Shown here piece after piece: positions 1 through 36,526 of a stretch of 36,526 nucleotides of DNA. Below the pieces are notes generated by a model. It did not search any database. It was not told the DNA's origin and saw nothing but the letters and a program-made list of their open reading frames with translations. The DNA is from Pseudomonadota bacterium (GTDB lineage: Bacteria; Pseudomonadota; Gammaproteobacteria; Xanthomonadales; Xanthomonadaceae), in assembly GCA_018241125.1 (NCBI GenBank), contig JAFEEL010000029.1, forward strand, positions 1 to 36,526. Reading direction: 5' to 3'. Numbering within the stretch: the first letter of the stretch is position 1; each line of letters opens with the position of its first letter. Made by a program: the position numbers and the translations under genes.

Positions 1-583
1 CCGCGTTCACGGCAATGCGTCGATCGATGTGGTCGAACAGCACGTCGGCCGCGGTTTTCAAGGCGACGAAAAACACCATCGCCACCATGCCGCCATCCTT
101 GGGCGCCAGCACGATGGTCAGGTGCATCGGCACGATGCGCAGGTAGGGCTGGAACATCAACGTGCCCAGGTTGGGCTCGCCGGCAAGGTCGGCGGCGTGC
201 TGTGCCGCGTACGTCTTGCGCTGGGCGAGCACGAAGGAGATGCCGCAGGCGACCAGCAGCAACGTGTCGCGCAAAGAGCTGATCGGCTCAAGCCGGGCGA
301 TGAAGAGGAAGTAGCCGGCGTGGAAGAACCCGTAGTGGAAGACGAAAAAACCGGCGGTGGAGCGTTTGCCCGCCTCGGTCGCCGGTACTTGCCGGTTGTT
401 GCTGGTGAACCCGTCGGTGGTGAAGTGGTTCAGTTCGAGCATGCGCTTGCGCGCGTACCAACCGATGATGACGCTCTGGATCCAGTACGGCCACAGCAAT
501 GCGCCCAAGCCCTGATGCAACGTGATGACCACGACCAGCGTGAAGACGTTGGGAATGATGAGCTGGCGTGCCGAGGGCGTCAT
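1..583 (-). CDS. DUF6498-like integral membrane protein (3' end outside window)
   Basis: An open frame runs on the minus strand from ATG at 581-583 off the left edge, so only the first ~194 residues are visible. The start reads MTPSARQLIIPNVFTLVVVI. Hydrophobic stretches lie at about residues 8-30, 75-92, 100-118 and 155-180, so it is a polytopic inner-membrane protein. The 'ALLWPYWIQSVIIGWYARKRM' stretch (residues ~24-45) resembles the DUF6498 signature, in which a Leu/Tyr-Trp-Glu-Asn-like helix follows the first membrane segment; Glu-Asn is Gln-Ser here. The family has no known function. The family name is from memory. A stop closes the frame a few codons upstream, with only a TTG two codons before as another start. 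It lies 133 bp downstream of the PhzF-like gene on the same strand. Confidence 0.7.
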   Translation of the reverse strand, partial: MTPSARQLIIPNVFTLVVVITLHQGLGALLWPYWIQSVIIGWYARKRMLELNHFTTDGFTSNNRQVPATEAGKRSTAGFFVFHYGFFHAGYFLFIARLEPISSLRDTLLLVACGISFVLAQRKTYAAQHAADLAGEPNLGTLMFQPYLRIVPMHLTIVLAPKDGGMVAMVFFVALKTAADVLFDHIDRRIAVNA

Positions 584-716
584 CGTCAAAGCATAGCGCC
601 ACGACATCGCCGTCGGGCGCCGTGCGCCAGTAGCGACGGTACCCGGATTGCCCGGGTGCTCCGGCGCACACGCGAACCGGCGCGGATCGTGCGCACGCGC
701 CGGCAGCCGGCAGTCC

Positions 717-1613
717 TCAGGCTCCAGTCGCCGCTCTGCCGGTCGCCCAGCGCGTCGTCCCGATCACTACCGTCTGCGTGCGCCCGCCGACCCAGATCGC
801 ATCACCTTCGATGCGGATGCGGATGCGCGCATCGCGGCCCATCTCACGGCCCTGGCTGACGCGGTAGCCGCGCGCGAGCGGGCCGTCGGGTTCCTGCCAT
901 GCCAGATACGCGCCGAGCAGGCCATTGGCCGCACCCGAGGCCGGGTCTTCGACGATGCCCACGCCGGCAGGAAACGCGCGCACCACGACCTCGTAATCCG
1001 GGCCGGGGCAGCGCGCGAACGCGCACAGGCCCAGACAATCGCTGCCGCGGGCCAGCGCGAGGATGGCGGCGTGGTCGGGGTGCCAGTCGCGCAGGCCCGC
1101 TTCGCTGGCGAACTCGGCCACCCACCAGCGCCGCCCACCCTCGACGAAGGCCGGTGGCAACTTGCCCAGCGCCAGCCCGCCCAGCACATGCCGCAGCAAG
1201 GGCTCGTCCAGCCCGGTGTGCAGCACCCGCGAGGGCGGAGCCTGCACGAACAAACGTCGCGTCTGGCCTTCGCCTTCCACGCGTAACGGCAGCAATCCGG
1301 CACCGCATTCCTGGACCAGTCGCCCGCCGTGCGCGATCACACCGCCGAAATCCAGCGCCGCGTGTGCGCTGCCGATGCTCGGGTGGCCAGCAAAAGGAAT
1401 CTCGCGTGTGGGGGTGAATATGCGCAGGCGATAATCAGCCTTCGGGTCGGTCGGCGGCAGCACGAAGGTGGTTTCCACCAGATTCGTCCAGCAGGCGAAC
1501 CCCTGCATGGCCGCGCTGTCCCAGCCCTCGGCGCCGAGCACCACGCCCAGCGGGTTGCCGCCGCCGATGTGGTCGGCGAACACGTCCAGTTGCAGATATA
1601 CGGGGTCGGTCAT
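717..1613 (-). CDS. PhzF family isomerase/epimerase
   Basis: A 298-residue protein of the PhzF/YddE (diaminopimelate epimerase-fold) family, which catalyses proton-shift isomerisations. The physiological substrate of most members is unknown. Visible hallmarks are the N-terminal 'LDVF', 'GGGNPLGVV' near residues 17-25, the catalytic Glu47 in 'TNLVETTFV', 'FTPTREIPFAGHPSIGSA' near residue 65-83, and 'DPASGAANG' in the C-terminal half, matching the usual DPATGSAN. Length is normal. An AAGGA ribosome-binding sequence lies about 10 bp upstream of the ATG. No other phenazine gene is nearby, so a housekeeping or detoxifying isomerase is more likely than phenazine biosynthesis. The rhomboid gene is divergent, with 170 bp between the two starts. 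Confidence 0.9.
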   Translation of the reverse strand: MTDPVYLQLDVFADHIGGGNPLGVVLGAEGWDSAAMQGFACWTNLVETTFVLPPTDPKADYRLRIFTPTREIPFAGHPSIGSAHAALDFGGVIAHGGRLVQECGAGLLPLRVEGEGQTRRLFVQAPPSRVLHTGLDEPLLRHVLGGLALGKLPPAFVEGGRRWWVAEFASEAGLRDWHPDHAAILALARGSDCLGLCAFARCPGPDYEVVVRAFPAGVGIVEDPASGAANGLLGAYLAWQEPDGPLARGYRVSQGREMGRDARIRIRIEGDAIWVGGRTQTVVIGTTRWATGRAATGA

Positions 1614-1783
1614 CGCGGCAGGTTCCTTGCAGGCGCACAGCCTGCCAGAAATCCGCGCCGGACGGGCTGCGTGTAGGATGCGCGCATGAGCGCTTGTGCA
1701 GTGAAGGCATGAAGCCCGCGCGGCGGGTGTGCGAATGCGCCGCAGCGTGCGCGCTGATGGCGCTGGCGAACGGGGCCTGAGCG

Positions 1784-2410
1784 ATGGATGCGCCGGTGTC
1801 CACGCTGGTCTTGATCGGCATCACCTGCCTGATCTCATTGGTGGCGATGGGCAACCACAAGCTGCTGGCCGGATTGATCTTCTGGCCGCCGGCGATCGTC
1901 CGCGATCGCCAGTGGTGGCGGTTGCTGAGCTACGGCTTCGTGCATGCCGACGGCATGCATCTGCTGTTCAACATGTTCACCTTGTACTTTTTCGGCCGCG
2001 CGATGGAGGGCTTCGTCAACGCCCATCTGGGCGATTGGGGATTCGCCTTTTTCTACCTGTCGGCGCTGGTGGCATCGATCCTGCCAACCTTCCTGCGCCA
2101 TCGCGAAGACCCCAAGTACCTTGCACTGGGTGCCTCCGGCGCGGTATTGGCGGTGCTGTTTTCCTTCATCTTGCTCAAGCCGTGGGCGCTGATCATCGTG
2201 TTCGTTGTGCCGATGCCGGCGATCGTCTACGCCGCGCTGTTTCTGGGCTATTCGATCTGGATGGATCGACGCGGCGCGAAAGATGATCGCACCAATCACG
2301 GCGCGCACCTGGCCGGGGCGATCTACGGGGTGCTGTTCACGGTGCTGATGGAGCCGCGTGTCGTGGGTTACTTTCTGGGCCAGCTCGCGCATCCGAGTCT
2401 GGGCTATTGA
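1784..2410 (+). CDS. Rhomboid family intramembrane serine protease
   Basis: A 208-residue polytopic membrane protein that would cleave substrate helices within the inner membrane. The rhomboid hallmarks are present: 'HLLFN' (His59 and Asn63, the oxyanion HxxxN motif), catalytic Ser118 in 'LGASGA', and catalytic His175 in 'NHGAHLAGAIYG'. About six membrane segments are predicted (roughly residues 5-23, 48-72, 87-103, 114-131, 134-157 and 173-195). A stop codon lies two codons before this ATG, so no longer start is possible; the ribosome-binding sequence is weak. The gene ends at 2410 before a GC-rich palindrome. Substrate unknown. Confidence 0.9.
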   Translation: MDAPVSTLVLIGITCLISLVAMGNHKLLAGLIFWPPAIVRDRQWWRLLSYGFVHADGMHLLFNMFTLYFFGRAMEGFVNAHLGDWGFAFFYLSALVASILPTFLRHREDPKYLALGASGAVLAVLFSFILLKPWALIIVFVVPMPAIVYAALFLGYSIWMDRRGAKDDRTNHGAHLAGAIYGVLFTVLMEPRVVGYFLGQLAHPSLGY

Positions 2411-2416
2411 GCGTTT

Positions 2417-2453
2417 GCGCGCCCGCGGGCGCGCCCGCATGCGATGATGCGGG
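2417..2453. terminator. Two GC-rich palindromes between rhomboid and diguanylate cyclase genes
   Basis: Positions 2417-2434 form a perfect 18-nt palindrome (GCGCGCCCGCGGGCGCGC). It is followed by a second stem, CCCGCAT/ATGCGGG (2434-2440 with 2447-2453). There is no T tract, so intrinsic termination is uncertain. They could instead be REP-like or mRNA-processing structures. Confidence 0.3.
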
Positions 2454-2486
2454 CATGCCCATGATCTTGCCGGCGGAGAAGTGCTG

Positions 2487-4202
2487 ATGTGCGGGGCGGC
2501 GCTGCGTGCGTGGAGTCTGCGCGCGGCGTTGCTGTTCGCCTGCGCAATGGCGATGCTGGTGGCGGATGCTGCCACGTTGCGCGGCTATTGGCGGCCGGTG
2601 CACGCAGGCGACACGCCGGCGGCGATGCGCGCGGTGCCCGAACATGCGGCCGGTACGCGCTTCGATCCGGCGCGCCTGAGCCTGATGCCGGTCACCGGCA
2701 ATGGCACCTGGGTGTGGCTGTGGGTCGAGGCGCCCGCGGCGGGCGCGAACGGGCCGTGGGTGCTGCAAGTGCCCGAGTCGGGCTTGCTGCAGGTGGTGTA
2801 CTTCCCGTCAGACGGTACCGCTGCGACCGCGGCGCGATTGCTGGCGCCCGATGGAAGTTGGCGTGGCCACGGCAGCCTTGGATTCCCCATTGCACAGGTC
2901 GATGCGTCGGCACCCTTGTTGCTGCGACTGGAACCAGGAAGCGGCATCGCGCCGCCACTGCGTTTCACGTTGCACGGCGCCGATGCGTTCGCGCGCGAGG
3001 ACGCTCGCTGGCTGGCGGTGGCAAGTGCCAGCTTGGCGATCATGGCGGCAATGGCGCTGATGGCGCTGTTGTTCGCCGTCGAACTGCGCGATGCGGCCTT
3101 CGTCTGGTATGCGCTGTACGTGCTGGCCTACGCCATGACCCTGGCCATCCAGAATGGGTACGTGGCGCAACCGCTGGGGTGGACGGCGGTGGCCGCGCAT
3201 CCGAGTGGATGGGGTCGTCTGGCAGTCGCCGTTTCGGTGCTGTCGGCAACCCAGTTCCTCGCTTATTTCGCCGATCTGCGCCGCTATGCGCGGCGGTTGC
3301 GCGTGGTGGTGCTTGCGGTCGGCATCGCCACCGCTGTGGCGATGGCTTTGGGTAGCCTGCCAGTGCCGGCGCTGGCGCGGCTGGCTGGAAGTTTGATCAA
3401 TCCGCTGTTGATCCTCGGTGGGCCGGTGATCTTGCTGGCCAGCGTCGTCGCGCTCTGGCGGGGCTCGCGCTACGCCGGGATATTCCTGCTCGGCTGGGCG
3501 CCGTTGTTGGCGGTCACCGTGCTCGGCAGCCTGCAAGTATTCGGTTTGCTGGCGGGCTGGACGTGGCTGGGTGAGGCGAGCTTCGTCGCCGGCGCCTACG
3601 AGGCGCTGGTGCTGTCGTTGGGGTTGGCGGATCGTTCGTTGGCGCTGCGTCACGACCGCGACATCGCCAGGGCGCAGGCAGAAACCGATGTATTGACCGG
3701 CGTGTTCAATCGCCGTGGCCTGGGTCGACGCATCGAGGCACTGGTGGCCGGTGCCCACCGGCAGCGGCAGCCGCTGAGCGTGCTGTTTCTCGATCTGGAT
3801 CGATTCAAGTTGCTCAATGATCGCCAAGGCCATCTGGCCGGCGATGCGGCGTTGCTCGCCGTTGCGCGCTTGGTGCGCGCCGACATGCGCACGCACGATC
3901 TGCTCGGACGCTACGGCGGCGAGGAATTCGTGGCCGTGCTGCCGCGTTGCGATGCGCCCGCCGCCCGGATCCTCGCTGAGCGCATCTGCGCGCACTTGCG
4001 CGCACAGGCGATCGCGGTGACCGCCGCCGACGATGTGCTCACGGTCAGCATCGGTGTCGCCAGCCTGCTGGCGGGCGAAGGATCGACCGCGCTGGTGGCG
4101 CGGGCAGACGCGGCGATGTACGCGGCCAAGCGCGCCGGGGGCGATCGCGTCGAAACGGCAGCGGCAAGCGCCAAGTCAGCTGGGCATGCGCAACTGGCAT
4201 GA
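2487..4202 (+). CDS. Membrane diguanylate cyclase with 7TMR-DISM-like sensor and GGEEF domain
   Basis: A 571-residue protein that would make cyclic di-GMP from two GTP. In order: a signal segment (about 1-28); a periplasmic beta-rich 7TMR-DISM extracellular-type domain (about 29-175, with 'RGYWRPV' and 'LLRLEPGSG'); seven or so membrane helices (about 180-390); and a cytoplasmic GGDEF domain (about 402-560). The active-site motif GGEEF is at residues 477-481, and an RxxD inhibitory site (R-T-H-D, 468-471) precedes it by five residues, so product inhibition is expected. The DLDRFK motif is intact. A GTG two codons upstream is possible, but GGAGAA at 2475-2480 is spaced correctly only for the ATG at 2487. 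No EAL domain. The sensed ligand is not predictable. Confidence 0.9.
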   Translation: MCGAALRAWSLRAALLFACAMAMLVADAATLRGYWRPVHAGDTPAAMRAVPEHAAGTRFDPARLSLMPVTGNGTWVWLWVEAPAAGANGPWVLQVPESGLLQVVYFPSDGTAATAARLLAPDGSWRGHGSLGFPIAQVDASAPLLLRLEPGSGIAPPLRFTLHGADAFAREDARWLAVASASLAIMAAMALMALLFAVELRDAAFVWYALYVLAYAMTLAIQNGYVAQPLGWTAVAAHPSGWGRLAVAVSVLSATQFLAYFADLRRYARRLRVVVLAVGIATAVAMALGSLPVPALARLAGSLINPLLILGGPVILLASVVALWRGSRYAGIFLLGWAPLLAVTVLGSLQVFGLLAGWTWLGEASFVAGAYEALVLSLGLADRSLALRHDRDIARAQAETDVLTGVFNRRGLGRRIEALVAGAHRQRQPLSVLFLDLDRFKLLNDRQGHLAGDAALLAVARLVRADMRTHDLLGRYGGEEFVAVLPRCDAPAARILAERICAHLRAQAIAVTAADDVLTVSIGVASLLAGEGSTALVARADAAMYAAKRAGGDRVETAAASAKSAGHAQLA

Positions 4203-4235
4203 CTTTGCACGCCGGAACTGTCAGCATGCGCGCCC

Positions 4236-4949
4236 ATGCGCCTGAACAAGCACATCGCCGGAACCGGGTTCTGCTCGCGCCGTGAAGCCGACCGCCTGAT
4301 CGGCGAAGGCCGGGTGACCGTCAACGGCCAGCGTGCCGGCACCGGCGCGCAAGTGGAAGAAGGCGACGACGTGCGCGTGGATGGCCGCGAGCTGCGTGCG
4401 CGCACGGCCAAGCCCGGTGCCCGCAAGCACGTCTACATTGCGCTCAACAAGCCGGTCGGCATCACCTGCACCACCGAGAGCGCGGTCAAGGGCAACATCG
4501 TGGACTTCGTCGGCCACGAGCAGCGCATCTTCCCGATCGGCCGGCTGGACAAGGATTCCGAAGGCCTGATCCTGCTCACCAGCAACGGCGACATCGTCAA
4601 CGTGATCTTGCGCGCCGAGAACAAGCTGGAAAAGGAATATCTGGTGGCGGTGAACCATCCGGTCACGCCGGAGTTCCTGCGCGGCATGGCCCGTGGCGTG
4701 CCGGTGCATGGGCAGATGACCCTGCCGTGCCGGACCGGCAAACTCGGCAGCCAGGGTTTCCGCATCGTGCTGGTGCAAGGCTTGAACCGGCAGATTCGCC
4801 TGATGGCCGCGCACTTCGGCCTGCGCGTGAAACAGTTGCTGCGTGTGCGCATCGGCAACGTCAAGCTCGGCCACCTCAAGCCCGGCCAGTGGCGCAATCT
4901 CACCGACGCCGAGCTGGGCGGTTTGCTGCCCGAGGGCATGGAGTGGTGA
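4236..4949 (+). CDS. rluF: 23S rRNA pseudouridine synthase, RluF-like
   Basis: A 237-residue RsuA/RluF-family enzyme that isomerises a uridine in 23S rRNA (U2604 in Escherichia coli for RluF). An S4 RNA-binding domain occupies residues 1-60 ('RLNKHIAGTGFCSRREADRL'). The catalytic domain follows, with 'ALNKPVGITCT' at 69-79, catalytic Asp105 in 'GRLDKDSEGL', and the C-terminal 'NRQIRLMAAHFG' motif. RluF is favoured over RluB and RluE by the 'KPVGITCTTE' opening and the length, but the exact target base is inference. No strong ribosome-binding sequence precedes the ATG. The stop overlaps the ribosome-binding region of the next gene, so the two are probably cotranscribed. Confidence 0.88.
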   Translation: MRLNKHIAGTGFCSRREADRLIGEGRVTVNGQRAGTGAQVEEGDDVRVDGRELRARTAKPGARKHVYIALNKPVGITCTTESAVKGNIVDFVGHEQRIFPIGRLDKDSEGLILLTSNGDIVNVILRAENKLEKEYLVAVNHPVTPEFLRGMARGVPVHGQMTLPCRTGKLGSQGFRIVLVQGLNRQIRLMAAHFGLRVKQLLRVRIGNVKLGHLKPGQWRNLTDAELGGLLPEGMEW

Positions 4950-4956
4950 GGTCGTG

Positions 4957-5238
4957 ATGGATCTGGCGATCAGCGATGACGCAGCGCGCGGACGCCTGCA
5001 AACCATCGTCGATGGCCAGCATTGCGTGCTCGACTACCGTGTCGATGGCGGTGTGCTGGCGATCGTGCACACCGGCGTGCCCAGCCAAGTCGGCGGGCGT
5101 GGCATCGCCGCGGCGCTGGTGCAACGCGCGTTCGAGATCGCGCGTGCGCGCAAGCTGAAGGTCGATCCGGTGTGCGCCTATGCCGCGGTGTGGCTGCGCC
5201 GGCATCCGCAGTTCGCGCAGATGGCGGTGGGTGGTTGA
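4957..5238 (+). CDS. Small GNAT-like N-acetyltransferase (YjdJ/NATD1 type)
   Basis: A 93-residue protein of the minimal GNAT subfamily (Acetyltransf_CG type). It shows 'LDYRVDGGVLAIVHTGVPSQ', the acetyl-CoA-binding loop 'VGGRGIAAALVQ' and the terminal 'VDPVCAYAAVWLRRHPQF', which are the usual conserved blocks. Substrates of the family are poorly known. GAGG at 4948-4951 overlaps the end of the rluF-like gene and is spaced 5 bp from this ATG, indicating translational coupling. A GTG immediately before the ATG is an alternative start. Confidence 0.85.
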   Translation: MDLAISDDAARGRLQTIVDGQHCVLDYRVDGGVLAIVHTGVPSQVGGRGIAAALVQRAFEIARARKLKVDPVCAYAAVWLRRHPQFAQMAVGG

Positions 5239-5274
5239 GGTTGCGGGTCGTGCGGAGTTGATGCCGTGACCCAC

Positions 5275-5512
5275 GCGCCCGCGGCGCGGGCGCGTGGGTG
5301 GTTTCACGACGAGGCACTGGATGACCAGCCTTCGGCTGTTGAGAAGCGCTTCCCGCCTGCGCGGGGATGACGTCGTGACCCAAGCGCCCGCTGCGCGGGC
5401 GCGTGGGTGGTTTCACGACGAGGCACTGGATGACCAGCCTTCGGCTGTTGAGAAGCGCTTCCCGCCTGCGCGGGGATGACGTCGTGACCAAGGCGCCCGC
5501 TGCGCGGGCGCG
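5275..5512. repeat. 109-bp tandem repeat with palindromic ends
   Basis: Two near-identical 109-bp units (5275-5383 and 5384-5492) are followed by a third copy of the first 20 bp (5493-5512). Each unit opens with the palindrome GCGCCCGC-nn-GCGGGCGC, continues with 'GTGGTTTCACGACGAGGCAC', then a block read on the other strand as TTCTCAACAGCCGAAGGCTG, and ends in CCTGCGCGGGGATGACGTCG. Related blocks occur at 10518-10546 and 29876-29902. It lies between convergent genes (4957-5238 and 5521-5622), so the hairpins may also end transcription. No convincing gene is contained. Confidence 0.9.
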
Positions 5513-5520
5513 TCACGGCG

Positions 5521-5622
5521 TCATTTCGCGGCTTTCTTGGCCGCCTTGGCGGCGCGCTTTTCCTTGAGCGACTTCTCGGGTTTCTTCTTGTCTTCCTTCT
5601 TCTTGTCCAGACCCTTCGACAT
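5521..5622 (-). CDS. Small lysine-rich protein (33 residues)
   Basis: A short frame read on the minus strand: it starts MSKGLDKKKEDKKKPEKSLK and ends in an Ala/Lys-rich tail (KRAAKAAKKAAK). About 45 percent of residues are lysine and the protein is strongly basic. Similar 30-40-residue proteins opening with 'MSKG.DSKK' and closing with 'KEKRA.K.AKK' are common in proteobacterial genomes as hypothetical proteins (from memory), which supports it as a real gene. GAGG lies 9 bp before this ATG. Another in-frame ATG three codons upstream has no room for a ribosome-binding site. A nucleic-acid-binding role is conceivable from charge only. Confidence 0.65.
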   Translation of the reverse strand: MSKGLDKKKEDKKKPEKSLKEKRAAKAAKKAAK

Positions 5623-5737
5623 GGCAGGCATCCTCGTGGGGTGAAGTGGTGCGAGGCCGGGGCGGCATCGCGGTGCTATTCATACACCAAAACGATGGCG
5701 TTGTTCATCTCCGGCCGCCAAGCCGGTGTCCCGTCCC

Positions 5738-6592
5738 TCACTCGATCTGCGCCTTGGCGTGTTCTTGATCGAGCCGTTCCATCGCATCGAGCGCCTTGAG
5801 CTTGCCGGCTTTCTCATACTCGTCGGCGGCGGCATCCTCGCCCTTGCTGCCCTTGAGCAGCAACAGCACGTTGGCGCGCTCGACGTGGGCGATGGGCGAG
5901 TTGGGGGTGAGCTTGAGCGCGGTCTTGATGTGGGCGTCAGCCTGATCGGCCTTGGCGCCGTAGGTCAGCCCGCCGATCAGGGCGCCGACCTTGTTGATGA
6001 CCTCGGCGTGGAACACCGCCAGCGCCAGATGCGCTTCGGCGTGCTTGGGTGCGAGCTTGATGGTGGTGTCCAGCGCGGCCTTGACCTTGTTCGCCAGCCC
6101 CATCGTCAGCGCCTTGCCGATGCTGATGCCCTGGCTGTAGCGGCCCAGTGCGAAGGCCTTGCGGTAATGCGAGTTGGCCTCGTCGGGAAGGGCGGCGATG
6201 GCGGCATCGGCCAGCTCGCCGGCCTTCTCGAAGCGCTTGAGCTTCTCCGCCGCGTCGGTGACCAGGTAGGTGGCGTGGATGCCCAGCGCCTTGATCGCGA
6301 CCGACGCGCCCAGCGGGCCGAGCGCCTCGCCGAGCACGAAGGCGTCGTGGAAATCGCCGCGATGGAAAGCGCGCCAGGCCTCTTGCAAGGTTTCCGAGAG
6401 CTTGGCCGCATCCAGACCCTTGGGCGCCTTGGGCGCGGCCTTGAGCAAGGCGGTGGCGCGCTTGGCATCCGGGAACGGCTCGCAGTCGCCGGCGTGCAGC
6501 GCCGCCCACGCCGTCTTCAACTTGTCGCCGGTGTAGTCGTAACTCTTGGCGGCGTGCGGGAATGCGGCCCAGGAAGCGGACTTGGCGGCCAT
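5738..6592 (-). CDS. Tetratricopeptide-repeat-like protein of unknown function
   Basis: A 284-residue soluble protein, all-helical in appearance, starting MAAKSASWAAFPHAAKSYDY. Its helical pairs have TPR character, for example 'AGELADAAIAALPDEANSHYRKAFALGRY' and 'ADAHIKTALKLTPNSPIAHV'. The N-terminal 'WAAFPH..K.Y.Y' block and 'AW.ALH.GD.EPFPD' recur in uncharacterised proteobacterial TPR proteins (from memory). No signal peptide. The frame stays open upstream to 6748, but an AAGGAGA ribosome-binding sequence at 6598-6604 fixes the ATG at 6590-6592. It is divergent from the phasin-like gene at 6769. Probably a scaffold or partner-binding protein; partners unknown. Confidence 0.8.
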   Translation of the reverse strand: MAAKSASWAAFPHAAKSYDYTGDKLKTAWAALHAGDCEPFPDAKRATALLKAAPKAPKGLDAAKLSETLQEAWRAFHRGDFHDAFVLGEALGPLGASVAIKALGIHATYLVTDAAEKLKRFEKAGELADAAIAALPDEANSHYRKAFALGRYSQGISIGKALTMGLANKVKAALDTTIKLAPKHAEAHLALAVFHAEVINKVGALIGGLTYGAKADQADAHIKTALKLTPNSPIAHVERANVLLLLKGSKGEDAAADEYEKAGKLKALDAMERLDQEHAKAQIE

Positions 6593-6768
6593 CGCGATCT
6601 CCTTGAGGAAAGATGTGGCGAGCATGTCGCCGGAATGCGCCGAAGGCAAGCGCGAAAACTCCATAGTCCAACGTGCAGGGCTAGTGCCAATGCTCAAACG
6701 CTTGTTCGGATACTGGCGTCCGTCGGAGCCGACCTCCGCGCTTGTCAACTTCCATCACGAGGTGAACC

Positions 6769-7203
6769 ATGAGCACGAACATCGACACTGCCGCAACTGC
6801 AACCATCCGTCCGGGCGCGCGCGAAGTGCTGCTGGCTGGCATCGGCGCGGTTTCGCTGATCCGCAAGAACGCCACCGGCGCGGTCAAGGAAGCCGTCGCC
6901 ATCGCCGGACGTGCGCCCAAGGCCGCCGGCATCGCCATCGAGGGCATCGGCGAGCAGGGCCGCTTCTATCGTGAACGCATGACCGCGCGCGCCAGCGTGC
7001 TGGGTCAGCGCGCCGTCACGGCCGCCGGTGAGTGGTCCACCCACATGCAATCGCGCCTGCAACCGGTGCTGGGCACGCTCGACGGGCTGACCGCGCGCTT
7101 CGGACTGCGCCTGGTCAAGACCACGGCCAAGCGCACGGGTGCCAAGCGCGCACGCAAAACCGTTCGCGTCGCGGCCAAGCGCAAGGCGCGCAAGGCGGCG
7201 TGA
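6769..7203 (+). CDS. Phasin-like protein with basic histone-like tail
   Basis: A 144-residue protein. Residues ~15-100 form amphipathic helices typical of the phasin/poly-granule-associated family ('AREVLLAGIGAVSLIRKN', 'REAV'-like heptads), which coat polyhydroxyalkanoate or neutral lipid inclusions. The last ~35 residues are extremely rich in Lys, Arg and Ala (KRTGAKRARKTVRVAAKRKA), like the nucleoid-binding tail of Pseudomonas PhaF. GAGGTGA just upstream of the ATG gives a strong ribosome-binding site. A second member lies at 10893-11456 and a PhaD-like regulator at 7387-8013, which supports the assignment. Association with granules and DNA is inference. Confidence 0.75.
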   Translation: MSTNIDTAATATIRPGAREVLLAGIGAVSLIRKNATGAVKEAVAIAGRAPKAAGIAIEGIGEQGRFYRERMTARASVLGQRAVTAAGEWSTHMQSRLQPVLGTLDGLTARFGLRLVKTTAKRTGAKRARKTVRVAAKRKARKAA

Positions 7204-7256
7204 ATCACTGCGGCAGCTCTCCCGCAAAAAGATAGATGGCACGCGGCATCGTCATT

Positions 7257-7298
7257 GCATTGGTAGGATGGGTCGAGCGAATGCGAGACCCATCATTT
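7257..7298. repeat. Short dispersed palindromic repeat
   Basis: The sequence contains GATGGGTC (7268-7275) paired with GACCCATC (7287-7294) around a GAGCGAATGCGA loop. This is a variant of the 'GTAGGATGGGT...ACCCATCA' intergenic repeat seen in many proteobacteria (from memory). It lies in the 183-bp convergent gap between the phasin and TetR genes and may act as a bidirectional transcription stop. Nothing else is seen in that gap. Confidence 0.6.
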
Positions 7299-7386
7299 CG
7301 CTGGACGGTCGCGCATGCGAGAGCGCAATCCGTGATGTGCGAAAGCGCCGTGAACCTGCCGGCTTGGCAGCATGCCGGCACTGCCC

Positions 7387-8013
7387 TCACTGCGCGTAGG
7401 CGCGGGTGAGGTTGTGCAGGTGCAGGCGCTCGGCGTCACGCAGGAACGGCGCGATCAGCATCATCACCTGCACGATGCCCTGGCGGATCGCGGCGTTCTC
7501 GTCGCGGTCGCCGCGCACGCTGGCGTAGTTCAGCCAGAACGTGGCGATCAGCAGGATGTTGGTGGCGGTGGCGTCGATCTCGGCCGCCGAGGCGCGCATC
7601 GCGCCGTTGCGCACCAGCCCGCGCATCACCTTGCTGGCGTTCTCGGCGGCGCGCTTGAGGATGCGCGCGAAGCGCAGGCGCAAGCTGCGATTGCGGCTGA
7701 GGATGTCGACGATGTCGCGGTACAGGAAGCGGTATTCGGAGATGCACTCGAACACCAGGTGCAGTTGCAGCCACACGTCCTCGAGTTCGGGCAGGCGGTC
7801 TTCCGGGGCCGCCAGCGCGGTGTCCATGCGCTCCTCGAAGCGCACGAAAATCTGCTCGATGATGTCGTCCTTGTTGCGGAAGTGGTAGTACAGGTTGCCC
7901 GGGCTGATCTCCAGCTCATCGGCGATGTGGTTGGTGGTGACGTTCGGCTCGCCCTGCGCGTTGAACAGCGCAAGGCTGGCGTCGAGAATACGCTGCTTGG
8001 TCTGGCGGGCCAT
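7387..8013 (-). CDS. phaD: TetR-family regulator, PhaD-like
   Basis: A 208-residue regulator. The N-terminal helix-turn-helix spans residues ~8-55 ('TKQRILDASLALFNAQGEPN', then 'TTNHIADELEISPGNLYYHF'). The C-terminal ligand domain contains 'YRFLYRDIVDILSRN' and ends 'IVQVMMLIAPFL'. These blocks closely recall Pseudomonas PhaD, the acyl-CoA-responsive regulator of phasin and PHA genes. The surrounding acyl-CoA-binding protein, acyl-CoA reductase and phasin genes fit that role. Whether it activates or represses, and the effector, cannot be read from sequence. It is 46 bp downstream of the acyl-CoA-binding protein gene on the same strand, so the two are likely cotranscribed. Confidence 0.8.
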   Translation of the reverse strand: MARQTKQRILDASLALFNAQGEPNVTTNHIADELEISPGNLYYHFRNKDDIIEQIFVRFEERMDTALAAPEDRLPELEDVWLQLHLVFECISEYRFLYRDIVDILSRNRSLRLRFARILKRAAENASKVMRGLVRNGAMRASAAEIDATATNILLIATFWLNYASVRGDRDENAAIRQGIVQVMMLIAPFLRDAERLHLHNLTRAYAQ

Positions 8014-8059
8014 GCGGGTCGGTCGCGGCGGGACGGGCGGGCAGTCCGCCGCGCGTGCT

Positions 8060-8317
8060 TCACTTCATCAACGACTTGACGGTGGCGATGTACTTTTGCA
8101 TCGCTTCCTCGGGCTTGGTGCCCTTGAGCTTTTCCCACGCCTCGTACTTGGCGGCGCCGACGAAATCGAAGAAGCCCGGTTTGGCCCCGCTGACATCGCC
8201 CTCGGCGCCCTGCTTGTACAGCGCGTAAAGCTTGAGCAGCATGTCGTTGTCGGGGCGCTGGGTGAGCGTCTTGACCGCGACGGCGGCCTGTTCGAACTCG
8301 GTCTTGATGTCGGCCAT
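8060..8317 (-). CDS. Acyl-CoA-binding protein
   Basis: An 85-residue cytosolic protein of the ACBP family, a four-helix bundle that binds medium- and long-chain acyl-CoA. The diagnostic blocks are 'LYALYKQGAEGDV', 'KPGFFDFVGAAKYEAWEKLK' and 'AMQKYI'. Length equals the family norm. GAGGG lies about 9 bp upstream of the ATG that gives MADIK; the in-frame extension to 8434 is rejected for lack of a ribosome-binding site. It is divergent from the acyl-CoA reductase gene (172 bp between starts), suggesting a shared control region and an acyl-CoA delivery role for that enzyme (inference). Confidence 0.93.
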   Translation of the reverse strand: MADIKTEFEQAAVAVKTLTQRPDNDMLLKLYALYKQGAEGDVSGAKPGFFDFVGAAKYEAWEKLKGTKPEEAMQKYIATVKSLMK

Positions 8318-8490
8318 GGCTGATACCCTCGGAAGGCGCTCGCGGCGCGCGGCGGTTGCGGTGATAGCATGCCCCGGTCGGGCACGCAACGCCAGCGCCG
8401 GCGAACGATTGTCGGAGCGGGCCGGCTCTGGCAACGTGGCGTCAGCGGCGCATGCGGCGCCCCTTCGTGGATCAATCAGGAGCCAGAGCG

Positions 8491-10479
8491 ATGAACTATT
8501 TCGTCACCGGCGGCACCGGCTTCATCGGCCGTTACCTCGTCAGCAACCTGCTCAAGCGCAAGGGCACCATCCACTTGATGCTGCGCCGTGGCTCGGAAAA
8601 GAAGTTCGAAGCCATCGCCGAGCAGATGGGCTGGGATCGCAAGCGCGTGTTGCCGGTGACCGGCGATCTGGCCGCACCCAAACTGGGGTTGGCAGCCGCG
8701 AAGGTCCGCGCGTTGACCGGCAAGATCGACCACTTCTTTCACCTCGCGGCGATCTACGATCTCAAGGCCGACGCCGCCAGCCAGCGCGTGGCCAACATCG
8801 ACGGCACCCGCCACGCCATCGAACTGGCCACGGCGCTGAAGGCCGGTTGTTTTCACCACACCAGTTCGATCGCCGCCGCCGGCTTGTACACCGGCGTGTT
8901 CCGCGAGGACATGTTCGACGAAGCCGAGGATCTGGACGACCCGTACCTGCGCACCAAGCACGATTCGGAAGGCCTGGTGCGCCACGAGTGCAAGATCCCC
9001 TGGCGCATCTATCGCCCGGGCATGGTGGTGGGGCACTCGCAGACCGGCGAAATGGACAAGCTCGACGGCCCGTATTACCTGTTCCCGTTGATCAAGAAGA
9101 TGCGCCAGATGCTGCCGCAGTGGATGCCCACGTTGGGCATCGAGGGCGGTCGCATCAACATCGTGCCGGTGGATTTCGTCGCCGACGCGATGGATCACAT
9201 CGCCCACAAGAAGGGCCTGGACGGGCATTGCTTCCATCTGGTCGATCCCGATCCGCAGCGCGTGGGCGAGGTGCTCAACACCTTCTGCCGCGCCGCGCAC
9301 GCCCCGGAGATGACCATGCGCATCGACGCGCGCATGTTCTCCTTCATTCCGTTCCCGATGCGCGCCGCGCTGGGCAACCTGCCGCCGATCAAGCGCTTGA
9401 TCGGGGCGATCCTGCGCGACCTGCGCATCCCCAAAGAGACTTTGAAGTTCATCACCTATCCCACGCGCTTCGACACCCGCGAGGCCGAGCGCGCGCTCAA
9501 GGGCAGCAAGATCGTTGTGCCGACGCTGGAGAGCTATGCGTGGCGGCTGTGGGATTACTGGGAGCGCCACCTCGACCCGGATTTGTTCGTCGATCATTCG
9601 CTCAAGGGCAAGGTCAACGGCAAGGTGGTGGTCATCACCGGCGGCTCGGCCGGCATCGGCAAGGCCGCGGCGCTGAAGGTCGCCGGCGCCGGCGCCAAGA
9701 CCGTGATCGTCGCGCGCGGGCAGGAAGAGCTGCATGCCACCCGCGACGAGATCATCGCCGCCGGCGGCAAGTGTTTCGCCTACACCGCCGATCTGGCCGA
9801 TCTGGCTGATTGCGACCGGCTGGTGAAGCAAATCCTCGCCGACCACGGCCACGTCGATGTGCTGGTCAACAACGCCGGCCGCTCGATCCGCCGTTCGATC
9901 GAGCTGTCCTACGACCGCTTCCACGACTTCGAGCGCACCATGCAGCTCAACTACTTCGGCTCGCTGCGCCTGATCATGGGCCTGTTGCCGAAGATGACCG
10001 AGCGCCGCCGCGGCCACATCATCAACATCAGCTCGATCGGCGTGCTGGCCAACTCGCCGCGCTTCTCGGCCTACGTCGCCAGCAAGGCCGCGCTGGATGC
10101 CTTCAGCCGTTGCGCGCAGGCCGAGTTTTCCGGCAAGTCCATCGCCTTCACCACCATCAACATGCCGCTGGTGAAGACCGCGATGATCGCCCCGACCAAG
10201 ATGTACGACTCGGTGCCCACGCTATCGCCCGAGGAGGCCGCCGATCTGGTCGTGCAGGCGATCATCGAGCGCCCCAGCCGCATCGCCACGCGCCTTGGCA
10301 TCTTCGCCGCGACCATCAACGCGCTGGCGCCGAAGATGTACGAGGTGGTGATGAACACCGCGTTCGAGCTGTTCCCCGACTCGGCTGCGGCCAAGGGCGG
10401 CAAGGCCGCCGGCGAACAAGCCGCGCCGAGCAACGAGCAGATCGCGTTCGCGTCGTTGATGCGCGGGGTGCATTGGTAG
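8491..10479 (+). CDS. Two-domain fatty acyl-CoA reductase (SDR-SDR fusion)
   Basis: A 662-residue fusion. The N-terminal extended-SDR domain (about 1-370) has the nucleotide-binding 'TGGTGFIG' at 6-13 and Tyr152/Lys156 in 'YLRTKHDSE'. The C-terminal classical SDR domain (about 375-640) has 'TGGSAGIG' at 383-390 and Tyr528/Lys532 in 'YVASK'. Architecture, length and the ending 'MRGVHW' match the bacterial alcohol-forming fatty acyl-CoA reductase of Marinobacter (Maqu_2220, recalled from memory), which reduces acyl-CoA through the aldehyde to a fatty alcohol with NADPH. A mycobacterial acyl-CoA reductase has a similar plan. It sits among phasin and acyl-CoA-binding genes, which suggests wax ester or lipid inclusion metabolism. 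The start is set by 'AATCAGGAGCC' upstream. Confidence 0.9.
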   Translation: MNYFVTGGTGFIGRYLVSNLLKRKGTIHLMLRRGSEKKFEAIAEQMGWDRKRVLPVTGDLAAPKLGLAAAKVRALTGKIDHFFHLAAIYDLKADAASQRVANIDGTRHAIELATALKAGCFHHTSSIAAAGLYTGVFREDMFDEAEDLDDPYLRTKHDSEGLVRHECKIPWRIYRPGMVVGHSQTGEMDKLDGPYYLFPLIKKMRQMLPQWMPTLGIEGGRINIVPVDFVADAMDHIAHKKGLDGHCFHLVDPDPQRVGEVLNTFCRAAHAPEMTMRIDARMFSFIPFPMRAALGNLPPIKRLIGAILRDLRIPKETLKFITYPTRFDTREAERALKGSKIVVPTLESYAWRLWDYWERHLDPDLFVDHSLKGKVNGKVVVITGGSAGIGKAAALKVAGAGAKTVIVARGQEELHATRDEIIAAGGKCFAYTADLADLADCDRLVKQILADHGHVDVLVNNAGRSIRRSIELSYDRFHDFERTMQLNYFGSLRLIMGLLPKMTERRRGHIINISSIGVLANSPRFSAYVASKAALDAFSRCAQAEFSGKSIAFTTINMPLVKTAMIAPTKMYDSVPTLSPEEAADLVVQAIIERPSRIATRLGIFAATINALAPKMYEVVMNTAFELFPDSAAAKGGKAAGEQAAPSNEQIAFASLMRGVHW

Positions 10480-10496
10480 GCGGAGCGGGGAACCCA

Positions 10497-10612
10497 TCCT
10501 CCCGGCGCAAGCCGGAGGCGCTTTTCAACAGCGAAGCTGGCCATCCATTTCGCAGTTGTTGTTCGCACAACGAAAAACACAATGGGTCCCGGCGTTCGCC
10601 GGGACGACGATG
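10497..10612. repeat. Interspersed repeat block downstream of acyl-CoA reductase
   Basis: This part of the 413-bp gap 10480-10892 contains CCCGGCGCAAGCCGG, a copy of the dispersed element GCGCTTTTCAACAGCGAAGC (10518-10546), and GGTCCCGGCGTTCGCCGGGA (around 10583-10602), a REP-like palindrome of a kind widespread in proteobacteria. No coding potential is seen. Confidence 0.65.
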
Positions 10613-10648
10613 CTCTGATCGTCCGATGGGATCGGGCTCGTGATGATT

Positions 10649-10810
10649 CATCAGCAGGCTGTTGAAAAACAGCCTGCTGATGCGATTCATGGACGGATCG
10701 CACGCCAATCAAACACGCAAGTGTTTGATTTGGCGGAGCCGAGTACGGGCATGTACCGGACTCGGCGCGTTGAAAAAGGGCAGGAAAGCCCTTTTTCAAC
10801 AATCTGTTAG
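10649..10810. repeat. Train of four hairpins, MITE-like
   Basis: Four consecutive stems are present: CATCAGCAGGCTGTT with AACAGCCTGCTGATG (10649-10663/10668-10682, 15-bp perfect); AATCAAACAC with GTGTTTGATT (10707-10716/10721-10730, 10-bp perfect); GCCGAGT with ACTCGGC (about 10738-10767); and TTGAAAAAGGGC with GCCCTTTTTCAA (10770-10781/10788-10799, 12-bp perfect). The outer ends, CTGTTGAAAAA and the complement of TTTTTCAACAATCTG, are imperfectly inverted, as in a miniature transposable element. No transposase frame is present. The last stem could end transcription of the acyl-CoA reductase gene. Confidence 0.7.
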
Positions 10811-10847
10811 TGCGCCCGCGCAATGGGCACGCCAGCCACGCAAACAC

Positions 10848-10871
10848 AAACGGCGCCCATCGGCGCCGTTT
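10848..10871. terminator. Probable terminator hairpin after the phasin gene
   Basis: AAACGGCGCC (10848-10857) pairs perfectly with GGCGCCGTTT (10862-10871) across a 4-nt loop, 22 bp past the stop of the minus-strand phasin gene. The flanking T run is poor on the minus strand (GTGTTTG), so efficiency is uncertain. Confidence 0.55.
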
Positions 10872-10892
10872 GCTTGCAAAAAACATTTTTGA

Positions 10893-11456
10893 TCAGGCCG
10901 CCGCTGCGTCCTTCTTCGCGCGCGGCTTGCGTGCAGCGGGCTTTTTCTCGGCGGCCTTTTCAGCCGCGCGCTTGGCCGAAGGCATCTTCGCCGGCATGAC
11001 CGGTTCCGGTGCGCCGGAGAGCTTGCGCAGCTCGCGGTTGAGTTCGTCCACGCGGTCGATCAGCGCGGTGATCTCGTCGCGACCGGGCACGCCCAAGCGG
11101 GTGAGGGCGCGCTGCACGCGTTCTTCGAACACTTTTTCCAGACGATCCCAGGTGTCGGCGGCGCGCTCGCGCACCGCACCGACCTTGTCGCCGACCGCTT
11201 CGCGCACGGCATCGACCTTGCCGCCGGCCATCTTGCGGGTACGGCTTTCGATGCTCATGCCTTCCTTGACCAGCGCTTCGAACAGGCGGGTGCCCTCGGC
11301 TTGCGCGCGGGTGAACGCGCCCACGCCGGCCATCCAGATCTGCTGCGCGGATTCGCTGATCGAACGGCGCAGTTGATCCATTTTGTCGTGCGCTTCGGGG
11401 GTGTCGGTGGTTTCCGGCGCCGGCTTGGCGCGCGCCTTGGACTTGAGCTTGGCCAT
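10893..11456 (-). CDS. Phasin family protein (poly-granule-associated, PhaF/PhaI type)
   Basis: A 187-residue protein. A helical phasin domain covers about residues 25-140 ('ISESAQQIWMAGVGAFTRAQ', 'AEGTRLFEALVKEG', and heptad-rich 'VDAVREAVGDKVGAV'), and residues 111-150 look like a coiled coil ('RDEITALIDRVDELNRELRK'). The final ~35 residues are Ala/Lys/Pro-rich and basic, similar to the histone-like tail of PhaF. The family coats PHA or other lipid granules and controls their number and partitioning. The start has 'AAGGAAAACCCC' upstream. It is followed by a hairpin at 10848-10871. Its upstream neighbour on the same strand is a patatin-like lipase. Confidence 0.88.
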   Translation of the reverse strand: MAKLKSKARAKPAPETTDTPEAHDKMDQLRRSISESAQQIWMAGVGAFTRAQAEGTRLFEALVKEGMSIESRTRKMAGGKVDAVREAVGDKVGAVRERAADTWDRLEKVFEERVQRALTRLGVPGRDEITALIDRVDELNRELRKLSGAPEPVMPAKMPSAKRAAEKAAEKKPAARKPRAKKDAAAA

Positions 11457-11564
11457 GGGGTTTTCCTTGTAGGTGCGAACGTGGATGGATGCGGGGCGGC
11501 GCCAGTGTGGTTGCGCGCGCTAGAGCATTCACACCATCGCGCCAGTCACCCCGGCGCGCCGGCT

Positions 11565-12806
11565 TCAGGCGATGCGCTGCGCGTGCCGGCGTCGGCGCAG
11601 CAGCGCTTCCACGTCGTCCAGTGCGCGGCGCAGGCGCTCGGTGGTGTCGGTGCGGTGGGTGCGTCCATCCATGCCCGCCAGCAGCGTGCGGGTGGGGTCG
11701 TCGATGACCTGCGGGCGCAACTCCAACCCATGCCGGGCCAGCAGTGGGGCCAGTTCATGCCGGCGGGCGGCGAGGTCGTTCAAGGTGGCCCGGTACGCGT
11801 GCTGGCAGATGGCAAAGCGCGAGCCGAAGCTGAAGACGTTGGTGAAGAAGGTACGGCGGTCGCTGGCGTCGGGTTCGAGGAACACCTGATCGGTGGCCGG
11901 GTACTCGCTGCGATAGCGCGACAGCCCGACTTGTGCTCGCGATTGCAGGATCGTGCGCACCGCCTGCGAGAGCACCACCGGCAGGCCGCCATCGACCAGA
12001 TTGGTGCGTTTGCGGCCGCTGACGTGCGCCGCGTCGGCGTCGAAGGGCACCATCGGATTGATGCCCAGCAGCAGGTCCACGCCGTGACCCATCGCCACCG
12101 AGGCGTGCATCGTGCGCCGCAGCGCGCCATCGACGAACTGGTGGCCGCGGATTTCCACCGGCGGGTACAGCCCCGGCATCGCCCCGCTGGCCTGCACCGC
12201 GCGCGAGATCGGTATGTCGTCCCAGCCCTTGCCGCCAAAGCGCACGGTGGCGCCGGTGTTGATGTCGACCGCGATCACGTACAGCGGCGCGGGCAAATTG
12301 CGGAAATCGTTGCTGCGCCCGCGGATGGAAAACACCTCGCGCAAGAAGCGCTCGACCCCGGTATTGTCGAACAATCCCGGCGGGATCAGCGCAGAAAAAC
12401 GCACCATCACATCGGACAGGCGCGTGCTGCGACCACGGGTGATGGCGTCTCGCGCCCAGCCGCTCAGCAGGCCGGGCAAGCGTGACGTGCGGCGCACGAA
12501 CTCGCCGCAGGCCGGGCGCAGGAAGGATTCGGGGTGAAAGTGCAGGCGGTCGTCCTGGCCGGTGATGAAAATCCGGCACATTTCTTCCGTGCTCATGCGG
12601 TTGGCCAGGCCGGCGGCGAGGAACGCGCCGGAGCTGACCCCGACATAGACCTCCAGCCGTGCCAGATCCAGCCCCTCGATGGCATCGTCCAGCGCCCGCA
12701 GCGCGCCCAGTTCGTACATGCCGCCGATGGGGCCGCCACCGGCGATGGCCAAGCCGATGCGGGTGCCCTTGCGTGGCGGATGGCTGGCGGGCTGGATCTG
12801 GATCAT
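11565..12806 (-). CDS. Patatin-like phospholipase/acyl hydrolase
   Basis: A 413-residue protein of the patatin family (Ser-Asp dyad lipid acyl hydrolases). The oxyanion loop 'AGGGPIGGMYELGAL' is at residues 22-36, nucleophile Ser58 is in 'GVSSG' (56-60), and the catalytic Asp226 is in 'DGALRR'. No signal peptide is evident. The ATG giving MIQIQPASHP is chosen; the frame stays open upstream to 12947, but that would overlap the divergent gene at 12863. It shares a strand with the phasin gene 108 bp downstream, so a role in mobilising stored lipid is plausible but unproven. Confidence 0.88.
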   Translation of the reverse strand: MIQIQPASHPPRKGTRIGLAIAGGGPIGGMYELGALRALDDAIEGLDLARLEVYVGVSSGAFLAAGLANRMSTEEMCRIFITGQDDRLHFHPESFLRPACGEFVRRTSRLPGLLSGWARDAITRGRSTRLSDVMVRFSALIPPGLFDNTGVERFLREVFSIRGRSNDFRNLPAPLYVIAVDINTGATVRFGGKGWDDIPISRAVQASGAMPGLYPPVEIRGHQFVDGALRRTMHASVAMGHGVDLLLGINPMVPFDADAAHVSGRKRTNLVDGGLPVVLSQAVRTILQSRAQVGLSRYRSEYPATDQVFLEPDASDRRTFFTNVFSFGSRFAICQHAYRATLNDLAARRHELAPLLARHGLELRPQVIDDPTRTLLAGMDGRTHRTDTTERLRRALDDVEALLRRRRHAQRIA

Positions 12807-12862
12807 GCGCGGGTAGGCTGGCCTGCGGTGGCGTCGATTGTAGTGGTGGTGGGACAATCTGC

Positions 12863-13639
12863 ATGATGCAGTGCAGCGCAAATCGGCAAACCCAATCGCA
12901 GGCGGCGACGGATACGGACCGCCGCGACGCCTCCGTGTTGCGTGCAACGCTGCTGCGGCGCCTGCAATGGCATCGCGCCTTGCACGATCCGGCGCGCGAG
13001 CCGCGCAATGCCGATCCGCGCCTGCCCGAACTGCGGCGCTGGCAGCAACAGCGCCTGGCGGGCAGCTTCAAGGAATTCCTGGCCGATCCGCGCACGCGCC
13101 CGGCGGCGCGATTTTTTCTCGACGACCTGTACGGCGACCGCGATTTTTCCGGGCGCGACCGCGATCTGGCGCGGGTGCTGCCGAAGATGTCGATGCTGTT
13201 GCCGGGCAAGATGCTGGTCACCGCCGCCGACGGCATCGAACTGGCCGCGATCAGCCATGCCTTCGACCTGCGCATGGCCGCGTGGTTGTCGCAGCGCCTG
13301 CCGGCCGCCGCGCCGATCGACGTGCCGGCCTACGCGCGCGCCTACCGGGCGGTCGGCTTGCCGCGCTTGCGCGCACGCCAGATTGCATTGGTCGGGCGGA
13401 TTGGTGGCGCGCTCGATCAGGCGGTGCGCATGCCGGCGCTGTGGCGTTTGCTGCGGATGTGTCGGGTGCCGGCGCGGCTGGCCGGGCTGGACGAGTTGCA
13501 ATCGTTCCTGGAGCGCGGCTTGGGCGCGTTTCGGCATATGGACGACGCGGCTGGATTCGTCGGTCGGATCGTCGCGCAAGAGACCGAGGTTTCGCGAAAA
13601 CTGTTCGCCGCCGATATGCAGCCCTTTACTGTAGGTTGA
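12863..13639 (+). CDS. Conserved hypothetical protein with FFLDDLYG motif
   Basis: A 258-residue soluble protein, not assigned to a named family. After a variable N-terminus (MMQCSANRQTQ) it has 'LRRLQWHRALHDPAREPR', a conserved-looking 'ARFFLDDLYGDRDFSGRDRD' near residues 85-105, 'VLPKMSMLLPGKML' and a mostly helical C-terminal half. Proteins with this FFLDDLYG.kDF block are, as I recall, widespread as hypotheticals in gammaproteobacteria. No membrane segment or catalytic motif can be seen. ATG codons at 12863 and 12866 are both possible. It is divergent from the patatin gene (56 bp) and 5 bp upstream of the DUF5946 gene, so it is probably cotranscribed with that gene. Confidence 0.75.
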   Translation: MMQCSANRQTQSQAATDTDRRDASVLRATLLRRLQWHRALHDPAREPRNADPRLPELRRWQQQRLAGSFKEFLADPRTRPAARFFLDDLYGDRDFSGRDRDLARVLPKMSMLLPGKMLVTAADGIELAAISHAFDLRMAAWLSQRLPAAAPIDVPAYARAYRAVGLPRLRARQIALVGRIGGALDQAVRMPALWRLLRMCRVPARLAGLDELQSFLERGLGAFRHMDDAAGFVGRIVAQETEVSRKLFAADMQPFTVG

Positions 13640-13644
13640 GAATC

Positions 13645-14136
13645 ATGGATACGAGCTGCCCAGGGTGTGGCATTCGTCTTGCGGCGATTGAGGGGCCAGT
13701 GCACCGCTACATCGAGTCTTCGCCCGCGTGTTGGGCCCTGTATGGCGAGGTACTGGTTCGCGAATACCAAGACCCTGCGCACATGGCCGTGCACCGACTC
13801 ACGGTCGACGCGTATGCGGTGCAACATCCGGGGCGTCCGGGGCGGCAGGCCATGCAGTCGGTCGGTGGGCACCTGTTGTCCATGTATGCCGTGCTCGAAC
13901 TCGGGTCCAGCCACCAGGATGCGACCGGGTTGATTGCGCGCGCCGTCAAACAAGTGCGGTTTCGATGGTTGGAGCCGCCGGCGTCGATGGGTCCGTTGAC
14001 CGTGACGAGCGTCGCGCAGGCCGCGGGCGCGGTCGAGCATTGCCTGGCTGTCCAGCGCTGGGCCGAATCGGCGTGGCAAGCTTGGGCAGCACACCACTGC
14101 ACGATCCGCCAGTGGGCGACCGACTTGCGTCAATGA
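13645..14136 (+). CDS. DUF5946 family protein
   Basis: A 163-residue protein opening 'MDTSCPGCGIRLAAIEGP', then 'HRYIESSPACWALYGEVL', 'HMAVHRLTVDAYAVQHPG' and later helical segments. These blocks are the signature of DUF5946, of unknown function. The CPxCG pair plus later His and Cys residues could bind a metal, but the set of ligands is not certain. It follows the preceding gene by 5 bp. It converges with the PHA-system gene, with only 36 bp between stops and no obvious terminator. Confidence 0.82.
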   Translation: MDTSCPGCGIRLAAIEGPVHRYIESSPACWALYGEVLVREYQDPAHMAVHRLTVDAYAVQHPGRPGRQAMQSVGGHLLSMYAVLELGSSHQDATGLIARAVKQVRFRWLEPPASMGPLTVTSVAQAAGAVEHCLAVQRWAESAWQAWAAHHCTIRQWATDLRQ

Positions 14137-14172
14137 CACGCTCACCGGCCCGATGCGCCATGCGCAGGGTGC

Positions 14173-14448
14173 TCAGTCGAACTCCTGATCGAGCTGCTTG
14201 CGGATCTCCGCTTCGATCGAGCCGGCGAACATCGACACCGGGAAGCCCAAGTGCGCGTTGAAGTGCACCTGCTTGGGCGTCAACCCGATGCGCCCCTTGA
14301 CTCCGCTGCCATGGAAATCGAGGCTGTCGCCCGCCCACGCCGAGCGGATGCCGAAGCGCTCGCCGATTTTCGCCGCCACCCGCTCGACCGCGGCACGGGC
14401 CTCTTGCATGCTGCGCTGGTGCGGGTGGCAAATGTCGATGGTGGCCAT
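14173..14448 (-). CDS. Polyhydroxyalkanoic acid system family protein (PHA_gran_rgn)
   Basis: A 91-residue protein starting MATIDICHPHQRSMQEARAA. It shows 'AVERVAAKIGERFGI', 'GVKGRIGLTPKQVHFNAHLG' and 'IEAEIRKQLDQEF', the pattern of the PHA_gran_rgn family (putative PHA system protein), found near phasins and PHA genes. Its molecular function is not established. The start is the ATG at 14446-14448; longer in-frame extensions would overlap the FHA gene start region. With the phasins and PhaD-like regulator nearby it supports a granule function for this locus. Confidence 0.85.
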   Translation of the reverse strand: MATIDICHPHQRSMQEARAAVERVAAKIGERFGIRSAWAGDSLDFHGSGVKGRIGLTPKQVHFNAHLGFPVSMFAGSIEAEIRKQLDQEFD

Positions 14449-14509
14449 GACTTCGGCTATAGGGCGTGCGGGCATGGCATGATACAGTCGCGCACCATCG
14501 GGAGGGGCG

Positions 14510-15412
14510 ATGCGGCTGACATTTCCCAACGGCGAACACGCGGACGTGGTCGAATCCGGGCGGATCACGCTCGGCAGCGGCGCTGATAGCCGCGTGCGTC
14601 TGGACGGGCTGGCCGATCGCCACGCGGTGATCGCCAACGACCGGCGCGGCCTGTGGCTGGTGATCGAAAGCGCCGAGGCCACCGCGCACGTCAACGCCCG
14701 CCCGGTGAGCCGGCTGGCGTTGGTGCGCGCCGGCGACCTGATTTCGCTGGGGCAAGTGCAGGTGCTGTTGCGCAACGATGCCGATCCGGTCGAACCCAAG
14801 CTGCCGCCGGCGTCCTCGGCATTCACCCGCGCCGCCAGCGCCAATGCGCAGATTTGCTCGGAGCGTTTCTTGCTGCGCGGAGTCGGCGGGGCCCACTTCG
14901 GACAAAGTTTTCCGCTCAGCGACCCGGTGGTGGTGGGGCGTGGCGAGTCAGCGAACCTGCGCCTGGACGAACCGGCGATGGCCGATCGCCACGCGCGCAT
15001 CGAGTTGCACGGCGATCGCGTCGTGCTGCGCGACCTGTGTCAGGGGCAGGGCGAAGGCACGGTGCTCAACGGCGTGCGCGTGCGCAACGCGCTGCTGTCG
15101 CACGGCGATCAGCTGGCGTGGGAACGCAATCGCTACGTGCTCGAAGCGCCGGGGTTGAGTGCGCCGGTGCAGCGCCACGACGCCACACCGCTACCGCGCA
15201 CGCGTGCCGACGTCGCTGCGAGCGCCGGTGATCGCCCGGTGACCGGCGTGTTCACCATTCAGCCACGGGCGCCGGGCGAGACGCCAACGGCACAAACGCC
15301 GGCGGTATCGCCGCCCAGAAGCCACGCCGTGTGGTGGTTGATCCTTGCCGCCGCTGCCCTCGGTGCCGCCTTTGCGTGGTTGTTGCTGTCGGGTGCGAAG
15401 ATCGGCGCTTGA
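14510..15412 (+). CDS. Membrane-anchored protein with two FHA-like domains
   Basis: A 300-residue protein with two FHA-like modules (about 1-90 and 118-212), a Pro/Thr-rich linker and one C-terminal membrane helix (about 273-294), placing the FHA domains in the cytoplasm. FHA domains bind phosphothreonine. The second module keeps 'VVGRGE', 'ADRHARI' and 'TVLNGVRV', including the Arg, His and Asn positions, but the usual Ser three residues before the His is Ala (A158-D-R-H161). The first module has 'LGSGAD' in place of GR and the same ADRHA. Phosphopeptide binding is therefore possible but weakened. GGAGGGG just upstream supports this start. The Ser/Thr kinase at 18839-23080 is a candidate partner (inference). 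Confidence 0.82.
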   Translation: MRLTFPNGEHADVVESGRITLGSGADSRVRLDGLADRHAVIANDRRGLWLVIESAEATAHVNARPVSRLALVRAGDLISLGQVQVLLRNDADPVEPKLPPASSAFTRAASANAQICSERFLLRGVGGAHFGQSFPLSDPVVVGRGESANLRLDEPAMADRHARIELHGDRVVLRDLCQGQGEGTVLNGVRVRNALLSHGDQLAWERNRYVLEAPGLSAPVQRHDATPLPRTRADVAASAGDRPVTGVFTIQPRAPGETPTAQTPAVSPPRSHAVWWLILAAAALGAAFAWLLLSGAKIGA

Positions 15413-15428
15413 ACGGTGCTGGATCGGT

Positions 15429-15450
15429 CGCTGGGGCACCGCGCCCAGCG
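15429..15450. terminator. Hairpin between convergent FHA and outer-membrane genes
   Basis: CGCTGGG (15429-15435) pairs with CCCAGCG (15444-15450) in the 53-bp space between two converging stop codons. There is no T tract on either side, so it is only a possible terminator. Confidence 0.3.
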
Positions 15451-15465
15451 CGCGGAATTGAAGTC

Positions 15466-16437
15466 TCAGAAACTGCGGCTGATGCCGATGTCGAACGCGG
15501 CTTTGATCAGGTTTTCGTTGTCGCCGTCGAGCGTGTGCCCGATGTCGGCGGTCAACAGGTAGCGGTCGCTGAGCTGGTAGTCCACGCCGGCATGGATTTC
15601 GTTGAAGCTGACGTTGCGGATCGTGTCGTGGTACAGCAACACGTCCTGGTTCAACGAACCGTCCGGATTGAACAACGCGCCCGGCAGGCCGAGGCCGCCG
15701 TAGCTTTGCCGATGCGTCCATCCGACTCGCGCCGACAGCAGCGGCGAGAAGTAGTAGCCGACATCCAGCCCGATGGTGCTGTGGTTGACCTTGGTGATGG
15801 CGATCTTCTCCATCACCGAATACGACACGTCGCCGGTGATATATACGTTCTGCCACGGTCGCGGTAGCCGCCCACCGGCGGTGATGCCGAAGTCCAGTTC
15901 GGTCTGGTCGAGGCCGAGCGCGGATTCGCCGTAGAACTGGTAGTCGTGGGTCGGCGCGCCGTATCGCAGGTACGGCGTGAGCAGCACCGGCGCAGTCAAC
16001 CATTGGTAACGAACGCCGACGCTCCAGTCCTTCCAGCCGCCGCGGTAATGGCCGTCGTCGATGAAGCGCTGGCCGTGCGGATCGGTGAAGATGCGCGGAT
16101 CGTGGTCGGTGTGCGCGGCCATGTTGCTGCCGTAGGGCAGCGACGCGCTCACCGCCCAGCGGTCGGCGAATCCGTAATCCACGTTCAGATGCACCGTGCG
16201 GTAGTGGGCGATGCCGATCGTCCCCCGGTTGCCCTGGCTGTCGGTGCGATCCTCGACCAGCGCCTGCGCGTAGTCGGTGGAGATCGAACCGTGGCCCTTG
16301 TCCGGTACCGCGACTTGCGCGTGGGCTTGCGGCATCCACATCGTTGCGGCCAGCAGTGCGCACGTCGCCCATGCCGAGCCATGACGAGGCGAGATCGCCC
16401 CTGCGCGCGTGTGGTTGGTGCCAGTGTTTCCAAGCAT
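15466..16437 (-). CDS. Outer-membrane beta-barrel protein (paralogue 1)
   Basis: A 323-residue protein with a signal peptide (about residues 1-41, cleavage near 'PQAHA-QVAV'), alternating amphipathic strands throughout and a C-terminal '...DIGISRSF', the terminal Phe recognised by the BAM machinery. It shares blocks with the gene at 16665-17678: 'DKGHGS', 'H.N.DYG..DRWA.S..LP', 'FIDDGHYRGGWKDWSVGVRY' and 'DYQL.D.Y'. It resembles the loosely defined 'transporter/phenol degradation MetA'-type barrels, so transport is a guess. GGGGAG sits 8 bp before the ATG. A repeat element separates it from its paralogue. Confidence 0.85.
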   Translation of the reverse strand: MLGNTGTNHTRAGAISPRHGSAWATCALLAATMWMPQAHAQVAVPDKGHGSISTDYAQALVEDRTDSQGNRGTIGIAHYRTVHLNVDYGFADRWAVSASLPYGSNMAAHTDHDPRIFTDPHGQRFIDDGHYRGGWKDWSVGVRYQWLTAPVLLTPYLRYGAPTHDYQFYGESALGLDQTELDFGITAGGRLPRPWQNVYITGDVSYSVMEKIAITKVNHSTIGLDVGYYFSPLLSARVGWTHRQSYGGLGLPGALFNPDGSLNQDVLLYHDTIRNVSFNEIHAGVDYQLSDRYLLTADIGHTLDGDNENLIKAAFDIGISRSF

Positions 16438-16502
16438 CTCGAACTCCCCGGGTTGCCGATTGTTGTTCTTGTCGCTGGGTGTTGTTGGGCATCATGGAAT
16501 AA

Positions 16503-16628
16503 CCGCTTTCCCCCGCGTGCGGGGGAAGCGCCTGCCCCGGACTTGATCCGGGGTTGGGATGGGGGTGCTTTGCTGGCGTGCAAAGTCGCCCCCACCTCAA
16601 TCCTCCCCCGCAAGCGGGGGAGGAAGTG
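16503..16628. repeat. Composite intergenic repeat, inverted relative to 32272-32373
   Basis: Between the two barrel genes. Read on the minus strand it runs CACTTCCTCCCCCGCTTGCG, then a GGGGGAGGATTGAGGTGGGG block, a variable spacer, CCCCCATCCC, and CTTCCCCCGCACGCGGGGGA. The same order of blocks occurs on the plus strand at 32272-32373. The two end palindromes can form strong hairpins. No coding potential is seen. Confidence 0.85.
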
Positions 16629-16664
16629 AATTTCAGTCCTCACCTGCAAGAAGCGAAGAACGCA

Positions 16665-17678
16665 TCAAAAACTGCGGCTGATGCCGAAGTTGGCGTCGTA
16701 GTTGTAGAAGTGCGTGTTGGCGACGGTCAATGTGCGGCTGATGTCGAACGACAACTGGTAATGATCGTTGAGCTGGTAATCCAGCCCGGCGGCCAGCGTG
16801 GTCATGCGCAGCAGGAACAGCTGGTCGTGGTAGAAGATGTTGTTGAAATTCGGCGAGCCGTCCGGGTTCGCGAAGCTCGACACAGCATCGGCACCATTGC
16901 CGAAGGAATTGTCGTGTTCGATCGACGCATGCCCGACCAGGCGCGGGGTGATGTTGTAGCCGAGTTTCAGGCTGATGGCGCTGTGGTTGACCGTGCGGTC
17001 GTCGTGCAGGAACTGGTTCGCGAGCGGATCGAGATGCTTCGTCGATTGCTCGAACGTGTAGGCAAGGCCCGCCTGCCAGAACAGGTTCTGCCACGGTGGC
17101 GGGAACCAGTTGCCGAGATACACGCCGACCTGCAACGCCTTCTGGTCGGTGCCGAGTGCGGAGTGCGCGAAGTAGGTGTAGGTGTGGTTGGGCTGGGTGT
17201 AGGCAACGTAGGGCGTGACCAAGAACGGTCGCGCAAGCCACTGGTAGCGCAGGCCCACGCTCCAGTCGGACCAGCCAGCGTGGTAGCGGCCATCGTCTTG
17301 GAAGCGCTGCCGGTTCGGGAACGGAAACACGCGCGGATCGTGCGGGTCGTTGCCGGTGTAGCGGTTGCTCTCGAACGGCAGGCCGACACTGATCGCCCAG
17401 CGATCGGACAGGCCGTAGTCGATGTTCAGGTGCGCGGTGCGATCGATGACCTTGCCGAAGTCGGCCAAATTTCCATCCGAAAAGCTGAGCTTGGTGGACT
17501 GCTTCTGCTCGTAGTCCAGCGTCAGCGAACCATGGCCCTTGCCGGGCAGCCAGGCTTGCGCCTGCGCGGGCAGCGTCGCGGCGGCGGAGCACAGCGCCAG
17601 CGCGCATGCCATCGCGGACGCGCAACTCCCCACCCGCGCGCGCAAGGGCGCGCGGGCAGTGCCTGTCAGGTATTTCAT
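16665..17678 (-). CDS. Outer-membrane beta-barrel protein (paralogue 2)
   Basis: A 337-residue protein with a signal peptide (about 1-42, ending 'PAQAQA') and a predicted barrel ending 'NFGISRSF' with terminal Phe. It is homologous along its length to the downstream barrel at 15466-16437, indicating tandem duplication with strong divergence. The ATG overlaps the stop of the exported receiver-like gene by 4 bp (ATGA at 17675-17678), so the two are translated from one mRNA. No ligand can be inferred; the family is usually annotated only as 'transporter'. Confidence 0.85.
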   Translation of the reverse strand: MKYLTGTARAPLRARVGSCASAMACALALCSAAATLPAQAQAWLPGKGHGSLTLDYEQKQSTKLSFSDGNLADFGKVIDRTAHLNIDYGLSDRWAISVGLPFESNRYTGNDPHDPRVFPFPNRQRFQDDGRYHAGWSDWSVGLRYQWLARPFLVTPYVAYTQPNHTYTYFAHSALGTDQKALQVGVYLGNWFPPPWQNLFWQAGLAYTFEQSTKHLDPLANQFLHDDRTVNHSAISLKLGYNITPRLVGHASIEHDNSFGNGADAVSSFANPDGSPNFNNIFYHDQLFLLRMTTLAAGLDYQLNDHYQLSFDISRTLTVANTHFYNYDANFGISRSF

Positions 17679-18193
17679 GACTTGGCGGAAGCCATCATGG
17701 TGTTGATGGATTTCAGGTATTGGCCGAGGCTCGCGCCGTCGACCAGAAAGGCCTTGTAGTGCTCTCGCACGTCGGGCAGGTCGCCCGCGCTGCGCGCGAC
17801 GACTGGCAGCAGGTGCGGCCGATCGGTCGCGCTGGCGGTGGCCGCGTCGACCGTGGCCATGCTGCCGATGGCGGCGATGACCACATCGTAATGATGGCCG
17901 CGCAGGGCGTCGGTCAATGCGTCGGCATCGCTGACGATGGTCAGTGTATGGCCGGCCTTCTTCAGGCCCGCGTACAGCGCGTCGCGATCGGCGTGCGACA
18001 TCGTCGAGTCCGGGGCGGAGTAGATCAGCACCGTCGCCGGACGCGGTGCGAGATAGCCCTGATAAGCCAAGCCCTTGCCGGTATTGAACTGCCCCTCACC
18101 GCAGGCCAGCGCGGTGGCGGGCAGTGCGGCCACGAACAGCGTTGCGATTGCCGCAGCCAGCAAACCGGATTGCAACGGGTGCGCGGTGTTCAT
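17675..18193 (-). CDS. Exported receiver-like (CheY-fold) protein without phospho-acceptor
   Basis: A 172-residue protein with a clear signal peptide (residues 1-30, 'LLAAAIATLFVAALPATALA') and Cys31 directly after. A lipoprotein site is possible, but Ala at -3 is a poor lipobox. The mature part reads like a response-regulator receiver: 'ATVLIYSAPDS' (strand 1), 'LYAGLKKAGHTLTIVSDADA', 'YDVVIAAIGS' (strand 3), 'LLPVVARSAG' (strand 4) and 'YKAFLVDGASLGQYLKSI' (strand 5). The Asp expected at the end of strand 3 is Ala108, and the Lys expected after strand 5 is Asp152, so it cannot signal by normal phosphotransfer. The stop overlaps the barrel gene. The fold assignment is by motif reading and needs structure prediction. 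Confidence 0.7.
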   Translation of the reverse strand: MNTAHPLQSGLLAAAIATLFVAALPATALACGEGQFNTGKGLAYQGYLAPRPATVLIYSAPDSTMSHADRDALYAGLKKAGHTLTIVSDADALTDALRGHHYDVVIAAIGSMATVDAATASATDRPHLLPVVARSAGDLPDVREHYKAFLVDGASLGQYLKSINTMMASAKS

Positions 18194-18347
18194 ATCGATC
18201 TCCCGATGTGACGGTGAACAACGAGTGCGGTAACCAACGCCTGATCCCAAGTGGATTGCCGAGCTTGCTGGATTGTGCGCCGGGACTTGGAACCGGGCCA
18301 GTGTCGCACCGCGTCAGCCGGCGAGTGGGCCGTCAGGCTCGTTGTGG

Positions 18348-18752
18348 TTACTGGCGGAAGCGATGCAGCGCGAAGGTGCCGCGAATGCCTTGCACATACC
18401 ACAACAGGCACACCACCATAGCCACCATCGCCAAGCCGTGCGGCACTCCGATCCTGGCGATCAGGAAGGCCACCTCGGCCAGAAATAGGCAGAACCCGAC
18501 AACCGCCGCGATGCGACTGCGTTTGTGGATGCCGAACATCACGGCGAAGAACAGTGCCGCGTTTCCAAACATGAAAGCCTGGATGTGGTCTGAGAGTAGC
18601 TGTTCGATTGCATCTGACGACACGGTTGCCTCAGCTGTGCCGACTGCGGTCAACAACGCGGCCAGGACACCCAACCGAGTAGCGTTCACGGCGGCCGCCT
18701 CGGTATCCAAAGTCGGCCATAAGCCGGCATTCCAGTTCTGGGTTTCAGACAT
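18348..18752 (-). CDS. Small integral membrane protein of unknown function
   Basis: A 134-residue protein starting MSETQNWNAGLWPTLDTEAA. It has about four hydrophobic segments (roughly residues 26-42, 58-73, 82-98 and 104-120) and a basic C-terminus (ALHRFRQ). Its plan of an N-terminal cytoplasmic stretch and four helices is like small MAPEG- or DoxX-sized proteins, but no family motif is recognised. GGGGAGAAATAAA immediately before the ATG at 18750-18752 is a strong ribosome-binding site, so the in-frame extension to 18806 is rejected. It lies 86 bp downstream of the kinase gene and 154 bp upstream of the exported receiver-like gene, all on the minus strand. Confidence 0.75.
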   Translation of the reverse strand: MSETQNWNAGLWPTLDTEAAAVNATRLGVLAALLTAVGTAEATVSSDAIEQLLSDHIQAFMFGNAALFFAVMFGIHKRSRIAAVVGFCLFLAEVAFLIARIGVPHGLAMVAMVVCLLWYVQGIRGTFALHRFRQ

Positions 18753-18838
18753 TTTATTTCTCCCCTGCATGGGCGGGCCGACGAGGTTTTCGCCCGCTTT
18801 CTTCAAGCACTACGCAAGTTGGCGCTGGGAATGACAGG

Positions 18839-21800
18839 CTAGCGAGCGGGAGTTGCCGAAGCGGCGGGTTCCAGGGTGATCGCGAACACTTCGGCGGGCA
18901 CCGTCGTGGTCACGTCGAGGCAGCGGATGGTGCGATCTGGATGCGGATTGGGCAGGCGCGGGGCGACGATCACGTCCGAACCCAGGCCGGTGAGCGCCCA
19001 TGTGGTATCGGTCGCAAACGCGAATGGCACGGCGGCGTCCTGACCCTCGTATCCGGGCGCGTCGCGGCCGGCGCGGATCGGCAACGCGGCACTGCCGCCG
19101 TCCACGTAGTGCAGGGTGACCTCGCCGAGCAACGTGTCCATCGGCAACGGCGTGATCAGGCTCGCCTCGAACAGCAGATGCACCGCCGCCACCGGCGTGG
19201 CCGGAACCGCGAGGCAGTGAATCGGATGTTGGATCGTGTCGGTGACCGGATCGACCATGCCGCGGATGTCGAAGTCGGTTCCGGCGATGCGTTGAACACC
19301 GGCCGGGTACGGCAGCAGGGTCGGCAGCACGTTGTAGTAGGTGTTGTGCACGGTGTCGGGCGCCATGTCGTAGTACGGCGTGAGGTCGAGCAGCAGCGGC
19401 GACGTGCCGACGCTGCGTTCGGGCACGACCACGCCGATGCGATTGGGTGCGGTCGTGTCGGAAGATGGGCGTGTGTCGGCGGCAGGCCAGCGCCCGGGAT
19501 CGTGCGCGCGCAGCGCGGCGCGTTCCGAAGGCAGCGGCGCTACGACGAATTGCTGGCTCTCGTTGCCGACGCTCAGGTGCGCCATCGCGTCGGCAAGCGC
19601 ATAGGTGCTGCGCGACTCGGGCGCGATCGGCCAGACCAGCCAATGGCCTTGCACGGTGCGTGCCAGCAGTTTGCGGTTGTCGGGCGAAAACGCGAGTTGT
19701 TCGATAGTGTCGATGGCGTTGGTGTCGGCCTGCAACGGCGGACCGATCGCTGCCATCGTCTCAACATCGTAGATCTGCACCTCGCGACGGAAGGCTCGTG
19801 CAAGCAGTCGGCCATCCGCGCTGAGGACGGTGGTGGCGACGGCATCGCTCGATGCGCTGCGTTCGAGCGTGCGCGTCGTGCCAGCAGGCGCTATCAGGAG
19901 ATCCTGCGTACTGCCGGCGACGAATGCACCGGCTGTCGTCGCTGCCACGCCGAGCGGGCGCGCTTGCGCGGTCGGGTGCTTCGCGATCACCTTGTCGGTA
20001 ACCGGGTTCCAGTCGATCAAGCTGTCGCTGCCCAGGCGCGGATCGCCCGCGCGCAACACCAGCAGCACGTCGTCGCCGCTTGTCGCGAAATCGGCCCATT
20101 GCACCGGCTGGTAGGGATCGTTCGCATACGCGCCGATCTTGCGCAGGCCATTCGTCGCGAACACGATGGTTGCGCCGTTCGCATCGTCGGTCGCGCCGAC
20201 CACGAGCAGCCTCGAGGCATCGGCCGAAAACGCGAGATGTCGCAATTGCCCCGGCAGCACCGCCTCGCCCGGCAGGCGCACGCCCTTGCGCGCATCGAAC
20301 AATTGCAGTTTTTCAACGAAACCATGCGAGCTGCCGCCGCCAAATGCCAACACCACGCGCGAGCCGTCCGCGCTGGCGAGCAGGCGCTCCGGACTGTTCT
20401 CCAGCGCGATCGGTGCGAAGCGTTCGCGCATCGTCGCGGTGTCGTAGGCGCGCAGTTCCGGGCCGACGGTCAGCACGAGCAAGCGTCCGCCATCCAGCAG
20501 TTCTGCGAAGCCCGGCGGCTGCGGCAATGTCAGCCACGGGGTGACGCCGATGCCGGATGCATCGACGATGCGCACCCGGTTCCATGCGACATCGACCAGT
20601 CGGTGTCCATCGAAATACGTCCGCTCCGGCATCTGGCGCGCGGCCATCGCCGGCAGCGTCGCCGGCAACGGCATCCGCCACAGGCGCAGTTGGCCGTCCA
20701 TGCCGGCGGTGGCGAGCAGGCCGGAAGTGAACGACCATGCGGCGGGATAGCGCCCGGACAAGCCATGCGGCGCGGCCGCGGCGGCGATGCGCAGCGCCGG
20801 GACCGCGCGCGGGCCGGGCAGCGGCAACCGCCACAGCGCGGTCTTGCCTTCGCCGCTGGCGATCAACAGGCGTTGGGCGTGGCTGAGGCCGACGCGCTGC
20901 ACCTTGAAATCCTGTTTCATCTGCCCGGCGACCAGCGAATCGCCCGTCCTGGCGTCGAACGCATCGACCGCGCCGTCCTCGCCGCCCACTGCCAGCCATG
21001 CATCGTCCTCGCTGAAACCAACCCAGGTGATCTCGCGTCCGCGCGCCTTGGGCAACTGGCGCAGCGTGCGGGTGGCGACGTCGAGCAGGAAGGCGCGCCC
21101 CTCGAAATCGCCGAGCGCCAGCGTCTTCCCATCGTGGCTCAGCGCCCACGCGAAGATGCCGGCATTGCCGGGGATGGCGATGTCGTGCGGGGTGGCGAGA
21201 TCGGCGAGATCGTACTGGCTCAGATAGCGCGCTACGTGCGGAATATAAAATGCGGCATGCGCCTGCGGATCGAGCAACCAGGGCATCTCGTAGTTCGCGA
21301 AAGACACCGGCACGAGCAGCGATTGCGGGCGCCAGGGCTGCGTTAGCCAGAGCTGCGCGCGATGCTGCTGATCGTGCAGGATGGCGTAGCCGCCGTCCGC
21401 GCTGTAGGTCGCATCGGCGAAATCCTTGAACGCGGCGGGAGGCTCGACGAGCGCGCCTTGATCCAGATCGATCATCCAGGTGTCGCCATCGTCCGGGCTT
21501 GCGATGGTCGTGAACCACTCCAGCGTGGCGCGCAGGCGATGGTTGTCGATGAAGCGCAGCAGTTGCACCGTGCGGCGCTGGCCGTCCGAACTGAATATCT
21601 GGGCGAGGCTGACGCGGCCACGTTCGCTGAGCGTCGCGGTGTCGTACCAGCGCACGGACTGGTCGTTGAACGCCACGGCGAGCGTGCGTGCGTCCGGGCT
21701 GATCGCGACCGCCATCGGGTTGGCGTCGGCGATGACGGTGCGGTCGATCAAGGTCGCGCCCAGTCCCTCCAACAGGCCCAGACGTCGCCGATCCACCGCT

Positions 21801-23080
21801 GCCGCGTCGGGCGCACCGGCTTTTTGCTCATCGACGATATTGGTGAGCAGCTTGGACATGGCCGCATAGCCGTCGCCGCTGCGCTGCAGGCCCAGCGCGG
21901 CATCGCGCCGGCTTTCCCACAGCAATCCCTGCGCGGTTCGCGCATTGCCCTGCGCGCGTCGCCACTGTTGCAAGGTGGCGAGCAGCCCGCCGATCAACAC
22001 CAGCACGGTCGCCGCGATGGCGAAGGCCAGGCGTGGGTCGCGGCGCGCCCAGCGCAGCGTGCGTTGCGCGCGATTGAGCGGGCGCACCGAAACCGGGCGG
22101 CCTTCGATGAAGCGGCTCAGGTCGTCGGCCAGTTCGCGTGCCCGCGTGTAGCGCGCGGCAGGATCCTTGGCCAGACACTTCAGGCAGATCGCGTCCAGAT
22201 CGGCCGGGATGCCCTTGCGCAGCGCGCGCGGCGGCTGCACCGTGCCATCGACCACCCGCTGCAAGGTTTCCTGCGGGGTCGCGCCGAGGAATGGCGGCGC
22301 ACCGGTCAGCAACTGGTAGAGGATCGCGCCGAGCCCGTAGATGTCGGTGGCCACCCCGATGTTCCGGGTTTGCGCCTGCGCCTGCTCAGGCGCCATGTAC
22401 GAAGGCGTCCCCGAGACTTCCTCGGCCTGCTCGGCCAGCGCCTCGTCGATGCGCCGCGCCAGCCCGAAGTCGGCCACCAGCGGTTCCCCGTGTTCGTCGA
22501 CCAGGATGTTGCCGGGCTTGAGATCCAGATGCAGCACACCCAGCCGGTGCGCGTAATCGAGCGCCTCGGCGACGGTGCGCATCAGGCGCGCGGCGACGAT
22601 CGGCGCGTACGGCCCGGATTGGCCCAGCAGCGTGGCCAGCGATTGGCCGCGCACGAGTTGCATCGAAAAATAATGCAGGTCTTCGTACGAGCCAGTCTCG
22701 TACACGGTGACGATGTTCGGGTGCTCCATCCGCGCCGCGGATTTGGCCTCCTCGCGAAAGCGCGTGATGAAGTCGGCCGAGGCCCACGGGCCGGCGGCCA
22801 GCAGCTTGAGCGCAACCTCGCGATCGAGCGCTTTCTGGCGCGCGCGGTAGACCACGCCCATGCCGCCCTGACCGATCTTTTCGAGCAGCTCGTACACCCC
22901 GAAGTCGCGTTGCGCGGGGTCACTCAAATCCAGATCGAGCGCCTCGGGCGGCAGGAACGCCAGATGGCGCGGCCCGATGGTGTGGCCGCCGGCCTGATCC
23001 ACGCCGTCGGCGAAGGCCAGGCGCGCCAGTCCGGTGGCCGCCGGCCCGATCGGTAGCGGCAGCACCTGAGTTTGGCTCAC
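18839..23080 (-). CDS. Transmembrane Ser/Thr protein kinase with beta-propeller region
   Basis: A 1413-residue protein. The kinase domain covers about residues 60-330: Gly loop 'IGQGGMGVVY' (69-78), Lys92 in 'VALK', catalytic 'HLDLKPGN' (Asp186), 'DFG' at 204-206, and 'GTPSYMAPEQ'. All catalytic residues are present. A membrane helix lies at about 350-370, followed by a helical stretch and about 780 residues of WD40/PQQ-like blades ('ISPDARTLAVAFNDQSVRWY', 'LSHDGKTLALGDFEGRAFLL'). The last ~180 residues ('LLLDLTPYYDM', 'GVQRIAGTDFDIRGM') resemble the terminal beta-rich region of planctomycete-type WD40 kinases (from memory). The membrane helix would place the propeller in the periplasm as a sensor. 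The ATG overlaps the upstream sigma gene by 4 bp, so sigma and kinase are made together. Confidence 0.92.
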   Translation of the reverse strand: MSQTQVLPLPIGPAATGLARLAFADGVDQAGGHTIGPRHLAFLPPEALDLDLSDPAQRDFGVYELLEKIGQGGMGVVYRARQKALDREVALKLLAAGPWASADFITRFREEAKSAARMEHPNIVTVYETGSYEDLHYFSMQLVRGQSLATLLGQSGPYAPIVAARLMRTVAEALDYAHRLGVLHLDLKPGNILVDEHGEPLVADFGLARRIDEALAEQAEEVSGTPSYMAPEQAQAQTRNIGVATDIYGLGAILYQLLTGAPPFLGATPQETLQRVVDGTVQPPRALRKGIPADLDAICLKCLAKDPAARYTRARELADDLSRFIEGRPVSVRPLNRAQRTLRWARRDPRLAFAIAATVLVLIGGLLATLQQWRRAQGNARTAQGLLWESRRDAALGLQRSGDGYAAMSKLLTNIVDEQKAGAPDAAAVDRRRLGLLEGLGATLIDRTVIADANPMAVAISPDARTLAVAFNDQSVRWYDTATLSERGRVSLAQIFSSDGQRRTVQLLRFIDNHRLRATLEWFTTIASPDDGDTWMIDLDQGALVEPPAAFKDFADATYSADGGYAILHDQQHRAQLWLTQPWRPQSLLVPVSFANYEMPWLLDPQAHAAFYIPHVARYLSQYDLADLATPHDIAIPGNAGIFAWALSHDGKTLALGDFEGRAFLLDVATRTLRQLPKARGREITWVGFSEDDAWLAVGGEDGAVDAFDARTGDSLVAGQMKQDFKVQRVGLSHAQRLLIASGEGKTALWRLPLPGPRAVPALRIAAAAAPHGLSGRYPAAWSFTSGLLATAGMDGQLRLWRMPLPATLPAMAARQMPERTYFDGHRLVDVAWNRVRIVDASGIGVTPWLTLPQPPGFAELLDGGRLLVLTVGPELRAYDTATMRERFAPIALENSPERLLASADGSRVVLAFGGGSSHGFVEKLQLFDARKGVRLPGEAVLPGQLRHLAFSADASRLLVVGATDDANGATIVFATNGLRKIGAYANDPYQPVQWADFATSGDDVLLVLRAGDPRLGSDSLIDWNPVTDKVIAKHPTAQARPLGVAATTAGAFVAGSTQDLLIAPAGTTRTLERSASSDAVATTVLSADGRLLARAFRREVQIYDVETMAAIGPPLQADTNAIDTIEQLAFSPDNRKLLARTVQGHWLVWPIAPESRSTYALADAMAHLSVGNESQQFVVAPLPSERAALRAHDPGRWPAADTRPSSDTTAPNRIGVVVPERSVGTSPLLLDLTPYYDMAPDTVHNTYYNVLPTLLPYPAGVQRIAGTDFDIRGMVDPVTDTIQHPIHCLAVPATPVAAVHLLFEASLITPLPMDTLLGEVTLHYVDGGSAALPIRAGRDAPGYEGQDAAVPFAFATDTTWALTGLGSDVIVAPRLPNPHPDRTIRCLDVTTTVPAEVFAITLEPAASATPAR

Positions 23081-23826
23081 TCCGAATGCCCGGACAGCAT
23101 TCGTGCCAGCGACGTCCGTTCGGCTTCCAGATCGGCCGGGCTGGCCACGGTTTCCAGCAATTCTTCCTCGGCCAGTTCGCGAAAGCGCTGGCGCATCCGC
23201 TTGACCGCGATCGCCACCACCATTGGCGGCAACTTCAACTGCTGCGCAAGTTCCTGATACTGGCCGGCGACCGGCTCGGCGGTGAGGAAGGGCTGCAACA
23301 CCTCGAACATTGCGTTGCGCCCGCCCTGCGCGGCTTCGGCGGCCAGCCGCCGCAGGCTGCGACTGAGCACTTCCAGCGCGAAGCTGCGGTGATAGGCCTG
23401 CGTGGGCGTAACGTTGGCATCGGGTTCAGCGGCCAACCGGGATTCGAGTTGCTCGGGGGTGAACGGTGGCACCAGCCCTTGCTGTGCGATCAACGACTGG
23501 TAGTTGCGCCAGTCGTCGCGCAAGAATGCATTCATGCGGTCGAGCAGGAAATCGCGGAATCGACCCTTGCCGCGCGGATCGGCCTCGGCCAGCGCGCCGG
23601 GCAGGTAGGCGAAGAAGGCCAGACACAGCGCATTGGCCGACGCGGCATCGTGCCCGCTGCGGCGCACGTAGGCGTAGATCGGATACCAGTAGCGCTGCGA
23701 CAAATCGCGCAGCGAGCGCGCCGCGAGATCGGCGCTGGGATGCCGCAGATCCAGCACGAGCGACCAGCGCGTTTGCGAGAAGTGTTGTGGCGAAACGCGG
23801 GCGCTGCTCGTGGAATGGTTGGCCAT
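23077..23826 (-). CDS. ECF-type sigma factor, atypical region 2.2, coupled to kinase
   Basis: A 249-residue protein of the kinase-linked ECF sigma group that opens with a 'TQWS'-like motif (here 'FSQTRWSLVLDL', residues 16-27). Region 2 includes 'YWYPIYAYVRRSGHD'; a linker follows, then region 4 helix-turn-helix near 'YQELAQQLKLPPMVVAIAVK' (about 190-210). The usual acidic DAEDLTQ motif of region 2.2 is replaced by 'DAASANALCLAFF' (60-72), which has lost all but one acidic residue and carries Ser63. In V. parahaemolyticus EcfP a comparable defect is repaired by kinase phosphorylation of a Thr. GGGGAGGA 8 bp before the ATG is a strong ribosome-binding site. The stop overlaps the kinase start by 4 bp. 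Confidence 0.82.
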   Translation of the reverse strand: MANHSTSSARVSPQHFSQTRWSLVLDLRHPSADLAARSLRDLSQRYWYPIYAYVRRSGHDAASANALCLAFFAYLPGALAEADPRGKGRFRDFLLDRMNAFLRDDWRNYQSLIAQQGLVPPFTPEQLESRLAAEPDANVTPTQAYHRSFALEVLSRSLRRLAAEAAQGGRNAMFEVLQPFLTAEPVAGQYQELAQQLKLPPMVVAIAVKRMRQRFRELAEEELLETVASPADLEAERTSLARMLSGHSE

Positions 23827-23867
23827 GCGGTGGATCCTCCCCGGACGAATCTACGCCAAAGCGCGGC

Positions 23868-23984
23868 GGGGATTACATCCGCGGATTCCACCCGTGGATT
23901 ACTCCGGTGGATTACACCGGTGGTTTACGCCCGCGAATTGCATCCGGTGATTACACCGGAAAATTCGGTGCGGGGATTACATCG
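23868..23984. repeat. Nine-unit 13-bp tandem array between two sigma genes
   Basis: Nine contiguous 13-bp units without gaps, plus-strand consensus GNGGATTACACCG (minus strand CGGTGTAATCCNC). Units include GGGGATTACATCC, GTGGATTACTCCG, GTGGATTACACCG, GGTGATTACACCG and GGGGATTACATCG; the sixth and eighth are most degenerate. The last unit overlaps the 3' end (ATG-TAA) of the upstream sigma gene, and the first ends 41 bp before the second sigma ATG. Adjacent units create inverted repeats such as CCGGTG-ATTA-CACCGG (23944-23959). It occupies the whole 150-bp spacer except the ribosome-binding region. Confidence 0.92.
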
Positions 23985-24675
23985 GTGCGGGCTGTCCGAC
24001 CGCGGCCTGGATGGCTTCCACTTCGGCGCGGATGCCGCCGGGGTCGCCGAGCGTGCATCCGACTTCGGCGCTCACCAATTGCTGCAAACGCTCGCGCAGG
24101 CGATGCACGGCGACTGCCACGGTGTTGCGGCTCATGCCGAAACGCTGCGACACCAGCGCGTAGTCCTGCCCGTCTGGCGATTCGAACAGGAACTCGCCGA
24201 GCGCCGCGAACAACTCGGCCTTGCCGGCCGCCGCCGCTTCGGCGCGCAACGCGCTCACCGCGCGGGCCACCACGGTTTGCGCCCACACGCGCTCGAAGAC
24301 TTCCTCGGGGGTGGGAGCGCTGGCCGGCTCGACGCTGGCGTCGAGGACGACGTGGATCGCGCCGCCGCCGCGCCGCGCGGCCCCGACGCGGCGCTGCTCG
24401 GAAATCACGAAGTGCTTGAGCGCGCTCAGCAGGAATGCGCGGAAGCTGCCCTTGTCCGGATCGGCGCGCTGGTGCAGGCGCTGGCTCAATAGATGCGCGA
24501 AAAACGACTGGGTGAGGTCTTCGGCTTCTTCGCGGGCCAATCCGCGGCTGCGCAGGTAGGCCAGCACCGGCGTGCGATAGCAGTGGCACAGGCGCGCCAG
24601 CGCCTCGTCGGAACCGGCATCGTTGCCGGCACTGGCGAGGATCATGCTCCACTGTGTCGTCTCGAAACCTGCCAT
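23977..24675 (-). CDS. ECF-type sigma factor, canonical region 2.2
   Basis: A 232-residue sigma factor of the same kinase-linked ECF group: 'FETTQWSMILASAG' at residues 4-17, acidic region 2.2 'EEAEDLTQSFF' (49-59), 'DKGSFRAFLLSALKHFV', and region 4 'YALVSQRFGMSRNTVAVAVHRLRERLQQL' near the C-terminus. Unlike the downstream paralogue it keeps the acidic residues expected to contact RNA polymerase, so it should work without phosphorylation. The MAGFETTQ start is chosen by family resemblance; in-frame ATGs at 24681 and 24711 are alternatives, none with a good ribosome-binding site. The stop lies inside the 13-bp array. No anti-sigma factor gene is adjacent. Confidence 0.82.
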   Translation of the reverse strand: MAGFETTQWSMILASAGNDAGSDEALARLCHCYRTPVLAYLRSRGLAREEAEDLTQSFFAHLLSQRLHQRADPDKGSFRAFLLSALKHFVISEQRRVGAARRGGGAIHVVLDASVEPASAPTPEEVFERVWAQTVVARAVSALRAEAAAAGKAELFAALGEFLFESPDGQDYALVSQRFGMSRNTVAVAVHRLRERLQQLVSAEVGCTLGDPGGIRAEVEAIQAAVGQPAPM

Positions 24676-24884
24676 GCGCATCGTCGGCCAGTCCGGCGTC
24701 CCCACGCCCATCTTGCCATGCCTGCCGTTACCGGCCCCTGCCCGGACGGGGCAAGGCCAAGGCTTGCAATCGGCCGCGCAGTTTGTTGCACTGCGCCATC
24801 GACGGGGATCGATCCGTCGCCCGCCGGTTGCTTGTTTCAGGTTTCAGGCCCCCAGATCCCCAACTCACAATCCGAGGACATCCG

Positions 24885-25970
24885 ATGTCGCGTGGTTACA
24901 ACTTCAGTGCCGGCCCTTCCACCTTGCCCGAATCCGTGCTGCGCCGCGCGCAGGAAGAAATGCTCGAATGGGGCGGCGAGCGCGCCAGCGTGCTGGAGGT
25001 CAGCCATCGCGGCAAGGCGTTCGTGGCCCTGAACGACAAGCTCGAAGCCGACCTGCGTCGCCTGCTCGAAGTGCCGGCCGATTACACCGTGCTGTTCTTG
25101 CAAGGCGGGGCGACCCAGCACTTCGCGCAGATCCCGATGAACCTCGCCGGCCCCGACGACAGCGCCGACTACCTCATCAGCGGCCATTGGGCCACCAAGG
25201 CGCATGCCGAGGCCAGGACGCTGGTCAAGACGAACGTGGTCGCGACCGGCGAGGCCGGCAAGTTCACGTCCATACCCGAGCACAGCCAGTGGAAGCTCAC
25301 GCCGGGCGCGGCTTACCTGCACGTCACTCCGAACGAAACCATCCAGGGCGTGGAGTTCGCTGGCGTACCCGAGGTCGGCGATGTGCCGGTGGTGGCCGAC
25401 ATGTCCTCCAACATCCTCTCGCGCCCGGTCGACGTGAGCCGCTACGGGCTGATCTATGCCGGCGCGCAGAAGAACATGGGTGCCGCCGGATTGACCCTGC
25501 TGGTGATCCGCAATGATCTGCTGGCGCGCAAGCGCCGACCGCTGCCGAACATTTTCACCTACGCTGCGCACGCCAAGGAAAAATCCCTGCTCAACACCCC
25601 GCCGACGTTCGCTTTCTACATCACCGCACTGGTGCTGGAATGGATCGACGCGCAGGGTGGGTTGGCGGCGATGGAAAAACTCAATCGCGCCAAGGCCGAC
25701 ATGCTGTACGCGGCGATCGACGGTTCGAATGGTTATTACGCCAACCCGGTGGATGCGCGTTACCGTTCGCGCATGAACGTGCCGTTCACCTTGCACGATG
25801 CCGCACTGGACGAGGCATTCCTGGTCGAGTCGAAAGCAGCCGGTTTGCTCACCCTCAAGGGCCACAAGGCGGTCGGCGGCATGCGCGCGTCGATCTACAA
25901 CGCGATGCCGATCGCAGGCGTGCAGGCGCTGGTGGGTTTCATGGGTGATTTCGCGAAACGGCATGGGTGA
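24885..25970 (+). CDS. serC: Phosphoserine aminotransferase
   Basis: A 361-residue PLP enzyme that converts 3-phosphohydroxypyruvate and glutamate to phosphoserine (serine synthesis) and acts in pyridoxal phosphate synthesis. Hallmarks: 'YNFSAGPSTLPESVL' at 5-19, 'EVSHRGKAF', 'FLQGGATQHFAQIPMNL' at 71-87, 'ADMSSNILSRPVDV' and PLP Lys196 in 'YAGAQKNMG', then 'GGMRASIYNAMP' near the end. Length is normal. GAGGA lies about 7 bp before the ATG. It heads the run serC-pheA-hisC-aroA, with 269 bp of repeats before pheA, so pheA may have its own promoter. Confidence 0.97.
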   Translation: MSRGYNFSAGPSTLPESVLRRAQEEMLEWGGERASVLEVSHRGKAFVALNDKLEADLRRLLEVPADYTVLFLQGGATQHFAQIPMNLAGPDDSADYLISGHWATKAHAEARTLVKTNVVATGEAGKFTSIPEHSQWKLTPGAAYLHVTPNETIQGVEFAGVPEVGDVPVVADMSSNILSRPVDVSRYGLIYAGAQKNMGAAGLTLLVIRNDLLARKRRPLPNIFTYAAHAKEKSLLNTPPTFAFYITALVLEWIDAQGGLAAMEKLNRAKADMLYAAIDGSNGYYANPVDARYRSRMNVPFTLHDAALDEAFLVESKAAGLLTLKGHKAVGGMRASIYNAMPIAGVQALVGFMGDFAKRHG

Positions 25971-25972
25971 CT

Positions 25973-26042
25973 GAGGCGGGAGACGGGAGGCGGGAGACGG
26001 GAGACGGGAGACGGGAGGCGGGAGACGGGAGCAGGGAGCAGG
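25973..26042. repeat. Purine-rich 7-bp tandem array (ten units)
   Basis: Starting 2 bp after the serC stop, ten 7-bp units run head to tail: GAGGCGG and GAGACGG alternating irregularly, ending in two GAGCAGG units. One strand is almost purely purine. A related 7-bp array (GGAGGAC/AGAAGAC) lies at 36321-36390, also just after a gene. Confidence 0.9.
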
Positions 26043-26095
26043 GGTAGGAATCCTGGGCTAGAGGCTCGGAAGGCTGTCCGTGCTCGCCGCTTGAG

Positions 26096-26205
26096 CCCCT
26101 CTCCCTGCGGGAGAGGGGTTGGGGTGAGGGGTGAAGCACGTCAAGCCCATCGGATGACAGCCCCTCATCCGCCCTTCGGGCACGTTCTCCCGGAGGGAGA
26201 AGGGT
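26096..26205. repeat. Intergenic palindromic repeat before pheA
   Basis: CCCCTCTCCC (26096-26105) pairs with GGGAGAGGGG (26109-26118) over a 3-nt loop. It is followed by TTGGGGTGAGGGG, then the inverted companion CCCCTCATCCGCCC (26161-26174) and a TTCTCCC/GGGAGAA stem. This is a common type of interspersed repeat in this group (from memory). It may act as an attenuating hairpin between serC and pheA. Confidence 0.65.
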
Positions 26206-26239
26206 CAGCTTGGTTTTTCGGCAAATGCAGCGGGTCGTC

Positions 26240-27373
26240 ATGACGAAGAAATCAAATCTGTCGAAACAGCCGCGTGCCGAGTCGACGAGCAAGCCAGCCA
26301 GTCTGGCTGACGTGCGCGCACGCATCGATGGCATCGACCGCCAGATTCAGGAACTGATCGCCGAGCGTGCGCACTTCGCCCATCAGGTCGGCAAGGCCAA
26401 GGGCAAGCTGGCCGCGGCGGTGGATTACTACCGCCCCGAGCGCGAGTCGCGGGTGCTGCGGATGGTGATCGACCGCAACCACGGGCCGCTCGCCGATGAA
26501 GTACTGGTGCGGTTGTTTCGCGAAATCATGTCGGCCTGTCTGGCACAGCAGGAGCCGCTCAAGGTGGGTTATCTCGGGCCTGAGGGCACGTTCAGCGAGC
26601 AGGCGGTGCGCAAGCACTTCGGGCACTGCGCGCACGGCCTGCCGCTGGCGAGCATCGAGGAAGTGTTTCAGGAAGTCGAGGCCGGGCACGCCGATTTTGG
26701 CGTGGTGCCGGTGGAGAACTCCGGCGAGGGCACCATCCAGATCACGCTGGACATGTTCCTGACCTCCAGCGTGAAGATCTGCGGCGAGGTGGAACTGCGC
26801 GTGCGCCAATACCTGTTGTCGCGCAGCGGCCACGTGCAGGACATCGAGCGCATCTACTCGCATCCGCAATCGTTCGCGCAAACCCGCGCGTGGCTGCGCG
26901 CCAACTTGCCGGGCGCCGAGAAAATCCCGGTATCGAGCAATGCCGAGGCCGCGCGCCGCGCGCGCAACGCCGACGATGCCGCGGCGATCGCCGGCGAGGC
27001 GGCCGCGCACGTCTACGGACTGAAAAAAGTGGTGATGAGCCCGATCCAGGATCGCGAGGACAACACCACGCGCTTCCTCGTGCTCGGCCGCAAGACGTTC
27101 TCCGGCTGCGGCCACGACCGCACCTCCATCCTGGTGTCGATCCGCGACAAGCCCGGCGCGCTGTTCGACGTGCTCAGCCCGTTCGCCGCGCACGGCATCA
27201 GCATGAATCGCATCGAATCGCGGCCCTCGCACCACGCCAACTGGGAGTATGCGTTCTTCATCGATCTGGACGGCCACATCGACGATCAGCCGATGCGCGC
27301 GGCTCTGGCCGAACTGGAATCGCACGCCGCGCAAGTCAAGGTGCTCGGTTCGTACCCGGTCGCGGTGTTGTGA
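26240..27373 (+). CDS. pheA: Chorismate mutase / prephenate dehydratase (P-protein)
   Basis: A 377-residue bifunctional enzyme of phenylalanine synthesis. The chorismate mutase AroQ domain covers about 21-105 ('ADVRARIDGIDRQIQELIAE', 'KAKGKLAAAVDYYRPERES'). Prephenate dehydratase covers about 108-285 ('YLGPEGTFSEQAV', 'VVPVENSGEGTI', 'DNTTRFLVLG'). The ACT regulatory domain covers about 293-372 ('DKPGALFDVLSPFAAHGISM', 'ESRP'), so feedback inhibition by phenylalanine is expected. The ATG giving MTKKSNLSKQ is chosen by resemblance to xanthomonad proteins; ATG 26225 and TTG 26210 are alternatives. The stop overlaps the hisC GTG start. Confidence 0.96.
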   Translation: MTKKSNLSKQPRAESTSKPASLADVRARIDGIDRQIQELIAERAHFAHQVGKAKGKLAAAVDYYRPERESRVLRMVIDRNHGPLADEVLVRLFREIMSACLAQQEPLKVGYLGPEGTFSEQAVRKHFGHCAHGLPLASIEEVFQEVEAGHADFGVVPVENSGEGTIQITLDMFLTSSVKICGEVELRVRQYLLSRSGHVQDIERIYSHPQSFAQTRAWLRANLPGAEKIPVSSNAEAARRARNADDAAAIAGEAAAHVYGLKKVVMSPIQDREDNTTRFLVLGRKTFSGCGHDRTSILVSIRDKPGALFDVLSPFAAHGISMNRIESRPSHHANWEYAFFIDLDGHIDDQPMRAALAELESHAAQVKVLGSYPVAVL

Positions 27374-28482
27374 GCGAGGCCTTCGACGCAGCGGCGCTGG
27401 CGAACGTCGCCACGCGCGCGCTGCGCGCCTACGATCCGGGCCACGACCTGCCCGCGTTGCGCCAGCGGTTCGGTGCGGCGTTGGTGGAATTGGGGTCGAA
27501 CGAGAACCCGCTGGGCCCCAGTCCGCGCGCGCTCGATGCGATCCGCGCGGCGATGGCGGACGTGTGGCGCTATCCCGACCCGCACGGCAGCACGCTCAAG
27601 GCCGCGATCGCCGCACGGCACGGCGTGGACGCGGCGCAGATCGCGCTGGGCAATGGTTCGCACGAACTGCTGATGGTGATCGCGCAGTGCTTCGCCGATG
27701 CGAAGACGTCGGTGGTGTTTTCCGAATTCGGTTTCGCGGTATTCCCGATCGCCACTGCGGCGGCCGGAGCGCGTGCGATCCGGATGCCGGCGCTGGCGCG
27801 CGATCACGCGAGCATGCCGTTCGGCCACGACCTGCCCGCGATGGCGGCGGCGATCACGGCCGACACCCGCATCGTCTATCTGGCCAATCCGAACAATCCC
27901 ACCGGCACCTGGTTCGACGGCGTGGCACTGGACGCCTTCCTCGCGCAAGTGCCGCCGACGACGCTGGTGGTGGTTGACGAAGCCTATGCCGAGTACGTCA
28001 CCGCGCCGACATGGCGCAGCGCGCTGCACCTGCTTGCCGATCATCCGAACCTGATCGTCACCCGCACGTTTTCCAAGGCTTACGCGTTGGCCGGCCTGCG
28101 CGTGGGTTACGCGATGTCCTCGCGGTCGGTGATCGGCGTGATCGAGCGCCTGCGCGAATCGTTCAACGTCAACGCGCTGGCGCTGGCCGCGGCGCAAGCC
28201 GCGCTGGGCGACGACGCGCAGGTTGCGGCCACGCGCGAATGGAACGCGGCCGAACGCGAATGGCTGGCCGCGCGACTGCGTGAACGCGGTCTGCGCGTGC
28301 TGCCATCGCAGACGAATTTCCTGCTGGTGGATTTCGCGCGCGATGCCGCGCCCATCGAAGCGGCCCTGTTCGCACGCGGAGTGATCGTGCGGCCGATGGC
28401 TGGTTACGGTCTTCCCGAGTGTCTGCGCATCAGCGTCGGTTCGCGTGCGGAAAGCCTGCGCCTGCTGGACGGCCTGCCGTGA
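27370..28482 (+). CDS. hisC: Histidinol-phosphate aminotransferase family protein (HisC2-type)
   Basis: A 370-residue class I/II PLP aminotransferase with 'LGSNENPLGPSPRA' at 41-54, 'YPDPHG', 'NPNNPTGT' at 173-180, 'VVDEAYAEYV' and PLP Lys236 in 'TRTFSKAYALAGLRVGYA'. The start is GTG inside GTGA shared with the pheA stop; no ATG is suitable. Its place between pheA and aroA, away from the his operon, indicates that it probably acts as an aromatic (phenylpyruvate or hydroxyphenylpyruvate) aminotransferase as well as, or instead of, in histidine synthesis. This is established for HisC paralogues in such clusters in general and is inference here. Confidence 0.93.
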   Translation: MSEAFDAAALANVATRALRAYDPGHDLPALRQRFGAALVELGSNENPLGPSPRALDAIRAAMADVWRYPDPHGSTLKAAIAARHGVDAAQIALGNGSHELLMVIAQCFADAKTSVVFSEFGFAVFPIATAAAGARAIRMPALARDHASMPFGHDLPAMAAAITADTRIVYLANPNNPTGTWFDGVALDAFLAQVPPTTLVVVDEAYAEYVTAPTWRSALHLLADHPNLIVTRTFSKAYALAGLRVGYAMSSRSVIGVIERLRESFNVNALALAAAQAALGDDAQVAATREWNAAEREWLAARLRERGLRVLPSQTNFLLVDFARDAAPIEAALFARGVIVRPMAGYGLPECLRISVGSRAESLRLLDGLP

Positions 28483-29807
28483 GCGTGGTGCGGCTCGACT
28501 GGATCGCATCACCCGGCACGCCGCTGCATGGCGACGTAACTGTTACGGGCGACAAATCGATCTCGCATCGCGCGTTGCTGCTGGCGGCGATCGCCGATGG
28601 CACGACGTGCGTGACGGGCTTTCTGGAAGGTGAGGACACCCGCGCCACCGCGGCGATCCTGCGCCAGTTGGGCGTGCGCATCGACGCGCCGGCGGAAGGC
28701 GAGCGAGTGATCCACGGCGTCGGCCTGCACGGTCTGCGCGCCAGCGCCACGCCGCTGGACTGCGGCAACGCCGGCACCGGCATGCGCCTGCTCGCCGGGC
28801 TGTTGGCGGGACAGGGGTTTGATTCGACCTTGATCGGCGATGCGTCGCTGTCGCGGCGGCCGATGCGCCGCGTGATCGATCCCTTGACGGCGATGGGCGC
28901 GAGCATCCACGCGCAGCCCGGCGCCCTGCCGCCGTTGTCCATCCGTGCATGCGATGGCCTGCATGGCATCGACTACGAGCTGCCGGTGGCCAGCGCGCAG
29001 GTGAAATCGGCTGTGCTGCTGGCCGGCCTGTACGCGCAGGGCACGACCCGCGTGCGCGAGGCGCAGCCGACCCGCGACTACACCGAGTCGATGCTGGCCG
29101 CGTTCGGCTGGCCGATTCATTGCCGTGCCGGTGTCGCCGAAATCGAAGGCGGCCATCGTCTGCGCGCCACCGATATCGCGGTGCCGGGCGATTTTTCTTC
29201 AGCCGCTTTCCTGCTGGTGGCGGCGAGCATCGTGTCCGGATCGGATTTGCTGATTCACGATGTCGGCGTCAACCCGCGCCGCACCGGATTGCTGGCCGCG
29301 TTGCGCGCGATGGGCGCCGACATCGTCGAAGAAAACCCGCGGCGGTGCGGTGGCGAAGCGGTGGCCGACTTGCGCGTGCGTGCCGCACGCCTGCACGGCG
29401 TCGAGGTGCCGGTGGAGATCGTGGCGGACATGATCGACGAGTTCCCGGCGCTGTTCGTGGCCGCCGCGCTCGCCGAGGGGCCGACCACGGTGCGCGGCGC
29501 GGCCGAGTTGCGGGTCAAGGAATCCGACCGCATCGCGAGCATGGCGCAGGCGCTGCGTGCGCTGGGCGTGCGTGTGGACGAAACACCCGACGGCGCGGTG
29601 ATCCACGGCCTTGGTGGCGCTGGCTGCTTGCGCGGTGGCACGATGGACAGTTGCGGCGATCATCGCGTGGCGATGGCGCTGGCGGTGGCCGCGCAGCGCG
29701 CCGACGCGCCGGTGCGCATCGCCGATTGCGCCAATGTGGCGACTTCGTTTCCGGGATTCGTGGTTCTGGCTAACACCTTGGGGATCGGCCTCAGCGCTGG
29801 CGAATGA
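28479..29807 (+). CDS. aroA: 3-phosphoshikimate 1-carboxyvinyltransferase (EPSP synthase)
   Basis: A 442-residue shikimate-pathway enzyme joining phosphoenolpyruvate and shikimate-3-phosphate. It has 'VTGDKSISHRALLLAAI' (Lys26), 'LDCGNAGTGMRLLAGLLAG' at 93-111, 'DASLSRRPMRRVIDPL', 'RTGLLAALRAMGADI', 'RVKESDRIASMAQAL' and 'DHRVAMALAVAA'. The GDKSISHR form is nearer to class II or Bacillus-type enzymes than to the E. coli type. The start is a GTG overlapping the hisC stop in GTGA. It is the last gene of the run and is followed by repeats at 29828-29951. Confidence 0.97.
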   Translation: MSVVRLDWIASPGTPLHGDVTVTGDKSISHRALLLAAIADGTTCVTGFLEGEDTRATAAILRQLGVRIDAPAEGERVIHGVGLHGLRASATPLDCGNAGTGMRLLAGLLAGQGFDSTLIGDASLSRRPMRRVIDPLTAMGASIHAQPGALPPLSIRACDGLHGIDYELPVASAQVKSAVLLAGLYAQGTTRVREAQPTRDYTESMLAAFGWPIHCRAGVAEIEGGHRLRATDIAVPGDFSSAAFLLVAASIVSGSDLLIHDVGVNPRRTGLLAALRAMGADIVEENPRRCGGEAVADLRVRAARLHGVEVPVEIVADMIDEFPALFVAAALAEGPTTVRGAAELRVKESDRIASMAQALRALGVRVDETPDGAVIHGLGGAGCLRGGTMDSCGDHRVAMALAVAAQRADAPVRIADCANVATSFPGFVVLANTLGIGLSAGE

Positions 29808-29827
29808 TGAGCGTCTGTGGGAGCGGC

Positions 29828-29951
29828 GTCTGTGGGAGCGGCGTCCTCGCCGCGAATTTGAAATGGTGGGCCTGTCTTTCAACAGCCGCAGGCTGGTCAA
29901 GCTTCCCCCACAGTGGCTCAACAATCGGGCCTGTCTTTCAACAGCCGAGCG
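29828..29951. repeat. Dispersed repeats between aroA and TonB-like gene
   Basis: Two tandem starts of a GTCTGTGGGAGCGGC repeat lead to the hairpin GCGGCG-TCCT-CGCCGC (29838-29853), a REP type common in pseudomonads and xanthomonads. Then the 21-bp direct repeat opening GGGCCTGTCTTTCAACAGCC occurs at 29868-29888 and 29927-29947, 59 bp apart. The first copy continues as GCAGGCTGGTCA, matching the element at 5320-5352 and 10518-10546. The region separates convergent genes. Confidence 0.8.
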
Positions 29952-30629
29952 CTACTGGCCATCCAGCTTGAAATCCACCGGTACCTCGAGCGTGCTCGGC
30001 ACGGGCTGCCCGGCGTGCATTGCCGGGCGATAGTGCCAGCCGCGTACGCCGTCCTGCGCGGCGCGATCGAGCACGGACGAGCCGCTGCCGTGAACCACCC
30101 GCACGTCCACCACGTTGCCTTGTGCATCGACGGAGACGAGCAGGCGCACCGTGCCCTCGGCGCGTTCGCGCAATGCCTGCGCCGGGTAGTGCACCGGGGT
30201 TTGCACGCTCGGTTTGGGGCCATGATCGTGATCGGTCGAAAGCGTGGCATCCGCTGGCGTCTGGGCTTGATCTTGCACGGTTTCGGCGCCGTCGCCTGGC
30301 ACCGTGGACGGCGCGGCTTCGGACGCATCCGGTGAAGGCGGTGCAGTGGGCACCACGTGCGGTGCATCCGGAGCCTGTACGGCCGGAGCCGGCAAGTCGA
30401 TGCGCCCGCCACCGGTGGCCGGGGCCGGCAATGCCCGTCGCGGCGGCCCGACCGCTGCCGGCTCGTCGCTGGCCAGTGCGCCCACCTGCGGCGGATGGCG
30501 GGCGAGCCAGACGACGCTGGCGATGCCGCCGATGAGCAGGGCAGCCAGAAACAGCAGCGTCGGCTTGGCCCAGCCGTGGGCCGAACGATGAAAGCGAGGT
30601 GCGTTGCGCGAACGGAGAAAATCGATCAT
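29952..30629 (-). CDS. TonB-like energy transducer protein
   Basis: A 225-residue protein: a basic N-terminus, one membrane helix at about residues 22-45 ('KPTLLFLAALLIGGIASVVW'), a periplasmic Pro/Ala-rich linker (about 46-145), and a C-terminal TonB domain ('PVHYPAQALRERAEGTVRLL', 'VVDVRVVHGSGSSVLDRAAQ', 'VRGWHYRPA', 'PVDFKLDG'). TonB transmits proton-motive force to outer-membrane receptors. No exbB or exbD is adjacent, so it is an orphan copy. The MIDFLRSRN start is chosen; the frame stays open upstream to 30797 (an in-frame ATG at 30702-30704), but without ribosome-binding sites. Confidence 0.85.
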   Translation of the reverse strand: MIDFLRSRNAPRFHRSAHGWAKPTLLFLAALLIGGIASVVWLARHPPQVGALASDEPAAVGPPRRALPAPATGGGRIDLPAPAVQAPDAPHVVPTAPPSPDASEAAPSTVPGDGAETVQDQAQTPADATLSTDHDHGPKPSVQTPVHYPAQALRERAEGTVRLLVSVDAQGNVVDVRVVHGSGSSVLDRAAQDGVRGWHYRPAMHAGQPVPSTLEVPVDFKLDGQ

Positions 30630-32243
<1,614 letters not shown>

Positions 32244-32271
32244 TCGGCAATCGCGACGCAGCCGATAGCGA

Positions 32272-32373
32272 CACTTCCTCCCCCGCTTGCGGGGGAGGAT
32301 CGAGGTGGGGGCGGTGCTGGACGACGGCAACGATTCCCCCATCCCGGCCTTCCCCCGCACGCGGGGGAAGGGG
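32272..32373. repeat. Composite intergenic repeat, direct-oriented copy
   Basis: CACTTCCTCCCCCGCTTGCG, a GGGGGAGGATCGAGGTGGGG block, a variable spacer, CCCCCATCCC and CTTCCCCCGCACGCGGGGGA occur in the same order as at 16503-16628 but on the opposite strand. It sits between serS and the LysR gene and may end serS transcription. Confidence 0.85.
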
Positions 32374-32461
32374 AATCCAACCCGACGCTCCGGGCTGCTC
32401 TGTGCGTCAATTTGGCTGTGCATTGTTTTTCCAAAACGCACGCACGACATCGAGGTGACCC

Positions 32462-33460
32462 ATGCAGGATCTGAATGATCTGTACTACTTCGCGATGGTG
32501 GTCGAGCACGGCGGATTCGCCGCCGCCGAGCGCGCGCTGGGCATCCCCAAGTCGCGCCTGAGCCGGCGCATCGTGCAACTGGAAAACGCGCTGGGCGTGC
32601 GTCTGCTGCAACGCTCCACGCGCCGTTTCGCGGTGACCGAGGTCGGGCAGAACGTGTACCGCCACGCGCAGGCGATGCTCTCCGAAGCCCAATCGGCGCG
32701 CGAGGCGGTCGAGCGCTTGAGCGTGGAGCCGCGCGGGGTGGTCAAGGTCAGTTGCCCGGTGTCGTTGGCGCAGCAACAACTGGCGGTGTTGATTCCGGAC
32801 TTCCTCTCCTCACACCCGCAGGTGCGCTTGCAGCTGCAGGTCGGAAACCGCCGCGTGGACGTGATCAACGAAGGTTTCGACGTCGCCCTGCGGGTGCGCA
32901 CGAAGCTCAACGACGACGGCAGCCTGGCGATGCGCAGCTTCGGCTCGATCCGCGAACTGCTGGTGGCCAGCCCGAGTTATCTGGATGATCGTGGTCGCCC
33001 GTCCAACCCGAAGGATCTGGAGCAGCACACGACCTTGAGCATGAGCGAGGACGAAGCGCGGCAACGCTGGGAGCTGCACGGACCCGATGACACCCGCGTG
33101 CGCGTGGACATCCAGCCGCGGCTGATGGGCCACGATTTCCCGTTGTTGCTGGAGATCGCCCGCCGCGGGCACGGCATCGCGTTGTTGCCGGAAACCGTCT
33201 GCGCCGACGCCATTTCCCGCGGCGAGCTCGAACCGGTGCTGCCGGACTGGTCGCTGCCGCAGGGCATCTGCCACGCGGTGTTCCCCTCCCGTCGCGGCCT
33301 GTTGCCGGCGGTACGCGTGTTCATCGATTTTCTGGCGCAGCGCCTGCCGCCGCTGCTGGAGGCGTCGCGCAGCGGGTGCACGAAGGGCCGCGAGGAGTGC
33401 GCCAAACGTGCGCAGCACAAGTCGGTCGGTCGGCGCAGCGGGGAAACATCGGCAGCCTGA
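32462..33460 (+). CDS. LysR-family transcriptional regulator
   Basis: A 332-residue regulator. The winged helix-turn-helix is at residues 1-60 ('DLYYFAMVVEHGGFAAAERA', then 'KSRLSRRIVQLENALGVRLL'). The effector domain covers about 92-300 ('VKVSCPVSLAQQQLAVLIPDFL', 'VINEGFDVALRVR', 'IARRGHGIALLPE'). It is most like the DmlR/YafC-type group that opens 'DL.YF..VVE'. The C-terminus extends about 30 residues past the usual end in a basic tail. GAGGTGA 4 bp before the ATG supports the start. No divergent target gene is adjacent, so its regulon cannot be read from context. Confidence 0.93.
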   Translation: MQDLNDLYYFAMVVEHGGFAAAERALGIPKSRLSRRIVQLENALGVRLLQRSTRRFAVTEVGQNVYRHAQAMLSEAQSAREAVERLSVEPRGVVKVSCPVSLAQQQLAVLIPDFLSSHPQVRLQLQVGNRRVDVINEGFDVALRVRTKLNDDGSLAMRSFGSIRELLVASPSYLDDRGRPSNPKDLEQHTTLSMSEDEARQRWELHGPDDTRVRVDIQPRLMGHDFPLLLEIARRGHGIALLPETVCADAISRGELEPVLPDWSLPQGICHAVFPSRRGLLPAVRVFIDFLAQRLPPLLEASRSGCTKGREECAKRAQHKSVGRRSGETSAA

Positions 33461-33510
33461 TGTTCGTGGGACAATGGGCGACGCGCCGCTGCGTGGCACT
33501 GCACGACAAC

Positions 33511-33600
33511 GGAGAGATGGCCGAGCGGTTTAAGGCACCGGTCTTGAAAACCGGCGTGGTAGTGATACCACCGTGGGTTCGAATCCCACTCTCTCCGCCA
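33511..33600 (+). tRNA. tRNA-Ser (anticodon UGA)
   Basis: A 90-nt gene with encoded CCA end. The acceptor GGAGAGA (33511-33517) pairs with TCTCTCC (33590-33596), with G as discriminator base and CCA at 33598-33600. The anticodon loop CTTGAAA places TGA at 33545-33547, decoding UCA and related serine codons. A long variable arm (GTGGTA-GTGA-TACCAC) and the T arm with GGTTCGAATCC confirm the serine identity. It is transcribed away from the LysR gene, 50 bp downstream of its stop. Confidence 0.97.
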
Positions 33601-33606
33601 TGCCCT

Positions 33607-33912
33607 TCAGCGCTTTTTCGCCGTCGCCAGATAGGCCTTCATCGCCGCCTCGAACTCCTCGAGGCTGCGGCGCAGGCTCATGATGGTATCGGTGTCGTTG
33701 TTGCTGTGCGCGGCGGTCGCCGACGCCTTGTCGCCAAGGATCTTCACCGCGTTGAGCAGGCGTTCGCTGCCGGCGAGCTGACGCACCAGGCGCAAGCTCG
33801 ATTGCAACTCGCTCAGCGCACCCTGCCGGAACTGCGCCGAGCCACCAGCCATGATCCAGCCGGTATCGCGCAGGACGAATCCCAGCAGTTCTTCCAGGGT
33901 CGGTTCGGTCAT
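33607..33912 (-). CDS. Hypothetical protein, helical, 101 residues
   Basis: A short protein starting MTEPTLEELLGFVLRDTGWI, continuing with 'GGSAQFRQGALSELQSSLRL', 'RQLAGSERLLNAVKILGDK' and ending 'AMKAYLATAKKR'. It is predicted all-helical and soluble. No family is recognised. The ATG at 33910-33912 is chosen because the sequence before it is not protein-like; the frame stays open upstream to 34173, which would overlap the divergent phosphoesterase gene. It converges on the tRNA-Ser gene, with 6 bp between the ends. Confidence 0.65.
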   Translation of the reverse strand: MTEPTLEELLGFVLRDTGWIMAGGSAQFRQGALSELQSSLRLVRQLAGSERLLNAVKILGDKASATAAHSNNDTDTIMSLRRSLEEFEAAMKAYLATAKKR

Positions 33913-34042
33913 GGTCGGGCTCGGCCTGAACGGCTCGGTGCATTGTAAGCGCGTGCGGCGTGCCGGTGAAACCGGGGTAAAGTGGCGACCGGCGGGCCAG
34001 TGGGGCCCCGCCACCGACGCCATTGCCAGCCAACCCGAATCG

Positions 34043-35653
34043 ATGCGGCCCGCCCGTAGACCCAGGATCTCGTCGACCGTCGCGTGGATCGGCTTGCTGG
34101 CCGCGGGCGTCAGCGCTGCCGCGCCCGCGCCGATCGTCACGGCCACACCGATCCGGCACCTGGTGGTCATCATCGACGATAGCGTCTCGTTCGACCGCTA
34201 CTTCGCCACCTATCCGCGGGCGGTCAATCCGCCGCATGAACCGGCCTTCCGTGCGGCTGCCGATACGCCGTCGGTCAATGGACTGGGCGGGTGGTTGCTC
34301 GATCGCAACCCCAATCGGGTGAACATGCAAAATGGGGCCGGTGCGATCGGCCCGTTCCGGATTGGTCGCGCGCAGGCGCCCGGCGGCGAGCCCGAGCATG
34401 GCTACGCGGCTGAACAGGGGGCCTTTCACGCCGGCCTGATGGATCGTTTCCCGGTCGCATTGGGTCAGTACGGCGCGGGCAATGCGCGCGGCGAGCCGAC
34501 CGCGCGCAGCGGGATGGTGATGGGGTATTACGACGGCAACACCGTCACCGCATTGTGGAACTATGCGCAACGCTTCGCGATGAGCGACAACTTCCATGCC
34601 ACCACGTTCGGCCCTTCCACGGTGGGGGCGCTGAATCTGGTGTCCGGACAAACCAGCGGCGTCGCCATCAGCACCGGTAATCCGCGGGAGACCACCGTGG
34701 ACGACGGCTATGCCGGCCTGACCGTGATCGGCAATCCCGACCCGTTGCACGACGTGTGTGCGCGTGGCGGGAAAGTGGCGATGGCCGGTCGCAACATCGG
34801 CGATCTGCTCAATCAGGCGCGCGTGAGCTGGGGCTGGTTTCAGGGCGGGTTCGACTTGTCCGCGAGCAACGCCAGCGGCAGCAGCGGCTGCAAACGCAGC
34901 TCGGTCTCGGCCGTCACCGGACGCGCGGCGTACGACTACGTTCCGCACACCGAGCCATTCCAGTATTACCCATCCACCGCCAACCCCACGCACGCACGGC
35001 CGTCGTCGGTGGCGGCGATCGGGCATCCCGGCGATGGCGCCAATCACCAGTACGACCTTGAGGACTTCTACCGTGCGGTGCGCGCCGGCAACATGCCGGC
35101 AGTGGCGTTCTTGAAGCCCGAGGCCGTGCAGAGCGGGCACCCGGCGTACTCTTCGCCGCTCGATGAACAGGCGTTTCTGGTGCGCGTGCTCAACTTCCTG
35201 CAAGACCGCCCGGAGTGGAAGGACACCGCGGTAATTGTGACCTGGGGCGATTCCGGCGGCTGGTATGACCACCAGATGTCGCCCATCGCCAACCAGTCGG
35301 CCAGTCGCGAGGACACCCTCAGCGGGCGTTCGTGCGGAGACGGCGACAGCGCGCTGCCGGGCGTGGAAGCGCGCACCCCGCACGCGCAGGGACGCTGCGG
35401 CTATGGGCCGCGCCTGCCGTTGCTGGTGATCTCGCCGTGGGCGCGGCGCAACTTCGTCGATCATGCGCTGACCGATCAGACCTCGATCTTGCGCTTCATC
35501 GAGGACAACTGGTTGCACGGCGAGCGCGTGGGGCAAGGTTCTTTTGACGCGCTTGCTGGTACGTTGGACAACCTGTTCGACTTTCACGCCGGTTGGCAGC
35601 AGCGCGCCGCGATGCGCATGTTCCTTTCGGAAGCCACCGGGCTGCCGCGCTGA
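34043..35653 (+). CDS. Exported phosphoesterase (AcpA/phospholipase C family) with altered active-site motifs
   Basis: A 536-residue protein with a signal peptide (about 1-27), belonging to the phosphoesterase family of acid phosphatases and phospholipases C. The framework is intact: 'HLVVII...SFDRYFATYP' at 39-58, 'FHATTFGPSTVGALNLVSGQ' with the putative nucleophile in 'GPST' (S192/T193), 'PLDEQAFLVRVLNFLQ', and 'PRLPLLVISPWARRNFVDH'. However, the usual Q-E-N before '.SFD' is D45-D46-S47, and the usual 'W-D-D-S-D-G-W-Y-D-H' is W401-G-D-S-G-G-W-Y-D-H410, so several expected metal ligands differ. It could be an inactive or re-specialised member. The frame is open upstream to 33851, but the signal peptide fixes the start. 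Confidence 0.85.
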   Translation: MRPARRPRISSTVAWIGLLAAGVSAAAPAPIVTATPIRHLVVIIDDSVSFDRYFATYPRAVNPPHEPAFRAAADTPSVNGLGGWLLDRNPNRVNMQNGAGAIGPFRIGRAQAPGGEPEHGYAAEQGAFHAGLMDRFPVALGQYGAGNARGEPTARSGMVMGYYDGNTVTALWNYAQRFAMSDNFHATTFGPSTVGALNLVSGQTSGVAISTGNPRETTVDDGYAGLTVIGNPDPLHDVCARGGKVAMAGRNIGDLLNQARVSWGWFQGGFDLSASNASGSSGCKRSSVSAVTGRAAYDYVPHTEPFQYYPSTANPTHARPSSVAAIGHPGDGANHQYDLEDFYRAVRAGNMPAVAFLKPEAVQSGHPAYSSPLDEQAFLVRVLNFLQDRPEWKDTAVIVTWGDSGGWYDHQMSPIANQSASREDTLSGRSCGDGDSALPGVEARTPHAQGRCGYGPRLPLLVISPWARRNFVDHALTDQTSILRFIEDNWLHGERVGQGSFDALAGTLDNLFDFHAGWQQRAAMRMFLSEATGLPR

Positions 35654-35706
35654 AATTCCCGACACCGGTCGCCCATCCTCTCGCAACACCTCCGGAGACG
35701 CAGATC

Positions 35707-36315
35707 ATGGCCACGTGCAACAAGTGCAATGCCGAGGTCGCCGCCGATGCGCGGGCCTGTTCGGCCTGCGGCAATCCACTGGGCGCGGTGAGCGCGCATG
35801 AAGGCCATCACCTGCAGCAGGCCATCAGCTCGATCTTCGCGCACATCCCGCACCCGCACATCCATCGCCGCAAGGTCGAAGCCCCGAAGGCCACCGCCGA
35901 ACATCATCCCGAGCCGCGCCACCTGGTGGCGCGCTTCAACAACTATCTGGCGGTGAAGATCACCGACGCGGTCGGCACCATGTGGTGCGCCTACGTGTTC
36001 GCGGCGTTGGCCCTGGTGAGCCTGCCCGACGCCATCAAGGGTGGTACCGGGCAGTTGGTCGCGTGGACCGCGCAGACCTTTCTGCAACTGGTGCTGCTGT
36101 CGATCATCATCGTCGGTCAGAAGGTCGCCAGTGAAGCCAGCGATCAACGCGCGGTAAACACCTACAACGATGCCGAGGCGCTGTTGCACGAAGCGGTGCA
36201 GATCCAGCATCACCTCGCGGCCCAGGACGTCTTCCTGCAACGGCTGATCGACGAGTTGTGCGAACGCCGCGACAGCATGCGCGCCATCGATGAGGTTCCC
36301 GACCGGCCGGGGTGA
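35707..36315 (+). CDS. Zinc-ribbon membrane protein, DUF1003-like membrane region
   Basis: A 202-residue protein. Cys4, Cys7, Cys18 and Cys21 ('CNKC', 'CSAC') make an N-terminal zinc ribbon. A His-rich stretch follows (residues 31-70), then two membrane helices (about 88-108 and 118-137) and a helical tail ('VNTYNDAEALLHEAVQIQHH'). The two-helix part with 'VGTMW' and 'SIIIVGQKVASEASDQRAV' recalls DUF1003, which is normally without a zinc ribbon; this match is tentative. GGAG is about 9 bp before the ATG. It follows the phosphoesterase by 53 bp on the same strand. Function unknown. Confidence 0.75.
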   Translation: MATCNKCNAEVAADARACSACGNPLGAVSAHEGHHLQQAISSIFAHIPHPHIHRRKVEAPKATAEHHPEPRHLVARFNNYLAVKITDAVGTMWCAYVFAALALVSLPDAIKGGTGQLVAWTAQTFLQLVLLSIIIVGQKVASEASDQRAVNTYNDAEALLHEAVQIQHHLAAQDVFLQRLIDELCERRDSMRAIDEVPDRPG

Positions 36316-36320
36316 GGGGC

Positions 36321-36390
36321 GGAGGACGGAGGACGGAGGACAGAGGACAGAAGACGGAGGACAGAAGACAGAGGACAGAAGACAGAGGAC
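36321..36390. repeat. Purine-rich 7-bp tandem array (ten units)
   Basis: Ten head-to-tail 7-bp units made of GGAGGAC, AGAGGAC and AGAAGAC start 5 bp after the stop of the zinc-ribbon gene. One strand is almost pure purine apart from one C per unit. It is related in period and composition to the array at 25973-26042. Confidence 0.92.
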
Positions 36391-36411
36391 AGAAAGGGCG
36401 GGGAAGACAGT

Positions 36412-36526
36412 GCGTAGACAGAGCGTAGACAGAGCGTAGACAGAGCGTAGACAGAGCGTAGACAGAGCGTAGACAGAGCGTAGACAGAGCGTAGACAGAG
36501 CGTAGACAGAGCGTAGACAGAGCGTA
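36412..36526. repeat. 11-bp perfect tandem array reaching the window edge
   Basis: Ten identical units of GCGTAGACAGA plus the first 5 bp of another run to the last base, so the true length is unknown. No start or frame typical of a gene is evident. The unit period (11 bp, near one helical turn) puts every copy on the same face of the DNA. Confidence 0.95.

Follow-up and report, generated by a model that had tools for sequence, protein, structure and literature searches.

Cell-surface signalling of the FecI-FecR-FecA type relies on an ECF sigma factor, a FecR-type anti-sigma factor and a receptor with an N-terminal signalling domain. The sigma-like domain of PhyR, for its part, belongs to the alphaproteobacterial general stress response. 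In Bacillus subtilis, SigO and RsoA are two sigma-like proteins encoded by neighbouring genes, as described in PMC8103513. The sigma factors whose activation by a kinase has experimental support are, according to two reports (PMC8999054, PMC13147305), members of ECF43, represented by EcfP-PknT in Vibrio parahaemolyticus and EcfK-PknS in Xanthomonas citri. Further ECF groups linked to Ser/Thr kinases are ECF59, ECF61, ECF62, ECF217 and ECF283.

The window analysed here (the whole stretch of 36,526 nucleotides) carries on its minus strand, as read from the ORF list and the sequence, the genes for a sigma factor (sigma1), a second sigma-like protein (sigma2) and a transmembrane Ser/Thr kinase, in that order (Table 1). 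The coordinates match the sigma-sigma-kinase unit described in an earlier note on this DNA, and so does the 4-bp overlap of the sigma2 and kinase genes (23077-23080); Asp186 of the kinase, named there as the catalytic residue, is the aspartate of HxD. No anti-sigma gene had been noticed and, indeed, Pfam scans of eight ORFs in the window matched no anti-sigma family. The two sigma factors had also been placed in one TQWS-type group, which holds only loosely: sigma1 has TQWS and sigma2 TRWS, and the two proteins share 32% identity.

Table 1. Features of the sigma-sigma-kinase locus and its surroundings in the window
Feature	Position	Strand	Remarks
sigma1, canonical ECF-type sigma factor with N-terminal TQWS	23977..24675	-	ATG at 24675; alternative longer ATG start at 24711
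13-bp tandem array with GTAATC-like half-sites	23870..23957	-	6.8 copies; between sigma1 and sigma2
Bipartite promoter-like site GATGTAATC-N14-GCGTAG	23851..23879	-	between sigma1 and sigma2; its end lies 25 nt before the sigma2 ATG
sigma2, sigma-fold paralogue whose surfaces for core binding and DNA contact are degenerate	23077..23826	-	249 aa
Transmembrane Ser/Thr kinase with propeller-like C-terminal part	18839..23080	-	1413 aa; GTG start
Kinase motifs			HLD (non-RD) loop 184-186; DFG at 204; hydrophobic segment from about 351
Second, weaker motif copy CCTGTCATTCCCAGCGCCAACTTGCGTAG	18810..18838	-	between kinase and next genes; matrix score 12.2, below the cut-off of 13
Hydrophobic ORF, membrane protein as judged by eye	18348..18806	-	152 aa; starts 33 bp after the kinase; true start uncertain; without Pfam match
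Exported protein (by eye)	17675..18250	-	no Pfam family over cut-off; relatives also stand behind the kinases of other triads
Outer-membrane beta-barrel protein, candidate output	16665..17678	-	Pfam OMP_b-brl 30.2, over the cut-off of 28.7; recurs in relatives
Second outer-membrane beta-barrel protein, candidate output	15466..16437	-	Pfam OMP_b-brl 28.5 against a cut-off of 28.7; recurs in relatives

Three such triads are present in the source genome, which comprises 3.07 Mb in 67 contigs (C21, C13 and C8, the second sigma of C8 being divergent), together with two more sigma-kinase neighbours, on one strand in C61 and on opposite strands in C4. When the sigma2 protein was used as query, 24 of 247 genomes of the same family matched at E 1e-5, many with adjacent pairs. 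A search with a sigma2 alignment matched, at E 1e-10, 25 of 299 genomes in a sample of the order and 3 of 369 in a sample of the class, all three from the same order; sigma1-class genes are among these matches. By scanning genome contigs we obtained 78 distinct loci (the best 80 of 155 were confirmed). The loci used contain 160 distinct sigma genes, 52 of them of the sigma2 class; L048 and L068 were set apart, which leaves 50, and the divergent forms of L040, L048 and L068 are excluded from the main sigma2 counts. We observed that a sigma1-class gene lies within 400 bp upstream of 45 of these 50 genes (in L058 as a fragment only) and that a kinase gene lies downstream of 45, both neighbours being present in 40 cases. 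In 7 of the 10 misses the contig was too short: this holds for three of the five genes that lack sigma1 and for four of the five that lack a kinase. The order of the triad is not due to chance, because it recurs in many genomes. A conservation limited to this strain, which the earlier note had named as grounds for giving up its reading, is not what we found, and the kinase belongs to the unit.

Among the matches listed, the sigma2-class records are of the Lysobacterales type only; their titles name Lysobacterales, Lysobacteraceae, Rhodanobacter(aceae), Dokdonella, Pseudoxanthomonas, Luteimonas, Arenimonas or Rudaea, and the remaining ones just Proteobacteria or Gammaproteobacteria. Triads are present, for example, in Rhodanobacter sp. 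B05 (L080) and Pseudoxanthomonas daejeonensis DSM 17801 (L092). In the loci from Verrucomicrobia, Planctomycetota and Acidobacteria, the sigmas score better with the sigma1 profile, although for some of them the margin is small, and they lie outside the sigma2 clade. A literature search (best-ranked matches, mostly without subscription papers) returned no sigma-sigma-kinase triad. Some loci are more crowded: L081, L104, L090/L096, L097 and L115 have either a pair of triads within about 15 kb or a single kinase with three sigma genes nearby. Some triads also seem to sit between pyrH-like and ribosome recycling factor housekeeping genes; in L091 (8519-9235), which lacks sigma1, the gene before sigma2 belongs to the amino acid kinase family and looks by eye like pyrH, and in L094 (4605-5270), which lacks the kinase, the gene after sigma2 encodes a ribosome recycling factor.

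The first sigma of the unit had been taken for the canonical one, and our analysis agrees. In a narrow Pfam pass, sigma1 exceeded the cut-offs of Sigma70_r2 (26.8 vs 24) and Sigma70_ECF (22.1 vs 21.1); its region 4 was below the Pfam cut-off, yet it was covered in structural alignments, and NCBIfam TIGR02937 gave 39.6 bits, below the cut-off of 42.9. Weak profile matches (E 0.0009-0.002) were obtained with M. tuberculosis SigE and with PDB entries 6in7/8z6g (AlgU), and the AF2 model has a pLDDT of 87. Region 2.2 is intact (EEAEDLTQSFF), so that sigma1 possesses what defines an ECF sigma factor, namely regions 2 and 4 and the core-binding acids of region 2.2. These residues hardly vary: in the 46 triad sigma1 proteins that were aligned (of 48), D, E/D and Q are each found in 46/46, and in the unpaired sigmas D is found in 59/59 and Q in 56/59.

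Sigma2 presents a different picture. The protein of the window passed no Pfam sigma model, scored 19.6 bits with TIGR02937 and has in region 2.2 the sequence ASANALCLAFF, that is, neither the core-binding acids nor the Gln by which ECF sigma factors bind core. Throughout the class, the E position is acidic in 5/50 proteins, and the Gln position holds Gln in 6/50 and Arg in 26/50; an acid is retained at the D position in 36/50. These last acids and the few remaining Gln suggest that some members might still bind core, which speaks against the circuit proposed below. Also gone are the KRGG basic loop, basic residues in region 2.4 and the NT in region 4.2; KRLRQRFREL is retained and the sigma4 part is strongly conserved. 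The AF2 model of sigma2 (pLDDT 89.5) has sigma factors as its top structural matches, several of them from anti-sigma complexes; in Foldseek, none of the matches got as low as E 0.001, another point against that circuit. In both models, sigma1 and sigma2, helices for the two sigma domains are present and the structural matches extend across both. In a tree of 154 rows, which omitted three fragments and the divergent L040, L048 and L068, the 50 sigma2-class proteins make up one side of a branch with an SH-aLRT of 100; class-specific invariant residues are present in this clade and dN/dS is below 1 in 8 of 8 close pairs. Sigma2 has a single origin and is under purifying selection, and it looks constrained and, according to its model, sigma-folded.

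The kinase of the window matches Pfam Pkinase at 8e-52, its propeller/WD40 matches being mostly below curated cut-offs. The catalytic loop reads HLDLKPxN, not HRD, in 43/43 readable triad kinases (2 of 45 were unreadable); in these 43 proteins DFG follows and, with the exception of L116, a hydrophobic segment is found 162-176 residues past HxD. Unpaired kinases of the Lysobacterales type mostly have HLD as well, and those of Planctomycetota, Verrucomicrobia and relatives have HRD, L121 being the sole exception. When four triad kinases were scanned with Pfam, three gave propeller-like matches, again mostly below curated cut-offs, and that of L085 the kinase domain alone. We presume that the propeller is periplasmic and that the kinase may phosphorylate either sigma. 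An FHA-domain protein, a possible phosphothreonine reader, is encoded on the plus strand at 14510-15412, some 3.4 kb past the kinase gene.

A promoter-like motif is located between the two sigma genes. The window site scored 27.0 with a matrix that had this very site in its training set, and 18.9 with a matrix trained on other loci. GT[A/C]ATC occurs in 29/45 sigma1-sigma2 intergenes vs 3/45 regions upstream of sigma1, and the second-box core follows at spacing 16 in 24/45 intergenes, any other spacing being found in at most 5. In a hold-out, a matrix built from 16 sites in 20 loci detected a site in 13 of 24 other loci, vs 0.3% of shuffled sequences and 2/24 regions upstream of sigma1; the motif having first been spotted by eye in all loci, this measures the generality of the matrix and is not an independent discovery. 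With the full matrix (a tally that omitted L048, L058, L068 and genes without upstream sigma1), a site is present between the sigmas in 29/44 triads, and in 27 of these the sigma2 profile match begins 50-65 nt after the site. The same matrix found sites near the kinase end in 8/44 triads, with scores of 16 and 19 in the relatives L043 and L047, and within 400 bp upstream of sigma1 in 4/44. Two counts go against the circuit: 15/44 triads have no site between the sigmas, and of the 20 unpaired-sigma loci among L041-L074 only 7 have a site scoring above 20. Four of these seven loci come from genomes (G038, G136, G173 and G082) with a single sigma match, of the sigma1 class, in which genome searches found no sigma2-class gene. 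Since the motif occurs without a detected sigma2-class gene, the sigma1-class proteins are its likelier readers; judging from the sequences, they probably read the GTAATC motif.

Other repeats and genes lie in the vicinity. The pattern of the tandem array between the sigmas, CCGGTGTAATCNNCSGG, occurs once in the source genome, at the window locus, and a 109-bp tandem repeat (2.3 copies, 97% matches) is found at 5265-5513 of the window. In 17 triads and 6 unpaired loci, a gene of about 230 aa without Pfam match stands upstream of the sigma1-class gene (e.g. L080 8421-9098); in L045, L051 and L071 this gene family is preceded by its own copy of the motif.

Behind the triad kinases we observed a TonB-dependent receptor gene in 15/29 cases, genes for a small barrel and/or the associated exported protein in 10/29 (in L122 the exported protein alone, without small barrel), and neither in 4/29; kinases with less than 1.5 kb behind them were omitted from this count. 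Unpaired kinases have the same genes behind them in 2 of 31 rows; one of these two is the triad kinase of L115, which entered the count a second time through an extra sigma gene. All five receptors scanned with Pfam have plug and barrel, and three small-barrel candidates gave no Pfam match. The window locus is of the small-barrel type. In L085 (18019-20724), a gene for a GGDEF protein with a weak regulator-propeller match comes shortly after the triad receptor gene.

The earlier note had inferred that the kinase acts on sigma2, with EcfP/PknT as the known precedent; the motif between the sigmas, the outer-membrane genes and the degenerate surfaces of sigma2 had escaped it. In an EcfP-like reading, sigma2 would be silent until phosphorylated for RNAP binding, and sigma1 would act independently or upstream. 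The gene order and overlap, and the lack of an anti-sigma match among the eight ORFs scanned, are in keeping with this idea, as are a Ser inside the window motif (ASANALC) and the loss of region 2.2 acids, which recalls ECF43 (PMC8999054, PMC13147305). But Ser/Thr occupies the EcfP phosphosite position in only 1/50 sigma2-class proteins (it is Asn in the window) and the position two residues before in 5/50, the core-binding Gln has mostly given way, often to Arg, the basic loop has disappeared, and the promoter-like motif also stands in genomes that gave no sigma2-class gene. In the region 2.2 motif, the T position holds Ser/Thr in 24/50 (31/48 in sigma1); a phosphosite may lie there, which counts against the proposed circuit, and EcfK is described as using linker phosphosites too (PMC13147305). 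On balance we consider EcfP-like activation unlikely and not supported; judged by its residues, sigma2 is more probably a regulator resembling a sigma factor than a sigma activated by phosphorylation.

Sigma1 and sigma2 could also form a heterodimer, both being required for promoter recognition as for SigO-RsoA. Their fixed pairing would fit, as would the strong conservation of the sigma4 part of sigma2, the half mainly kept by the three divergent forms. The divergences of sigma1 and sigma2 are correlated (r 0.80 in 36 and in 29 triads), but shared descent alone yields such a correlation; moreover, both proteins carry both domains, unlike SigO-RsoA, and unpaired sigma1-class genes are common, some of them with the motif, so that we regard a joint sigma factor as distinctly improbable. 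In the same distance test, which omitted L048, L058, L068, L095 and triads without a kinase above 300 bits, the kinase domain favours sigma2 as the link between sigma1 and kinase (partial correlation 0.48 for sigma2-kinase given sigma1, 0.22 for sigma1-kinase given sigma2) and the kinase C-terminus reverses this (-0.03 and 0.20, respectively), which argues against the proposed circuit. That sigma2 is merely the non-functional remnant of a tandem duplication would account for its degenerate surfaces and for the very divergent or shortened L040, L048 and L068; the single clade of 50 rows, its invariant residues and the dN/dS values in all eight pairs make this very hard to believe.

The reading that we prefer, and to which we give even chances, is that the triad serves Lysobacterales as a circuit dedicated to envelope signalling, in which sigma1 drives, and sigma2 and the kinase feed back on sigma1. 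Sigma1 would be a working ECF sigma factor reading the GTAATC-N14-second-box promoter between its own gene and sigma2; it would thereby turn on sigma2, the kinase and the outer-membrane genes that follow the kinase. The propeller kinase would sense the envelope. Sigma2, having apparently kept the two-domain fold and lost the surfaces for the beta' clamp and the promoter, would not be an independent sigma. It could be a kinase-controlled, sigma-like partner which tunes the availability of sigma1, most likely as a mimic or modulator and less likely as a co-subunit. A promoter-like signal together with a degenerate look-alike beside a kinase suggests, at the level of sequence, that the look-alike regulates the normal sigma. 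We infer that sigma1 reads the motif and that sigma2 binds to sigma1 or to the kinase, and likewise the sign of the feedback. The unpaired sigmas do without sigma2, and this weighs against the circuit.

More tentatively, and with less than even confidence, sigma2 may be the founder of a family of sigma mimics under Ser/Thr-kinase control, in which a duplicated ECF sigma factor would have lost binding to RNAP and promoter and would now regulate its paralogue, with neither receiver domain nor classical anti-sigma factor, through local feedback from a conserved intersigma promoter. The gene adjoining the kinase encodes a sigma-fold protein seemingly unable to act as a sigma factor, and its neighbour is a canonical sigma for which there is a candidate target promoter. 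This points to a possible route from sigma paralogue to regulator. The circuit is directly testable, since promoter and outputs are predicted.

Compared with known systems, the triad shares with ECF43 an ECF-type sigma gene adjoining a transmembrane Hanks-type kinase, the lack of a detected anti-sigma factor and a kinase-proximal sigma with altered region 2.2 acids. It differs in having two sigma genes, the canonical one keeping its acids; in addition, EcfP has Thr in place of a region 2.2 acid, whereas sigma2 has no fixed phosphorylatable residue there and has lost further sigma surfaces. Unlike PhyR, the triad has a Ser/Thr kinase instead of a His kinase; the 249 aa of sigma2 are filled by the sigma-like part, without Pfam receiver match, and no NepR-type anti-sigma was matched among the eight window ORFs scanned. 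It resembles SigO-RsoA in its two neighbouring sigma-like genes, but the domains sigma2 and sigma4 are split between SigO and RsoA, whereas each triad sigma appears, from the models, to carry both. The link between an ECF sigma and a TonB-dependent receptor gene in about half of the triads recalls FecI-FecR-FecA; here, a kinase stands where Fec has its anti-sigma, and the five receptors scanned gave no match to a signalling domain. ECF43, PhyR, SigO-RsoA and the Fec-type systems are the nearest known relatives of the triad, and each of them departs from it in at least one defining feature.
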